From Oscillospiraceae bacterium (GTDB lineage: Bacteria; Bacillota; Clostridia; Oscillospirales; Acutalibacteraceae): DNA of 55,297 nt. Where the stretch lies: contig CADAUV010000005.1 in the NCBI GenBank assembly GCA_902791235.1, forward strand, positions 1-55,297. The letters run 5' to 3'. The position numbers and the translations under genes are program-made. The notes below the pieces were generated by a model that was not told the origin of the DNA, did not search any database, and saw only the letters and a list, made by a program, of their open reading frames with translations. The first letter of the stretch is position 1; each line of letters begins with the position of its first letter. Of the stretch, positions 1 to 55,297 are shown one piece after another.

Positions 1-3000
1 TTTTCCCGAACCCTCAGGCTCATCGCCGCCGCTGAAGCCGCCGGGGAACATAACAATCTGTGCCTTCTCAATCTCCTCAACCATCTTATCAATAGTTTCG
101 TTGATTGCCTGTGAGGAAAGATTGTTTACAACGAGGATTGACGGCTCTGCTCCTGCCTTTTCAAAGGCTCTCGCAGTGTCGACCTCGCAGTTGGTACCGG
201 GGAAGGTAGGAATAAACACGCGCGGTCTTGCAACCTTATTCTTTGCAATAAATATCGAGCGTTCCTTTTCAAGCGGAACATCAAACGGCATTGAAGCCTT
301 CTTGCCCGAATCGGTTGCAAAGACTTTCTCAAGCTTGCCCGACCATGCGTCAATAAGCTCGTCAACGGTGTGTACGCAGCCGTCGAGGATAAATACGGCA
401 TTGTCGCTCGTCGTGCCGAGGAGGACGCCGTTTTCAAAGCTGTTCCCGTCGGCAAGCTCAACCACGAAGCTGCCTGCCTTTGCAGCAAAAAGAGTTTCCT
501 CGTCAAGACCCTGTGCAAAGGTAAAGCCCGTCTTGTTGCCGAAAGCCATTCTGCATACACACGCCGCTGCGCCGCCCTCTCTTACAACCGTCGCAGAGAG
601 GATACTGCCGTCGCGAACGCCCTCATAAACGCTCTCCATAAGAGCCATAGCCTTCTCGAAATCGGGGAGTCCGCTGTTTTTATCAACAGGTATCGGAAGA
701 AGCTTTACCGCCGTGCCCGTGCGCTTGAACTGCGCCGAAACCGTCTTTGACGCCTCGCTCATACCCACTGCAAAGGAAACGAGCGTCGGCGGTACATCAA
801 GCTCGTTAAACGAGCCGCTCATCGAGTCCTTACCGCCGATTGACGGACATTTATATCCAAGCTGCGCCATAAGTGCGCCAAGGAGCGCCGCAGTCGGCTT
901 GCCCCAGCGTGACGGCACATCGTTAAGTCTTTCAAAATATTCCTGGAAGGTAAGCCTTGCCTTGGACGGCTGACAGCCGACTGCCGCAAGCTTGGCAAGC
1001 GATTCAGTAACAGCAAAGGCTGCCGAATGGAACGGCGACCAGCTTGAAAGCTTAGGAATAAAGCCGTAAGCCATTACGGTTGCGGTGTCGGTTTCGCCTT
1101 TGAGAAGCGGAATCTTCGCTACCATTGCCTCCTCGGGCGTAAGCTGATATTTACCCGCATACGGCATAAGCACCGTACCTGCGCCGATTGAGGAGTCGAA
1201 GCGCTCAACAAGTCCCTTCTGTGAGCATACCTCAAGGCGTGTAAGATTCTTTACAAGAGCGTCGCCCTTGCTCATTCCCCTGAGCTCCTCAGGCACCTTT
1301 TCCGTATAATTTTCATTTTCGTCGGGCGCAGTTATCTCAGCCCTTGCATGACCCGTAACACCGTTTGTATTGAGGAAATCACGGCTTAAATCCACAATCT
1401 TATCGCCGCGCCATGTCATCTCAAGCCTGTTTTCATCCGTTACAACGGCAACGGGCGTAGCCTCAAGATTTTCCTGTCTTGCAAGCTCTGTAAACTTATC
1501 AACATCCGCGCTGTCAAGCACAACAGCCATTCTCTCCTGTGATTCGGAGATTGCAAGCTCCGTGCCGTCAAGGCCGTCATATTTCTTAGGCACTTTATCA
1601 AGGTCGATTTTAAGCCCGTCGGCAAGCTCGCCGATTGCGACGGATACGCCGCCTGCGCCGAAGTCGTTACAGCGCTTAATCATCTTAGCGACTTCAGAAT
1701 TTCTGAAAAGTCTCTGAAGCTTTCTCTCAGTGGGCGGATTACCCTTCTGCACCTCAGCGCCGCAGGTTTCAATCGAAGAGGAGTCGTGCGCCTTTGACGA
1801 GCCTGTTGCGCCGCCGCAGCCGTCGCGTCCCGTTCTTCCGCCGAGAAGGACGATTATATCTCCGTCCTGCGGAACCTCACGCTTGACATTCTCCTTTGGT
1901 GAAGCGCCGACAACGGCGCCGATTTCCATTCGTTTTGCAACATAGCCCTCGTCGTAAAGCTCAACAACCTGACCTGTTGCAAGACCTATCTGGTTACCGT
2001 AGCTCGAATAGCCTGCCGCCGCGCCCGTGGTTATTTTGCTCTGCGGAAGCTTGGCAGGAAGCGTCTTCTCAAAAGGCGTTGTCGGGTCGCCCGAGCCTGT
2101 TACGCGCATCGCCTGATACACATAAGCTCTGCCTGAAAGCGGGTCGCGGATTGCGCCGCCGAGACAGGTTGCCGCGCCGCCGAAGGGCTCAATCTCAGTC
2201 GGGTGATTGTGCGTTTCATTTTTAAACTGTACAAGCCACGGCTCTTTTTTACCGTCAATCTCCACCTCGACATTAATCGAGCAGGCGTTGATTTCCTCGC
2301 TCTCGTCCAGGTCGTCGACATAGCCGCGTTTTTTAAGCACCTTAGTGCCGATACAAGCCATATCCATAAGGCATACAAGCTTGTCCCTGTCGCCGTAAAC
2401 CTCGCGGCGAACATCAAAATATTTTTCAAGAGCCTCCTCAATTGCCTTTGAGTACCTGCCCTCATCTATCTTTATTTCATCAAGCTCAGTTGCAAAGGTG
2501 GTATGACGGCAGTGGTCAGACCAGTAGGTGTCGATAACCTTGAGCTCCGTCAGGCTCGGCTGTCTGCCCTCGTCATTTTTAAAATAATCCCTTACAAAGC
2601 ATAAATCCTCAACGCTCATCGCGAAGCCCATACCCGAGTGGTACTCGGCAATCTCCGCGTCGCTCATCTCAGTAAAGCCGTCAATACGGATAATATCCGA
2701 CGGCACCTCGCTTCTGAGCTCAAGCGAGTCGGGAAGCTCGAAGCTTGCAAGCCTTGATTCAACAGGGTTTATAATATAGGATTTAATCTTTTCAAACTCA
2801 TCGTCGGTGATATCGCCCTTAACGGCTATAACCTTTGCCGAAAGCACATCGGGGCGCTCTCCTGCTGTAAGAAGCTGAATACACTGAGCAGCGGAATCAG
2901 CCCTCTGGTCATACTGACCCGGGAGATATTCGGTTGCGAAATACCTGTAATCCTCAGGAATTTCAAGCTCGTAATAAACATTATCGAGGTTCGGCTCGGA

Positions 3001-3186
3001 AAGAATTGTCCTCACCGCCTGTGAGAATTCCTCCTCGCTTACGCCCTGAAGGTCGTAACGGTTGATGATTCTCAAATCCTCAAGCGCCGTTATGCCGACA
3101 TTGTCGCGAAGGTCAGCAAGAGTCTGACCCGCTTCTATGTCGTTGCCCTTTTTCTTTTCAACGAAAACACGGTATACCTTTGCCAT
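1..3186 (-). CDS. purL: Phosphoribosylformylglycinamidine synthase, single-chain (3' end cut by window)
   Basis: Reading the minus strand from 3186 gives MAKVYRVFVEKK and then an open frame to the window edge (about 1060 codons). It makes FGAM from FGAR, ATP and glutamine in de novo purine synthesis. Visible family features are the ETHNHPTEIEPF block, the GRTGRDGCGG and CNDFGAGG glycine-rich ATP-binding segments, and the start of a C-terminal glutamine amidotransferase domain (FPGTNCEVDTARAFEKAG, then GGFSGGDEPEGSGK). The catalytic Cys of that domain lies beyond base 1. The fused amidotransferase shows this is the long single-chain form, not the split PurL/PurQ/PurS type. The start is fixed by GAAAGGAG just upstream. 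guaA and purA lie about 20 kb away on the same strand. Confidence 0.97.
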   Translation of the reverse strand, partial: MAKVYRVFVEKKKGNDIEAGQTLADLRDNVGITALEDLRIINRYDLQGVSEEEFSQAVRTILSEPNLDNVYYELEIPEDYRYFATEYLPGQYDQRADSAAQCIQLLTAGERPDVLSAKVIAVKGDITDDEFEKIKSYIINPVESRLASFELPDSLELRSEVPSDIIRIDGFTEMSDAEIAEYHSGMGFAMSVEDLCFVRDYFKNDEGRQPSLTELKVIDTYWSDHCRHTTFATELDEIKIDEGRYSKAIEEALEKYFDVRREVYGDRDKLVCLMDMACIGTKVLKKRGYVDDLDESEEINACSINVEVEIDGKKEPWLVQFKNETHNHPTEIEPFGGAATCLGGAIRDPLSGRAYVYQAMRVTGSGDPTTPFEKTLPAKLPQSKITTGAAAGYSSYGNQIGLATGQVVELYDEGYVAKRMEIGAVVGASPKENVKREVPQDGDIIVLLGGRTGRDGCGGATGSSKAHDSSSIETCGAEVQKGNPPTERKLQRLFRNSEVAKMIKRCNDFGAGGVSVAIGELADGLKIDLDKVPKKYDGLDGTELAISESQERMAVVLDSADVDKFTELARQENLEATPVAVVTDENRLEMTWRGDKIVDLSRDFLNTNGVTGHARAEITAPDENENYTEKVPEELRGMSKGDALVKNLTRLEVCSQKGLVERFDSSIGAGTVLMPYAGKYQLTPEEAMVAKIPLLKGETDTATVMAYGFIPKLSSWSPFHSAAFAVTESLAKLAAVGCQPSKARLTFQEYFERLNDVPSRWGKPTAALLGALMAQLGYKCPSIGGKDSMSGSFNELDVPPTLVSFAVGMSEASKTVSAQFKRTGTAVKLLPIPVDKNSGLPDFEKAMALMESVYEGVRDGSILSATVVREGGAAACVCRMAFGNKTGFTFAQGLDEETLFAAKAGSFVVELADGNSFENGVLLGTTSDNAVFILDGCVHTVDELIDAWSGKLEKVFATDSGKKASMPFDVPLEKERSIFIAKNKVARPRVFIPTFPGTNCEVDTARAFEKAGAEPSILVVNNLSSQAINETIDKMVEEIEKAQIVMFPGGFSGGDEPEGSGK

Positions 3187-3394
3187 TTAATTACTCCTTT
3201 CGGTGAAAAAGCTTTGATGAAAACATATAATAAAATTATTATTTAATATAATAGCATACTTTGTTATAAATTGATATATCTTTTTTGTAAAAAATTAATC
3301 CGCAATTTAATTATTTATTCACACAAAACACTAACACACTTTCAAAAAGTATGATATAATAAAATTAACGAAAACAAGAAAGGCTCAGGCTTTT

Positions 3395-4129
3395 ATGGAA
3401 TATACGGATAACGAGGGATATGATGTCGATTTTATGAACCTTGTCGTTGACAAGGCGGACGACCTCAAGGTCATAGATTGCGACAGGCATTTTACTGAAT
3501 TTGCAGGAGTACATATATCAAAAATTCATCAGGGCAAGCTCGATTTAATGGAGCTTATCCTTCCTGTTTACAGGGAAACCGTGTTCAAAACGCTGTGCAA
3601 AAAGGATTCGCCCTTCGTATACTTCGACGCTGAATTCATAGACAAAAACGGCGACAGCGTATACATCCACTGCACGGGTCAGAACTACGAACGCTCAACT
3701 CTTTGCAGGCTCACCCTTGCCGACATCTCACGCTCAAAGCGGAGAGCGGAGGCTGTGAAGGAGCATGCGCTCAGGCTTGATACTCTTATTGATATGCTTG
3801 ACGGCGGCGTATGCGTGTTCAAGGTCGACGACGATATGCACATTGATATAACCTATATCAATGACTACGGCTGCAGGATTTTCGGCACGACTAAATCCGC
3901 AATGGAGCTTGGTAAGTACAGGCTCGAACAGCTTATCCACAGGGACGACAGAAGCGCCGTTTATCAGGCGATAGGCAAGAGCCTTGCAACGGGCGACAAG
4001 CTTGAAATCACCTTCAAGATAAAATCAAGGGGGAATATTCAGCGGCGCTGTATGCTGCGCGGAGGTATTCTCAGATACGAGGACGAGCATCCCATTTTCC
4101 ACGCCGTGCTGACGGATATAACAAAATAG
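3395..4129 (+). CDS. Double PAS-domain protein without output domain
   Basis: A 244-residue soluble protein. Two PAS-like sensory modules can be read: residues about 10-110, ending in the typical LTLADISRSKRRAE linker, and residues about 125-244, ending in AVLTDITK. No kinase, GGDEF, HTH or other effector domain follows. It probably senses a ligand and works by protein contact, or is a remnant of a longer sensor. AAAGG precedes the ATG and a TATAAT lies at 3355-3360. It is monocistronic and convergent with the M18 peptidase gene, which shares its terminator. The signal recognised cannot be told from sequence. Confidence 0.75.
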   Translation: MEYTDNEGYDVDFMNLVVDKADDLKVIDCDRHFTEFAGVHISKIHQGKLDLMELILPVYRETVFKTLCKKDSPFVYFDAEFIDKNGDSVYIHCTGQNYERSTLCRLTLADISRSKRRAEAVKEHALRLDTLIDMLDGGVCVFKVDDDMHIDITYINDYGCRIFGTTKSAMELGKYRLEQLIHRDDRSAVYQAIGKSLATGDKLEITFKIKSRGNIQRRCMLRGGILRYEDEHPIFHAVLTDITK

Positions 4130-4137
4130 ACTGACAT

Positions 4138-4175
4138 AAAAAAGGTATCGCACCAAAAGGTGCGATACCTTTTTT
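4138..4175. terminator. Bidirectional rho-independent terminator
   Basis: Perfect 11-bp stem GGTATCGCACC (4144-4154) / GGTGCGATACC (4159-4169) with an AAAA loop, six A on the left and six T on the right. It can therefore stop both the PAS gene (+) and the peptidase operon (-). Confidence 0.93.
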
Positions 4176-4176
4176 G

Positions 4177-5583
4177 TTATTTTTCAAAGAATACTTTAAA
4201 TGCTTTATACGCCATATAGGTGTCAATTTTGGAAACAATCTCATACGGTGAGTGCATTGAAAGCACGGGCACGCCCACATCAATAACCTCAACATCAAGA
4301 TTAGCGATATACATAGCGACAGTGCCGCCGCCACCGCCGTCAACCTTGCCGAGCTCGCCGCTCTGCCAGAGCACGCCGTTTGACTCAAGAAGATTTCTCA
4401 CAAAGCTTACATACTCAGCTGAAGCGTCGCTTGTGCCGCCCTTGCCTCTTGCGCCCGTGAATTTCGTAACGCAAACGCCCTTGTTAATAAACGAAGCGTT
4501 TGACGCCTCAAAAGCCGAGGACCATGTCGGGTCGTAAGCCGCGTTAACATCGGCTGAAAGGCATTTTGAATTTGAAAGCACATCCCTGCCCTCAAGTCCT
4601 TCAAGCCTTGCAAGGTCCTCGATAAAGTACTTGAGATAACTTGAATTAAGACCCGTGTTACCGTCGGAGCCCGTTTCCTCCTTGTCAGTGAGTACTGCTA
4701 CCGCCGTATACTCGGGCGTTTCGTCAATATCAAGAATAGCCTGAAGCGCAGGATATGAACAAACCCTGTCGTCATGGCCGTATCCGCCGATAAGACTTCT
4801 GTCAAAGCCGAGGTCGTCAACCGTGAATGCCGGCACAAGCTCAAGCTCTGCAGACAGGAAATCCCTCTCGACAATACCGTACTTTTCATAGAGGATATTA
4901 AGGAGGTTGAGCTTTATTCTCTCGCTCTCCTTGTCGTCCTTGAAGGGTCTTGAGCCGATTACAATATTAAGCTCCTCGCCCTTTACAATCTCATTCGCCT
5001 TCCTTGCCATCTGCTCAGCGCCGAGGTGCGGAAGAATGTCGGTTATACAGAACTTCGGGTCGTCGGGGTCCTCGCCGACCCTTACATCAACATATGTGCC
5101 GTCGTTCTTGCAGATTCTGCCGTGAAGCGAAAGCGGAATTGCAGTCCACTGATACTTCTTGATACCGCCGTAATAATGAGTCTTGAAGAAGCCTAAATTG
5201 CCGTCCTCGTAAACGGGGCACTGCTTGAGGTCGAGCCTCGGAGAGTCAATATGCGAAGCGGTAAGCCTTACGCCTTCGCCTACACTTTTCCTGCCTTTTA
5301 CGCAGAGTATGATTGACTTGCCCCTGTTGTAATAATAAACCCTGTCGCCGGGCTGCAGCGGAGCGCCGAACTTATCAAACTCGGCAAAGCCGTTTGCCTG
5401 AGCAAGCTCAAGCGCCGAGCGGGCAAACTCCCTCTCCGTCTTATTCTCATAGAGAAATTCCTTGTAGCCTTCGCAGAATTCGTCGCACCTTTCAAGCTCC
5501 TCCTCGCTCATAAAGTCAACGCCGTTTTCCTTTTTGTTAAAGAGTAAATCCTTTAACATCTGAGCCTCAGTTTTTTCACTCAT
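4177..5583 (-). CDS. M18 family aminopeptidase
   Basis: A 468-residue cytosolic dinuclear-zinc aminopeptidase that removes N-terminal (often acidic) residues from peptides. Typical M18 blocks are present: TASHIDSPRLD (His111), GYGHDDRVCSY (Asp271/272), LTDKEETGSDG (Glu302/303), SADVNAAYDP and, near the C-terminus, VLSMHSPYEIVSKID. The length fits the family. It is the last gene of the DUF951-murI-prfA-tsaC::coaE run. Its ATG overlaps the stop codon of the fusion gene (ATGA), so translational coupling is likely. Confidence 0.95.
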   Translation of the reverse strand: MSEKTEAQMLKDLLFNKKENGVDFMSEEELERCDEFCEGYKEFLYENKTEREFARSALELAQANGFAEFDKFGAPLQPGDRVYYYNRGKSIILCVKGRKSVGEGVRLTASHIDSPRLDLKQCPVYEDGNLGFFKTHYYGGIKKYQWTAIPLSLHGRICKNDGTYVDVRVGEDPDDPKFCITDILPHLGAEQMARKANEIVKGEELNIVIGSRPFKDDKESERIKLNLLNILYEKYGIVERDFLSAELELVPAFTVDDLGFDRSLIGGYGHDDRVCSYPALQAILDIDETPEYTAVAVLTDKEETGSDGNTGLNSSYLKYFIEDLARLEGLEGRDVLSNSKCLSADVNAAYDPTWSSAFEASNASFINKGVCVTKFTGARGKGGTSDASAEYVSFVRNLLESNGVLWQSGELGKVDGGGGGTVAMYIANLDVEVIDVGVPVLSMHSPYEIVSKIDTYMAYKAFKVFFEK

Positions 5584-7148
5584 AATATTTCCTCCGTTAT
5601 ATTTTCTATTTGCTTATCTATATCCCTGCCGTCATTTATGATGACAAAATCGCTGTGCGCCCTGAAAAACTCCTCACTGTGCTGAGCCGACATACGCTGC
5701 TTCGCCTGCTCGCAGCTTATTCCGTCACGCTCGGTAATGCGTTTAAGCCTAATTTCCTGCGGCGCAATTACGGATATAATCTTGTAGCATTTATCCTGCA
5801 TTTTCGCCTCGAAAAGCTGCGGTGCGTCAAGCACGCAAAGTCCCTTCGCGTCAGCCTCGCAGGCACTTACGACAAAGGGGTGAACAATACTGTTCAATCT
5901 GTCCGTACTCTCTCTGTCTGCGAATGCGGCATCGGCAAGCGCCCTACGGTCAATCCTGCCGTTTTCAATAATATTATCGCCAAACTCCGCCCTTAATATT
6001 TCACGAAGCCCTGTATTATTTTCATAAAGCTCCCTGACATACTTATCGCAGTCAAGAATTTTAAAGCCCTGTTTTTCAAGCCTTTCGCAAACATAGCTCT
6101 TGCCTGCTCCCGTCTGACCCGTAAGACCGATGGTGAAGGGCTTTTTAAGGTCAATGACCTGAAATGCAGCGGCGCGTATCAGCCTGTTATATACCGCCAT
6201 TCCCACGCCTGTTTTCGACGGAATACGCGCATACACCTTCGTAGCGCCCATTTCGTCAAGCTTCCTCAGCGCGTCAAAAAGCTCTCTCGCCTGTGATAAA
6301 TCGTCCCTTTCTCTGCCGAAGCATACCTTCGGACAATTCACATTATCTCCCTCAAAGCAAAGCGCAAACGCCTTCTTTCTCGAGTTTACAAACGCCTCGT
6401 AGTCCTCCTTGTCGGCATTGACAATAACGACTCTTGCGCGCGGCGAATAGTGCTTATATTTCATACCGGGCGACTGGGCTTTTTCGTTTTCAGCCATACC
6501 CTCGGTAACGGCTTGGGCAACCTCAACCTCGCCGATTACGCTTTCAAGCATTTCTTTTGTTACAGCGCCCGGACGGAGTATCACGGGCTTGTCGCCTGCA
6601 AGGGTGATAACCGTTGATTCAACGCCGAACTCGCAGTCCCCGCCGTCAACAATTGCGTCCACCTTGCCATTCATATCGTCAATAACATATTTTGCCTTTG
6701 TCGGCGAAGGCAGTCCCGAGGTGTTGGCGCTCGGCGCGGCAACAGGACAGCCTGCCGCCTCGATAACCGCCCTTGCTGTTTCATTCTCGGGCATACGCAC
6801 CGCAACGGTATCAAGACCGCCGCTGACAGTGTTATTTATTCTTTCACTCTTTTTTAAAATTATCGTGAGCGGACCGGGAAAAAATGCATCGATAAGCGCC
6901 TGCGCCTTGTCGTTTATACTCTCGACAAGCGGCGCAAAATCCTCCTTACGCGCGATATGCACAATAAGCGGATTATCGCTCGGTCTGCCCTTGGCTTCGT
7001 AAATTCTCCTGACCGCATTTTCATCAAGCGCATTTGCGCCGAGACCGTACACCGTCTCCGTCGGGAAGGCGACAAGACCGCCCTCACGGATAATCCTGCC
7101 CGCAAGCTTTAAATCAGCCTGTGAGGCAGTTAAAATTTTTGTGTCCAT
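5580..7148 (-). CDS. Fusion of threonylcarbamoyl-AMP synthase (TsaC/Sua5) and dephospho-CoA kinase (CoaE)
   Basis: A 522-residue two-enzyme protein. Residues 1-about 205 are a YrdC/TsaC domain (GGLVAFPTETVYGLGANA, KGRPSDNPLIVH, APSANTSG), which makes threonylcarbamoyl-AMP for the tRNA t6A modification. Residues about 225-330 are the Sua5-type C-terminal extension (SPGMKYKHYSPRA at 227-239). From about 338 a dephospho-CoA kinase follows: P-loop GLTGQTGAGKS, then DCDKYVRELY, and VLDAPQLFEA in the lid/CoA region; it phosphorylates dephospho-CoA in the last CoA step. The frame is continuous through the junction, so this is a real fusion and not an assembly join. It sits 6 bp after prfA; prmC, often found between prfA and sua5, is absent here. 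Confidence 0.93.
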   Translation of the reverse strand: MDTKILTASQADLKLAGRIIREGGLVAFPTETVYGLGANALDENAVRRIYEAKGRPSDNPLIVHIARKEDFAPLVESINDKAQALIDAFFPGPLTIILKKSERINNTVSGGLDTVAVRMPENETARAVIEAAGCPVAAPSANTSGLPSPTKAKYVIDDMNGKVDAIVDGGDCEFGVESTVITLAGDKPVILRPGAVTKEMLESVIGEVEVAQAVTEGMAENEKAQSPGMKYKHYSPRARVVIVNADKEDYEAFVNSRKKAFALCFEGDNVNCPKVCFGRERDDLSQARELFDALRKLDEMGATKVYARIPSKTGVGMAVYNRLIRAAAFQVIDLKKPFTIGLTGQTGAGKSYVCERLEKQGFKILDCDKYVRELYENNTGLREILRAEFGDNIIENGRIDRRALADAAFADRESTDRLNSIVHPFVVSACEADAKGLCVLDAPQLFEAKMQDKCYKIISVIAPQEIRLKRITERDGISCEQAKQRMSAQHSEEFFRAHSDFVIINDGRDIDKQIENITEEIL

Positions 7149-7154
7149 AATATC

Positions 7155-8231
7155 TTAGTCTGTACCCTCAGCCTTTAATTTTTCAGCAGTATCAGCAGTA
7201 ATTAGCGCGTCAATCATCTCGTCAAGGTCGCCGTTCAAAAACTGCTCAAGCTTATAAAGAGTAAGCCCGATTCTGTGGTCGGTAACCCTTCCCTGAGGGT
7301 AGTTGTAGGTGCGGATTCTCTCGCTCCTGTCGCCTGTGCCGACCTGTGATTTACGCTCGCCTGCAATCTCCGCGTCGTGCTTTGCCTTCTCTGCGTCATA
7401 AAGTCTTGCGCGAAGCACCTTCATAGCCTTTTCCTTATTCTTGTGCTGACTTCTCTCATCCTGACATTCAACAACAGTGCCTGTCGGCAGATGCGTAATT
7501 CTTATAGCGGACGAGGTTTTGTTGATATGCTGACCGCCTGCGCCGCTTGAGCGGAAGGTGTCAATCTGCAAATCCTTTTCATTTATCTCAAAGTCGATTT
7601 CCTCAGCCTCGGGAAGCACGGCAACCGTCGTGGTGGAGGTGTGAATCCTGCCCTGACTTTCAGTCTCGGGCACACGCTGTACACGGTGAACGCCCGATTC
7701 AAACTTGAATCTCGAATACGCTCCGTCGCCTTCAACCGAAAAGCTTATCTCCTTAAAGCCGCCAAGTCCCGTTTCATTTGCGCCCAACACCTCGAGCTTG
7801 AAGCCCTTAGCCTCGGCGTACATAGAGTACATACGGTACAGCACGCCTGCGAAAAGCGCGCTCTCCTCGCCGCCTGCGCCGCCGCGGATTTCGACAATAA
7901 CATTCTTGTCGTCATTCGGGTCCCTCGGCAGAAGAAGCACTTTAAGCTCCTCCTCGAATTTTTCCATATCGTCGCGGCTCTGCTCGAATTCATCACGCAC
8001 CATCTGCGCAAAATCGGCGTCCATACCGCCCTCGTCAAGCATTGCCTTCGACTCCTCATAGGTTTCCTGAGCTTTCTTATACTCCCTGAATTTTTCAACA
8101 ACGGGCGTAAGATGCTTAAGCTCCTTCATAAGCCTGGTATACTGCTCCATATCCGAAACCACATCGGGTCTGCAGACAAGCTCGTTCACCTCTTCAAATC
8201 TTTTCTCAACCTCGTTAAGTTTATCTATCAT
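7155..8231 (-). CDS. prfA: Peptide chain release factor 1
   Basis: A 358-residue class I release factor that reads UAA and UAG and triggers peptidyl-tRNA hydrolysis. The catalytic GGQ is at residues 232-234 ([14 protein letters not shown]). The stop-codon-reading PxT motif is PET at 188-190 ([11 protein letters not shown]), which distinguishes RF1 from RF2. Length and domain order are standard. Its ATG overlaps the end of murI by 4 bp. Confidence 0.98.
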
Positions 8232-9007
8232 AAAGTTTCCTCATTCAGAATACTGAAAAACCTTTCTTCCTTCTGCTTTTTCATCTCTTTGTCGGGGGAT
8301 GAGTCGATAAATATAATTTCGCCCTGCTTTCCGCCGTCGTTCAAAAGCTCCTTCTCGGTAAGTATATCCCTCAGCCTTTTGCTGATTCCGAGAGAGCCGT
8401 CAAAGAAATTCACATCCCCTAAAACCTCGCGCATATCCGCCTTTGCAATAGGGTAATGCGTACAGCCAAGCACAACATTCTGCACCCTTCCTCTGTATTT
8501 TCCGAGGGTGTCTTCAAGATATTTTTTAAGCTCCTCCGCCCTGTCCTGCTCAATCAAATCCGCAAGACCCACGCAGGCAAGAAGCGCCGTATTGTGATTG
8601 TAGTATCTGTAATACAGCCTGCGGAATTTTTCGCTGTTGACAGTACCCCTCGTAGCAAGCACAAGCGTAAAGCCCTCGGGGTTTAAATCGTGTACCATTT
8701 TATATGCAGGCTCAATTGCAAAAACAGGTGTGTCCTTATACTTTTTCCTCAGCGCGTCGGCAGCCTTCGCCGAGGCGGTGTTGCAGGCGAGAACAAGCGC
8801 CTTGCAGCCCCTTACATCAATCAGCAGATGAGCGATTTCAAAGCATCGGCTTATGATTTCCTCATCGCTCTTATCGCCGTACGGATTGTTCACGGAGTCC
8901 GAAAAGAAGATGTAATCCTCGTTTGGCAGAAGTCTCTGCGCCTCTCTCATAACGGTTACTCCGCCGATTCCCGAATCGAGAACGCCGACAGGTCTTGAGC
9001 TACTCAT
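8228..9007 (-). CDS. murI: Glutamate racemase
   Basis: A 259-residue enzyme converting L- to D-glutamate for peptidoglycan. The two catalytic cysteines sit in VLACNTASA (Cys75) and VLGCTHYP (Cys182). The N-terminal GVLDSGIGG with Asp11/Ser12 is the usual acid/base partner motif. It overlaps DUF951 upstream by 8 bp and prfA downstream by 4 bp, so the operon is very tightly packed. Confidence 0.97.
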
Positions 9008-9185
9008 CCTTGCTTTTTACCGCCTTTATACTTTTTTGCGCCTTTATTCTTGGTATCATAACCTCGTGGTTACAGCCGCAGCAGCGAAGCTTGTAATCAA
9101 CGCCGAGCCTTGTCAGCTCAAACTCCTTTGAGCCGCAGGGATGCGCCTTTTTCATAACGAGGATATCGCCGAGCTTTAAGTCCAT
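9000..9185 (-). CDS. DUF951 family small protein
   Basis: A 61-residue protein. MKKAHPCGSKEFELTRLGVD followed by a CCGC cluster matches DUF951. Cys17, Cys35, Cys36 and Cys38 could form a small zinc site, and the fold is expected to be a compact beta barrel. The biochemical role is unknown. It is the first gene of the murI-prfA operon. GGTGATATT precedes the ATG. Confidence 0.9.
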   Translation of the reverse strand: MDLKLGDILVMKKAHPCGSKEFELTRLGVDYKLRCCGCNHEVMIPRIKAQKSIKAVKSKDE

Positions 9186-9215
9186 AATATCACCTGTTAT
9201 ATTATAATCTTATTT

Positions 9216-9244
9216 ATTATATCACTATGAGGTAAATATTTCAA
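9216..9244 (-). promoter_or_regulatory. Sigma-A type promoter of the DUF951-murI-prfA operon
   Basis: On the minus strand TTGAAA (9244-9239), a 17-bp spacer and TATAAT (9221-9216), about 30 bp upstream of the DUF951 start. Confidence 0.8.
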
Positions 9245-9306
9245 CGAGTAATTATCACCCCCTTTCACTCATAAAATTAATTAGTACGATGAAAGAGTGT
9301 GATAAT

Positions 9307-10218
9307 ATGACTTATTACCCCGAGGGGAAATGCAGACTTTTAAACCGCAGATTCGAGGCATTGAGCGAGGCAAGGGAGGCAATGCGCCGCGGCGATATAC
9401 TCGAAGGAAGAGTAATCCTCTGCGACGGCGAGCACAATCTCCACATCGACCTCGGAGCAGTGCGCGGAATCATTCCGCGCTGTGAGGGCGCAGTCGGAAT
9501 CGAGGAGGGCGAGCAAAAGGATATCGCGCTGATATCAAGGGTCAATAAAAGCGTATGCTTTAAGATAACTGAAATTGCCGAAAACGATGTCGGCAGACCG
9601 ACAGCCTTTCTTTCAAGAAAAGCCGTTCAGGAGGAGTGCATTAAAAACTACCTCGATAAGCTTAAAATCGGCGATGTGATTGACGCGTCCGTTACCCACC
9701 TTGACCCCTTCGGCGCCTTCATTGATGTCGGCGCAGGAATTAACGCCCTTATTCCGATTGATATGCTGTGTGTTTCAAGAATAAACCATCCGCGCGAGCG
9801 CCTGACCGAAGGACAGAAAATACATACCGTGCTGAAAAACCGCGAGGCAGGAAAGCTCACCTTCTCTCTTAAGGAGCTTCTCGGCACATGGGAGGAAAAC
9901 GCGGCGCTCTTCTCCCAGGGGGAAACCGTTACGGGCGTGGTGAGAAGCATTGAAAGCTACGGGATTTTTGTTGAGCTTATGCCCAACCTCGCAGGGCTCG
10001 CCGAGCTTCAGGACGGCATAAGCGTGGGTCAGGAGGTAAGCGTCTATATAAAGGCAATCATACCCGAAAAAATGAAGGTAAAGCTCGTGATAGTCGAGCG
10101 CTTCGACCTCGAGGCAGAGCCGACGCCGCTTAACTGCTTCACCGACGAAAAGCATATTGACATCTGGCGCTATTCTCCCTCGGCTTCACCTAAACAGATA
10201 TCAACAGTGTTCGGATAA
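9307..10218 (+). CDS. S1-domain RNA-binding protein (RpsA-like)
   Basis: About 303 residues with three consecutive OB-fold S1 motifs: residues about 20-85 (GDILEGRVILC...IDLGAVRGIIP), about 100-175 (IGDVIDASVTHLDPFGAFID) and about 185-260 (GETVTGVVRSIESYGIFVEL). Such proteins bind mRNA or ribosomes; many Clostridia carry this short S1-like form. An in-frame ATG at 9289 lacks a ribosome site, whereas GAAAGAG sits 8-10 nt before the ATG at 9307, so the second start is chosen. Single gene ending in a strong terminator. Confidence 0.85.
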   Translation: MTYYPEGKCRLLNRRFEALSEAREAMRRGDILEGRVILCDGEHNLHIDLGAVRGIIPRCEGAVGIEEGEQKDIALISRVNKSVCFKITEIAENDVGRPTAFLSRKAVQEECIKNYLDKLKIGDVIDASVTHLDPFGAFIDVGAGINALIPIDMLCVSRINHPRERLTEGQKIHTVLKNREAGKLTFSLKELLGTWEENAALFSQGETVTGVVRSIESYGIFVELMPNLAGLAELQDGISVGQEVSVYIKAIIPEKMKVKLVIVERFDLEAEPTPLNCFTDEKHIDIWRYSPSASPKQISTVFG

Positions 10219-10220
10219 TA

Positions 10221-10249
10221 AAAAAGACATCCCAAAGGATGTCTTTTTT
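10221..10249. terminator. Bidirectional terminator between the S1 gene and fba
   Basis: AAAAAGACATCC (10221-10232), loop CAAA, GGATGTCTTTTTT (10237-10249). Runs of A and T flank the stem, so it can serve both convergent genes. Confidence 0.9.
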
Positions 10250-10266
10250 GTTATTAGTCGAATTTA

Positions 10267-11208
10267 TCAGTCGAATGCGTGGCCTGCTGAGCCGAATACG
10301 ACATCAATTTTATGAGCAACAACCTCTTCGATAAGGTCCCTTGCAGGTGTGAGATACTGACGGGGGTCGAAGTGAGTCGGGTTGTCGTGGATATGCTTTC
10401 TGAGCGCTGCTGTCATTGCGATTCTGATATCCGAGTCAACATTGATTTTGCAGACTGCCATTGACGCTGCCTCACGGAGCATATCCTCAGGGATACCGAT
10501 AGCGTCGGGCATTTCGCCGCCGTATGTATTAATCATCTTGATGTGCTCCTGATTAACGGAAGAAGCGCCGTGAAGAACAATCGGGAAGTTTGGTAACTGC
10601 TTACCGACCTCCTCAAGAATATCGAAACGAAGCTGCGGCTTCTGACCGGGCTTGAACTTGTAAGCGCCGTGGCTTGTACCGATTGCGATAGCAAGTGAAT
10701 CAACGCCTGTTCTTGTAGCGAAGTCATAAACCTCCTCAGGTCTTGTATAAGAAGCGTTATCAGCCTCAACCTGAACATCGTCCTCAACGCCTGCGAGTGT
10801 ACCGAGCTCGCCCTCAACAACAACGCCGTGAGCGTGAGCGTACTCAACAACCTTCTTTGTAAGAGCAACATTCTCCTCATAAGGAAGCGACGAGCCGTCA
10901 ATCATAACCGATGTAAAGCCGCCGTCAATACAGCTCTTACAGGTCTCAAAATCAGGACCGTGGTCAAGGTGAAGCGCGATGGGAAGTCCTGTTTCCTCAG
11001 AGGCAGCCTTAACCATAGCAACAAGATAGTCGTGCGAAGCGTACTTTCTTGCGCCCGAGGAGCACTGAAGGATAACGGGAGCCTCAAGCTTCTTTGCAGC
11101 TCTTGTGATACCCTGTACAATCTCCATATTGTTTACATTAAAAGCACCGATTGCATAGCCGCCCTCGTATGCCTTCTTGAACATTTCAGTAGTGGTAACT
11201 AATGGCAT
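10267..11208 (-). CDS. fba: Class II fructose-bisphosphate aldolase
   Basis: A 313-residue zinc-dependent glycolytic aldolase that splits fructose 1,6-bisphosphate. Diagnostic segments are AIGAFNVNNMEIVQG, the zinc-ligand stretch ALHLDHGPDFE, VEGELGTLAG, AIGTSHGAYKF and PIVLHGASSV. The open frame extends upstream of 11208, but GGAGAAAATATT sits directly before ATG 11208 and the product then begins MPLVTTTEMFKKA, as in homologues. It has its own promoter overlapping the ribU stop codon. Confidence 0.97.
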   Translation of the reverse strand: MPLVTTTEMFKKAYEGGYAIGAFNVNNMEIVQGITRAAKKLEAPVILQCSSGARKYASHDYLVAMVKAASEETGLPIALHLDHGPDFETCKSCIDGGFTSVMIDGSSLPYEENVALTKKVVEYAHAHGVVVEGELGTLAGVEDDVQVEADNASYTRPEEVYDFATRTGVDSLAIAIGTSHGAYKFKPGQKPQLRFDILEEVGKQLPNFPIVLHGASSVNQEHIKMINTYGGEMPDAIGIPEDMLREAASMAVCKINVDSDIRIAMTAALRKHIHDNPTHFDPRQYLTPARDLIEEVVAHKIDVVFGSAGHAFD

Positions 11209-11251
11209 AATATTTTCTCCTGTAAATTTATTTGGATTTTCACCGTTTAAT

Positions 11252-11280
11252 ATTATACTACACTCATATATAAATATCAA
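11252..11280 (-). promoter_or_regulatory. fba promoter
   Basis: On the minus strand TTGATA (11280-11275), a 17-bp spacer and TATAAT (11257-11252). The -35 box overlaps the end of ribU, so fba can be transcribed independently of the FMN-controlled gene. Confidence 0.75.
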
Positions 11281-11885
11281 TAATTAGTTTTTCTTCCGTG
11301 CAAAATCGGTGAAAGCGGCTTATAAATAAGCATTGAAACGGCAACGCTGATAAGTCCCTTCACAAGCGTGAACGGCAGATTGAATATAAACAGCGCCTGC
11401 AAAATACTCTTTACGGAGGGCAGAAGCGCCTGATACATACCAAGCACAGCCTGCTCGGGAAAGCCCAGAACGCTGTAATAAAGAGGGTAAATTATAAAAT
11501 AATTACTCGGCACCGAGATAAGCGCCATAACCGCAGCGCCTGCAATTCCTCCGATAAGAGCGCCCGCTTTGGTTCTGTTTTTTCTGTAAATAAGTCCTGC
11601 CGTGCAGGCAAATGCCGCGCCCAATATGAAATTTGAAAGCTCGCCGACAAATCCGCTCTGGCTCACCGCCATATGAATTAAATTCTTTAAAAGCGCGATT
11701 ACAATTCCCGCTATCGGTCCGTAGGCGAAGGCGCCTATAAGCTCGGGTAAATCCGAAAAATCAAGCTTGATGAAGCTCGGCATAATCGGAATCGGTACTT
11801 CAATATACTGGAGTACCACTGCAGCGGCAGTCAGCATACCGCAGCCTGCAATAATCCGTGTGCGTTTGTTCATTCCTTTTTTCAT
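11277..11885 (-). CDS. ribU: ECF transporter S component for riboflavin
   Basis: About 202 residues with five to six hydrophobic segments. It is the substrate-binding subunit of an energy-coupling-factor importer, expected to use shared EcfA/EcfT units coded elsewhere. Early motifs IPIMPSFIKLDFSDLPELIGAFAYGP and the later LPFTLVKG fit the RibU group. The riboflavin assignment rests mainly on the FMN riboswitch in front of it. An upstream TTG in frame lies inside the terminator hairpin of the leader, so ATG 11885, preceded by AAAGGAG, is the start. Confidence 0.92.
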   Translation of the reverse strand: MKKGMNKRTRIIAGCGMLTAAAVVLQYIEVPIPIMPSFIKLDFSDLPELIGAFAYGPIAGIVIALLKNLIHMAVSQSGFVGELSNFILGAAFACTAGLIYRKNRTKAGALIGGIAGAAVMALISVPSNYFIIYPLYYSVLGFPEQAVLGMYQALLPSVKSILQALFIFNLPFTLVKGLISVAVSMLIYKPLSPILHGRKTNY

Positions 11886-11902
11886 AATCTTCTCCTTTTG
11901 GG

Positions 11903-11933
11903 CAAAAGAGAAGCCCTGACTCAAGGTCAGGGC
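11903..11933 (-). terminator. Riboswitch expression-platform terminator
   Basis: GCCCTGAC (11913-11920) and GTCAGGGC (11926-11933) form an 8-bp stem followed on the minus strand by TTCTCTTTTG. It lies between the FMN aptamer and the ribU start, as expected for premature termination when FMN is bound. Confidence 0.75.
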
Positions 11934-11956
11934 ATTGTGCTGCTATAATAACCCGC

Positions 11957-12068
11957 ACATTTTCTCTCATCCGGACTATACCGTCGGTTGCGGAATTTCA
12001 CCGCATCGGCTCTTACGAGTTCGCAGACTTTAACTGCCGGTGAGGAATTACACCTCGCCCTGAAAATA
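11957..12068 (-). promoter_or_regulatory. FMN riboswitch (RFN element)
   Basis: On the minus strand the conserved RFN pieces appear in order: GGGCGAGGTGTAATTCCTCA, ACCGGCAGT, GATGCGGTGAAATTCCGC, then CCGACGGTATAGTCCGGATG and GAGAGAAAAT. The ends ATTTTC and GAAAAT pair as stem P1. It senses FMN and turns off the riboflavin importer gene downstream. Confidence 0.96.
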
Positions 12069-12080
12069 TTTGGTGATTTC

Positions 12081-12108
12081 ATTATATACCATTATATGCA
12101 TTTGTCAA
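12081..12108 (-). promoter_or_regulatory. Promoter of the FMN riboswitch-ribU transcript
   Basis: Consensus TTGACA (12108-12103), a 16-bp spacer and TATAAT (12086-12081) on the minus strand, just upstream of the aptamer. Confidence 0.85.
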
Positions 12109-12131
12109 GGACTTGCGAAAAGATTATTGAC

Positions 12132-12160
12132 TTGACAATTTCCGCCCCTTCAATTAGAAT
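12132..12160 (+). promoter_or_regulatory. Promoter of the ArsR/SmtB gene
   Basis: TTGACA (12132-12137), a 17-bp spacer and TAGAAT (12155-12160). It diverges from the ribU promoter, with only 23 bp between the two -35 boxes. Confidence 0.8.
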
Positions 12161-12192
12161 TTAGTTATACTGATTATATAAGGAGAAATATT

Positions 12193-12498
12193 ATGCCCGA
12201 GAAAAAAGAGCTTAATTATAATGAAGAGATAGTTTACGACCTTGCGGATTTATTCAAAGTCTTTTCGGACTCAACAAGAATAAAAATTCTTGTAGTGCTT
12301 TTTGAAGGCGAGCTTTGCGTTAACGATATTGCGGAGGCTGTTGAAATGAGCCAGACCGCAGTAAGCCACCAGCTTCGCGTCCTCAAGCAAAGCCACCTCA
12401 TCAAATACCGCAGAGATGGCAAGAATATGTTTTACTCGCTTGCCGACGACCATGTTGAAAAAATCATCCAGTGCGCAACGGAGCATGTTGAGGAATAA
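12193..12498 (+). CDS. ArsR/SmtB-family metal-sensing repressor
   Basis: A 101-residue winged-helix regulator. The recognition helix region is SQTAVSHQLRVLKQSHLIKYRR (residues 53-74, shown here to mark the span only by its ends SQTA and KYRR). The C-terminal helix has Asp85, His87, His98 and Glu101, which match the D-x-H...H-x2-E spacing of the zinc site of SmtB; ELCV with Cys42 is also present. It should release DNA on binding Zn or a similar ion. No transporter or metallothionein gene adjoins it, so its target is elsewhere or only itself. AAGGAG precedes the ATG. Confidence 0.9.
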   Translation: MPEKKELNYNEEIVYDLADLFKVFSDSTRIKILVVLFEGELCVNDIAEAVEMSQTAVSHQLRVLKQSHLIKYRRDGKNMFYSLADDHVEKIIQCATEHVEE

Positions 12499-12500
12499 CA

Positions 12501-12530
12501 AAGAGCAGCGCCCCAAGCGCTGCTCTTTTT
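12501..12530. terminator. Bidirectional terminator
   Basis: AAGAGCAGCGC (12501-12511), loop CCCAA, GCGCTGCTCTT (12517-12527) and T run. It lies between the convergent arsR-like and sensor kinase genes. Confidence 0.9.
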
Positions 12531-12547
12531 GAGTTTCGTATTTATAT

Positions 12548-14863
12548 TTATGCTTTAGGCAGCTTTACACAGGCTTTGAACAAATCGCCGTCGATAATGA
12601 TTTCGAGCTTACCGCCCTGCGCGCTGCAAAGCGCCTTGGCAATCGAAAGCCCGAGCCCGTTGCCCTCCGCGCTTCGCGCCTTGTCGCCGCGGACAAATCT
12701 CTGCGTAAGCTCCTGAGGGTCGATATCAAGCGGCTTAGCCGAAATATTCTTAATTTCAAATACCCCGTAATCACCTTCGCTGTATACGCTTACATACACC
12801 CTGCTTGCAGGCGCGCTGTACTTGCGCGCGTTTGAAAGCAGGTTTTCTATTACCCGAAACGCCTTTGCGCCGTCGGCAATAATCTCCACAGGCGAGTCGC
12901 TGTTTTTAACAATAAGCTCAAGCCCTGCCTTTGTAAATTCTTCCTGTGCGTCAACCGTTGACTGTAAGCACAGCTCGCCGAAATCAAGCTTCTCGGGATT
13001 AATTGTAATCACTCCGCTCGTTACCTTTGACGCTTCGATTAAATCGTCGATAAGTCTTTTGAGCCTGCCGCTTTTTTCGCTCAGAACTCCGATGTATTCG
13101 CGCGCCGCGTCATCCTCGATATCGCATTTATCAAGAAGGTCAATATATGTGATAATTGAGGTCAGCGGAGTTTTCAGGTCGTGCGATACATTAGTGATAA
13201 GCTCGCTTCTGAGCCTCTCGTCCTTAACCGCTCTGTCGACCGCCTGACGGAGCTTCGCATTATTAAGCTTAGTGCTTTTCGCAAGATACTGAAGCGAGGG
13301 ATAAAGCTCGTCGGGCTTATCGGTTTCCGTATTGTTGACCGTGTTTATAATCATCGTATCAAGCTTATCAACATAATCGGAAAGATAGTAGAATACAAGC
13401 GCATTGAACGCCGCCGCAAATATGAATACGAATATCGAAAACGGCGCAAAACGGCTGAGGGTAACGCCTGCTGTAAACAGAAGAAGCATATTTATAAGCA
13501 GGTATCCGAGCCCTATCAGAATAATATTTCGCTTAAAGCATTTTGGTCTGTATTCAAGAAGCTTGACAATATGCCTGAAAAGCTTTACCGCAAGCATATA
13601 TATTAAGGAGCAGAGGAAAAACTTATATGTCTGCCGCTTGCTCTTTACCGCTCTTACAAGCGACGCCGCAAGATATATCAGAAGCAGTGCCGCCGCTGCC
13701 GCGCTCAAAGCGAAATATGCAGGGTAGAGCAGGGACGGCCAAACAATTTCAAAGCGCATCTCCTCAAGGAGAACAAACGGAATTGCGCCAAGCCCTAAGA
13801 ATACAATGAACTGCATCTCAAACGGAATATAATCGGTGAAGAAAAGTCTGACCTCGCCGCCTTCCTTCTTTCTTCCCGTGGCTGTCAGATATATAACGGC
13901 AAGCGCAAGCATGGCAAGCATTTCCGCTATTATCACCGTAAGGCTGCGTGAAAACGACTTCATAAAAAAGTGCGCAAACGAATTATAATGATACGCCTGA
14001 TTCAGACACCAGCAGGAAAGGATATTGTCATATGAATAAAGAGGCAGTGAAGCAAAATTAAAATAATCGCCCTTCGCCGAGGAGTAAAGCTTTTCCATAT
14101 CCACGCGCATAAGGTACACCGCCTCCTGCGTGTCGCCGAGCCCAAGCTTCACCGAGGAGGTGAGCTTCTCGGCAGTATCGGCGGTGAAATGCTCCTCGTC
14201 ATAGCTTATCTCGCCGTTGTCGTAGAGATAATAATATCCGCTTTCCTTTGCCTTTTTAAGCTCTGCTTCATAGCCCTCGTAATCGCTTTGGGAAATGAAG
14301 GTTTCATTGTCGCCGATATAAATACCGTGGGAAACGGCAAAGTCGCTGCACTGACCGTGCTCATATCCTCCGCGGCTCAGCGCCGAACTGACAAAGTCCG
14401 TATAACTGCTTTTAATTGTTTCAAGCGGCGGATAACTGCTCGCCTCTATTTCGGAATACCAGATTTCAAAACGGTAGTCCTGCGAGGGAGTTTCCACGGT
14501 TTCGGTTATAATCTCGTCTTCCGAATACTCCCCTTCAAAATTCTCCTGTGAGTCATATGCCCTTTGAAGCGCCTCGTATTTTTTGAGTACCGAAGCCGCA
14601 ACCTCATCCGCTTTGCTCAGAAGGGTGTTGTAATCCTCCTCATACGCTAAATTTGCCACACCCGAAGAAACAACCGCTTCGGTATCGGAGGCAATAGCCG
14701 TAACAACTGCGGAGGAGTTCAGGAAACCCTTTTCATCCTCCGTGGGCTCGAACGAAAGTCCGCACAGGCTTAAAACCCCCTGAAATACCGCTGCGCCCGT
14801 AATAACAACGGACAATACGACGCAGAGTATTTTAACCCATACCTTATACTTATATTTTTTCAC
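12548..14863 (-). CDS. Multi-pass membrane sensor histidine kinase (VanS-like)
   Basis: About 771 residues. An N-terminal membrane anchor (about residues 10-35) is followed by a roughly 250-residue extracytoplasmic region. A block of several membrane segments covers residues about 300-510. Then come HisKA (ELITNVSHDLKTPLTS, phospho-His near residue 565) and HATPase_c (ENLLSNARKYS, GNGLGLSIAKAL). It phosphorylates the response regulator encoded just upstream. The start is uncertain: GTG 14863 or TTG 14875, both inside the end of the regulator gene. The long six-or-so-helix block between sensor and kinase is more elaborate than in classical VanS. The stimulus is unknown. Confidence 0.9.
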   Translation of the reverse strand: MKKYKYKVWVKILCVVLSVVITGAAVFQGVLSLCGLSFEPTEDEKGFLNSSAVVTAIASDTEAVVSSGVANLAYEEDYNTLLSKADEVAASVLKKYEALQRAYDSQENFEGEYSEDEIITETVETPSQDYRFEIWYSEIEASSYPPLETIKSSYTDFVSSALSRGGYEHGQCSDFAVSHGIYIGDNETFISQSDYEGYEAELKKAKESGYYYLYDNGEISYDEEHFTADTAEKLTSSVKLGLGDTQEAVYLMRVDMEKLYSSAKGDYFNFASLPLYSYDNILSCWCLNQAYHYNSFAHFFMKSFSRSLTVIIAEMLAMLALAVIYLTATGRKKEGGEVRLFFTDYIPFEMQFIVFLGLGAIPFVLLEEMRFEIVWPSLLYPAYFALSAAAAALLLIYLAASLVRAVKSKRQTYKFFLCSLIYMLAVKLFRHIVKLLEYRPKCFKRNIILIGLGYLLINMLLLFTAGVTLSRFAPFSIFVFIFAAAFNALVFYYLSDYVDKLDTMIINTVNNTETDKPDELYPSLQYLAKSTKLNNAKLRQAVDRAVKDERLRSELITNVSHDLKTPLTSIITYIDLLDKCDIEDDAAREYIGVLSEKSGRLKRLIDDLIEASKVTSGVITINPEKLDFGELCLQSTVDAQEEFTKAGLELIVKNSDSPVEIIADGAKAFRVIENLLSNARKYSAPASRVYVSVYSEGDYGVFEIKNISAKPLDIDPQELTQRFVRGDKARSAEGNGLGLSIAKALCSAQGGKLEIIIDGDLFKACVKLPKA

Positions 14864-15539
14864 ATTTGTAACCAAGACCGTACACCACCTTTAAGTACTG
14901 AGGCTCCTTTGGATTGATTTCAATTTTTTCACGAAGGTTTCTTATATGTACCGTAACTGTTTTCTCACTCGTAAACGACGGCTCGTTCCACACAGCCTCA
15001 TAAATCTGCGAGGAGGATAAAACCCTGCCCATATTGCGCATAAGATATTCAAGGATTTTATATTCCATCGCCGTAAGACGAACCTCCTGTCCGTCAACGC
15101 TGAGGCATTTTGTATCGGTATCAAGCACAAGTCCGCCCGTAACAAGCTGGCTTTCCTTCAGCTCGAGCGAGCCGAGGCTGACATAGCGTCGAAGCTGTGA
15201 TTTAACTCTCGCAACAAGCTCAAGCGGATTAAACGGCTTTGTAACATAATCGTCCGCACCGAAGCCGAGCCCCGTTATTTTATCGGTATCCTCGCTCTTG
15301 GCGGAAAGCAGTATAATCGGGAAGTTGTATTTTTCCCTGATTTTCAGCGTCGTTTTAAGTCCGTCAAGCCCCGGCATCATAATATCAAGCACCGCGCAGT
15401 GAATTTCATTATCCTTAATCTGCTCAAGCGCTTCAATACCGTTTTGCGCCGTGAGAACCCGATAGCCCTCGTTTGAAAGATAAATTCTCAGCGACTCGAG
15501 AATTGCGCTGTCATCATCGCATACAAGTACAGTTTCCAT
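14850..15539 (-). CDS. OmpR/VanR-type response regulator
   Basis: A 229-residue protein. The receiver domain has CDDD near the N-terminus, phosphoacceptor Asp52 in AVLDIMMPGLDG, and Lys in DDYVTKPFNPLEL. The C-terminal winged-helix domain ends SEKTVTVHIRNLREKIE and YLKVVYGLGYKCEKI. It forms an operon with, and overlaps, the downstream kinase gene. Targets are unknown; cell-envelope stress is the usual theme of this group. Confidence 0.95.
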   Translation of the reverse strand: METVLVCDDDSAILESLRIYLSNEGYRVLTAQNGIEALEQIKDNEIHCAVLDIMMPGLDGLKTTLKIREKYNFPIILLSAKSEDTDKITGLGFGADDYVTKPFNPLELVARVKSQLRRYVSLGSLELKESQLVTGGLVLDTDTKCLSVDGQEVRLTAMEYKILEYLMRNMGRVLSSSQIYEAVWNEPSFTSEKTVTVHIRNLREKIEINPKEPQYLKVVYGLGYKCEKI

Positions 15540-15665
15540 ATTTCCTCCGTTTGTCTGAAGCCTTCATACTCATTATCGCCTGCCATGTCAAAAGCACGGC
15601 AAAGAAAAAGTTAAGAAGTGGTAAAAATACCGCCGTTTCGGGCGGCTGTAATCGTCGTTAAAGAT

Positions 15666-15712
15666 ATTATACTAAAATAAAGGTTGAAAAACAATCATAA
15701 GTGGAGTAAAAT
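15666..15712. promoter_or_regulatory. Overlapping divergent promoters for the two-component operon and pduL
   Basis: Plus strand: TTGAAA (15684-15689), 17 bp, TAAAAT (15707-15712), toward pduL. Minus strand: TTGTTT (15694-15689), 17 bp, TATAAT (15671-15666), toward the response regulator. The -35 elements share bases, so the two promoters probably compete for polymerase. Confidence 0.7.
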
Positions 15713-15748
15713 ATAGGGCGAAAACTTTTTGAATAGGAGTACTTTAAT

Positions 15749-16327
15749 ATGAAAAACGAAGTATTAGTTGAAATTTCCGCAAGACATGTTCATGTGTCTC
15801 AGCAGGACCTTGAAACACTTTTCGGCGCAGGCTATGAGCTTACCGTAAAGAAAATGCTTTCTCAGCCGGGTCAGTTTGCCTGTGAGGAAAGAGTTAAGGT
15901 AATCGGCACGAAAGGCGAATTCCCGGCAGTGTCAATTCTCGGCCCCGTAAGAAAGGAAACACAGGTTGAGCTTTCACTCACCGACGCGCGTTCAATCGGC
16001 GTTACCGCACCCGTAAGAGAGAGCGGCGACCTTGACGGCTCGGGCGTATGTAAGCTTGTAGGCCCTGCAGGCGAGGTTGAGCTTACCAAGGGCGTTATCG
16101 CAGCTAAAAGACATATCCACGCAACCACTAAGGACGCAGAGGAAATGGGACTTGAAAACGGTCAGGTTGTCAGCGTTGAGATTCCTACCGCTAACGACAG
16201 GTCGCTCATCTTCGGCGATGTTGTTGTAAGAGTATCCGACACCTACGCCCTTGCAATGCATATTGACACTGACGAGGCTAATGCGGCAGGTATGAAGCCA
16301 AATTCAATCGGTAAGATAATCAGATAA
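15749..16327 (+). CDS. pduL: Phosphate acyltransferase of the PduL family
   Basis: A 192-residue zinc enzyme that exchanges acyl-CoA and acyl phosphate (acetyl or propanoyl). Two repeated barrel halves carry the metal-binding motifs SARHVHVS (near residue 10) and AKRHIHATTKDAE; MHIDTDEANA is near the C-terminus. No microcompartment shell, Pdu or Eut genes are nearby and there is no N-terminal encapsulation extension, so it likely acts as a free phosphotransacetylase in fermentation, paired with an acetate kinase coded elsewhere. GGAGTACTTTAAT precedes the ATG. Confidence 0.93.
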   Translation: MKNEVLVEISARHVHVSQQDLETLFGAGYELTVKKMLSQPGQFACEERVKVIGTKGEFPAVSILGPVRKETQVELSLTDARSIGVTAPVRESGDLDGSGVCKLVGPAGEVELTKGVIAAKRHIHATTKDAEEMGLENGQVVSVEIPTANDRSLIFGDVVVRVSDTYALAMHIDTDEANAAGMKPNSIGKIIR

Positions 16328-16362
16328 TTATTCTTTAAAGAACAAATCTTTAGGAGGATATT

Positions 16363-18264
16363 ATGTTTTTTGTACTTTCGGCAGTTTCCGCTGTTATTAT
16401 GGCGGTTATTGAAATCTGCTTCTTTTGCAGGAAACGCAATTTCGGCTCCTGCCTTAAAATTGTTGTTAAAAATATTTTGGCAGTTATGCTCTGCTCACTC
16501 GCTGTGCAAAAGCATGTAATGCACTATAAGCACTTCATTGACACCGACGCTTACGGCACAATGAATTTTGTAAAATTCTTTATTATGTCGCTTGCCGTAG
16601 GACTTGCGCTTCAGTTCATTTTCGCTCTTATCAACCGCTTCATCACCTTTGAGGAAGCCGATAAGCCGAAGAAAAAGGGTGCGCTCGCAGTCAAAATAGT
16701 ATCCGTTATCGTGTTCTTCCTCGGCTTAGCCGCATATTACGGAACGGTCTGGGGCAAGGGCTCCTTCGGCGATGTTACGGGCGACCAGCTCATCATCAAC
16801 CTTATGTCGCCTACAACGGGTACGGAGCGCGGCGTTTACATAGAGGCATTTGAAGGTCCCGTATTCCACACCTTCCTTTTCACAGTCCTTTTTGCGATAT
16901 TTGACTTTTCAAAGTTCAAGCTCGTTTATCACGGACTTAAACAGAATAAAAAAATATTCGGCGACCTTGCAAAAAGGCTTATCTGCCTTGTAATCGCAAT
17001 CGCAATGCTCATAGGCGGCGTGCATTACGGCTGGACCGAATTCCAGCTCAGGCAGGTATTCAACGCATATTTCATCGACTCTGAGCTTCTTGACGAGGTT
17101 TATGTCGCTCCCGAGGATACAAAAATCACCTTCCCCGAGCAGAAGAGAAATCTTATCCACATCTATCTTGAGTCGCTTGAAAACAGTTATCTTTCAAAAG
17201 ACCTTGGCGGCTATATGGATGAAAACCTTATGCCCGAGCTCACCGAGCTTACACAGCAGGAGGGCATCGTATTCTCCGATACCGACAACTTTTTCGGCGG
17301 TCCTATGAAGGGAACGGGCACACAGTGGTCAATCGCTTCAATGGTTAATCAGACAACGGGTCTTCCGATGAAGGCGCCCGGTATCAATAACGACTACGGC
17401 TCGCCCGGTAACTTCCTTCCCGGCGCATATACGCTCAACGACCTTCTTACCGATAACGGCTATGTTCAGACGGTAATGTTCGGCGCTGACGCGCGTTTCG
17501 GCGGTCTTCGTTACTACTACGAAACGCACGGTGATGTGCTTGTTTACGACTATCAGTATGCAATCGAAAACGGAATAATTCCATCCGATTACAGAGTATG
17601 GTGGGGCTTCGAGGACGACAAGCTCTATGAGCTTGCCAAAGAGGAAATCACAAGGCTTTATGAAACAGGCAAGCCCTTTAACTTCACTATGGAAACTGCC
17701 GACACTCATAAGCCGGGCGGTTATATCGGACCCAACACCCCGACTCCTTATGAAAACTCGTACGCAAACGCAATCGCATACAGCACGGCGCAGTGCGTGG
17801 AGTTCATCAACTGGATTAAGCAGCAGCCGTTTTATGAGAACACAACAATCGTAATCATCGGCGACCATGTAAGTATGGAAACTGATTTCTTTGATTTCTA
17901 TAACTTCTCCGACGACTATCTGAGAACCCAGTATAACTGTATTTTAAATCCCGCTCCGTCGGTTGAAAACCCGTCAAAGAGCGTTACGAATAACAGAGTA
18001 TGGTGTAACTGGGATATGTACCCGACAATCCTCGCGGCTATGGGCTGTACCGTCGAGGGCGAGCGCCTCGGAGTAGGCACAAACCTCTTCAGCGGAAAGG
18101 ATACAATCTTCGAGGAATACGGCGTGGACTTCACCAATGCCGAGTTTGAAAAGGTCAGCGACCTTTATAACGAGAAAATCCTTGCAGGCTATACCGAGCT
18201 TGAGGAGGAGCAGAGGAAGGAAAACCACGCTAAGTGGTATGAAATGAATACACCTGATGAATAA
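16363..18264 (+). CDS. LtaS/MdoB-like membrane phosphoglycerol transferase (sulfatase fold)
   Basis: A 633-residue protein. Membrane segments lie at about 1-20, 33-50, 70-92, 110-127, 168-182 and 204-220. From about 260 there is an extracellular alkaline phosphatase-superfamily domain: HIYLESLENSY (Glu270, metal), KGTGTQWSIASM (Thr318 or Thr320 as nucleophile), and IIGDHVSMETDFF (metal Asp/His). Members transfer glycerol phosphate to lipid or polymer, as in lipoteichoic acid or membrane glycan decoration; the acceptor here is not determined. It is 35 bp after pduL and may share its transcript. A GC-rich terminator follows. Confidence 0.88.
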   Translation: MFFVLSAVSAVIMAVIEICFFCRKRNFGSCLKIVVKNILAVMLCSLAVQKHVMHYKHFIDTDAYGTMNFVKFFIMSLAVGLALQFIFALINRFITFEEADKPKKKGALAVKIVSVIVFFLGLAAYYGTVWGKGSFGDVTGDQLIINLMSPTTGTERGVYIEAFEGPVFHTFLFTVLFAIFDFSKFKLVYHGLKQNKKIFGDLAKRLICLVIAIAMLIGGVHYGWTEFQLRQVFNAYFIDSELLDEVYVAPEDTKITFPEQKRNLIHIYLESLENSYLSKDLGGYMDENLMPELTELTQQEGIVFSDTDNFFGGPMKGTGTQWSIASMVNQTTGLPMKAPGINNDYGSPGNFLPGAYTLNDLLTDNGYVQTVMFGADARFGGLRYYYETHGDVLVYDYQYAIENGIIPSDYRVWWGFEDDKLYELAKEEITRLYETGKPFNFTMETADTHKPGGYIGPNTPTPYENSYANAIAYSTAQCVEFINWIKQQPFYENTTIVIIGDHVSMETDFFDFYNFSDDYLRTQYNCILNPAPSVENPSKSVTNNRVWCNWDMYPTILAAMGCTVEGERLGVGTNLFSGKDTIFEEYGVDFTNAEFEKVSDLYNEKILAGYTELEEEQRKENHAKWYEMNTPDE

Positions 18265-18277
18265 ATAAAAGCATAAT

Positions 18278-18310
18278 AACCCGGGGTACTCCACCCCGGG
18301 TTTAATTTAT
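18278..18310 (+). terminator. Terminator after the LtaS-like gene
   Basis: AACCCGGGG (18278-18286), loop TACTCCA, CCCCGGGTT (18294-18302), then TAATTTAT. The stem is strong; the T run is short. Confidence 0.75.
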
Positions 18311-18324
18311 GTTGTATTCCGTTA

Positions 18325-19083
18325 TTATCTTGCGTTACTCATCTGAAGCATTAATTTGTCCGAAATCATCGCAATGAACTCCGAGTTTGTCGGCTTACCT
18401 CTCTGCGACTGGATTGTATAGCCGAAATAGGAGTTAAGAATATCGACATCGCCCCTGTCCCACGCAACTTCTATTGCGTGCCTGATTGCCCTTTCAACTC
18501 TTGACGGAGTAGTTTTATATTCCTTGGCGACAGTCGGATAAAGTATTTTCGTAACCGAGCTTAACATCTCGCTGTCCTCAATGCAGAGCTGAATTGCCGT
18601 TCTTAAATACTGATAGCCTTTGATGTGCGCAGGCACGCCAATCTGCCTCATTATATCGGAAATCACAACGGCGATATCCTCATTTGCAAAGGATTTTACG
18701 CTGCTGTTGCTCCTGCTTTCGCAGAGCTTCATTATCCTTTTCGCAACCGTATTAGCGCTGACAGGTTTGATGAAATAATAGTCTGCGCCCGCGCTGATAA
18801 GCTGACCTTCAAGGCTCTCGCTGTCCGTTGCCGTAAGTACCGCGGTAACGGGCTTTTCCTTCATTGTACCTATCTTTTCAAGTACCTCAATCGCGTCGCC
18901 GTTTGGCATAAACGCCTCTATAACAACCGCGTCAAACGCAGCCTGTTCAAGCCTCTCTGACACTGCTTTTCCGTCCTTTGCGCAAAGCACAACCTCGCAC
19001 CCGTCTTTCACCATTTCATTCTGACAATCCTTGCCAAACGGCGTCCCTTCCTCTGCCACAAGCACCCTTACACAATTTTTCAT
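18325..19083 (-). CDS. spo0A: Spo0A-like sporulation regulator with Asp-to-Glu receiver
   Basis: A 252-residue protein. The C-terminal DNA-binding domain is clear Spo0A ([57 protein letters not shown]). In the N-terminal receiver, the usual Asp-Asp pocket is Glu11-Glu12 (LVAEEG) and the phosphoacceptor Asp is Glu56 ([12 protein letters not shown]); Thr84 and Lys106 (YFIKPVS) are kept. A Glu cannot be phosphorylated in the normal way and may mimic the active state, so control may be by level instead of phosphorelay. spoIVB, often next to spo0A, is not adjacent. sleB at 49.6 kb supports a sporulation background. Confidence 0.93.
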
Positions 19084-19288
19084 TTTACAACCTCCATTGA
19101 TATTTTAGTGAATTTTTATCACCTGTTCAGCACATTTTATCACTAAATCTTATCAAACGCAATACTTTTTGTGAAAAAAATATTATTTTTATGTAAAAAA
19201 TATATTTAGTTGTCAGGATGTGCAACGCTTCAACAATCCTTGATAAATTCTGCAGTTTTACTCATGGCTCAAATTATACCGGCAGACA

Positions 19289-19324
19289 TAAAAATACCCT
19301 GATACCTAAGGTATCAGGGTATTT
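19289..19324 (-). terminator. Terminator of the surface-protein gene
   Basis: TACCCTGATACC (19295-19306), loop TAA, GGTATCAGGGTA (19310-19321). On the minus strand the 12-bp stem is followed by TTTTTATG. Confidence 0.88.
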
Positions 19325-19325
19325 G

Positions 19326-20252
19326 TTATTCATTGTTATTCTCTTGCGGATTATCGGTTCCCTCCGCAGCGGGGTCGGCTTTTTTCTTTGAAGCCAGCCC
19401 GAGCGCCAGAAGCAGCAGCCCGACAAGAATAATAGCCGCCGATATTGCCGTCGTTATCTTTGCGGTGGTACTGAGAGTTGTCTTAAGCTCATTTGGCGTT
19501 ACAGGTACCGCAAATTCCGTCGTGCTCTGCGTAGTGCTGTTGTCCGCAGTCGGCTCAGCCTCCTCGGCAAAGCTCCCGTTGCCTGTGAATTTAGTTACCT
19601 TCTGCGCAGTGCTTTTCACGCTGGTCTGATTAACAACCGTTGCCTTCTGCGCTTTGGTAGTCGTTGCCTTTACGGTTTTAGCTGCCGTTTGCTTTACCGT
19701 GGTATAAACCGTCAAATCAAGCTCGGCATCTTCAAAAAGCTTAATATGCCTTCCGCCGTAAAACAGCTCGCAGGCTATACTGTTTTTCTGCGTTCTCGCG
19801 AATTTATCCTTAATCTCAAGCGCGGTATAAATCTTACCTCGGTGAGCGCCGGAAAACGCCTCGTCAAAATCACCGGTAACATTTGCAAAGCTGTCCGAAA
19901 AATCCTCACTGTCCGTACAGGAAATTTTCCTGCTGCCGCCGCTGTTCGTTACCGTGTAAGTAACTACTATTTCACCGATATCATCGGTGTTAACCGTCCT
20001 GTCTTCATAAGTTATATAGGTATAAAGCACGCCCTCGTTCTCGTCCGTTATAACGGCTGCGGTGGCAAATCCCCACTCGTCCTCCACGAGATAACCGTCG
20101 CTCACATCATTCCAGGCTTCTGAGTTAAAATACTTTCTGTCAAGCGCACAGACGCTTACACCCTGAAACACAAGCAACAGGGCAAAAGCTACCACACAGA
20201 CCTGCAACGGCTTCCTCATAAAGCCGCGGAAAATATTATACCTTAAACTCAT
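19326..20252 (-). CDS. Secreted, membrane-anchored hypothetical protein with Thr-rich stalk
   Basis: A 308-residue protein. An N-terminal signal/anchor lies at about 12-36, followed by a folded extracellular part (about 37-185). A Thr/Ala/Lys-rich low-complexity stalk (about 185-260) precedes a C-terminal membrane helix at about 268-290 and a short charged tail. Layout suggests a cell-surface protein held by its C-terminus. No known domain was recognised. The ribosome site is weak (AAAAGAA), so the start may be one of several early methionines. Single gene with its own terminator. Confidence 0.65.
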   Translation of the reverse strand: MSLRYNIFRGFMRKPLQVCVVAFALLLVFQGVSVCALDRKYFNSEAWNDVSDGYLVEDEWGFATAAVITDENEGVLYTYITYEDRTVNTDDIGEIVVTYTVTNSGGSRKISCTDSEDFSDSFANVTGDFDEAFSGAHRGKIYTALEIKDKFARTQKNSIACELFYGGRHIKLFEDAELDLTVYTTVKQTAAKTVKATTTKAQKATVVNQTSVKSTAQKVTKFTGNGSFAEEAEPTADNSTTQSTTEFAVPVTPNELKTTLSTTAKITTAISAAIILVGLLLLALGLASKKKADPAAEGTDNPQENNNE

Positions 20253-20614
20253 ATATTCTTTTGAAAACCTTTGACGGTTGTAATACTATGCTCCTACTCT
20301 GCAAAAAAGGCGCCGCCCCAAGCCGCTGCCTGAAAGCCCGCCTCTCTCACACCGATTAATAAATAAAATATTTACCGTTGCCGAAAAATGCTCATATCAT
20401 ACCGCTTTGAACGGGATAATAGCCACATTACTCGACAATCTGTCTACAAAATGATTATAACAGATAAAACTTAAAAAAGCAATAAAAATATTATAAATTA
20501 TATCCTATTACATCTACTTTTATTTCTGCATTGTATTTTAATAAATTAAAACAGAGATACATTTTTTAAATCTCTGCCTTTAATTTTTTCATTACCTTAA
20601 ACTGTTATAGCCAT
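20253..20614. other. Intergenic stretch with no gene seen
   Basis: About 360 bp. A short GC-rich patch near 20305-20340 is followed by AT-rich sequence. No ORF with a ribosome site, RNA gene or convincing hairpin was found. It marks the change from host-like composition to the AT-rich acyltransferase gene. Confidence 0.5.
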
Positions 20615-21700
20615 CTAAACTATCTTTTTTATTTTTTTCGAACTATTGCTATTTTTTGCAATCAAAAAGCCAAAATAATTATTAATAACATAAATTATAA
20701 AAAGCTCAACTATAAGAACAATTATTGTTCCTATTATCTCTTTAATAAAATGATTACAGTTCAATAATCTATCAACAATAAAAGTTGAAACCACATGAAG
20801 TTTTAGGCTCATATGTGTTAACATAACCACAATGCTATTTACCCCAAAATAGCAAATCATTGAACGACTTGTTATTTGTACTTTTTCAAGCACAATGCTC
20901 AAGAGCATTAATCCATAAGATCCAATGATTCCGCTGCACAATAAAACTAACGGTAATCTACTTAATTCAAGCATGCTAATATTAAAAGGCCAACAAAGTG
21001 ATGCCAATGCAAAACTGCCAAATAATAATATAATTGATGTAACAAAAACGAATACAATGTGTTTTTTCTTAAAAAAATCTATAAGACTTTTTGATAAAAA
21101 TCCAACCAGTATAAAAAACGAACATATTAATGTCCTGCCTATTCCGGCAACAGGATAGTAAATAATATCATAAATATATGTATTACCAATACCCGTTTTT
21201 ATTAATACTAACATGCGTTCGATTATAATAGCAACAAACACAATAAATACAAAAACAAGAAGTAAAAGATAATTATTTGATATCTTTTTCCTAATAAAAA
21301 CAAAAATATATTTAGCAAAAAAGAAAGAAGGAATAAACCAAAGCGCTAATATTCCAAAACCGCTTAATGTTTTATAAATATAAACTAATACAGCTCCTGC
21401 CCAAGATTTATGAGATAAAACTAAAAACACAAACTCAACTACAATTGATATTAAAGAGAAGTAAATATACGGCAAAAGATACTTCTTTGCATCATTTTTT
21501 ATTGATGCCTTTTTTATCCGATCATTTTTAGTAAGCAAATAACCTGTAATTATTAAAAACACAGGTACATCAAATGAAGCAATCCACGAATGGATATTTG
21601 AAGCAATTGAGCAATGTTGCCAAACGATACATATTATAGCAATGCCTTTTGTAAAATCAATCCACAGCTCACGCTCTTTATACACAGTATTTTGTTTCAT
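20615..21700 (-). CDS. Acyltransferase-3 family membrane protein
   Basis: About 361 residues with roughly ten membrane helices. The N-terminal ELWIDFTKGIAIICIVWQH and FDVPVFLIITGYLL are the hallmarks of the acyltransferase-3 family, which moves acyl groups onto cell-surface or exported sugars. The conserved His near the start (WQH) is the expected catalytic residue. ATG 21700, preceded by GGTGA, is preferred to ATG 21712. The gene is much AT-richer than guaA and purA beside it, which suggests recent acquisition. The substrate is unknown. Confidence 0.85.
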   Translation of the reverse strand: MKQNTVYKERELWIDFTKGIAIICIVWQHCSIASNIHSWIASFDVPVFLIITGYLLTKNDRIKKASIKNDAKKYLLPYIYFSLISIVVEFVFLVLSHKSWAGAVLVYIYKTLSGFGILALWFIPSFFFAKYIFVFIRKKISNNYLLLLVFVFIVFVAIIIERMLVLIKTGIGNTYIYDIIYYPVAGIGRTLICSFFILVGFLSKSLIDFFKKKHIVFVFVTSIILLFGSFALASLCWPFNISMLELSRLPLVLLCSGIIGSYGLMLLSIVLEKVQITSRSMICYFGVNSIVVMLTHMSLKLHVVSTFIVDRLLNCNHFIKEIIGTIIVLIVELFIIYVINNYFGFLIAKNSNSSKKIKKIV

Positions 21701-21773
21701 AATTTTCACCATAATGAATTAACTAAAGTTTTATAAAAGGAGGTTTATCAAAGATTTAATAACGATTTAATTC

Positions 21774-23300
21774 TTATTCCCACTCCACTGTACCCGGGGG
21801 TTTGGAGGTTATGTCATAGACAACGCGGTTGATGTGGGGGACTTCATTTGTAATTCGGTTTGAGACCTTGGCGAGGATGTCATACGGAATTCTTGCCCAG
21901 TCAGCCGTCATAAAGTCATCCGTGGTAACGGCTCTGATTGCGATTAAATGGTCGTAGGTGCGGTGGTCGCCCATTACGCCGACGGTCTTTACATCGGGCA
22001 GGACGCAGAAGAACTGCGCAAGGTTTTTTTCATATCCGTTTTTCGCCATTTCATCACGAAGCACCCAATCGGCGTCCTGAACAATTTTAATCTTTTCCTC
22101 GGTCAGCTCGCCGATAATTCTGACGCCGAGACCGGGGCCCGGGAACGGCTGGCGCCATACGAGCTCCTTAGGGATGCCGAGCCTTTCGCCGACCTTTCTT
22201 ACCTCATCCTTGAACAAATCCTTCAGCGGCTCAATTATGCCGAGAAACTCGATATCCTCGGGCATTTTCACCTGATTGTGATGGGTCTTGATTTTATCGG
22301 CGTCGCCCTTGCCCGACTCGATTCTGTCAGGATAAATCGTACCCTGAGCGAAGTAGCCAAGCTCATTTTGCCTCCTGATTTCATCCCAGAAAACCTTATA
22401 AAACTCGGTGCCGATAATATGCCTTTTCTGCTCGGGCTCGGTAACGCCCCTGAGGCTTTTAAGGAAGCTTTCACCGCAGTTAACGCGGACAAAATTCATA
22501 TCGAAAAGCGTTGTGAAGGTCTTTTCAACGAAATCACCCTCATCCTTGCGCATCAATCCCTGGTCAACGAAAACACAGGTGAGATTCTTTCCTATCGCCT
22601 TTGAGATAAGGCCTGCGGCAACCGAGGAGTCAACGCCGCCCGAAAGTCCTAAGATAACCTTTCTGTCGCCTATCTCAGCCTTCAGCTCATCAACGGTGCG
22701 CTCAATGAAATTATCCATTACCCAGTCGCCCTTGCATTTACATATTTCATAAAGGAAATTATAAAGCATCTGCGCGCCGTACTGCGAATGAGTAACCTCG
22801 GGATGAAACTGGACGGCGTAAATATTCTTCTCTGTATTCTGCATAGCGGCGCAGGGGCAGTCCTGCGTTGTGCCGATATTCTCAAAGCCCTCGGGCATTT
22901 TTGAAATATAATCAGTATGGCTCATCCACACAGTTGAGTGTTCCTCAATATTCTTAAAGAGCGGTGAGCTCTTGCTGACAAATTCAATCTTTCCGTACTC
23001 GCTCACGGGCGCTGTTGACACCTCGCCGCCGCACATCCACGCGATAAGCTGACAGCCGTAGCAGATACCGAGAACGGGTATTCCGAGCGAAAGAATTTCC
23101 TTGGTATAATGCGGAGAGCTCATATCGTAAACCGAATTGGGCCCGCCCGTAAAAATAATACCCTTGTATTTATTTTTCCGTATAACCTCAAGGTCGGTCG
23201 TATAAGGCAGAATCTCAGCATAAACACGGTGGTCGCGCACACGGCGCGCAATAAGCTGATTATACTGTCCGCCGAAATCAAGCACTAATATTTTTTCCAT
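21774..23300 (-). CDS. guaA: GMP synthase (glutamine-hydrolysing)
   Basis: A 508-residue enzyme making GMP from XMP. The N-terminal class I amidotransferase has Cys80 (LGICYGCQLIAW) and AVQFHPEVTH. The ATP-pyrophosphatase domain has the P-loop GLSGGVDSSVAAG. The dimerisation domain ends in the family signature KPPGTVEWE. GAGGACGGGAA precedes the ATG. purA is the upstream neighbour on the same strand, but a terminator between them suggests separate transcription. Confidence 0.98.
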   Translation of the reverse strand: MEKILVLDFGGQYNQLIARRVRDHRVYAEILPYTTDLEVIRKNKYKGIIFTGGPNSVYDMSSPHYTKEILSLGIPVLGICYGCQLIAWMCGGEVSTAPVSEYGKIEFVSKSSPLFKNIEEHSTVWMSHTDYISKMPEGFENIGTTQDCPCAAMQNTEKNIYAVQFHPEVTHSQYGAQMLYNFLYEICKCKGDWVMDNFIERTVDELKAEIGDRKVILGLSGGVDSSVAAGLISKAIGKNLTCVFVDQGLMRKDEGDFVEKTFTTLFDMNFVRVNCGESFLKSLRGVTEPEQKRHIIGTEFYKVFWDEIRRQNELGYFAQGTIYPDRIESGKGDADKIKTHHNQVKMPEDIEFLGIIEPLKDLFKDEVRKVGERLGIPKELVWRQPFPGPGLGVRIIGELTEEKIKIVQDADWVLRDEMAKNGYEKNLAQFFCVLPDVKTVGVMGDHRTYDHLIAIRAVTTDDFMTADWARIPYDILAKVSNRITNEVPHINRVVYDITSKPPGTVEWE

Positions 23301-23391
23301 TTCCCGTCCTCCTCAACATTGTTGAAAACATTATATAAAAAACAAAATCAGATTTCAAGATAATTATTAAAATCCGTAAGCCTGAATATTT

Positions 23392-23420
23392 AAAAAGAGG
23401 AGCACAGCGCTCCTCTTTTT
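23392..23420 (-). terminator. purA terminator
   Basis: GAGGAGC (23397-23403), loop ACAGC, GCTCCTC (23409-23415), flanked by five A and five T, so it works on either strand. It lies directly after the purA stop. Confidence 0.9.
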
Positions 23421-23421
23421 A

Positions 23422-24702
23422 CTATTTATTCCTGTAAATAATTGCTTCTCTTTCGGGTCCGTTTGAAACCATTGTAATCGGGTAGCCAAGCTCATTTTCA
23501 ATAAACTCAACATAATCCCTTGTTTCCTCAGGAAGCTCCTCGTAATTCTTAATGCCCCTGATGTCGCAGTGCCAGCCCTTCATTGTTTTAAGCACGGGCT
23601 TACATTTCTTGAGTATAGGCGTTGTCGGGAAGTCCCTGATTACCTTTCCGTCGACCTCATAGCCTGTACAGATTTTGATTTCCTCAAGGTATGAGAGGCA
23701 ATCAAGCGCAGTCATTACAACCTGAGTTGCACCCTGACATTCAACGCCGTAGCGTGTTGCAACGCAGTCAAACCAGCCGACCCTTCTCGGTCTGCCCGTT
23801 GTTGCTCCGAACTCGCCCTTGTCGCCGCCGTGGATACGAAGCTCCTGCGCTTCCTCCTCGTCGAGAATCTCCGAAACGAATTCGCCTGCGCCCACCGCTG
23901 AGGAATAAGCCTTTGTAACAACCACGATATCCTCAATAGCATGCGGCGGAAGACCTGCGCCTACTGCGCCGTATCCGGCAAGAGTTGAGGACGAAGTAAC
24001 CATGGGATAAATACCGAAATCAGGGTCTTTAAGAGTACCGAGCTGACCCTCAAGAAGAATGTTCTTGCCCTCCTTGAGAGCGTTCATAAGATATGTATGT
24101 GTGTCGCACACATAGGGGGCAATCCTGTCGCGGTACTCCACACAGGTTTTATAAAGCTCCTCCTCGTCAAGAAGCGGCTTGTTGTATACATATTTTAAGG
24201 TAAGATTTTTAAGCGTACAGATATTCTTTATTTTAGCCCTGATCGTTTCATCGTCGAAAAGCTCGTTAACCTGAATACCGATTTTCGCAAACTTGTCGCT
24301 GAAAAACGGCGCAATACCCGACTTTGTTGAGCCAAAAGCATTTTTGCCGAGCCTCTCCTCCTCATATTCGTCAAGAAGGATGTGATACGGCATAAGAATC
24401 TGCGCCCTCTCACTTACTAAAAGATGGGGGTTAAGACCTGCCTTCTTAACATCCTCAAGCTCAGTTAAAAACTTGTTTATATCAAGCGCAACACCGTTAC
24501 CGATAATACAGGTTGTATGGTCATAACACACGCCCGACGGCATAAGGTGAAATGCAAATCTGCCATGCTCGTTAATAATAGTATGGCCTGCGTTTGCGCC
24601 GCCCTGAAAACGAACGACAATATCGCTCTGTCCTGCAAACATATCGGTGATTTTGCCTTTGCCTTCGTCGCCCCAATTGGCGCCTACTATTGCTCTTACC
24701 AT
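23422..24702 (-). CDS. purA: Adenylosuccinate synthase
   Basis: A 426-residue enzyme catalysing the GTP-dependent first step from IMP to AMP. Motifs: GANWGDEGKGKITD (P-loop with catalytic Asp), QGGANAGHTI, STKSGIAP, and TTGRPRRVGWFD. ATG 24702 has AAAGGAGATATTAAA in front; the longer upstream frame is excluded. The first twelve codons and the ribosome site are present again 202 bp upstream, see the repeat at 24870-24939. Confidence 0.98.
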   Translation of the reverse strand: MVRAIVGANWGDEGKGKITDMFAGQSDIVVRFQGGANAGHTIINEHGRFAFHLMPSGVCYDHTTCIIGNGVALDINKFLTELEDVKKAGLNPHLLVSERAQILMPYHILLDEYEEERLGKNAFGSTKSGIAPFFSDKFAKIGIQVNELFDDETIRAKIKNICTLKNLTLKYVYNKPLLDEEELYKTCVEYRDRIAPYVCDTHTYLMNALKEGKNILLEGQLGTLKDPDFGIYPMVTSSSTLAGYGAVGAGLPPHAIEDIVVVTKAYSSAVGAGEFVSEILDEEEAQELRIHGGDKGEFGATTGRPRRVGWFDCVATRYGVECQGATQVVMTALDCLSYLEEIKICTGYEVDGKVIRDFPTTPILKKCKPVLKTMKGWHCDIRGIKNYEELPEETRDYVEFIENELGYPITMVSNGPEREAIIYRNK

Positions 24703-24740
24703 TTTAATATCTCCTTTATTACTTAAATACTTATATACTG

Positions 24741-24869
24741 TTGCGGGTCGACTTCCCGCGGGGCAGTTACCTGAATTTTCACGGCGCATTAAGCGCCTTA
24801 AAATTCAGACTGCTACCGAGTTCTTTTTGTTCGCTTCATCTCGCACCGCGAGCGCTCACAAACGAACCA
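24741..24869. repeat. Palindrome-rich insert between two copies of the purA 5' end
   Basis: Three hairpins occur in 130 bp: GCGGG/CCCGC near 24743-24759; a long one 24764-24812 with arms CTGAATTTT / AAAATTCAG around GGCGC/GCGCC; and 24829-24867 with GTTCG/CGAAC around CTCGC/GCGAG. No gene is present. It is flanked by the 70-bp direct repeats, which suggests insertion of a small structured element with local duplication. Confidence 0.65.
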
Positions 24870-24939
24870 TCGCCCCAATTAGCGCCTACTATTGCTCTTA
24901 CCATTTTTATATCTCCTTTGTTACTTAAATACTTTTATA
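24870..24939 (-). repeat. Duplicated purA ribosome-binding site and first 12 codons
   Basis: This stretch matches 24668-24738 with about five differences. On the minus strand it carries an intact AAAGGAG-type site and ATG, and reads MVRAIVGANWGD, identical to PurA, then diverges and stops after 22 codons. It could be translated as a short leader peptide in front of purA or be an inert scar. Confidence 0.85.
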
Positions 24940-25005
24940 ATGCTATGCGTTCTCAGCTTATTGTCCGAGCGAAGCGAGTTACCACAATTATTCATTGTTA
25001 GTTAT

Positions 25006-26466
25006 TCATTTATTTATATCCGCTGTAAGCCTGAGCCCGAGGTTTTTGATAACCTTGACATCGACATGCGAGAGCGGAACGGTGGAATGCATTTCCGCAT
25101 TTTTAAGGTTTTTAAGCTCGTTAAGCGCCTTGGCTGCATTTTCATCCGTAACCGCAGACATTGAAAGCGCAATAAGCACCTCATCAATATGCAGGCACGG
25201 ATTCCCGTTGCCGAGATAGTTCACCTTCAGTTCCTGAATAGGTCTGATGACATCGGGGTTAATAAGATAAATACCGTCGTCAATACCTGCAAGGGTTTTG
25301 AGCGCGTTTAAAAGCGAAGCCGAAGCGCAGCCGAGAAGGTCGGTGGTCTTGCCGGTAAGCATTCTTCCGTCCGCAAGCTCGATTGCCGCGGCAGGTACGC
25401 CGGTTTCCTCCGCCTTCTTTTCAGCGGCAACAACGCACGCCCTGTCGGTAGCGCTTATGCCTGCCTGATTCATAATCAGCTCTATTTTATAAAGCTCCTC
25501 ACGCTTGTCCTTGCCCTTGTTTACATCCGTTCTGACATTGTAATAACGCCTGATAATCTCCTGCCTTGCAGCCTCGCACACGGCGTCATCGTCGTTAATA
25601 CAGTTACCTGCCATATTTACGCCCATATCGGTCGGGCTCTTATAAGGACACTCGCCGTAAATACGGTCAAAGGTCGCCTTTAAAACGGGGAAAATCTCAA
25701 CATCCCTGTTGTAATTAACCGTGGTTTCGCCGTAAGCGTCGAGGTGCCACGGGTCAATCATATTCACATCGTTAAGGTCAGCCGTCGCCGCCTCGTACGC
25801 AAGATTTACAGGATGGCGAAGCGGCAGATTCCATATCGGGAAGGTCTCAAACTTAGCGTAGCCTGCCTTAATGCCCCTCTTGTTTTCATGGTAAAGCTGG
25901 GAGAGGCAGGTAGCCATCTTTCCGCTTCCGGGACCGGGCGCAGTGATAACAACGAGCTTGCGCTCAGTCTTTATGTAATCGTTAACGCCGAAGCCCTCAT
26001 CACTGACAATCTTTGAAACATTGGACGGATAGCCGTCGATTACATAGTGGTGGTAAACGGGATAACCCTTTTCCTGAAGGCGCTTCTCAAAATCAAGCAC
26101 CTTGGGAGTACCGTTATATTTTGTGAGGACAACGGAGCCGACCATAAGACCTATTGCGGTAAACTCGCCGATAAGCCTTTCAACATCGTGGTCATAGGTA
26201 ATGCCGTAATCGCCCCTGACCTTTTCCTTCTCAACATCCTCTGCGCTGATAACAAGAACAATCTCAGCCTCGTCTTTAAGATGAAGGAGCATCTGAAGCT
26301 TGGAGTCAGGCTTAAAACCGGGAAGAACTCTTGATGCGTGGTAATCGTCAAACAGCTTTCCGCCGAATTCGAGATACAGCTTTCCGCCGAATTCGTTAAT
26401 CCTTTCCCTTATCCTGCTTGACTGCATTTTAAGATATTTGTCATTGTCAAAACCGATTTTATACAT
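25006..26466 (-). CDS. DUF1846 family protein
   Basis: A 486-residue protein typical of Firmicutes. The N-terminus MYKIGFDNDKYLKMQS and the interior ITAPGPGSGKMATCLSQLYH (P-loop-like) match DUF1846, structurally a two-lobed P-loop-related protein of unknown activity. GTG 26484 is possible, but ATG 26466 with GAGGACGGAG fits homologues better. It lies between ppdK and purA as a single gene, with the ppdK terminator upstream. Confidence 0.92.
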   Translation of the reverse strand: MYKIGFDNDKYLKMQSSRIRERINEFGGKLYLEFGGKLFDDYHASRVLPGFKPDSKLQMLLHLKDEAEIVLVISAEDVEKEKVRGDYGITYDHDVERLIGEFTAIGLMVGSVVLTKYNGTPKVLDFEKRLQEKGYPVYHHYVIDGYPSNVSKIVSDEGFGVNDYIKTERKLVVITAPGPGSGKMATCLSQLYHENKRGIKAGYAKFETFPIWNLPLRHPVNLAYEAATADLNDVNMIDPWHLDAYGETTVNYNRDVEIFPVLKATFDRIYGECPYKSPTDMGVNMAGNCINDDDAVCEAARQEIIRRYYNVRTDVNKGKDKREELYKIELIMNQAGISATDRACVVAAEKKAEETGVPAAAIELADGRMLTGKTTDLLGCASASLLNALKTLAGIDDGIYLINPDVIRPIQELKVNYLGNGNPCLHIDEVLIALSMSAVTDENAAKALNELKNLKNAEMHSTVPLSHVDVKVIKNLGLRLTADINK

Positions 26467-26578
26467 TTCTCCGTCCTCACGCACATAAAAAATCCACTAA
26501 CAATTTTACCACACTATAATGGTAAATATCAATAATAATATAAAAATTTTTATTATAATAAAGAAAAACCTTATATAA

Positions 26579-26613
26579 CAAAAATCCCCAAGGCTTTCGC
26601 CCCGGGGATTTTT
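26579..26613 (-). terminator. ppdK terminator
   Basis: AAAATCCCC (26581-26589) pairs with GGGGATTTT (26604-26612), with inner AGGC/GCC pairing. On the minus strand the T run follows the stem. It sits about 95 bp after the ppdK stop. Confidence 0.85.
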
Positions 26614-26707
26614 AATTGTTTTAAATATTGGAGTTGTTATTAAAAAGCAAACGCTCTTCATAAACATTCGGGCACGGTTATGCCGCTTCTCCGCTGTCAG
26701 GCAGGGA

Positions 26708-29527
26708 TTATTCGCCGAAGGTTCTCTTAGCCTCTTCCCAGCCTGCCTTGATGCTCTTTAAGCCCTTAGCAACAACCTCTTTAACATCCTCGGATGCGTC
26801 AGCAGCTGCAGCCTGAAGCTTAGCTAAATTCTCTTTAGCAGCAGCAATTCTTGCCTCAATCTCCTCCTTGGAGATTGCTTCCTTGTCGTCCTTTGCAGCG
26901 TTCTCAGCAATTGCAGCCTGAGCAGCAGCAAGTCTTGCGATAGGAACTCTGAAAGGTGAGCAGGATACATAGTCAAGACCAATCTTATGACAGAACTCAA
27001 CTGATGACGGGTCGCCGCCGTGCTCGCCGCAGATACCGCAGTGGAGCTCAGGACGGGTAGCCTTACCCTTCTCAACAGCCATCTTCATAAGCTTGCCTAC
27101 GCCGTCCTGGTCAAGCTTAGCAAACGGGTCGTTCTCAAAAATCTTAGCGTCATAGTAAGCGTCAAGGAACTTACCTGCGTCATCACGGCTGAAGCCGTAT
27201 GTCATCTGGGTAAGGTCGTTAGTGCCGAAGCAGAAGAACTCAGCCTGTGTTGCGATTTCGTCAGCTGTAAGAGCAGCACGGGGAATCTCAATCATAGTAC
27301 CTACTTCGTACTTCATATCGGAGCCTGCAGCCTCAATCTCAGCGTCAGCTGTTGCTACAACGATGTCCTTAACATACTTTAATTCCTTAGTATCACAAGC
27401 AAGCGGAATCATAATCTCGGGAACGAGCTTCCACTCAGGGTGTGCCTTCTGTACATTTATAGCTGCACGGATAACAGCCTTTGTCTGCATCTTAGCAATC
27501 TCAGGATATGTTACTGCAAGACGGAGACCACGATGACCCATCATCGGGTTGAACTCGTGAAGAGAAGCGATGATAGCCTTGATGTCCTCAACACTCTTGC
27601 CCTGAGCCTTAGTAAGCTTCTTGATGTCCTCTTCCTCGGTAGGAACGAACTCGTGGAGCGGCGGGTCAAGGAAACGGATTGTTACAGGACAGCCCTCAAG
27701 TGCTTCGTAGAGCTGCTCAAAGTCATTCTGCTGATAAGGAAGAATCTTATCAAGTGCAGTCTCTCTCTCCTCAACGGTGTCAGCGCAAATCATCTCACGG
27801 AAAGCAGCAATTCTGTCCTCCTCGAAGAACATATGCTCTGTACGGCAGAGACCGATACCCTCAGCGCCGAGCTCTCTTGCTCTCTTAGCGTCAGCAGGAG
27901 TATCAGCGTTTGTACGAACCTTGAGAGTTCTGAACTTGTCAGCCCAGCCCATAATTCTGCCGAATGTGCCTGCAATCTCAGCGTCCTTAGTAGCGATAAT
28001 GCCTTCGTAGATATTACCTGTTGAACCGTCGATTGAAATATAATCGCCCTCGTGGAATTCCTTACCTGCGAGTGTGAATACCTTATTATCCTCGTCCATT
28101 GTGATTTCAGAGCAGCCTGATACACAGCAAGTACCCATACCACGGGCAACAACGGCAGCGTGTGATGTCATACCGCCGCGAACTGTAAGGATACCCTGAG
28201 CAGCCTTCATACCTGTAATGTCCTCAGGTGAAGTCTCAAGACGAACAAGTACAACCTTCTCGCCCTTGTCAGCCCATGCAACTGCGTCGTCAGCAGTGAA
28301 TACAACCTTACCGCAAGCAGCACCCGGTGATGCGCCGAGACCCTTGCCGATTGGTGTTGCAGCCTTAAGAGCAGCAGCGTCAAACTGAGGATGAAGAAGT
28401 GTGTCGAGGTTACGCGGGTCAATCATAGCGACAGCCTCTTCCTCAGTTCTCATACCCTCGTCAACGAGGTCGCAGGCAATCTGAAGTGCAGCCTGTGCTG
28501 TTCTCTTACCGTTTCTTGTCTGAAGCATAAAGAGCTTACCGTGCTCAACAGTGAACTCCATATCCTGCATATCTCTGTAATGATTCTCAAGAATCTCACA
28601 AACCTTTGTGAACTCAGCGAATGCCTCAGGGAACTTCTGCTCCATCTCAGAGATGTGCATAGGTGTACGAACACCTGCAACAACATCCTCGCCCTGTGCA
28701 TTTGTAAGGAACTCACCGAAGAGGCCCTTAGCGCCTGTTGCAGGGTCACGGGTGAAGGCAACACCTGTACCGCAGTCGTCGCCCATATTACCGAATGCCA
28801 TAGCCTGTACATTAACAGCCGTACCCCATGAATAAGGGATATCGTTATCACGACGGTAAACATTAGCACGCGGATTGTCCCATGAACGGAATACAGCCTT
28901 AACAGCGCCCATTAACTGCTCCTTAGGATCAGTCGGGAAGTCTTCGCCGATTTTCTCTTTATACTCAGCCTTGAACTGCTCAGCAAGCTCTTTAAGGTCG
29001 TCAGCAGTAAGCTCAACATCCTGAGTTACGCCTCTCTCTGCCTTCATCTTGTCGATGAGCTCTTCAAAGTACTTCTTGCCTACTTCCATAACTACATCGG
29101 AATACATCTGGATGAATCTTCTGTAACAGTCATAAGCCCAACGGGGATTGCCTGACTTCTCAGCCATAACCTCAACAACCTCTTCGTTAAGACCGAGGTT
29201 AAGGATTGTGTCCATCATACCGGGCATTGATGCACGGGCACCTGAACGAACCGATACGAGAAGCGGATTTTCCTTATCGCCGAACTTCTTGCCGTTGATT
29301 TCTTCCATCTTTACGATGTACTCTTCGATTTCTGCCATGATTGAAGGATTAATCTGTCTGCCGTCCTCGTAGTACTGAGTACAAGCCTCAGTTGTGATTG
29401 TGAAGCCCTGAGGAACAGGAAGACCGATGTTTGTCATCTCAGCAAGGTTTGCACCCTTACCGCCGAGAAGCTCTCTCATGTCAGCGTTACCCTCTGAGAA
29501 GAGGTAACAATACTTCTTTTTTGCCAT
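26708..29527 (-). CDS. ppdK: Pyruvate, phosphate dikinase
   Basis: A 939-residue enzyme interconverting pyruvate, ATP and Pi with PEP, AMP and PPi, used in glycolysis by many anaerobes. N-terminal ATP-grasp (ELLGGKGANLAEMTNIGLPV); swivelling phospho-His domain GGMTSHAAVVARGMG (His near residue 455); C-terminal PEP/pyruvate barrel with GICGEHGGDPSS. Residues about 880-939 form an extra Ala/Lys/Glu-rich tail (KEEIEARIAAAKENLAKL and on), probably helical, beyond the usual end of the family. Strong codon bias makes long antisense frames here, which are not genes. Confidence 0.98.
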   Translation of the reverse strand: MAKKKYCYLFSEGNADMRELLGGKGANLAEMTNIGLPVPQGFTITTEACTQYYEDGRQINPSIMAEIEEYIVKMEEINGKKFGDKENPLLVSVRSGARASMPGMMDTILNLGLNEEVVEVMAEKSGNPRWAYDCYRRFIQMYSDVVMEVGKKYFEELIDKMKAERGVTQDVELTADDLKELAEQFKAEYKEKIGEDFPTDPKEQLMGAVKAVFRSWDNPRANVYRRDNDIPYSWGTAVNVQAMAFGNMGDDCGTGVAFTRDPATGAKGLFGEFLTNAQGEDVVAGVRTPMHISEMEQKFPEAFAEFTKVCEILENHYRDMQDMEFTVEHGKLFMLQTRNGKRTAQAALQIACDLVDEGMRTEEEAVAMIDPRNLDTLLHPQFDAAALKAATPIGKGLGASPGAACGKVVFTADDAVAWADKGEKVVLVRLETSPEDITGMKAAQGILTVRGGMTSHAAVVARGMGTCCVSGCSEITMDEDNKVFTLAGKEFHEGDYISIDGSTGNIYEGIIATKDAEIAGTFGRIMGWADKFRTLKVRTNADTPADAKRARELGAEGIGLCRTEHMFFEEDRIAAFREMICADTVEERETALDKILPYQQNDFEQLYEALEGCPVTIRFLDPPLHEFVPTEEEDIKKLTKAQGKSVEDIKAIIASLHEFNPMMGHRGLRLAVTYPEIAKMQTKAVIRAAINVQKAHPEWKLVPEIMIPLACDTKELKYVKDIVVATADAEIEAAGSDMKYEVGTMIEIPRAALTADEIATQAEFFCFGTNDLTQMTYGFSRDDAGKFLDAYYDAKIFENDPFAKLDQDGVGKLMKMAVEKGKATRPELHCGICGEHGGDPSSVEFCHKIGLDYVSCSPFRVPIARLAAAQAAIAENAAKDDKEAISKEEIEARIAAAKENLAKLQAAAADASEDVKEVVAKGLKSIKAGWEEAKRTFGE

Positions 29528-29623
29528 TTAAGAAATACCTCCTAAAAGAATTTACAAAAAAATTTCTAAATATTATATCGGGCAGGGACAAGCGCAATCC
29601 GTCCCTTGATATAACTCTATAAA

Positions 29624-29652
29624 AGTATAACATACAAATATATAAAATACAA
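29624..29652 (-). promoter_or_regulatory. Probable ppdK promoter
   Basis: Minus strand TTGTAT (29652-29647), 17 bp, TATACT (29629-29624), giving a leader of about 90 nt before the ppdK ATG with AGGAGGT. Confidence 0.6.
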
Positions 29653-29691
29653 ACATTTTTTATTAAATTTTTATCTTTATGCCTAATTGTC

Positions 29692-29720
29692 TTGAAAAAA
29701 AGTAAAATTTGTTGCATAAT
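29692..29720 (+). promoter_or_regulatory. glmU promoter
   Basis: TTGAAA (29692-29697), 17 bp, CATAAT (29715-29720). The -35 box coincides with a TTG that would otherwise open a longer glmU frame, which argues against that longer start. Confidence 0.7.
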
Positions 29721-29787
29721 AGTAAAAAATAACGAGTTCACCGTTAATCTCACATCAGCGGAAAACTCTGTTTCAAGGAGAAAATAT

Positions 29788-31167
29788 ATGAAATGTGCAA
29801 TAATTCTTGCAGGCGGTAAGGGTACACGAATGAAAGCCGACTGCCCTAAGGTTATGTGTAAGGTACTTTTCAAGCCGATGATAAGCTATGTTATCGACGC
29901 GGTCAGAGAAGCGGGCGTTGAGGATATCTGCGTTATTACGGGCTACAAGCACGAGGAGGTTGAGGCGTATCTTGACGAAAATATCAAGACCGCTTTACAG
30001 GAGCCGCAGCTCGGTACGGGACACGCGGTTATGCAGGCAAACGACTTTATCGCAAGCCACCTTGGCGACGAGATTTTGATTTTAAACGGCGACGGTCCGC
30101 TTATGGACGCCGACACCATAAACAAGGCTTACGACTACCACAGAAAGAACAATAACGCAGTAACGCTCATCAGCGCAATCGTTGAGGACCCGACGGGTAT
30201 CGGCCACATCAAGCGCGATGAAAACGGAACTCTCCTCAGAATAGTTGAGCATAAGGACGCGACTGACGAGGAGAAGCTCATCAAGGAGTCAAACGCAGGC
30301 TGCTACTGGTTTGACGGCGGCGAGCTTAAATATGCGCTTGAAAACATCACAAACGACAATGTTCAGAATGAATACTACCTCACTGACAGCGTGGAAATCC
30401 TCCTTGGCGCAGGTAAAAACGCAGGAGCATATGTTGTTGAAAACAGCGAGGTTGTACTCGGCGCAAACGACAGAAAGCAGCTTAACGACCTCAATACAAT
30501 TATGAGAAGGAATATCAATAACCGCCTTATGCTTGAGGGCGTTGATATTCCCTGCACCGACGGCGTAATGATTGGCAAGGATGTTAAAATCGGCAATTCA
30601 ACCGTAATTCTCCCGAACACAATCATCATCGGCGACACCGTTGTGGGCGACGGCTGTACACTCGGCCCGAACACCTATATTGACAATTCAAAAATCGGCG
30701 ACGGCGTAATTCTCGACAACTGTAAAATTCTTGATTCAACCATCGAAAACGGCGTTGACTGCGGTCCGTTCGTCAAGGTAAGGGCTAACTCGACGCTCGG
30801 CGAAAAGGTGCATATCGGCAACTTTGTCGAGGTCAAGAACTCAAATGTCGGCGCAGGCACAAAGAGCGCTCATCTCACCTATATCGGCGACAGCGATGTG
30901 GGCAGGGATGTCAACTTCGGCTGCGGCACGGTTACCTGTAACTACGACGGCAAAAACAAAACAAGATGCTCAATCGGCGACGGCGCTTTCATCGGTTGTA
31001 ATACAAATCTCATCGCGCCTGTTGAGGTCGGCGATATGGCTTATATTGCGGCAGGCTCAACCATCACGGACGATATTCCCGACAAGGCTCTCTCCGTTGC
31101 AAGAGCAAAGCAGGTAAACAAGGAAGGCTGGGTTGACAGGAAAAAGCCGTTTAAAAATCAGAAATAA
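29788..31167 (+). CDS. glmU: Bifunctional GlcNAc-1-phosphate uridyltransferase / glucosamine-1-phosphate acetyltransferase
   Basis: A 459-residue enzyme making UDP-GlcNAc for peptidoglycan. The N-terminal nucleotidyltransferase has ILAGGKGTRMK, LNGDGPLMD and NAGCYWFD. The C-terminal left-handed beta helix carries hexapeptide repeats and CGTVTCNYDGKNKT of the acetyltransferase site. ATG 29788 follows AAGGAG and gives the normal family length. vanW follows after 23 bp on the same strand. Confidence 0.97.
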   Translation: MKCAIILAGGKGTRMKADCPKVMCKVLFKPMISYVIDAVREAGVEDICVITGYKHEEVEAYLDENIKTALQEPQLGTGHAVMQANDFIASHLGDEILILNGDGPLMDADTINKAYDYHRKNNNAVTLISAIVEDPTGIGHIKRDENGTLLRIVEHKDATDEEKLIKESNAGCYWFDGGELKYALENITNDNVQNEYYLTDSVEILLGAGKNAGAYVVENSEVVLGANDRKQLNDLNTIMRRNINNRLMLEGVDIPCTDGVMIGKDVKIGNSTVILPNTIIIGDTVVGDGCTLGPNTYIDNSKIGDGVILDNCKILDSTIENGVDCGPFVKVRANSTLGEKVHIGNFVEVKNSNVGAGTKSAHLTYIGDSDVGRDVNFGCGTVTCNYDGKNKTRCSIGDGAFIGCNTNLIAPVEVGDMAYIAAGSTITDDIPDKALSVARAKQVNKEGWVDRKKPFKNQK

Positions 31168-31190
31168 TTTAAAGTGATGATAAGAGGACT

Positions 31191-32030
31191 ATGAAAAAAA
31201 TATTATCCGTTATTACGGTTGCCGTTTTACTTTCGGCAATGCTCGTTTCCTGTAAGCAGAATGCGGATGTTACCAGGCAGGACACCACTGAAAGCACAAC
31301 CGTAACAACCACGACGGCGACAACGACTGAGGACATCAGCACGACCTTTGAGGAGGCGCACACATATAAAATCTATCCTGCGCTTCAGAAGGACCCCGAC
31401 GGCAGCTATCCCTACGAGGCTTCAAGCTTTACAACCTACTATCAGCCGTCAAATGAAACGAGGACGACAAATATACAGAACGCCGTTTCAAGGCTTGACG
31501 ATTTATGCATACCCGACGGAGCGACCTTCAGCTTTAACCAGACTGTCGGCAAGAGAACGGTGCTTGCAGGCTATGAGGAGGCAAAGATTGTCAAGGGCGA
31601 CGAATTTGTCGACGGGCTCGGCGGCGGTATCTGTCAGGTAAGCTCAACAATCTTTCAGGCGGCGCTTCGCGCGAATCTTGATATAACGGTACGCGCCTGC
31701 CACTCGCTTGAAATCAGCTATGTTCCGCTTGGCGCTGACGCAACTGTACAGTGGAATTCACAGGACTTTCAGTTCAAAAACGATTCGGGCAGCGACCTGA
31801 GGCTTTCGGTCTACGCCTCAGACGGCAAGCTCAACTGCACAATCTATGCGCAGGACGATATCGCGCCGGGCGACCTCTCGGTCGATATCTCAAAAAGCGG
31901 CGAAACCTATACGCTGACAAGAACAGTCAACGGCACGGTGAATTACTCAACCTCGAGTAAATACCAGAAGCCGAAGGAAACAACAACCAAAGAGGACTTA
32001 AAACCCTCGCCTTTGGGGCATCCGTCATAA
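31191..32030 (+). CDS. VanW-family lipoprotein
   Basis: A 279-residue protein. Signal peptide with lipobox LVSC (Cys21), a Thr-rich linker (about 30-50), then a VanW domain (FSFNQTVGKRT, GLGGGICQVSSTIFQAALRA, SLEISYVPLGADATV). VanW proteins are cell-envelope proteins common in Clostridia; their activity is not settled. The C-terminus ends in a low-complexity tail. The last residues and the TAA abut the repeat element that starts at 32028, so the native C-terminus may have been altered by that insertion. It probably shares a transcript with glmU. Confidence 0.88.
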   Translation: MKKILSVITVAVLLSAMLVSCKQNADVTRQDTTESTTVTTTTATTTEDISTTFEEAHTYKIYPALQKDPDGSYPYEASSFTTYYQPSNETRTTNIQNAVSRLDDLCIPDGATFSFNQTVGKRTVLAGYEEAKIVKGDEFVDGLGGGICQVSSTIFQAALRANLDITVRACHSLEISYVPLGADATVQWNSQDFQFKNDSGSDLRLSVYASDGKLNCTIYAQDDIAPGDLSVDISKSGETYTLTRTVNGTVNYSTSSKYQKPKETTTKEDLKPSPLGHPS

Positions 32031-32044
32031 AGAAGTTAAATATT

Positions 32045-32097
32045 AAGCCTTCCCCTTGAGGGGAAGGTGGATTGCCGAAGGCAAGACGGATGAGGTG
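32045..32097 (+). repeat. Palindromic repeat A, copy 1 (left border of the DUF559 unit)
   Basis: A 53-bp unit: CCTTCCCC/GGGGAAGG hairpin, then a TTGCC-GAA-GGCAA hairpin, then GATGAGGTG. Copy 2 lies at 47353-47405 in the opposite orientation with two to three changes. The inner end GATGAGGTG also supplies the ribosome site of the DUF559 gene. The bases 32028-32044, starting TAAAGAAGTT, are shared with copy 2 too. Confidence 0.92.
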
Positions 32098-32102
32098 TAA
32101 AT

Positions 32103-32447
32103 GTGAACAAAACAAATAATCCGACACTAAAGCCTTATGCGCAGAAGTTACGCAGAGAAATGACAAAAGAAGAACGGCATTTGTGGTATGACTTTCTGAA
32201 AGGACTACCCGTTACCTTTAACCGTCAAAAGGTTATAGGAAACTATATCGCCGATTTTTATTGCGCTTCATCAAAACTGATTATTGAACTTGACGGCTCG
32301 CAACACTACAAAGAAAAAGGCATTGAGTCGGATAAAAAGCGCGATGAGTATTTTAACTATCTTGGTTTAGTAGTTTTAAGATACTCAAACGAGGATGTTA
32401 ATCATAATTTTGACGGCGTATGCGAGGACATTTTGAAGCGATTATAA
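32103..32447 (+). CDS. DUF559 endonuclease-like protein inside a repeat-bounded unit
   Basis: A 114-residue protein with PD-(D/E)xK-type features of the Vsr/MutH-like DUF559 family: Glu23/Glu24 in MTKEERHLWYDF, Asp51 in NYIADFYC, and Glu62-x-Asp64 in KLIIELDGSQH. GTG start; the only ribosome site is GAGGTG (32092-32097), inside repeat A. The stop codon (32445-32447) touches repeat B at 32448, so the gene fills the space between the two repeats exactly. No methylase or other restriction partner is nearby. A role as nicking/processing enzyme for the flanking palindromes is suggested by this layout only. Confidence 0.85.
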   Translation: MNKTNNPTLKPYAQKLRREMTKEERHLWYDFLKGLPVTFNRQKVIGNYIADFYCASSKLIIELDGSQHYKEKGIESDKKRDEYFNYLGLVVLRYSNEDVNHNFDGVCEDILKRL

Positions 32448-32498
32448 CACCTCATCAGTTTCGCTTCGCTCAACAGCTTCCCCTCAAGGGGAAGCCTT
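32448..32498 (-). repeat. Palindromic repeat B, copy 1 (right border of the DUF559 unit)
   Basis: A 51-bp unit; read on the minus strand it is a CTTCCCC/GGGGAAG hairpin, then TTGAGCGAAGCGAAACT, then GATGAGGTG facing the nuclease gene. It is related to repeat A in its two ends and inverted relative to it. The copy at 47275-47325 is identical over its length as far as can be read. Confidence 0.92.
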
Positions 32499-32620
32499 TT
32501 TCTTTTTTGGGATTTGTCTTTACAAATCCTATGCTCGCTGCGCTCTGTGACACATATTTGCCCTTCACTAAAAACTATGATATAATGAACGCAACAAATT
32601 GGGATTATTCGAGGTAAAAC
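32499..32620 (+). promoter_or_regulatory. Conserved cassette leader with promoter, copy 1
   Basis: Nearly the same sequence as 47274-47151 read on the minus strand. It contains an inverted repeat GGATTTGT/ACAAATCC-like (near 32510-32529) and then a promoter: TTGCCC (32558-32563), 17 bp, TATAAT (32581-32586). Similarity continues to the start codon of the cargo gene. Confidence 0.82.
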
Positions 32621-33172
32621 ATGAAACTTGTTTTTATAATTGGTGATGCAGCCGTAGGGAAAATGACCGTAGGTCAGGAACTGATGAAGATAACAGATCT
32701 GCGACTATTTCATAATCATATGACCATTGAGCCTGTGATAGAGATTTTTGGTGGATTTGACGGCAAAACGATATCGGAGATACGCGAGGTCATTTTCAGA
32801 AATTTTGCAGCCTCCGATAATTACGGAATGATTTTTACATATATGTGGGCTTTTGATATTAAAGATGACTGGGATTATATAGAACATGTGAAAGAAATAT
32901 TCAGTCCGTATAATACAGAGTTTTATTATGTGGAACTGATTGCACCACAAGAGATAAGATTGCAAAGGAATGCAACGAAAAACAGACTTAATCACAAACC
33001 TTCCAAAAGAGATATATCGTTATCAAATCAGCGTCTGATAAATGACGATAAGAATTACAGGTGTGTAAGCTTTGAAGGCGAAATAACTTTTGACAATTAT
33101 CTCAGGATTGACAACTCTAATAAACGCCCTGAAGAAGTTGCCAAAATGATAAAGAAAGAATTCGACCTGTAA
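32621..33172 (+). CDS. Small P-loop kinase-like protein (cassette cargo)
   Basis: A 183-residue predicted nucleotide-binding protein: beta strand plus P-loop IIGDAAVGKMTVG (Gly8-Thr16), then LFHNHMTIEPV, as in a family of AAA/shikimate-kinase-like predicted kinases. Substrate unknown. It is AT-richer than glmU and dnaC around it. The gene sits between a leader and a terminator segment that are both shared with the DUF6440 gene at 46962-47150, though the two coding regions are unrelated. Ribosome site GAGGT. Confidence 0.75.
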   Translation: MKLVFIIGDAAVGKMTVGQELMKITDLRLFHNHMTIEPVIEIFGGFDGKTISEIREVIFRNFAASDNYGMIFTYMWAFDIKDDWDYIEHVKEIFSPYNTEFYYVELIAPQEIRLQRNATKNRLNHKPSKRDISLSNQRLINDDKNYRCVSFEGEITFDNYLRIDNSNKRPEEVAKMIKKEFDL

Positions 33173-33202
33173 CTTTTATTATTCGGCGAAAAACAGACAG
33201 AC

Positions 33203-33295
33203 AAATTCTGATTTGTTGAGATAAAAAACAGAGCGGCTGAGTAAAAACTCAGCCGCCTTCTTTATAACGGGCACCCGTTGGGCGAGGTTTTTTAT
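33203..33295 (+). repeat. Conserved cassette 3' segment with terminator hairpin, copy 1
   Basis: Begins AAATTCTGATTTGTTGAG; contains a stem GGCTGAGT/ACTCAGCC, then TTTATAACGGG, a second stem and TTTTTTA. The matching copy is 46870-46963 on the minus strand. It ends against the stop codon of the convergent DUF308 gene. Confidence 0.85.
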
Positions 33296-33970
33296 TTATT
33301 CAACTTCAGTTCCTGTTGAATCAAATTCCTCAGCGTTTCCTGCAGCGGCATTGACCGAATTGTCAAATTCCTGCGCGGTTTCCTCAAACTGATTCATAGC
33401 GTTTTCAAGCTCCTGCTGGGCCTGTTTGTATTTTTCCTTGACCTTCTTTGCTTTACGGATGACCTCGATAAGAGCAAGACTGTCCGTTACGGCATAGAAG
33501 AGCAGCGACGCGCCGAGAAGCGTGCCGACAACCATATCCGACCTGCCCGAAAGGGAAACGACACCGACGCCGAGTCCTATCATAATAAGCGACATAATAA
33601 ACGACACAAGCCATGTGCCGAGAATGAAATGCTTTGAATCGAAAGAGGCAAGCATATTCACAACACCGCTTATAATCAGCCATACGCCGAGCACGAGAAT
33701 AATTATGCTTGCGATTGCTTTATACGCAAAGCAAACCACTATTCCGCCGATTATCGTGAGCGTACCCATTACCGCAAGAAACGCCGACCTTGCGCCGACA
33801 AGATAGAATATCCACGCCGCAATTCCAAGCACGATAAGCGCGCCGCCGATAATCATACTGATTGTGTAAACGCCCTCCTCGGGCTTGGCAAGAAGCACGC
33901 ATCCGATGATTGCCGAGGCGATGATTGAAACCACTGAAAGATACTTGACTCTGAAAAATAATTCTCTCAT
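33296..33970 (-). CDS. DUF308 (HdeD-like) membrane protein
   Basis: A 224-residue protein with about six membrane helices in residues 10-165, rich in Gly/Ile/Val, followed by a Gln/Glu-rich, probably coiled cytoplasmic tail (VKEKYKQAQQELENAMNQF onward). The repeated two-helix DUF308 pattern is clear. Function unknown, sometimes linked to acid stress. It is the last gene of the dnaD-dnaC-like run, 8 bp after the ATPase gene. Confidence 0.85.
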   Translation of the reverse strand: MRELFFRVKYLSVVSIIASAIIGCVLLAKPEEGVYTISMIIGGALIVLGIAAWIFYLVGARSAFLAVMGTLTIIGGIVVCFAYKAIASIIILVLGVWLIISGVVNMLASFDSKHFILGTWLVSFIMSLIMIGLGVGVVSLSGRSDMVVGTLLGASLLFYAVTDSLALIEVIRKAKKVKEKYKQAQQELENAMNQFEETAQEFDNSVNAAAGNAEEFDSTGTEVE

Positions 33971-33978
33971 ATACTCAC

Positions 33979-34953
33979 CTACTTTTTAATATATCTTATA
34001 TCGTTACCTTCAAGCACAAGCTGGCTGTAAATGCCCGTTATGCGCGAGGTAATACGCTGGTCGTACTGCTCCTCAAGCTCGCTCCAGGTATAATTTGTCG
34101 AAATCACCGTGGGTCTGCGTGAGGAAATCCTCGTGTTTATGATATTGTAAAGACAGGCAACCGTGTAGCTGTTTTTAAATTCAGTTCCAAGGTCGTCGAT
34201 AATCAGCAAATCGCAGCCGAGAACATCCGCCTCGCTGTAACGAAGGCGGTCGGTCCTGCCGAATTTTTCATTTTCAAGGTCGCTTAAAATGTTCTGCGCA
34301 GTGCCGTAAATCACGCTGAAACCGCGATTGATAACGGCGTTCGCAATTGCAAGCGAAAGATGGGTTTTGCCAAGTCCCGTGCCGCCCATAAACATAACAT
34401 TGTTTGAAGCGGTGGTAAACGAGGTCGCATATTTGCGGCAGCTCTCCTTGATTCTCTCCGCCTTCTGCCTCGGTGAAATTCCCGAAGCGCCGACGGTGTC
34501 GGGATAATAATTTACATCAAAGCTCTCAAAGGTGCTGTCCTCAAGCGGCGCAATCTCCGAAAGTCTTTCACGCTGAAGGTCCTTGAGAATTTCATTCACG
34601 CACTTACATCTGCGGTTATTGATTAAGCCTGTGTCGCCGCATGCCTTACAGTGATAGCTGACCTCAAGCACATCCTCATTGTATCCGTGCTGTTTTAAAA
34701 GCTCGACGCGTTTTTTCTGCAGCGCAAGGCTCTGCTCTTTGAGCTTCTCCATATCCGCCTGCTTGTTGTCGCTGAAAATGAACACCTTTGAAATGTTCAG
34801 GCCGACCTGCGCAAGCTCCTGAGTGATACCTGCAAGCTCGGGGATTTCCTCATTTATTTTCGCGCGCCTTAAATCCGTTTCCATATTTGCTCTCTCGCGT
34901 CTGCGTTCAAGCACCTCTTCGGCACGGCGGTAATCATCCTGTGTGTATGACAT
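33979..34953 (-). CDS. DnaC/DnaI-like helicase-loader ATPase
   Basis: A 324-residue AAA+ ATPase. The N-terminal helical part is followed by a zinc-binding-type CKACGDTG...CKC segment (about 107-127), then Walker A GGTGLGKTH (about 190) and Walker B LLIIDDLGTE, and an arginine-finger region DQRITSRITG. It is expected to load the replicative helicase. Directly downstream of the dnaD-type gene with a 9-bp gap, as in other Firmicutes primosome operons. Confidence 0.92.
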   Translation of the reverse strand: MSYTQDDYRRAEEVLERRRERANMETDLRRAKINEEIPELAGITQELAQVGLNISKVFIFSDNKQADMEKLKEQSLALQKKRVELLKQHGYNEDVLEVSYHCKACGDTGLINNRRCKCVNEILKDLQRERLSEIAPLEDSTFESFDVNYYPDTVGASGISPRQKAERIKESCRKYATSFTTASNNVMFMGGTGLGKTHLSLAIANAVINRGFSVIYGTAQNILSDLENEKFGRTDRLRYSEADVLGCDLLIIDDLGTEFKNSYTVACLYNIINTRISSRRPTVISTNYTWSELEEQYDQRITSRITGIYSQLVLEGNDIRYIKK

Positions 34954-34962
34954 TTTATTCTC

Positions 34963-35946
34963 CTATATCTCCGTGTTGTTAATTGCGTCCTGCTTAATCT
35001 TATCAAGGTCGTAGGTAGGCTCGCTCTTCAGCTTACCCTTGGCGCCCTTTTTATCGGCTCTGCTTTTTTCAAACGCCTCCTGCTCCGCCTGAAGCTGAGC
35101 GGGACTTGTTATGCCCCTCTTTCGCCACTGCTTAATAATACCGTCCATATAGGCAAGCTTCGGCTCCGAGGTGTTTTCCTTCATAATATCGGAGGCAAGG
35201 GTAATCATCGTGATGTCAAAATCCTCAAACCAGCCCTTGACGGTTTCACGCTGCTTCTGAGTAGGTCTGCGGTGGCGAAGCCCCGTAATCGCAACAACCT
35301 CATTCCACAGCCTGTCGCTTTTCTCGATATCCTTTAGCTTTTCCTCGGCAAGAGTTACGGTGTCAATGCCCTCCTCAGCCCAGTTTTTTGCCATGGCGTT
35401 TATGTATGCTATGCCGACGGAACGGCCCTTCGCCTTCTCGCCGCGGTAAAACTCGAGTATCATCAGCACAACCTCGGCAGGCAGTCCGTAATAGTTTACC
35501 ATATTTATAAGAAGCTCCTGCTCGGCATGGCTGATTGTCCTTCCGAGTACCGTCTGCGCCTCGTTTAAAAGAAGATTAAGCTCGCTGCTCTCACGCAGAA
35601 TCCTGACAACATCCGCAGGCGTAAGCGTGGGTGCGCTCATAATCCTCCTGACGGTTTTCACCTCGGTCTTTTCAGGCTCGGCAGGCTTCTGCGGCGCAGG
35701 CGAAGCGGAGGTAAAAATACCCTCCTCGCTCCAGAACTCCATAAGCTCATCAACATCATTTGAGGTGAGCCCGAGCGCCTTGGCAATATCCTGAGTTTCA
35801 GCACTGCCGCCGTTTCTCAGAACACAGAGAAGCGCCTTAAGCTGATATTCACTTGCTATTTTTATATACTTGTCAACAAGTGCAAAGGGCACGCTGAACA
35901 TACCCTCCTGCCATAAAGCGCCGAACGGCGCAATCTGATAGGTCAT
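34963..35946 (-). CDS. DnaD-domain replication initiation protein
   Basis: A 327-residue protein. The N-terminal part carries a winged-helix-like DnaD N domain (about 1-85). Two DnaD C-type domains follow: about 120-190 (LNLLLNEAQTVLGRTISHAEQELLINM... ending GIAYINAMAKNW) and about 205-275 (ending KLAYMDGIIKQWRKRGI), each with the YxxxI/MxxW pattern. The C-terminal tail is Lys-rich. It takes part in primosome assembly with the adjacent DnaC-like loader. Confidence 0.92.
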   Translation of the reverse strand: MTYQIAPFGALWQEGMFSVPFALVDKYIKIASEYQLKALLCVLRNGGSAETQDIAKALGLTSNDVDELMEFWSEEGIFTSASPAPQKPAEPEKTEVKTVRRIMSAPTLTPADVVRILRESSELNLLLNEAQTVLGRTISHAEQELLINMVNYYGLPAEVVLMILEFYRGEKAKGRSVGIAYINAMAKNWAEEGIDTVTLAEEKLKDIEKSDRLWNEVVAITGLRHRRPTQKQRETVKGWFEDFDITMITLASDIMKENTSEPKLAYMDGIIKQWRKRGITSPAQLQAEQEAFEKSRADKKGAKGKLKSEPTYDLDKIKQDAINNTEI

Positions 35947-36046
35947 AAAGCCTCCTCGTAATCACAAATCTTAAAATGCTATAAATCCATTTTTTATTGT
36001 AGCAAAATAATTATAACTTGTAAACATTTTTATTTTTAAAAAAGCC

Positions 36047-36075
36047 TTGACAAAAGCCGGTATAATATGTATAAT
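36047..36075 (+). promoter_or_regulatory. tRNA-Gly promoter
   Basis: Perfect consensus TTGACA (36047-36052), 17 bp, TATAAT (36070-36075), 14 bp before the tRNA. Confidence 0.92.
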
Positions 36076-36088
36076 TACTCTTGCATTT

Positions 36089-36164
36089 GCGGATGTAGCT
36101 CACCCGGTAGAGCGCAACCTTGCCAAGGTTGAGGTAGCGAGTTCGAGCCTCGTCATCCGCTCCA
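36089..36164 (+). tRNA. tRNA-Gly (anticodon GCC)
   Basis: Acceptor stem GCGGATG/CATCCGC, D-arm GCTCACCCGGTAGAGC, anticodon stem-loop CAACC-TTGCCAA-GGTTG, T-arm GCGAG-TTCGAGC-CTCGT, discriminator T and encoded CCA (36162-36164). 76 nt including CCA. Confidence 0.98.
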
Positions 36165-36169
36165 ACAAA

Positions 36170-36200
36170 AAAAAAGAACGGCATCAGCCGTTCTTTTTTT
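36170..36200 (+). terminator. tRNA-Gly terminator
   Basis: GAACGGC (36176-36182), loop ATCA, GCCGTTC (36187-36193) and seven T. It is A-rich on the other side, so it is symmetrical. Confidence 0.92.
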
Positions 36201-36211
36201 GTTAGTGTAAA

Positions 36212-36431
36212 ATAGAACGAGGCTCGAACAGGGCAATTCGGCTTGCCGAATAGCAACAGTCCGGTGGACTGTTGTGGTGCCCGCGTGCGTGTCGCCGCAA
36301 ACTTTAGTTTGCGACGAGCGAGCCTCGTCTCGTCCAAACACATTTCGCAGTCGAAGCAAAATGCAGTAGCTTTTGCTGATGACTGCTTCATATGTTTCTC
36401 CTCTCCCCAAAAAGTCTGCGACTTTTCGGGG
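36212..36431. repeat. Array of short perfect hairpins with pieces of the tRNA-Gly T-arm
   Basis: At least six separate stems occur in 220 bp: ATTCGGC/GCCGAAT (36236-36251), CAACAGTCC/GGACTGTTG (36254-36274), CGCAAACT/AGTTTGCG (36296-36313), GACGAG/CTCGTC (36313-36329), AGCAAAA/TTTTGCT (36355-36377) and CCCC-AAAAGTC/GACTTTT-GGGG (36405-36431). CGAGGCTCGAAC at 36217-36228 is the reverse complement of the tRNA T-arm, and GAGCCTCGTC at 36320-36329 copies it directly. No credible gene. It may be a scar of elements that used the tRNA 3' end. Confidence 0.7.
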
Positions 36432-36486
36432 GCCCCGAAACAACAAAAAAGAGAACGGCATGGTGCGTTCGTCATAAAGAAGGTTT

Positions 36487-36526
36487 AAAAAAACTGTCTC
36501 CCTTTCTTAAGAGAGACAGTTTTTTA
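36487..36526 (-). terminator. Terminator of the 36.5 kb lipoprotein gene
   Basis: CTGTCTC (36494-36500) pairs with GAGACAG (36513-36519), extended by A/T runs on both sides; the T run follows on either strand. Confidence 0.85.
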
Positions 36527-36548
36527 TTGTTATAATATTTTTTGACTA

Positions 36549-37466
36549 TTAATCCGCAATACAAATAAAGCCGCCCATATCTGTTCGATAAACCCCTGAT
36601 GGAATATCTGATAAATCGAATACGGCATAGCCCTCTTTGTGTAATTCGCCTTCTATATTGTACTTGCAATTATTTGTACCTGGCTTAACCCAATTTACAT
36701 CATAGTAAGGCGAGTCTGCTATCATTTCATATTCATTGTAGGTAGTGCCCTCAAACCAAGATACCGTATACTTTTCTCCTTGTTTTAGATTATAAAAGTC
36801 GGGACAATAATAATCAACACCATATTCAGAATACCCAATTACTTGCTGTATATTATTACCGTTACTGTCAGTCATTTGAAACTGTTTAACATTTTTTAAG
36901 TTAATGTCAATAATCTCGTTTGGTGATGGTATTAATCTTAGGTAATATTGTGGGTCATCAATAGAATAAATGCGAATAGAATATCCTGCAATTTGGGCTT
37001 CATTAAGACCTAGTGTAGTATGATTTATTCCAATAACTGTATCTTGTGGTCCATATTCAGGAACAGGTATGGGGCCAACAGCTTTTATGAACTCACCAAA
37101 TGTCAGGTATATAGGATACTGAAAATTGACATCATTACGATTCCATCCAACTTGATATTCGTTTGATTTTTCTTTAGAGATATACTGACCCAATGAATAA
37201 TAATTATCATCTTTTAAAAAATATTCATATCCGCCATTAGAATTTAAAGAAGTTCTATAGTTATCATTCAGTTTTAAAATATCAATACTGAGGTTGTTTG
37301 CTTCATTTTCAGAGTATGCGTTTTCTTCAGAAGTGCTAATAAAACTTTCTTCATTATTTTGTGAAATACTTTCAGTTATTTTGCTGTTTGCGCTACAACC
37401 AGATATAATTGCAACTACAAATATAAAAATTATAGAAAGTCTAAGCTTATTTGAGATTTTAATCAT
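36549..37466 (-). CDS. Hypothetical lipoprotein
   Basis: A 305-residue protein from ATG 37466, which follows AAAGGAGAGAATAGT. A signal peptide ends in a lipobox IISGC (residues about 19-23), then a Ser/Asn/Glu-rich linker and a folded region of about 230 residues rich in Tyr, Asn and Asp. No known domain was recognised. The coding sequence is clearly AT-richer than its neighbours, so it was probably acquired. A structured RNA with its own terminator ends immediately in front of the ribosome site, which may limit or regulate read-through into this gene. Confidence 0.7.
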   Translation of the reverse strand: MIKISNKLRLSIIFIFVVAIISGCSANSKITESISQNNEESFISTSEENAYSENEANNLSIDILKLNDNYRTSLNSNGGYEYFLKDDNYYSLGQYISKEKSNEYQVGWNRNDVNFQYPIYLTFGEFIKAVGPIPVPEYGPQDTVIGINHTTLGLNEAQIAGYSIRIYSIDDPQYYLRLIPSPNEIIDINLKNVKQFQMTDSNGNNIQQVIGYSEYGVDYYCPDFYNLKQGEKYTVSWFEGTTYNEYEMIADSPYYDVNWVKPGTNNCKYNIEGELHKEGYAVFDLSDIPSGVYRTDMGGFICIAD

Positions 37467-37482
37467 ACTATTCTCTCCTTTA

Positions 37483-37657
37483 AAATAAAAAATGCGCAGC
37501 CGAAGCTGCGCACAAAAAACGCAAGCTCCAACTGTCGCCAAACATATCGCATAAACCCATTAGTTAGTATGCAAATAAGAGCATGCATTTTTATCAGAAG
37601 AGATAAAAATAGCATACGTAACCAATGGAAAAAATATTCAATTGCGATATATTTGGC
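37483..37657 (-). ncRNA. Structured RNA with own promoter and terminator (6S-like architecture, unassigned)
   Basis: On the minus strand the predicted transcript starts at about 37657. Its first 15 nt, GCCAAATATATCGCA, pair without a break with TGCGATATGTTTGGC (37551-37537). Inside are an asymmetric internal loop (14 nt U-rich on the 5' side, about 5 nt on the 3' side), a second stem (CCATT/AATGG, GTTA/TAAC, GTATGC/GCATAC) and a terminal hairpin ATTTTTATC/GATAAAAAT. After a 23-nt linker comes the terminator GCGCAGC-TTCG-GCTGCGC with TTTTTT. About 170 nt. Long rod, large central bubble and size recall 6S RNA, but no sequence family was recognised; a regulatory leader of the lipoprotein gene is the alternative. 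Confidence 0.6.
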
Positions 37658-37663
37658 TCTTTT

Positions 37664-37692
37664 ATTTTAACAGTTTTGCATTGCTTAGTCAA
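37664..37692 (-). promoter_or_regulatory. Promoter of the structured RNA
   Basis: Minus strand TTGACT (37692-37687), 17 bp, TAAAAT (37669-37664). The expected start, 7 nt downstream, coincides with the first base of the long stem at 37657. Confidence 0.82.
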
Positions 37693-37740
37693 GATATATA
37701 TAACCGTGTCTGCAACATGGGATTCGTACTGCAAAATCCG

Positions 37741-37777
37741 AAAAAACAGACCGAAAGAGATAATACTCTTTCGGTCT
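37741..37777 (-). terminator. Terminator of the OYE-type flavoenzyme gene
   Basis: CAGACCGAAAGAG (37746-37758) and CTCTTTCGGTCTG (37765-37777) form a 13-bp stem followed on the minus strand by TTTTTT. A second small hairpin GACAC/GTGTC with TTTTTT lies at 37794-37819. Confidence 0.88.
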
Positions 37778-37844
37778 GCAAGTATTCTTTATGACGGACA
37801 CCTTATCGTGTCTGTTTTTTAGCGGATATATAATACGGAACGAT

Positions 37845-39911
37845 TTATATTTCCATACAGATATTAAATGCGGAATGTACGGCGCTGCCGATTGTTCCGC
37901 CGCGAAGCGCATCGCCGACGCACTCGCACTTTATGCCCTTGGTTTCAAGCTTTGCCTCAAGCGAATTGTCGGGCTTCACGCCCATTGCGAGAACCACGCA
38001 GTCTGCGTTCATTACGGATTTGCCGTTTTTGTCGCTCAGCTCAAGCTCCCTGCCGTTAATGCGCTCGAGCCTTGTGCCGAGAAGAAACTGCGTACCGTAA
38101 GGCTTAATCCTCGACATAGAGTCGTCAACAAACTGGAACCACGCGCCGGGTGCGACGCTGTCAGCCATTTCAATCACGGTTACCCTGTTGCCGAGCTCAT
38201 TTAGCTTTTCCGTTGTTTCAAGCCCCGTGAGTCCGCTGCCGATAACGGCGACATTCCTGCCCTCGGGCTTGATTTTACCAAGCAGAATCTGAGCCGCTGT
38301 ATAAACATTTTCTCCGTTTATGCCTTCGATGGACTGAGGTCTTAAAGGCTCGCCTCCGCTTGCGATTATCACGGCATAAGGCTTCATACCCTCAAGCATA
38401 TTTTCATCCGCAGCCACACCTGTTTTAACGCACACGCCCATATTCTGAGCCTGTCTGAGCATATCCTCAACCGCCCAGCGAAGCTTATCCTTATGCGGAC
38501 CTGCGGCGGCAATATTCACCTGTCCGCCGACGCTGTCGGACTTTTCAAAAACCGTTACGGCAAAGCCCCTTTTGGCAAGCGTAATTGCCGCGGCAAGACC
38601 TGCCGGACCCGCACCGACAACAAGCACGCTTCTGCCGTTTCCGTCGGGCTTCAATTCGTTCCACTGCCTCTCGATACCGACTGTCGGGTTAAGCGCACAT
38701 TCGCCCACTCCGCCGACGGCGGCGTTAGCAATAAAGGACTTTATGCAGTGCAGGCAGCCGATACAGCGCCTTATTTTTTCGGGATGACCCTCCTGCGCCT
38801 TTTCTGCCCAGTGGGCGTCGCAGATGAAATTCCTTGCCGAGCCGACAAAGTCCTGATACCCCTGCGCAAGCTGACGCTCCGCCTGCTCAGGCGAGCGGAT
38901 AAAGTTAGCCGCTATAATCGGAATACTTACAACGCTTTTTATTTCCTTTGCAAGATATGCTCTCCAGCCCGGCTCAAAGGAGGTCGGCTCAAGCCAGTAA
39001 TTATATGTGTCGTAGCAGGCGGAGGAAACATTGATTGCGTCCACGCCGAGCTTTTCAAGCTCGACTGCAATCCTCTTGCCCTCCTCAATGTCATAGCCCT
39101 TGCCTGCCTTACCTATCCTGTCGTACATCTCGTCGGCGCAAAGGCGGACAATCAGAGGATAATCGCTTCCGCACTGCTTTTTGATACCTAAGATAATCTC
39201 GCGGATAAACCTCATTCTGTTATTAAGACTGCCGCCGTATTCATCCCTTCGCCTGTTTGTGTTAGGGCTTAAAAACTGCTGAAGGAGATAGCCGTGAGTT
39301 GAATGAAGCTCAACGGCGTCAACGCCCGCCTTTTTACAGCGGACAGCCGCCTGAATAAAATCGTTTATCGTGCTTTTGATTTCACGCCTTGTCATAGCAT
39401 GAATTCTCGTTGCGCCGTGCGCCGAAAGCTCGCACCTCGACGGAGCCTGAAGCGACATACACAGCCTCTTCTGCTCGAGCGAGAGAAGAAGCGGAGTCGC
39501 CTTGAAAAGCAGGCTTGGAAACTGCGGAAATTTCTCCGTAATCGGAATGACGAGCGGAAGCGTATTGATGGAGCTTGCATAGCCCTGCCTGCCGGGGTGA
39601 TGAAGCTGAATACAGAGCTTTGCGCCGTGGGCGTGAATACGCCTTACCATCTCGCGCATGGGCTCAATATTCTCATCTCTTGACATAGAAAGCTGGGTAA
39701 AGCTCGAAGCTGCGCCCATATCGTTAACACGGCAGATACCGGGCGTGATAAGACCGACGCCGCCCTTTGCGCGCTCTTCGTAATAATCCATCATTCTTTC
39801 AGTCGGCTGACCGTTCGTCTGACCGAGGCTGAACTCCGCCGCAGTCATAACGACTCTGTTTTTCACTTCCATTGTACCTATTTTCATAGGCGAAAACATT
39901 ATATCATACAT
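37845..39911 (-). CDS. Old-yellow-enzyme-type NADH:flavin oxidoreductase with FAD/NAD domain (FadH/BaiCD-like)
   Basis: A 688-residue iron-sulfur flavoprotein. The N-terminal FMN barrel (about 1-375) has LCIQLHHPGRQGY and ELHSTHGYLLQQFLSP. An Fe-S cluster is bound by Cys383, Cys386, Cys389 and Cys405. FAD- and NAD(P)-binding Rossmann segments follow (VLVVGAGPAGLAAA near 431, VAVIGSGLTGLE near 545). Members reduce activated C=C bonds, for example in dienoyl-CoA, enoates or bile-acid intermediates; the substrate here is not shown. An SDR gene lies 15 bp upstream in the same operon, so a paired redox conversion is plausible. Confidence 0.92.
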   Translation of the reverse strand: MYDIMFSPMKIGTMEVKNRVVMTAAEFSLGQTNGQPTERMMDYYEERAKGGVGLITPGICRVNDMGAASSFTQLSMSRDENIEPMREMVRRIHAHGAKLCIQLHHPGRQGYASSINTLPLVIPITEKFPQFPSLLFKATPLLLSLEQKRLCMSLQAPSRCELSAHGATRIHAMTRREIKSTINDFIQAAVRCKKAGVDAVELHSTHGYLLQQFLSPNTNRRRDEYGGSLNNRMRFIREIILGIKKQCGSDYPLIVRLCADEMYDRIGKAGKGYDIEEGKRIAVELEKLGVDAINVSSACYDTYNYWLEPTSFEPGWRAYLAKEIKSVVSIPIIAANFIRSPEQAERQLAQGYQDFVGSARNFICDAHWAEKAQEGHPEKIRRCIGCLHCIKSFIANAAVGGVGECALNPTVGIERQWNELKPDGNGRSVLVVGAGPAGLAAAITLAKRGFAVTVFEKSDSVGGQVNIAAAGPHKDKLRWAVEDMLRQAQNMGVCVKTGVAADENMLEGMKPYAVIIASGGEPLRPQSIEGINGENVYTAAQILLGKIKPEGRNVAVIGSGLTGLETTEKLNELGNRVTVIEMADSVAPGAWFQFVDDSMSRIKPYGTQFLLGTRLERINGRELELSDKNGKSVMNADCVVLAMGVKPDNSLEAKLETKGIKCECVGDALRGGTIGSAVHSAFNICMEI

Positions 39912-39926
39912 AATTATACACCCTGT

Positions 39927-40703
39927 TTATTTTTTGCCTGTAAATCTGTCGAGCTTATTCTTTTCAAGCTTCCAGTAAACCGCCCTGACAGGGGGGCAAA
40001 CGCCCATCAGAAATTTTGAAAGCGTAAAGAGAGCCGACGGCGAAACGCTCCTTTTACCGTTTTCAATTCCGCGCACTATCTTCTTTGCAACAACATCGGC
40101 GGACTGCACGGGGAAGGGCTTTTCAAATTCCTTTTCGTTTGCGACCCTGAAGAAATTTGTTTCGGTTGCAATCGGGTAAATACAGGTTAACTGCAGGTTT
40201 TTCGGCTTTTCAAGCCTTATCGCCTGCTGGAAGCCCTGAAGGGCAAATTTCGTTGCGGAGTAAATTGCATAGCCGGGCATTGCCATCTGACCGATTGCGC
40301 TTATCGTCATTGCAAGCGCGCCCTCTCCTCCGTTTAAATGCTCAAGATATCTTGAGTAGGTATATATGGGCGAAAGGGTGTTTGTGTCAAACATTTTCCT
40401 GACTCTCTCCCAGTCGGCATAATTATACTCTTCGTAATAAGGGAAGCCTGCGTTGGCGATGAAAATATCAATTTTACCGCCGTCAAAGACCTCCTCCGCC
40501 TTTTTGAAAATACTGTCAACGCCCTTCGCAGAGCCGACATCGGCATTAAAGGCGGTTACGCTTTTGTCGAAGCCGCCGAGCTTTTCCTCCGCCGTTCGCG
40601 ACACCGCAAGAATATTATTGCCGCCCTTAACAATTAATTTGAGGACCTCAAGGCCTATTCCGCTTGACGCGCCTGTCAGCACTATGTTTTTGCCTGAAAT
40701 CAT
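39927..40703 (-). CDS. Short-chain dehydrogenase/reductase
   Basis: About 258 residues. NAD(P) motif VLTGASSGIGLEV, NAGFPYYEE, and catalytic Ser with YAIYSATK (Tyr-x3-Lys). ATG 40703 is preferred because AAGGGGTGAT lies just upstream; the longer frame adds 19 residues with no homology pattern. The C-terminal 60 residues are basic and may touch the membrane. Co-transcribed with the OYE-type enzyme downstream. Substrate unknown. Confidence 0.92.
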   Translation of the reverse strand: MISGKNIVLTGASSGIGLEVLKLIVKGGNNILAVSRTAEEKLGGFDKSVTAFNADVGSAKGVDSIFKKAEEVFDGGKIDIFIANAGFPYYEEYNYADWERVRKMFDTNTLSPIYTYSRYLEHLNGGEGALAMTISAIGQMAMPGYAIYSATKFALQGFQQAIRLEKPKNLQLTCIYPIATETNFFRVANEKEFEKPFPVQSADVVAKKIVRGIENGKRSVSPSALFTLSKFLMGVCPPVRAVYWKLEKNKLDRFTGKK

Positions 40704-40832
40704 ACAAATCACCCCTTCTGTATTTAATCCTATTATACTGTCGGCGCACTGCGTTGTCAATCAATGCGCTTGACTGAAAATAACCGATTTGATATAATTT
40801 CATTGTAAAATGTTATTAAAGGAGAAAGAAAA

Positions 40833-41828
40833 ATGGCTTACAACTGCATTATCGACGGCAGAAAGTATGTACCCTTCGAGGAGAGAACGGGTAACGAATC
40901 CATAGTCTATTTTACAAGGGATTTATCAGCCGAAGGGCTTTTGAAAATTTACAGGAAGGTCAACGCAAATATCACGGGCAAGGTTGGCATAAAGCTTCAC
41001 ACAGGCGAGAAAAACGGACCTAATATCATTCCGCGTCCGTGGGTTAAGTACCTTATTGAAAAGGAGCTTCCTGACGCCTCGATTGTTGAAACAAACACCT
41101 ACTACGAGGGCGACAGATACACCACCGAGCTGCACCGTGAAACTCTGAAGATAAACGGCTGGACCTTCTGCCCCGTTGACATTATGGACGAGGACGGAAC
41201 AGTCGCTCTGCCCGTTAAAAACGGCAAGTGGTTTACAGAAATGTATATGGGTAAAAACATCACGAAGTATGATTCCCTCCTCGTGCTTACTCATTTCAAG
41301 GGCCACCTCATGGGCGGCTTCGGCGGCTCAAACAAAAATATAGGCATCGGCTGTGCCGACGGCAGAATCGGCAAGAAAATGATACACACGGAAAAGGGCA
41401 GCGACAATATGTGGAGCATTGCCGAGGAGGAGCTTATGGAGAGAATCAGCGAATCCTCCAAGGCTACCGTTGACCACTTCGGAAAGAATATCACCTTTGT
41501 AAATGTGCTTCGCAATATGTCCGTATCCTGCGACTGCGAGGGCTGCGCCGCAATGCCCGTTGTTACGCCGAATATCGGTATTGTTGCTTCAACGGATATT
41601 GTCGCCGTTGACAGCGCTTCCGTGGACCTCGTTTACGCTCTTGATGAGAAGGACCACGCGGACCTTGTTGAGCGTATCCGCTCAAGGCACGGACACCGCC
41701 AGCTCAGCTATATGAAGGAGCTTGGTATGGGTAACGACAGATATATCCTCATCGACCTTGATAATGACGAAAAGAGGATTTACCCGAAGGAAGCGGTAAA
41801 GGATGTTGTACCGTTTGAAAACGAGTAA
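40833..41828 (+). CDS. DUF362 domain protein
   Basis: A 331-residue protein. VGIKLHTGEKNGPNIIPRPW, LTHFKGHLMGGFGGSNKNIGIG and NVLRNMSVSCDCEGC fit DUF362, a family often linked to iron-sulfur or metal proteins. Cys in CDCEGC could bind metal. Many relatives carry a 2[4Fe-4S] ferredoxin segment at the C-terminus; none is visible here. Divergent from the SDR-OYE pair, so a redox role is possible. GGAGAAAGAAAA precedes the ATG. Confidence 0.88.
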   Translation: MAYNCIIDGRKYVPFEERTGNESIVYFTRDLSAEGLLKIYRKVNANITGKVGIKLHTGEKNGPNIIPRPWVKYLIEKELPDASIVETNTYYEGDRYTTELHRETLKINGWTFCPVDIMDEDGTVALPVKNGKWFTEMYMGKNITKYDSLLVLTHFKGHLMGGFGGSNKNIGIGCADGRIGKKMIHTEKGSDNMWSIAEEELMERISESSKATVDHFGKNITFVNVLRNMSVSCDCEGCAAMPVVTPNIGIVASTDIVAVDSASVDLVYALDEKDHADLVERIRSRHGHRQLSYMKELGMGNDRYILIDLDNDEKRIYPKEAVKDVVPFENE

Positions 41829-41875
41829 TTTTAACCGTATTAAACGAGCAACCTCAATTTTTCATTTAATACAAC

Positions 41876-41918
41876 GGGGAGGGCTTTGCCCTCCCTTAAT
41901 TGTTCATTATTTATTTTT
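41876..41918. repeat. GC hairpin followed by a dispersed AT-rich motif
   Basis: GGGAGGGC-TTT-GCCCTCCC (about 41876-41894) is followed by a 23-base AT-rich motif starting TTAATTGTTC (41896-41918), which is present exactly, in inverse orientation, at 46816-46838. A short dispersed repeat. Confidence 0.7.
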
Positions 41919-41923
41919 CATTT

Positions 41924-41956
41924 AAAAAAAGAGTTCCGATTTCTCGGAACTCCTTT
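41924..41956 (-). terminator. Terminator of the cell-wall-binding protein gene
   Basis: GAGTTCCGA (41931-41939), loop TTTC, TCGGAACTC (41944-41952). On the minus strand it is followed by seven T. Confidence 0.9.
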
Positions 41957-41969
41957 TAATTATTGTGAT

Positions 41970-43121
41970 TTATACCGGTTCATCTTCAATAAGTCTGCCG
42001 TGTGAATCAAACTCATATTCATAACCGTCAATTGTCTGAGTGCCTGTTACCATTGCGCCGTTATCGTCAAGATAATAAACACCGTCTTCAAGGCTAAGCC
42101 AGCCTGTGTGCATAAATGAATAGCCGTAATCAGGTACGAAGTAATACCATACATTCTTAATTCTCTTCCAGCCTGTTACTGCAGCGCCGTCCGAGCCAAG
42201 ATAATACCAATGGTCGCCTTCATCGTCATACTTCTTGTTAAGAACATCGCCTGAGATATATTCTGTGTCAGCCTTATCGAAATACCATCTGTCGTGAAGC
42301 ATCTTGCCGTCCTTGTCGAAGGCATACTTCTTACCGTAGTTAGTAGTATCTACTTCTCCGATATAGCCACGATACTCATCGCCGCCGATTCTGTAAATAT
42401 CATCGGCATACATATAGCCCCAACGACTAAGGTAGTACCACTCGTTATGGAAACGGAGCCAGCCTGTCTTTAAGGTACCGTCTTTAAGAACATAAAACCA
42501 GTCGACATCATCATGTTTTATGCTGTCTTCATCGGTCCAGGAATAAGTGAGCTTAGCCCAGCCCCAGGTGCTAACCCAAGCGCCGTTCTTGTCAAAGAGA
42601 TAAAGCTTTGCGCCTTCTTCATCGCTGTATGTTTCTTTGCCGTCAGCGCCAATCCAGTATGTATCATAGCAAGCCATTTCGCCGCAGCTGTCAAACCAGT
42701 ACCACTTGTTGTTAAGCTTTCTCCAAGCCTGTGTTACTGCAGTACCGCTTGCACGGAGATAGTACCACTCTGTATAGGAATCGCCGTCAGAATATGTATA
42801 AACAAGCTTTCCCCAGCCGTTAGACATCATAGCGCCGTTCTTGTCAAATACATAAACATTCTCAGTACCCTTAGCGTTTGTGATATGAGTATGCTCGTTG
42901 CAAGCCATTTCGCCATTCTCTTTAAACCAGTACCACTTACCCTTAATCTGGCGCCATTCACTGGTAACAGCGTCGCCGTCCTCATAGTAAAACCATTCGC
43001 CCGAATCGTTCTTATACCAGCCGTTTTCAGGTGTGTCGGAAGCAAATGCAGTGATGTTAAGACCTGCAAATAATGTGAGCGTCATAACCGCTGCAAGCAT
43101 CAAACTAATAATCTTTTTCAA
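41970..43121 (-). CDS. Secreted cell-wall-binding repeat protein (choline-binding type)
   Basis: A 383-residue protein. TTG start at 43121, chosen because AAAGGAGG lies 7 nt upstream and a signal peptide begins there (LKKIISLMLAAVMTLTLFAG, cut near AFASD). The mature part is almost entirely repeats of about 20 residues with the Trp/Tyr/Gly pattern of cell-wall/choline-binding modules (GWYKNDSGEWFYYEDGDAV, WRQIKGKWYWFKENGEMA, and so on), at least ten of them. No catalytic domain is present, so it is likely a surface adhesin or wall-associated scaffold. Single gene. Confidence 0.88.
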   Translation of the reverse strand: MKKIISLMLAAVMTLTLFAGLNITAFASDTPENGWYKNDSGEWFYYEDGDAVTSEWRQIKGKWYWFKENGEMACNEHTHITNAKGTENVYVFDKNGAMMSNGWGKLVYTYSDGDSYTEWYYLRASGTAVTQAWRKLNNKWYWFDSCGEMACYDTYWIGADGKETYSDEEGAKLYLFDKNGAWVSTWGWAKLTYSWTDEDSIKHDDVDWFYVLKDGTLKTGWLRFHNEWYYLSRWGYMYADDIYRIGGDEYRGYIGEVDTTNYGKKYAFDKDGKMLHDRWYFDKADTEYISGDVLNKKYDDEGDHWYYLGSDGAAVTGWKRIKNVWYYFVPDYGYSFMHTGWLSLEDGVYYLDDNGAMVTGTQTIDGYEYEFDSHGRLIEDEPV

Positions 43122-43306
43122 TTTTTTTCCTCCTTTTATAAAAGCTTTTAAAAGACTATATATCTGCAAGCTTATATAGCATATACTTTTTGATTTGTAT
43201 ATACATTTTCTTAGAAATATACAAATGTCCATTATAACAAAATATCCGCAAAAGAATCTGACAGACAACACAGCCGTACAATACCGCACAATACTGTTTA
43301 TATAAT

Positions 43307-44815
43307 TTATGCGTTATCTCTGTGCTTTTCAATTAATTCCCCGAGCATTTTGTCGTGCTCCTTTTTCGTTATCTCATATTTAATTGTCGGGATAACGGCG
43401 ATTGCCATACCGATTGCAGGCGGTACGGTAAGAAGAAACCACATTGCGGAGGAATAGCTTTCATAATCCCGTGCAAAATTCGCGCCGTTTGCAAGCGCCT
43501 TATTCATAGCGTCGATATTGACATCGGTATAGCCGACGAACTTAAACACATACGCCGAAATGATTGAGGCGATGCCTGCCGAAAGCTTCGTGATAAACGA
43601 CTGACCCGAGAAGAAAATTCCGTCAGGTCTGTATCCGTTATGGTATTCCTCGTAATCAATACAGTCTGAAATCATCATTGACTGGCACACCATAACAAGT
43701 CCGAAGCCGATACCGCCGAGAAGAATCAGCACACCGAGAACCGCAACCCATTTAATCTCGTCAAGGTCGTACGGCGCAAGCTTATATATAAGGAAAATAA
43801 GTCCTGTCGGTATACCCGAAAGCCCCGTGAGATTGTAAAGCGTTTTAGTGTCAAATTTTTTAATAAGTATCGGGAAAATCGCCATTGCGCCGAACTGCCC
43901 GATAAAAAATCCGCCGCCCACAATAACTAAAATAAGAAGCTTTTTAGGGTCAGTAAACGCCGTGTTCATATCGCCGTCGCAGTAATAATAGGTAAAGAGC
44001 GTTACAACAACAATCGTCATAAGCTGCATGGGCGCTCTGAGCACGCCCGAAATAAGTATACGGCGAAACGGCTTACAGCTCCACATAAGCATAAAGCTCT
44101 GCTTCATACTCTTGGGCTCGCTCTCGATATTAACCCTCTCTTTAACGCCGAGCCCTGCAAGCTCAAAGAGAAGCGACGCTACAACCGTCATTGCCATACC
44201 CACAACGATAAAGCCCTTCTGCGCATTGTCGCTCTCGCCGAAAGCCTTGTTAGCCGACTGCGAAAGAGGGATGATTGCAATAACAACCGCAGCCGCACCG
44301 ATTGAAGCTACTATTCTTGAAAAAGAGATAAGCTTCGCCCTGTCGCCCTCGTCCTCGGTAAGCCTCGGTATAATTCCCCAGAGAGGAATATCGCCGATTG
44401 TGTAAGCCATTCCCCAGAGGATGTAGGAAATCGCAGCCCACGCGGTAATAAGCACCATGGCTGTTGAATTGCCTGCGGTTTTAGCAGCCGCGTAGTTACC
44501 GTTTAAAAATGTAAGGCAGGTTATAACGCAGATAAGTATGGGGCAGAAGAGAAGATAAGGCTTGCACTTGCCCCACTTCGTCCTCGTCCTGTCAACAATA
44601 GAGCCCATCATAGGGTCGTTGATTGCGTCCCATACTCTTGCTATCGCAAAAATCCAGCCAAGCGCAAGAGCGTTAAGACAGATTACATTCTGAAAATAAT
44701 AGTAAAGACCCGTTGCGACAATGTTATAAATCATATTCTGACCGAACATACCCGTAAGGTACATTGCCGCCTCTCTGCCCGAATAGGTGTTTACGGATTT
44801 CGTTTTATTGCTCAT
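43307..44815 (-). CDS. GPH-family (MelB-like) sugar:cation symporter
   Basis: About 502 residues with twelve membrane helices. WDAINDPMMGSIVDRTRTKWGKCKPYLL is the glycoside-pentoside-hexuronide symporter signature, given here by its ends WDAIND and KPYLL. ATG 44815 follows AAAGGGTGA. It starts 5 bp after the stop of the GH13 gene, so the two form one transport-and-hydrolysis operon. The substrate is probably an alpha-glucoside, judged only from the neighbour. Confidence 0.92.
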   Translation of the reverse strand: MSNKTKSVNTYSGREAAMYLTGMFGQNMIYNIVATGLYYYFQNVICLNALALGWIFAIARVWDAINDPMMGSIVDRTRTKWGKCKPYLLFCPILICVITCLTFLNGNYAAAKTAGNSTAMVLITAWAAISYILWGMAYTIGDIPLWGIIPRLTEDEGDRAKLISFSRIVASIGAAAVVIAIIPLSQSANKAFGESDNAQKGFIVVGMAMTVVASLLFELAGLGVKERVNIESEPKSMKQSFMLMWSCKPFRRILISGVLRAPMQLMTIVVVTLFTYYYCDGDMNTAFTDPKKLLILVIVGGGFFIGQFGAMAIFPILIKKFDTKTLYNLTGLSGIPTGLIFLIYKLAPYDLDEIKWVAVLGVLILLGGIGFGLVMVCQSMMISDCIDYEEYHNGYRPDGIFFSGQSFITKLSAGIASIISAYVFKFVGYTDVNIDAMNKALANGANFARDYESYSSAMWFLLTVPPAIGMAIAVIPTIKYEITKKEHDKMLGELIEKHRDNA

Positions 44816-44820
44816 ATCAA

Positions 44821-46722
44821 TCACCCTTTAACTCTGTAAAGATTGCCTTCAAACGGATGCAGGAATTCGGACCTGCTGCCCATTGTCGAAAGCACAAGCT
44901 CCATATCCTTTACGGGAAGCGTGCGCATTCTGTTTTCGGGAGAGAGATTAAGCTCTATGTAAAACTTTTCTCCGTCAAGCTCACGCTCGTAGCAATAGAT
45001 ATGCTCCTTCTCGTAAACCGTTTTAAAGCTGCCGTAAACAAGGGTCTTGTTCTCCTTGCGCACCGCAATCGCTTTTTTATAAAAATTCAGCACGCTGTCG
45101 GGATTTTTCGCCTCATCCTCAGCATTATAGCGCCTGTAATCCTTGTTGATTTTGAGCCACGGCTCGCCCGTTGTGAAGCCTGCATTCTCGCTGTCGGACC
45201 AGTGAAACGGCGTTCTCGCATTGTCCCTCGTTCCCGTCTTAACACGGAAAAACGCCCTGTCCTTATTGCTCCTGTTTTTCTTTACAAGCTGGGAATAAAC
45301 GCCCAGAGCCTCACGGTCGTTGAGCTGGTCAATCGAATCAAAATCGCCGTTGCCCATTGATATTTCCTGACCCTGATAAATGTAGGGCGTACCCCTTAAA
45401 GTCATCTCTATAAGCGCGCACACCTTAGATATATTCTCACGGTAAGCGCCCGTCTTGTCGCATTTTGAAACAATACGCGGATTGTCGTGATTTTCAAAAA
45501 ATACCGTCGGCCAGCAGTGATTCGTGTAGCCCGTCTGGAACTTTGCAAACTCCTGCATAACCTTGAATAAGTCATAGGTGTAATAGTCGTAATTCGTGTG
45601 TCCCTGATTAATCAGGAAGTCGAAATTGAAAATCGTATCAAGCTCTTTTCGGTTGTCGGCGGTGAGCATCTTGCCCATTTCAATGCCTGCTCCGCCGCAC
45701 TCGCCGACGGTGTAAACATCATAGTTACCGAAGCTCTCGCGCCTCATCTCACGCAGATATTCATGAAGGCGCGGACCGTAGAAAAAGTACTCAGCGCCCT
45801 TGTAGCCGGTAAGCATACCGAGGAAGGAGTTGGCGTCGGGAAGCCCGGGGGTCTTGCTGATGAAATTGATTACATCCATTCTGAAGCCGTCGATGCCCTT
45901 GTCAAGCCACCAGCGCATCATTTTATAAATCTCCTGACGGACCTTCTCGTTTTCCCAGTTTAAATCCATCTGCTTTTTTGAAAAAATATGCAAAGCCCAG
46001 CTATCGAGATTTTCATAATAATTCCACGCAGGACCTTTAAAGAAGGACTCCCAGTTGTTCGGCGGCGTTTTAGCATCCTTGCCGTCGCGCCAGATGTAGT
46101 AATCGTGATAGGGATTATCCTTCGACTTCTGCGCCTCGACAAACCACCTGTGCTCGTCGCTCGTGTGATTTACAACAAGGTCAACAATGAGCTTCATTCC
46201 CCTTGCGTGAATTTCGTCAAGAAGCTTGTCAAAATCCTCCATAGTGCCGAATTCCGCCATAATTTTCTGGTAATCGCGGATATCGTAGCCGTTGTCATCG
46301 TTTGGCGAATCGTAAAACGGAGAGCACCAGATTGCGGTAACGCCAAGCTCCTGAAGGTAATCGAGCTTCTGCCTGATACCGTTTAAGTCGCCTATACCGT
46401 CGCCGTTGCTGTCGCAGAAGGAGCGCGGATAAATCTGATAGATTATGGCTTCCTTCCACCACTTCTCGACCATTTCGCCCTCGTCCGTAACACGCTCATC
46501 CGTTTCAAGATTAAACATATCACAGAGCTTGCCCACGGTCTTTCTGTCAAGAAGCCCTGCCGTAAGCGTCGTCAGCGCCTTGAATTTAAGCCTGCCGACT
46601 GCGCCGTTTTCAGCGGAATCGGGCGGCATACGGAAGGCGAGAAAAAGCTTTTCAAGCATATCCTTCGCCATGGGATTTGCAAGCGCTTCGCGCAGCGTAG
46701 TTTTCGGAGTAATCTTCTCCAC
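44821..46722 (-). CDS. GH13 alpha-glucosidase (oligo-1,6-glucosidase-like) with extra N-terminal domain
   Basis: About 633 residues (numbering from GTG 46731). Residues about 89-550 are a GH13 barrel: WWKEAIIYQIYPRSF, DLVVNHTS, nucleophile Asp286 in GFRMDVINF, acid/base Glu344 in TVGECGG, and Asp416 in FFENHDNPR. It hydrolyses alpha-glucosidic bonds in short oligosaccharides in the cytoplasm. Residues 1-about 85 are an added helical domain (TLREALANPMAKDMLEKL) not found in most GH13 enzymes of this type. Start: GTG 46722 after GAGGTGG is favoured over GTG 46731. First gene of the operon with the symporter. Confidence 0.92.
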   Translation of the reverse strand: MEKITPKTTLREALANPMAKDMLEKLFLAFRMPPDSAENGAVGRLKFKALTTLTAGLLDRKTVGKLCDMFNLETDERVTDEGEMVEKWWKEAIIYQIYPRSFCDSNGDGIGDLNGIRQKLDYLQELGVTAIWCSPFYDSPNDDNGYDIRDYQKIMAEFGTMEDFDKLLDEIHARGMKLIVDLVVNHTSDEHRWFVEAQKSKDNPYHDYYIWRDGKDAKTPPNNWESFFKGPAWNYYENLDSWALHIFSKKQMDLNWENEKVRQEIYKMMRWWLDKGIDGFRMDVINFISKTPGLPDANSFLGMLTGYKGAEYFFYGPRLHEYLREMRRESFGNYDVYTVGECGGAGIEMGKMLTADNRKELDTIFNFDFLINQGHTNYDYYTYDLFKVMQEFAKFQTGYTNHCWPTVFFENHDNPRIVSKCDKTGAYRENISKVCALIEMTLRGTPYIYQGQEISMGNGDFDSIDQLNDREALGVYSQLVKKNRSNKDRAFFRVKTGTRDNARTPFHWSDSENAGFTTGEPWLKINKDYRRYNAEDEAKNPDSVLNFYKKAIAVRKENKTLVYGSFKTVYEKEHIYCYERELDGEKFYIELNLSPENRMRTLPVKDMELVLSTMGSRSEFLHPFEGNLYRVKG

Positions 46723-46762
46723 TCTTACCACCTCTTATAATAGGAAATAAATATGCAAAAAT

Positions 46763-46795
46763 ATTATAACACAGAAGGCTTTGCAATGCAAAGCC
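46763..46795 (-). promoter_or_regulatory. GH13-symporter promoter with overlapping palindromic operator
   Basis: Minus strand TTGCAT (46791-46786), 17 bp, TATAAT (46768-46763). A perfect 9-1-9 palindrome GGCTTTGCAATGCAAAGCC (46777-46795) covers the -35 box, as expected for a repressor operator. No repressor gene is adjacent. Confidence 0.7.
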
Positions 46796-46815
46796 CCCAA
46801 ATTAAACGAATAATT

Positions 46816-46838
46816 AAAAATAAATAATGAACAATTAA
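46816..46838 (-). repeat. Dispersed 23-base AT-rich motif, second copy
   Basis: Exact inverse copy of 41896-41918, lying between the GH13 promoter and the cassette terminator segment. Confidence 0.75.
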
Positions 46839-46869
46839 AGCAGAGCATCGCCCGCAATTTTTCATTTTC

Positions 46870-46963
46870 ATTAAAAAAGGCGCCCCGAAGGGGAACCCGT
46901 TATAAAGGAGGCGGCTGAGAAAAACTCAGCCGCTCTGTTTTTTATCTCAACAAATCAGAATTT
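46870..46963 (-). repeat. Conserved cassette 3' segment with terminator hairpin, copy 2
   Basis: Read on the minus strand it matches 33203-33295: AAATTCTGATTTGTTGAG, stem GGCTGAG/CTCAGCC, TTTATAACGGG, second stem and TTTTTT. It begins at the stop codon of the DUF6440 gene. Confidence 0.85.
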
Positions 46964-47150
46964 ATCGCTCTGTAATAATTACTTTTCCTTCAGAATCGAG
47001 CAGCGGAGTAATGCCTCCGGCATAGCCGGATTTCCACACAAAGTAGTTTACGCCGGTTTCTTTATCCACAACAATTTGACGCATCCCTTCGTCTTTTATC
47101 TGTGAACCTTCCTTAAATATAACTTCGAATCTGTTTTCTTCTTTTGACAT
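46962..47150 (-). CDS. DUF6440-like small protein (cassette cargo)
   Basis: A 62-residue soluble protein. RFEVIFKEG at the start, then VVDKETGVNYFVWKSGYAGG and TPLLDSEGKV resemble DUF6440, a short beta-rich family of unknown role. GGAGGT precedes the ATG. Leader and terminator are shared with the unrelated kinase gene at 32621-33172, so it looks like alternative cargo of the same cassette. Confidence 0.78.
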   Translation of the reverse strand: MSKEENRFEVIFKEGSQIKDEGMRQIVVDKETGVNYFVWKSGYAGGITPLLDSEGKVIITER

Positions 47151-47274
47151 TTTTATACCTCCTAAACAATTCCCGATTTGTCGGGTTAATTATATCATAG
47201 TTTTTAGTGAAGAGCAAATATGTGTCCCAAAGCACAGCGAGCATAGGATTTGTAAAGACAAATCCGGAAAAGAA
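47151..47274 (-). promoter_or_regulatory. Conserved cassette leader with promoter, copy 2
   Basis: Minus-strand copy of 32499-32620. Promoter TTGCTC (47217-47212), 17 bp, TATAAT (47194-47189). Then a small hairpin CCCGA-CAAA-TCGGG in the 5' untranslated region before the DUF6440 start. Confidence 0.82.
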
Positions 47275-47325
47275 AAGGCTTCCCCTTGAGGGGAAGCTGT
47301 TGAGCGAAGCGAAACTGATGAGGTG
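47275..47325 (+). repeat. Palindromic repeat B, copy 2
   Basis: A 51-bp copy of 32448-32498 in the opposite orientation. Its inner end GATGAGGTG faces repeat A across only 27 bp (47326-47352), where copy 1 has the DUF559 gene. Confidence 0.92.
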
Positions 47326-47352
47326 GAAATAATCAAGAACAATTAAAACTTA

Positions 47353-47405
47353 CACCTCTTCCGTCTTGCCTTCGGCAATCCACCTTCCCATCAAGGGGAA
47401 GGCTT
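47353..47405 (-). repeat. Palindromic repeat A, copy 2
   Basis: A 53-bp inverse copy of 32045-32097 with changes in the hairpin loop and in the inner end (GAAGAGGTG). The outward sequence runs to TAAAGAAGTT at the rsmE stop codon, as copy 1 does at the vanW stop codon. Confidence 0.92.
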
Positions 47406-47421
47406 ATTTTTATAAACTTCT

Positions 47422-48141
47422 TTACATATTATCCGTTAAGACCATTATTGCGGTGAGCGCCGCAGTGGGTGCTGTCTGCGTTCTGAGTATCCTCGGTCCG
47501 AGCGTGGCGACAACTCCGCCGCACTGCCTGATAAGCTCAACCTCGCTTTCCTCAAAGCCGCCCTCGGGTCCGATATAGACGGAAATGCTCCTGACATCTT
47601 TATTCACCAAATCCTTCAGCGCCTGTCCGCCGCCCTCATAAAAGAGTATTTTAAGCTCTGCGCCGTCGTTTTTCACCGCCTGTGAAAGCTCACACATCGG
47701 ATGGATTTCGGGAACAATTCCCCTGCCGCTCTGCTGTGCGGCTTCAAGCGCTATTTTCTGATAGCGCGCCTGCTTTTTCATAGCGGCTTTGCCGTCGGGT
47801 CTGCTCACGCTTCTGTGCGTCAGCACGGGCGTAAGCTCCGCCATTCCGAGCTCCGTGCATTTCTGTATGACATCCTCGAGCTTATCGCCCTTGGGCACGC
47901 CCTGATAAATATGCACACGCACGCCCGGCTCGCTGTTATTCGCCTGTTTATAACAGCGTTTAAGCACGACATGAGCTGCGTTAATCTCCTCAATCATACA
48001 GCCGTAATCACTGCCGTCGCCGCAGGAAAGCATAAGCATATCGCCCACTCTCATACGAAGGGATTTAGCAATATGCCTTGACTGCTCCTCATCAAGTTCA
48101 ATAATTTCCTCGGGTGTAAAATCTACAAATAATTTCTGCAT
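47422..48141 (-). CDS. rsmE: 16S rRNA m3U1498 methyltransferase
   Basis: A 239-residue SPOUT methyltransferase. The N-terminal PUA-like part (IIELDEEQSRHIAKSLRMRVGD) is followed by the knot region with YIGPEGGFEESEVEL and GPRILRTQTAPTAAL, both diagnostic. It methylates U1498 of 16S rRNA. It starts 4 bp after ogg and is probably co-transcribed. Its TAA stop is the first base of the repeat-bounded element downstream. Confidence 0.96.
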   Translation of the reverse strand: MQKLFVDFTPEEIIELDEEQSRHIAKSLRMRVGDMLMLSCGDGSDYGCMIEEINAAHVVLKRCYKQANNSEPGVRVHIYQGVPKGDKLEDVIQKCTELGMAELTPVLTHRSVSRPDGKAAMKKQARYQKIALEAAQQSGRGIVPEIHPMCELSQAVKNDGAELKILFYEGGGQALKDLVNKDVRSISVYIGPEGGFEESEVELIRQCGGVVATLGPRILRTQTAPTAALTAIMVLTDNM

Positions 48142-48145
48142 AAGC

Positions 48146-48970
48146 CTATCCTATATTATTCTCCCTCGCCCAGTGAAAGAGGTACTGCTGAGCAATTCCG
48201 CCGATACCGTCAAAGCACTCGGGCAATCCGTTAGGGTAATATTCCATAACGCGCTTCATCCACACATCAACGGGGAACGCGTCGTAAAAGCCGAAGCCGA
48301 AAAGAAGCGCGCAGTTTGCGACCTTAATGCCGACGCCGTAAATATCAAGCAGCGCCTTTCGCGCCTGTTCAAGCTCAAGGGTTTTTATTGCCCCGAGGTC
48401 AAGCTCGCCGCAGGCAACAGCCTTCGCAAGCCTCTCAAGATACCTGGCGCGGTAGCCCGTCCCGAGCGCTTCAAAATCCTCCACGCTGAGCTTACTGAGC
48501 CTCTCGGCTGTCGGGAAGGTGTAAAGTCCGCAGGAAAGCCTCTCGCCGTACTGCGTACACAGCCTGTCAATAATTCCTTTTATCCTTTTTATATTATTCT
48601 GCTGACTGATAACAAAGGAGAAAAGCGCCTCAAAGCTCTCCTGATTAAGTATTCTTATACCGTAATACTCGTCAACCGTCGGCGCTATAAGCGAATCCCT
48701 TTTAAGCCTGTCGCAGATTTCAACATAATCCCTGTCAAAATCAAAATAATTCTTCCACACCTTTTCATATGTATCAAGGTCGGTATCCCTCATAACGACC
48801 GTGGAGCCGTCCTGCTTTATATAAAGCGGCGTACCGAAGGCAACGCCGTACCAGAAGCCGTCAGCGTCCTTCTTCCACCTGAAAGCCTGACCGCAGTCAA
48901 GCGACAGGTCAAGGTTAAGGCACTCCACACCCTCGATTATAAGATTTCCGTCTTCCTCTTTTATCCTCAT
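48146..48970 (-). CDS. 8-oxoguanine DNA glycosylase / AP lyase (OGG1 type)
   Basis: A 274-residue base-excision repair enzyme. N-terminal OGG_N-like part (LDCGQAFRWKKDADGFW). HhH-GPD domain with catalytic Lys216 in YGVGIKVANCALL and Asp235 in AFPVDVWMKRVM. QQNNIKRI near 124 is the conserved DNA-contact stretch. It removes 8-oxoG from DNA. Lead gene of a short operon with rsmE. Confidence 0.95.
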   Translation of the reverse strand: MRIKEEDGNLIIEGVECLNLDLSLDCGQAFRWKKDADGFWYGVAFGTPLYIKQDGSTVVMRDTDLDTYEKVWKNYFDFDRDYVEICDRLKRDSLIAPTVDEYYGIRILNQESFEALFSFVISQQNNIKRIKGIIDRLCTQYGERLSCGLYTFPTAERLSKLSVEDFEALGTGYRARYLERLAKAVACGELDLGAIKTLELEQARKALLDIYGVGIKVANCALLFGFGFYDAFPVDVWMKRVMEYYPNGLPECFDGIGGIAQQYLFHWARENNIG

Positions 48971-49372
48971 TTCATATTCCCCTTAGTACTTTTTGTATAA
49001 GTCAAGTATAAGTTTTTCACTCGCAAAAAAATAGCAGTTTCACCAAAAATTTATGTCAATTTTGTAACTTTTAAAAATGTTAAAAACTATGTGTAAATTC
49101 TTAAAAACTCAAGGTTTTTAACCGAAAATCAGTTTTTAACATAAGAAAACTTGCTGATTTATGGGGTTTTATACTTAGTTTTAAACATTTTCCACAGACT
49201 TTTCCACAACAAAAAATCGCTGCTGTCAATATACATTCCGTAATCAAAAACCTTGTCAAGTATTATTTTTATGGAAAAATAGCCAAATTTAAAAAAACAT
49301 TTTTAGTATAATTTTCAGCGGCTCGTCCTACACTATTTGTATAAATCTCAAATACAAATGTGAGGGATGCAA
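48971..49372. promoter_or_regulatory. AT-rich spacer with iterated motifs and DnaA-box-like pairs
   Basis: A 400-bp divergent spacer, very AT-rich. TTTTCCACA, one change from the DnaA box, occurs twice 12 bp apart (49188-49196 and 49200-49208). A TTAAAAAC / GTTTTTAA motif occurs four times between 49080 and 49140. No ORF or RNA gene was found. It may bind DnaA or another regulator; dnaA, dnaN and rpmH are not present, so an origin is not claimed. Confidence 0.45.
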
Positions 49373-49639
49373 ATGTTGAAAGGTGTAAACAGACAAATTC
49401 TCGAGGTAACAAATACCGAGAATCCGTATTTTGAAAGAGTAATTTTTTTCGTCAAGCCCGAATACAGGAACGAGGAGCGCTCAAAGCTGAAGCGCGAGGC
49501 GGAGGCTCTTTGCACCGCAGTACAAAAGCCGCCGAGGCAGAAGCGCACCAAAAAGGAGCTTGCAGGCATAATCACTAAAGGCGTGCTTTTCACCCTTACG
49601 GGTATGGCTTTAAGCTACCTGCTTTACGCAATTCTGTGA
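49373..49639 (+). CDS. Small single-pass membrane protein of unknown function
   Basis: An 88-residue protein from ATG 49373 (GAGGG lies 7 nt upstream; ATG 49367 is too close to it). A soluble, charged N-terminal part with MLKGVNRQILEVTNTENPYF is followed by a basic linker (PPRQKRTKKEL) and one C-terminal membrane helix (about 65-86), so a tail-anchored layout. It is 9 bp before sleB, suggesting a link with spore or wall functions. Not recognised further. Confidence 0.7.
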   Translation: MLKGVNRQILEVTNTENPYFERVIFFVKPEYRNEERSKLKREAEALCTAVQKPPRQKRTKKELAGIITKGVLFTLTGMALSYLLYAIL

Positions 49640-49648
49640 GGTGTAAAT

Positions 49649-50359
49649 ATGACTGTATATAAGGCTTTTAAAAATTTTCTTATCGTCTTCACCGCATTCT
49701 GCATAGCGCTCTGCGCCGTAACCGTCGGCGGCGGTGTATATCTCTTAAAGGAAAGCCGCGAGCAAAGCGCCTATGCGATTTCAAGGCTCGGCTCGACGGG
49801 CGACGAGGTAAAGGCAATCCAGCGAAAGCTCAGCTCCCTCGGCTATTACAAGGGCGCAATCGACGGCATCTACGGCGCGCAGACAAAATCCGCCGTTACT
49901 GCATTTCAGCGAAACTGCGGCATAACCGTGGACGGAATCTGCGGTAATCAGACGCTCCTGTACCTCGGTCTTTCGGGCAGTAGCTATTCAAATAAAACGC
50001 CGTATTCAAGCTCCGATATCGACCTTCTTGCAAAGGTGATAAGCGCAGAGGCGAGAGGCGAAAGCTACGAAGGTCAGGTGGCAATCGGCGCGGTTATTCT
50101 AAACCGTGTGGCGCACCCCTCCTTCCCTAATTCAATCAGCGGAGTGGTGTATCAGAACGGCGCCTTCTCCTGCGTTTACGATTCAAACTGGTATGCCTCG
50201 GTAGCCGACTCCGCAAGGCGCGCCGCACTCGACGCTATTAACGGATGGGACCCGACGGGCGGAGCAATATACTATTATAATCCTAAAAAGACAAGCAATT
50301 CCTTTATGCTCTCGCGCAGGGTTATAAGAGTAATCGGCAATCACCGCTTCTGCGTATAA
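49649..50359 (+). CDS. sleB: Spore cortex-lytic enzyme SleB-like
   Basis: A 236-residue protein. N-terminal signal/anchor (about 8-32). A peptidoglycan-binding type 1 domain lies at about 50-110 (VKAIQRKLSSLGYYKGAIDG, TVDGICGNQTLLYLG). A Hydrolase_2 lytic domain lies at about 125-236, with the catalytic-region Glu in KVISAEARGESYEGQVAIG and NGAFSCVYD. Such enzymes cleave cortex peptidoglycan at germination. The partner YpeB is not next to it; the small membrane protein upstream takes that neighbouring place. Confidence 0.92.
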   Translation: MTVYKAFKNFLIVFTAFCIALCAVTVGGGVYLLKESREQSAYAISRLGSTGDEVKAIQRKLSSLGYYKGAIDGIYGAQTKSAVTAFQRNCGITVDGICGNQTLLYLGLSGSSYSNKTPYSSSDIDLLAKVISAEARGESYEGQVAIGAVILNRVAHPSFPNSISGVVYQNGAFSCVYDSNWYASVADSARRAALDAINGWDPTGGAIYYYNPKKTSNSFMLSRRVIRVIGNHRFCV

Positions 50360-50362
50360 ACG

Positions 50363-51301
50363 CTATCTGCGCACGCTGATTTCGCCGCTTCTGAGCGTTC
50401 TTTCCACGCCGTCATCAAGGCGCACGACAAGTCCGCCTCTTTCATCTATCGCAACGGCGAGCGCCTCGGTAACCCTTGAGTTTTCCATAAACTTAATGCG
50501 CTTGCCGAGAAGCATTGAGTGGCTGCGGTAATAATCAAGTATTGCGCTGTAATCGCCGAGCGTTATTTCAAAAAGCTCATTGATTACGGCAGCCACAAGC
50601 TCGCTTCTGCTGATATTAACATCAATACAGCCCGCTCCCTCGACATCCTCGGGGAAGTCGGCTGTTTTTATATTTATACCTATGCCCACAATCACCGCGT
50701 CAACGGTGCCGCTCTCAAAATCGGAAACCGCCTCGGTAAGAATACCGCAGACCTTTTTGCCGTCAACAAATACATCGTTGACCCATTTAATCTGCGGCGT
50801 AATATCCGTAAGCCCCTCAAGCGCCCTGCACACGGCAACCGCCGCTGCGCTCGTAACTGTTACGGCGCTGCTGAGCTTCATATCAGGTCTGATAACAAGG
50901 GAGAAGTACACTCCCGTTTTTGCAGGGGAGTAAAAGCTCTTGCCCTGCCTGCCCCTGCCTGCCGTCTGCTCCTCGGCGACAACGAGGAATTCGCCCTCCC
51001 TGCCCTGAGCAATCAGCTTTTTGCAGTAGGTATTTGTCGAGTCAATGCTCGGGAAATAAATTACATCAAGCTTCCTTTTAAGCCTTGCGGAAACCGAACG
51101 GGCGGAATATACCTCGTTTTTTTCGCTGAGCATATAGCCCTTGTTGGTAACCGCGTCAATGCGGTATCCGTCCGCGCGAAGCGACTTAATCGCCTTCCAC
51201 ACGCCTGCGCGGCTCTTGCCGAAACGCCTTGCAAGTCTTTCGCCGCTTATATATTCCTTCTCGGTGAGAAGTGCTTTTAATATCTCATCCTTTAACGCCA
51301 T
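50363..51301 (-). CDS. birA: Biotin operon repressor / biotin-protein ligase
   Basis: A 312-residue bifunctional protein from ATG 51301. N-terminal winged helix (ISGERLARRFGKSRAGVWKA). Ligase domain with the biotin-adenylate motif GRGRQGKSFYSP and KWVNDVFVDGKKVCGILTE. SH3-like C-terminal domain. It attaches biotin to carboxylases and represses biotin genes. Convergent with sleB, with only 3 bp between the stop codons and no terminator hairpin in between. Confidence 0.96.
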   Translation of the reverse strand: MALKDEILKALLTEKEYISGERLARRFGKSRAGVWKAIKSLRADGYRIDAVTNKGYMLSEKNEVYSARSVSARLKRKLDVIYFPSIDSTNTYCKKLIAQGREGEFLVVAEEQTAGRGRQGKSFYSPAKTGVYFSLVIRPDMKLSSAVTVTSAAAVAVCRALEGLTDITPQIKWVNDVFVDGKKVCGILTEAVSDFESGTVDAVIVGIGINIKTADFPEDVEGAGCIDVNISRSELVAAVINELFEITLGDYSAILDYYRSHSMLLGKRIKFMENSRVTEALAVAIDERGGLVVRLDDGVERTLRSGEISVRR

Positions 51302-51390
51302 AAAATGCCCTTCATATCTATAATGTATATATAATATATAACATACCGCCGTGATTTTCAAGGTGCAAAGCACACATTCAAGGTATTTGA

Positions 51391-51471
51391 ATTTTGCTTA
51401 ACGCCTTTTGCCAAGTTGGTTTTCAATATATTTATTGACTTGTTTTCTTGTTATTGCTAAAATGTAAGTGT
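51391..51471 (+). repeat. 81-bp promoter-bearing repeat, copy 1
   Basis: Matches 53066-53146 at 78 of 81 positions by eye. It contains a promoter: TTGACT (51435-51440), 17 bp, TAAAAT (51458-51463). It precedes the membrane protein gene at 51557. Confidence 0.9.
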
Positions 51472-51556
51472 CAAATAATTACACAAGTGAATATTTCAGC
51501 ATAACATCCTTGCTATATTGATTCTATCATATGCATTTAATAAAGGATGAATAGTT

Positions 51557-52045
51557 TTGAAAAAGTGGAAATTATTATTTATTCCAATAATAAGCATTTT
51601 ATTAATTGTTTTGCTGTATAATGCCGCAACATTTCTGTTTTTTGAAAGCAGTGTTAACAACAGAATAAAAACAGATATAAAAAGGATTGATTTATCCACT
51701 CTCAATAGTATAACAATAAAAAATGATGGTAATGAAGAAACACTTTATCCGCAGGATGAAAGATTTGATATAGTTAAAAAGACTTTCGATAAAAAAAGGC
51801 TAAAAAAAGAAACCGTTCATTATTACGAGCCGGAAGAGGGTCACTATGAAATCACTCTTCATTGTGAGCAAAATGATTACATTTTATACGGTTGCCCTTA
51901 CAGTTATACTGACGGCAGTATTGATACACCGGTTTACTTTATTCTTTATGACTATTCAAACTACAACACTATGTCATATCTCTATTTGTATGTAGGAGTA
52001 TCTGAAAAAGAATTCAGAGAGATATTTCCTATTAATGACAAGTGA
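51557..52045 (+). CDS. Membrane-anchored hypothetical protein, candidate immunity protein
   Basis: A 162-residue protein with a TTG start after AAAGGATG. One N-terminal membrane helix (about 5-28), then an extracytoplasmic domain rich in Tyr, Asp and Glu. AT-rich like the neighbouring toxin pieces. It lies just before a remnant of an Rhs tip whose coding starts at its own stop codon. A role as immunity to an Rhs-delivered toxin is inferred from position only. Confidence 0.55.
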   Translation: MKKWKLLFIPIISILLIVLLYNAATFLFFESSVNNRIKTDIKRIDLSTLNSITIKNDGNEETLYPQDERFDIVKKTFDKKRLKKETVHYYEPEEGHYEITLHCEQNDYILYGCPYSYTDGSIDTPVYFILYDYSNYNTMSYLYLYVGVSEKEFREIFPINDK

Positions 52046-52356
52046 CGGTTCTGTGTCACATAAGAATAGCAAAATGCCAAGCAACTTCCTTGATAAGGTC
52101 GGAAAAAAGCTGAATTCATATAAAATATTGCGTAGCTGCAATATTTTTCAAGTGGCCAAATAAGGCTAATATAGGGCACGCCGCTATTAGTGGTCAGGTT
52201 GTTAACTATAAAAACCTTTATGATGTTTATTATTACGCTCATACTGCTCCAAGAAATGAGAAACGCTATTATGGACATACAAGGAAATACAACTCATTAA
52301 AAGACTTTTTATACTACTATAATGGTGCAAGAATATATGTATGCATTTTAAAATGA
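52033..52356 (+). pseudogene. Rhs tip remnant fused to an amidase-like toxin fragment
   Basis: In one frame it reads TSDGSVSHKNSKMPSNFLDK and a further 25 residues to a stop at about 52161; MPSNFLDK recurs in the Rhs fragment at 55.15 kb. After a frame change a second piece reads KANIGHAAISGQVVNYKN, then YYYAHTAPRNE and ends YNGARIYVCILK, 10 bp before the next gene. The second piece resembles the C-terminal part of amidase_6-type domains, with the His of AHT. There is no start codon, a frameshift, and most of the toxin is missing, so it is a dead fragment. Confidence 0.65.
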
Positions 52357-52365
52357 GGTGGTATT

Positions 52366-52899
52366 ATGAAACGCAAAAGTTTATTATTCATAGTTTTAAT
52401 TATTACTTTGGCACTTGTTTTTTCCTCATGTGCAAGATTTACCGGTAAAGAGGCAAAAGAGGCAGCAGAGCAAATCACTGCAACAATTACATACAAAGAG
52501 GTTGCAACAGAAAGCGATTTTCAAAGAATGAACAACGCTTATTCTGACCCGCCAAGAGAAGTTCCTCTTGAAGAAGACGATTATTACTTAGTAAAGTTTA
52601 GTTGCACTTTTAATAACAACGCCGCAAAAAATATTTCATTTATAAGTTTTAAGCCTTATAGTGACGGCGTAGTTAATATTAGTGACGAGGCAATAGATAT
52701 CTTCCCGACATATTATATTGAACCTAATAGCAGTGAATCATTTGATGCCTATATCTATATTGACAAATCATTGGACAGTGAAGAAAAAATCAATGAAAAG
52801 TTAAGCGGTATGACCTTTGATTTTGAAGCGGATTACTCTAAAGATGAGTTTGAAAATCCATTGAAAATATCATTTAAAGGCGAATACAAAGCATCGTAA
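52366..52899 (+). CDS. Lipoprotein, candidate immunity protein
   Basis: A 177-residue protein. Signal peptide with lipobox VFSSC (Cys22), then an Asp/Glu-rich extracytoplasmic domain of about 150 residues with a beta-sandwich look. GAGGTGGT precedes the ATG. It directly follows the amidase-like toxin remnant, the usual place of an immunity gene; a surface lipoprotein would suit protection against a wall-acting toxin. Function is inferred from position. Confidence 0.6.
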   Translation: MKRKSLLFIVLIITLALVFSSCARFTGKEAKEAAEQITATITYKEVATESDFQRMNNAYSDPPREVPLEEDDYYLVKFSCTFNNNAAKNISFISFKPYSDGVVNISDEAIDIFPTYYIEPNSSESFDAYIYIDKSLDSEEKINEKLSGMTFDFEADYSKDEFENPLKISFKGEYKAS

Positions 52900-53065
52900 A
52901 AACATATTGCAGGTTTCCCTGTCTGTGTAATAATATGGTACGCATATATATTTTCTATATAAAAGGTTAAAAAGCTATTTTAATGAAAACTAATAAACTG
53001 ATTTTAATAACAAGTGACGGTTATGTGTACAAACACCACTAAAGAACATTTATTCAAATTACAAT

Positions 53066-53146
53066 ATTTTGCTTAACGCCTTTTGCCAAGTTGACTTTCA
53101 ATATATTTATTGACTTGTTTTCTTGTTATTGCTAAAATGTAGGTGT
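53066..53146 (+). repeat. 81-bp promoter-bearing repeat, copy 2
   Basis: Copy of 51391-51471, with promoter TTGACT (53110-53115), 17 bp, TAAAAT (53133-53138), placed before the gene at 53203. Just upstream, 53010-53030 repeats CAAGTGACGGTT from 52038-52049, another Rhs-tip trace. Confidence 0.9.
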
Positions 53147-53202
53147 TAGGAAGTCAAGGCATTCAAGAATTGATCTCTTTAGGCATTTGGGGAGGTGATG
53201 AA

Positions 53203-53691
53203 GTGTTCGAAAAAATGTTTAGACTGTCACAGGGGAAGCCGATTGTTTATAATGGCGAAACAATTTTTCGCTATGATGCGATTAATGTTAATAAACATTT
53301 TTCAGGAATTATTAAACTCAATGCCGCATCCTCCGTTTGGAGACAAGGAATCAAGTTAAAAGTTGATAATTTTCTTATCATTGATGAGACTAAAAGAAAC
53401 GAAATGGCGTTATGGGCTGACTATTTTAAAAATGATATACCATTTTATGGTGAAACAAATAATGGATTATTGTATATAAACAATATTTGGGATACTGGCA
53501 ACGGAGTTATCGAAAGTTGGTATAATGGAGCAGCTATGAAGAAAAAAGTTTTGACCTTTAATCATATTAGGTATTTTTGTAATGATGGTCACCCAAATGA
53601 TGATTTTAGCGATATAGTTTTTGAAATAGTTTTAGATAGAGAACCAGTAATGGATAGAAGCAAGTTGCCAAGTTGCTGGTATATAGAATAA
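53203..53691 (+). CDS. Hypothetical protein, candidate immunity protein
   Basis: About 162 residues from GTG 53203, preceded by GGAGGTGATGAA. The frame is open from 53143, but no other start has a ribosome site. Soluble, no signal peptide, rich in Asn, Asp and aromatic residues; reads FEKMFRLSQGKPIVYNGETI at the start and REPVMDRSKLPSCWYIE at the end. Not recognised. It sits between Rhs tip fragments and has its own copied promoter, which suggests a retained immunity gene whose toxin is lost. Confidence 0.6.
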   Translation: MFEKMFRLSQGKPIVYNGETIFRYDAINVNKHFSGIIKLNAASSVWRQGIKLKVDNFLIIDETKRNEMALWADYFKNDIPFYGETNNGLLYINNIWDTGNGVIESWYNGAAMKKKVLTFNHIRYFCNDGHPNDDFSDIVFEIVLDREPVMDRSKLPSCWYIE

Positions 53692-53699
53692 CACAACCA

Positions 53700-54487
53700 G
53701 GGGCATATCCCCTGGCTGTACGGATTGTATTGAGGGTAATAAAACCTCAATAAGCAGTCTTGTAACTTCAGCGGCAGTCGGTGCAGCAAGCGGTGCTGTG
53801 GCAGGAGTTACAGCTGCGGCAACCGAGATAGCAATAACCGAACTTGGCTACAACGCTGCGTCTCATTTCGCTGTTGCGACGGTATCAGCCGCAAGCGGAG
53901 CGACGTATGATGTAACGACGCAGTTGTTAACAACGGGCAAGGTCGATGCAAAAGAGGTTATTCTTTCAACCGCACTTGCCTTTGGAACGGGTTATGCCCT
54001 CAGTAAAGGCTCTGAGGTCGTTGCTAATAAGCTTAATTCTAAGGCAAAGATTCATGCCAAGAACGAACAAGTTTTCAATCTGGAAAACGAACAAGAATTA
54101 CACTCGGATGAGTTTTATAATTATATTAAACTTGTTGATGAACTAGATGTTTCAACGGAGGCAAATACAGCAGTTTTCTATTCAGGAAGAGGAAATAGAA
54201 CTATGGCAGAAGATTTTGCGGTTTCTAATAATAAAACCACTTTAGAAATGACTAAAGGAGGTAAATACTTAGATGATTTAAATCTTTTTAATAATGATAA
54301 ATTATTAGACGGTGAAGCAACAATTATTTGGAGGCGACTTTCACAAAGATATGCCGAAAATGCACAAGGAAACGCTTATTGTTTTGTGCGGAATTCAAAA
54401 CCAGAGAGTATCTTCAATACTACTGAATATCCTGCTCTAACTAATAATAAAAATGTTACAAACATTTTTTCTGAGGTTTTTTATTAA
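53700..54487 (+). pseudogene. Orphan Rhs/WapA-type tip: pre-toxin region plus intact C-terminal toxin domain
   Basis: The frame is open from about 53696, with no start until GTG 53798. The first part is host-like in GC and Ala/Gly-rich (SLVTSAAVGAASGAVAG, AVATVSAASGATYDVTTQLL, AFGTGYALSKGSEVV), typical of pre-toxin segments. From about 54050 it turns AT-rich and encodes a roughly 130-residue terminal domain: VFYSGRGNRTMAEDFA, TTLEMTKGGKYLDDLN, WRRLSQRYAENAQGNAYCF, FNTTEYPALTNNKN. That domain appears complete and is not assigned to a known toxin family. Without the Rhs body it cannot be delivered unless recombined back. Confidence 0.72.
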
Positions 54488-54498
54488 GGGAGGTCATC

Positions 54499-54768
54499 TT
54501 GGTGAGAATTCGCGAAAAAAAACGAAACTATTATAAAGTTATAATTGAACACTTTTATCGTGTTAAATATATTGAAGATTGTAAATCAATGAGCATAGAA
54601 ATAGATTTAAGAGAGCCTTATTTTGAGTTTTCATTGGATATCATTACTCACTGGGATCCACCATATGAAAAGGAAATAATTACCGATAAAGCTAAGCGTA
54701 TTATTTTACAAAATTTAATTGATTATTTAACCAAGCAATTTCCTGATAAAAATGTTTATTTTGAATAA
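54499..54768 (+). CDS. Candidate cognate immunity protein
   Basis: An 88-89-residue soluble protein; TTG 54499 or GTG 54502 after GGGAGGT. Starts VRIREKKRNYYKVIIEHFYR; acidic centre (IDLREPYFEF). It begins 12 bp after the toxin stop and has the same AT-rich composition, the standard position and size of an immunity gene for a polymorphic toxin. No family recognised. Confidence 0.65.
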   Translation: MVRIREKKRNYYKVIIEHFYRVKYIEDCKSMSIEIDLREPYFEFSLDIITHWDPPYEKEIITDKAKRIILQNLIDYLTKQFPDKNVYFE

Positions 54769-54901
54769 GTGGTCTGTATATGAAAAAAGATAGCGATACG
54801 GAATGTGGTTCTTTGTCCCATTGAATTTGGATATCAAAACCATCTGAAATTGGGGTAGATGCAGATTAATATCTACCCTAATGATGATGTTTGGTATTAT
54901 G

Positions 54902-55297
54902 AATTAACTTAATTCAATATGCATATTGCAAAGGCAATCCGTTAAGGTATATTGACCCGACGGGACACAGCGCAGAGGAAAGTCAGGATGGTTTATCGCT
55001 TTTATTCTCCGTACTGAACAACATATTCAGCTTTTTAGACTCACTGTTTAGTTTAGGCGACAATCCCGTTGCACCTGTAAACAGCAAGGTTCAGAATGAA
55101 ATTCAGTCGCAGAGTAAGCATTTAACAGCTAAAATGCCGAGCAACTTCCTTGATAAGCTTCAGGAAGCGCTGAATCCTTCCGATTCTGCAATAAAAGCCG
55201 GCGGATTAATTATTGGAATAGGATTAATCGCAGGAAGCATTGCTGTTACCGCGACAAATCCCCTTCTCGGCGCAATGTTAATGAACGCAGGTATGTC
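54902..55297 (+). pseudogene. Rhs core end and next tip (no start, runs off the window)
   Basis: After a TGA the frame reads INLIQYAYCKGNPLRYIDPTGH, shortened here to its key part YAYCKGNPLRYIDPTGH, the hallmark end of the Rhs repeat-associated core. A linker with KMPSNFLDKLQEALNP and a hydrophobic segment GGLIIGIGLIAGSIAVTATN follow; the frame is open to 55297. There is no start codon or Rhs body upstream, so this is an orphan tip. Its toxin domain lies beyond the window. Confidence 0.8.

Follow-up and report, generated by a model that had tools for sequence, protein, structure and literature searches.

A DUF559 nuclease gene between inverted palindromic repeats as a probable autonomous mobile element

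Within the 55,297 nucleotides analysed here (the window), a gene for a small nuclease is fitted between two inverted palindromic repeats, A and B, and elsewhere in the window the same two repeats enclose a short spacer in place of the gene. This raises the question of whether gene and repeats form one mobile unit and whether the nuclease is what moves it. We consider it likely that A-DUF559-B is an autonomous mobile element, in which DUF559 mobilises A-gene-B units together with their gene-less kin.

The window locus, its protein and its gene-less copies

The features of the locus are collected in Table 1. Re-reading of the sequence bore out the layout described in the first-pass annotation: A and B are inverted repeats of each other (outer arms of 32 nt, 84% complementary; inner arms of 18 nt, 83%), the DUF559 start codon lies 5 nt past A, and the stop codon touches B, which is followed by a T-rich, terminator-like stretch. 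The empty counterpart that had been proposed was also recovered, at about 47277-47404 on the opposite strand, with 27 nt between its two repeats. A gene for a VanW-like protein (PF04294, E 1.1e-45) is located directly before the element, at 31191-32030, and the gene after it, at 32621-33172, gave no Pfam match at E 0.001. The 4227 models of Rfam 15 gave no match up to E 1 in the region 31900-32700.

Table 1. Features of the full element and of the gene-less copy in the window
Feature	Position	Strand	Description
Left flank, common to gene-less copies	32010..32044	+	GTCATAAAGAAGTT...; outside the element proper
Repeat A, left end	about 32045-32098	+	hairpin CCTTCCCC-TTGA-GGGGAAGG, second hairpin TTGCC-GAA-GGCAA, then GACGGATGAGGTG
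DUF559 (EDxHD/Vsr-like) endonuclease gene	32103..32447	+	114 aa, GTG start
Repeat B, right end	32448..32498	-	inverted relative to A; outer hairpin of the same class as A, CTGT...ACTGATGAGGTG type
Right flank, common to gene-less copies	32499..32606	+	separate dispersed repeat of the genus; promoter-like end TTCACT-N17-TATAAT (by eye)
Repeat B' of gene-less copy	47277..47325	+	counterpart of B
Spacer, 27 nt, in place of the gene	47326..47352	-	between B' and A'; slightly altered versions in gene-less copies of three related genomes
Repeat A' of gene-less copy	47353..47404	-	counterpart of A

The assignment of the open reading frame to DUF559, made earlier by inspection, holds: it matches PF04480 with E 3.4e-32 and 111 bits, above the curated Pfam cut-off of 20.6, and it is the single occurrence of this domain in its genome (1.84 Mb; assembly 88% complete). 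A profile built from 13 family members matched NGO0050 of N. gonorrhoeae, itself a DUF559 protein (3hrl, E 6.8e-41), as well as the homing endonuclease I-Bth0305I (3r3p, E 4.8e-4). The predicted structure of the window protein (pLDDT 89) retrieved 3hrl and 3r3p as the first two entries of a fold search, with 3r3p at rank 2, so that the relation of the catalytic domain to EDxHD homing endonucleases is found both by profile and by fold. Alignment of 26 members, including the window protein, left 13 invariant columns (R17, E24, W28, R41, Q42, D51, F52, E62, D64, G65, H68, D77, R93). Since these include a D, an E-x-D and an H that we take to be the active site, the window protein is probably active as an endonuclease.

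A second gene-less A-B copy of the same genome was found on contig C44. The likeness of the copies exceeds chance, because A and B have best non-self matches of E 3.6e-30 and 7.0e-58, respectively, in the 1.84-Mb genome, and because the C44 copy is a third A-B pair there. Within the genus, the 27-nt spacer is found again, little changed, in genomes G000, G002, G016 and G031; the gene-less copies in G006 and G026 are built around different spacers (20 and 25 nt). Gene-less forms also occur in other families of the order (G190, G200, G341), with left-type and right-type ends around 20-30 nt; the same ends also enclose a DUF559 gene in G291:C183, a copy broken by an in-frame stop.

In the window's genome the likeness of the copies also runs on for about 20 bp to the left of A and for up to about 90 bp to the right of B; the right-hand flank is an independent dispersed repeat, which other genomes of the genus carry by itself. 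Genome G031 has two DUF559 copies, on contigs C66 and C51, whose similarity starts at the outer arm of A and stops at the outer arm of B, and the element proper is therefore taken to end at the outer hairpins. Genome G013 holds two DUF559 genes with three differences at two sites, each within the same repeats. Thus, from the copies in both genomes, the unit that changes place is repeat-gene-repeat, and the A-to-B unit stands at more than one site.

The second dispersed repeat, at 32499-32606 of the window, consists of GGATTTGTCTTTACAAATCC followed by TATGCTCGCTGCGCT... and a promoter-like end, and stands alone in several genomes; a relict of it was seen on contig C2 of the window's genome (C2:35430-35547), beside a terminator-like hairpin.

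Association of the repeats with DUF559 genes

For the flanks of DUF559 genes, a strict repeat was defined as a hairpin whose first arm is pyrimidine and after which comes a purine third strand that is the mirror image of the second arm. Within the window's own order, 63 loci from the matches listed were analysed, 60 of them with a domain match of more than 70 residues and 58 with enough flank. A strict repeat was detected on at least one side in 44 of the 58 loci and on both sides in 23, compared with one of 58 after shuffling; a few of the 44 are poor matches (for example, downstream of the gene at L033). The 14 misses include close relatives of the window gene, and all except L223 have inverted or palindromic flanks by eye.

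An alignment of 35 repeats (33 exact and two with shortened loops) showed that both helices keep their pairing. Cells changed on both sides numbered 97, against 31 in shuffles, and the covariation score was 0.605 against 0.206 shuffled and was lost when the pairing partners were slid. Helix 1 was partly a selection criterion for these repeats; helix 2, which is independent of the selection, had 87% of its cells paired and 49 double changes. The A repeat of the window belongs to the same class as this alignment (A4), with its covariation in both helices. By eye, GGGGAAGG mirrored fits the third strand GGATGAGG at 6 of 8 positions, and the strict detector, which allows at most one mismatch in 7, is not passed; judged from these letters, A appears to fit the intrastrand-triplex class loosely.

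The association extends across phyla. When 84,980 species genomes were searched with an alignment of four proteins, at least 585 loci were confirmed, and the best 80 of these were used; because they were ranked by likeness to the E. coli protein, Proteobacteria prevail among them. The record titles of these best 80 of at least 585 loci also name Dadabacteria, Methylomirabilota, Nitrospirae, Anaerolineales, Rokuibacteriota, Verrucomicrobia, Nitrospinota, Desulfuromonadaceae, Planctomycetia and Clostridia. In the 75 loci with enough flank (from the best 80 of at least 585), a strict repeat was present within 160 nt upstream of DUF559 in 61 (32 of 732 control ORFs from the same loci; 1 of 75 with shuffled flanks), on either side in 66 (77 of 732 controls), on both sides in 20 (1 of 732) and on neither side in 9, and the upstream and downstream flanks were inverted repeats of each other in 33 of 74 DUF559 loci against 7 of 716 controls. 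By eye, most of the 40 loci that scored below 14 in the inverted-flank test have such a repeat just before the start codon. From a plasmid collection with 41 DUF559 records, 12 loci were viewed, and by eye each of them shows such a repeat no more than 240 nt away on one side or both. The first-pass annotation had held that the link would fall if DUF559 genes were usually found without the repeats; the counts of loci with a repeat on one side or both, across phyla (66/75) and within the order (44/58), run against this.

In four betaproteobacterial loci (L138, L140, L160 and L167), DUF559 is located before what by eye seems to be the same downstream gene, whose start the four loci have in common and which we take to resemble an acetyl-CoA acyltransferase. 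Given this common neighbour, some insertions are old and kept.

The co-occurrence of gene and repeats was assessed in 295 genomes of the order, in which DUF559 was present in 89 (75 at E <= 1e-20 and 14 weaker). With a repeat model that scored at most 21 candidates per genome, at least one copy was found in 73 of the 75 genomes with strong DUF559 matches, in 5 of the 14 with weak matches and in 73 of the 206 without DUF559; at least 10 copies were found in 54 of 75 and 23 of 206, respectively, in comparisons that ignore the relatedness of the genomes. Hence the repeats are not equally common where DUF559 is absent; an equal frequency had been named beforehand as counting against the link. Exclusion of the 13 genomes that fed the repeat model gave 60/62 against 78/220, with weak DUF559 genomes counted in the 220. 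One of the two DUF559 genomes without repeats, G045, has the domain inside a 799-residue open frame that presumably also contains a methyltransferase part, as judged by eye. Repeats persist in many genomes without DUF559, and 15 of the 206 have at least 15 copies.

Y1 transposases, including RAYTs, occur in 110 of the 295 genomes. Repeats were somewhat more frequent in these (at least one copy, 65/110 against 86/185 without Y1, p 0.02; at least 10 copies, 39/110 against 41/185, p 0.01; Fisher tests, which ignore the relatedness of the genomes). Among genomes without DUF559, at least 5 repeats were found in 12 of 74 with Y1 and 25 of 146 without, and at least 10 repeats in 11 of 74 and 15 of 146. 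The odds ratio of the Y1-repeat association is 1.5-1.9, far weaker than the association with DUF559. A RAYT as the main driver of the repeats was accordingly rejected as a better explanation, and only the weak Y1 association remains.

Movement of the unit and its match with the enzyme lineage

The clearest trace of insertion was found in genomes G039 and G106. There, a 39-bp direct repeat flanks the A-gene-B unit, which sits close to a gene's end; in their congeners G124 and G087, the 39-bp stretch is present once, without an insert, and leads directly into the next gene. G084 has a direct repeat of 56 bp, with one difference between its copies, at distances of 5 and 8 nt from the outer sides of the two hairpins. 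Clean long target duplications of this kind amount to two independent events among 131 DUF559 loci. Long direct repeats (score >= 30) around DUF559 were detected in 14 of 74 loci against 7 of 688, most of them tandem repeat pairs, and a wider test gave 20 of 131 DUF559 loci against 28 of 732 control ORFs, again mostly tandem repeat pairs. Target duplication as a general rule was rejected, the clean events being only two. The moved copies, the one empty site and the gene-less forms in other families lend support to the earlier proposal of an autonomous element with MITE-like derivatives, in which the 27-nt spacer may be what a deletion left of the gene.

For the window's own insertion, no orthologous empty site was found, the two neighbour genes being matched separately on different contigs in the rows compared, and the S. 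meliloti and A. brasilense plasmids gave no clean empty site among the matches listed. The E. coli DUF559 gene, ycjD, was present in 3365 of 5426 genomes, at 3371 places, and in 3333 genomes one place covered at least 80% of the sapF-ycjD-fabI query. In three E. coli genomes without ycjD, efflux genes follow right after sapF, with no clean empty site. The E. coli gene thus looks vertically inherited, with no visible movement.

Enzyme lineage and repeat type match. Protein identity correlated with hairpin-arm similarity among 55 loci of the order (Mantel r 0.52, p 0.001) and among 68 cross-phylum loci (r 0.13, p 0.004), in tests that used the 123 of 140 genes with a usable hairpin and that ignore the relatedness of the hosts. 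Distant DUF559 paralogues within one genome carry different arms (G031, G043, G013, G004, G057, G039), and close paralogues share them (G031, 77% identity; G013, 100% identity).

Together, we infer from these data that DUF559 acts on and cuts the repeats, its presumed substrate, and that the element spreads by a nick-and-fill route. The ends of the element would be folded repeats of the intrastrand-triplex class, each with a hairpin, often a second hairpin, and then a purine third strand mirroring the first stem, and its only gene encodes a small endonuclease of the EDxHD/Vsr fold. DUF559 may recognise its own type of repeat by the folded or triplex end, and cut or nick the DNA there or next to it. 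Entry of the element, or of the form without the gene, into a new site could then proceed through breaks with filled-in ends, and the filling-in would sometimes duplicate tens of bases of the target. The A-spacer-B copies and the single repeats elsewhere would be non-autonomous relatives.

Known systems and competing explanations

One of the closest parallels is the REP/REPIN-RAYT system, whose enzymes are Y1 transposases akin to those of IS200/IS605. Both systems have one gene enclosed by inverted palindromic repeats, numerous dimers and single units that lack the gene, and a repeat type that follows the gene lineage; A and B, too, occur as inverted palindromic dimers dispersed without the gene. 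That system uses a HuH tyrosine transposase, whereas the enzyme here is a DUF559/EDxHD nuclease; the distribution of the repeats is little explained by Y1_Tnp, and long target duplications were seen in two cases. No Y1 (HuH) transposase lies between A and B, and the two Y1_Tnp matches of the genome are elsewhere (contigs C24 and C27). GTAG-tagged palindromes are a defining trait of the REP/RAYT system (PMC3733652), and neither GTAG nor CTAC occurs within A or B. In our best reading, by analogy, DUF559 would play for its repeats the role that RAYTs play for REPs, with an enzyme of another class.

EDxHD homing endonucleases such as I-Bth0305I (3r3p) share the catalytic fold and a sequence relation with the window protein, whose 114 residues, however, leave no room for a separate DNA-binding region; no intron or intein was seen, and a related unit is inserted at a new site with a duplication. 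Given that a homing endonuclease is the closest solved enzyme outside the family, it is conceivable, if unlikely, that the repeats are moved by another agent (a RAYT-like transposase or replication slippage) and that DUF559 is a homing-type passenger copied into pre-existing repeat pairs. Such a passenger would fit the A-spacer-B pairs without a gene, the repeats in genomes lacking DUF559, the weak Y1 association and, by eye, the triplex-type repeat that stands alone in Azospirillum sp. B510 at the sufB-sufC site holding DUF559 in S. parapaucimobilis. The Y1 association is nevertheless far weaker than that of DUF559, and the repeat type follows the DUF559 lineage. Homing enters a cognate empty allele without target duplication, whereas the relatives G039 and G106, which represent one event, have a 39-bp duplication that homing into an existing pair would not produce, and the corresponding site of their congeners lacks the entire A-gene-B unit.

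DUF559 could instead be a Vsr-like host repair nuclease, the flanking repeats its operator, terminator or recognition site, and the dispersed repeats its genomic targets and not offspring of an element. The Vsr mismatch endonuclease and Caulobacter VsrA have the PD-(D/E)XK fold; VsrA bears a DUF559 domain and is reported to have a host role tied to cytosine methylation (PMC12907096). The T-rich, terminator-like stretch after B and the single locus of ycjD in most E. coli genomes that have it point the same way. We find this reading improbable: the window gene, unlike these, lies between mobile repeats, DUF559 is sporadically distributed (89/295 genomes of the order; 3365/5426 of E. coli), near-identical copies occupy two loci of one genome, insertion occurred with target duplication, and different paralogues of one genome have different repeats. 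Hairpins followed by T-rich stretches, as at B, are common between genes, but ordinary bidirectional terminators beside an ordinary gene, or chance, are a most improbable account and were rejected on the control ORFs, the shuffles, the covariation and the ends common to full and empty copies. The element is also unlike a DDE insertion sequence or MITE, with a DDE transposase and a short fixed duplication: DUF559 is the sole gene between the ends, and the duplications in relatives are 39 and 56 bp.

DUF559 as the mobilising enzyme of A-gene-B units therefore stays our preferred explanation. Since the sole gene encodes neither a HuH nor a DDE transposase, and one clear insertion is unlike homing, the element is called one of a new kind.

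The repeats themselves resemble the intrastrand triplex motifs (TM/TMECO; Holder et al. 2015, PMC4666352), which are reported from E. coli and others, in having a pyrimidine stem, a loop, a purine stem and a mirror third strand. That study counts 23 TMECO motifs in MG1655, with more variation around them; it states that no mobility genes were found near the motifs, leaves the cause of the instability open, and describes a TMECO oligonucleotide whose triplex formed in vitro and was not seen in vivo (PMC4666352). Judged by sequence and map position, the copy that lies downstream of ycjD (the E. coli K-12 DUF559 gene) corresponds to TMECO no. 9. The present repeats differ from those motifs in their link to a nuclease gene, and the clostridial forms have a second hairpin between stem and third strand.

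If DUF559 moves the repeats, it would define a nuclease-only class of mobile element in bacteria, present in many phyla; a widespread, unexplained class of bacterial repeats would gain its missing enzyme, and ycjD of E. coli K-12 would be a directly testable model. Among the titles and abstract openings listed from the open-licence literature, none ties DUF559 to repeats, and an earlier mention elsewhere is possible; in the text of a 2025 REP survey, the words nuclease and transposase are absent.

CGTC-tagged REPs (Di Nocera et al. 2013, PMC3733652) are likewise small tagged palindromes that frequently occur as inverted pairs and for which no transposase is known. A CGTC...CCA-like frame is also present in the second hairpin of A, which reads CGTC-TTGCC..GGCAA-TCCA on the other strand and has a stem of 5 bp, compared with the 8-9 bp and CCA tail of the CGTC-REP definition. 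Besides the stem lengths and the first hairpin, the neighbouring gene differs, being a GIY-YIG nuclease beside the CGTC-like palindromes in the seven loci viewed.

A broader proposal, which in our estimate could equally prove right or wrong, is that much of the small palindromic repeat content of bacteria belongs to an unrecognised mobile class run by a lone endonuclease of fewer than 120 residues, DUF559 for triplex-type repeats and GIY-YIG for CGTC REPs, and spread by nicking or cutting beside folded DNA with fill-in by host repair. If such a class exists, the instability of triplex-motif loci between strains would be explained.

In Azospirillum lipoferum 4B, at sufB-sufC (L248:1190-1760), and in L250-L255, CGTC-tagged REPs form inverted pairs that enclose a gene for a small GIY-YIG nuclease. 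Seven such loci were viewed of 34 records; CGTC-like palindromes were seen near the gene by eye, and the strict detector was positive in four of the seven. The GIY-YIG nuclease may be the missing enzyme of CGTC REPs.

The gap between sufB and sufC is occupied by DUF559 with a triplex-type repeat in Sphingomonas parapaucimobilis, by GIY-YIG with CGTC REPs in A. lipoferum and Shinella, and by a triplex-type repeat alone in Azospirillum sp. B510. This gap (L080, L248, L249 and L254) is a shared landing site inside an operon.
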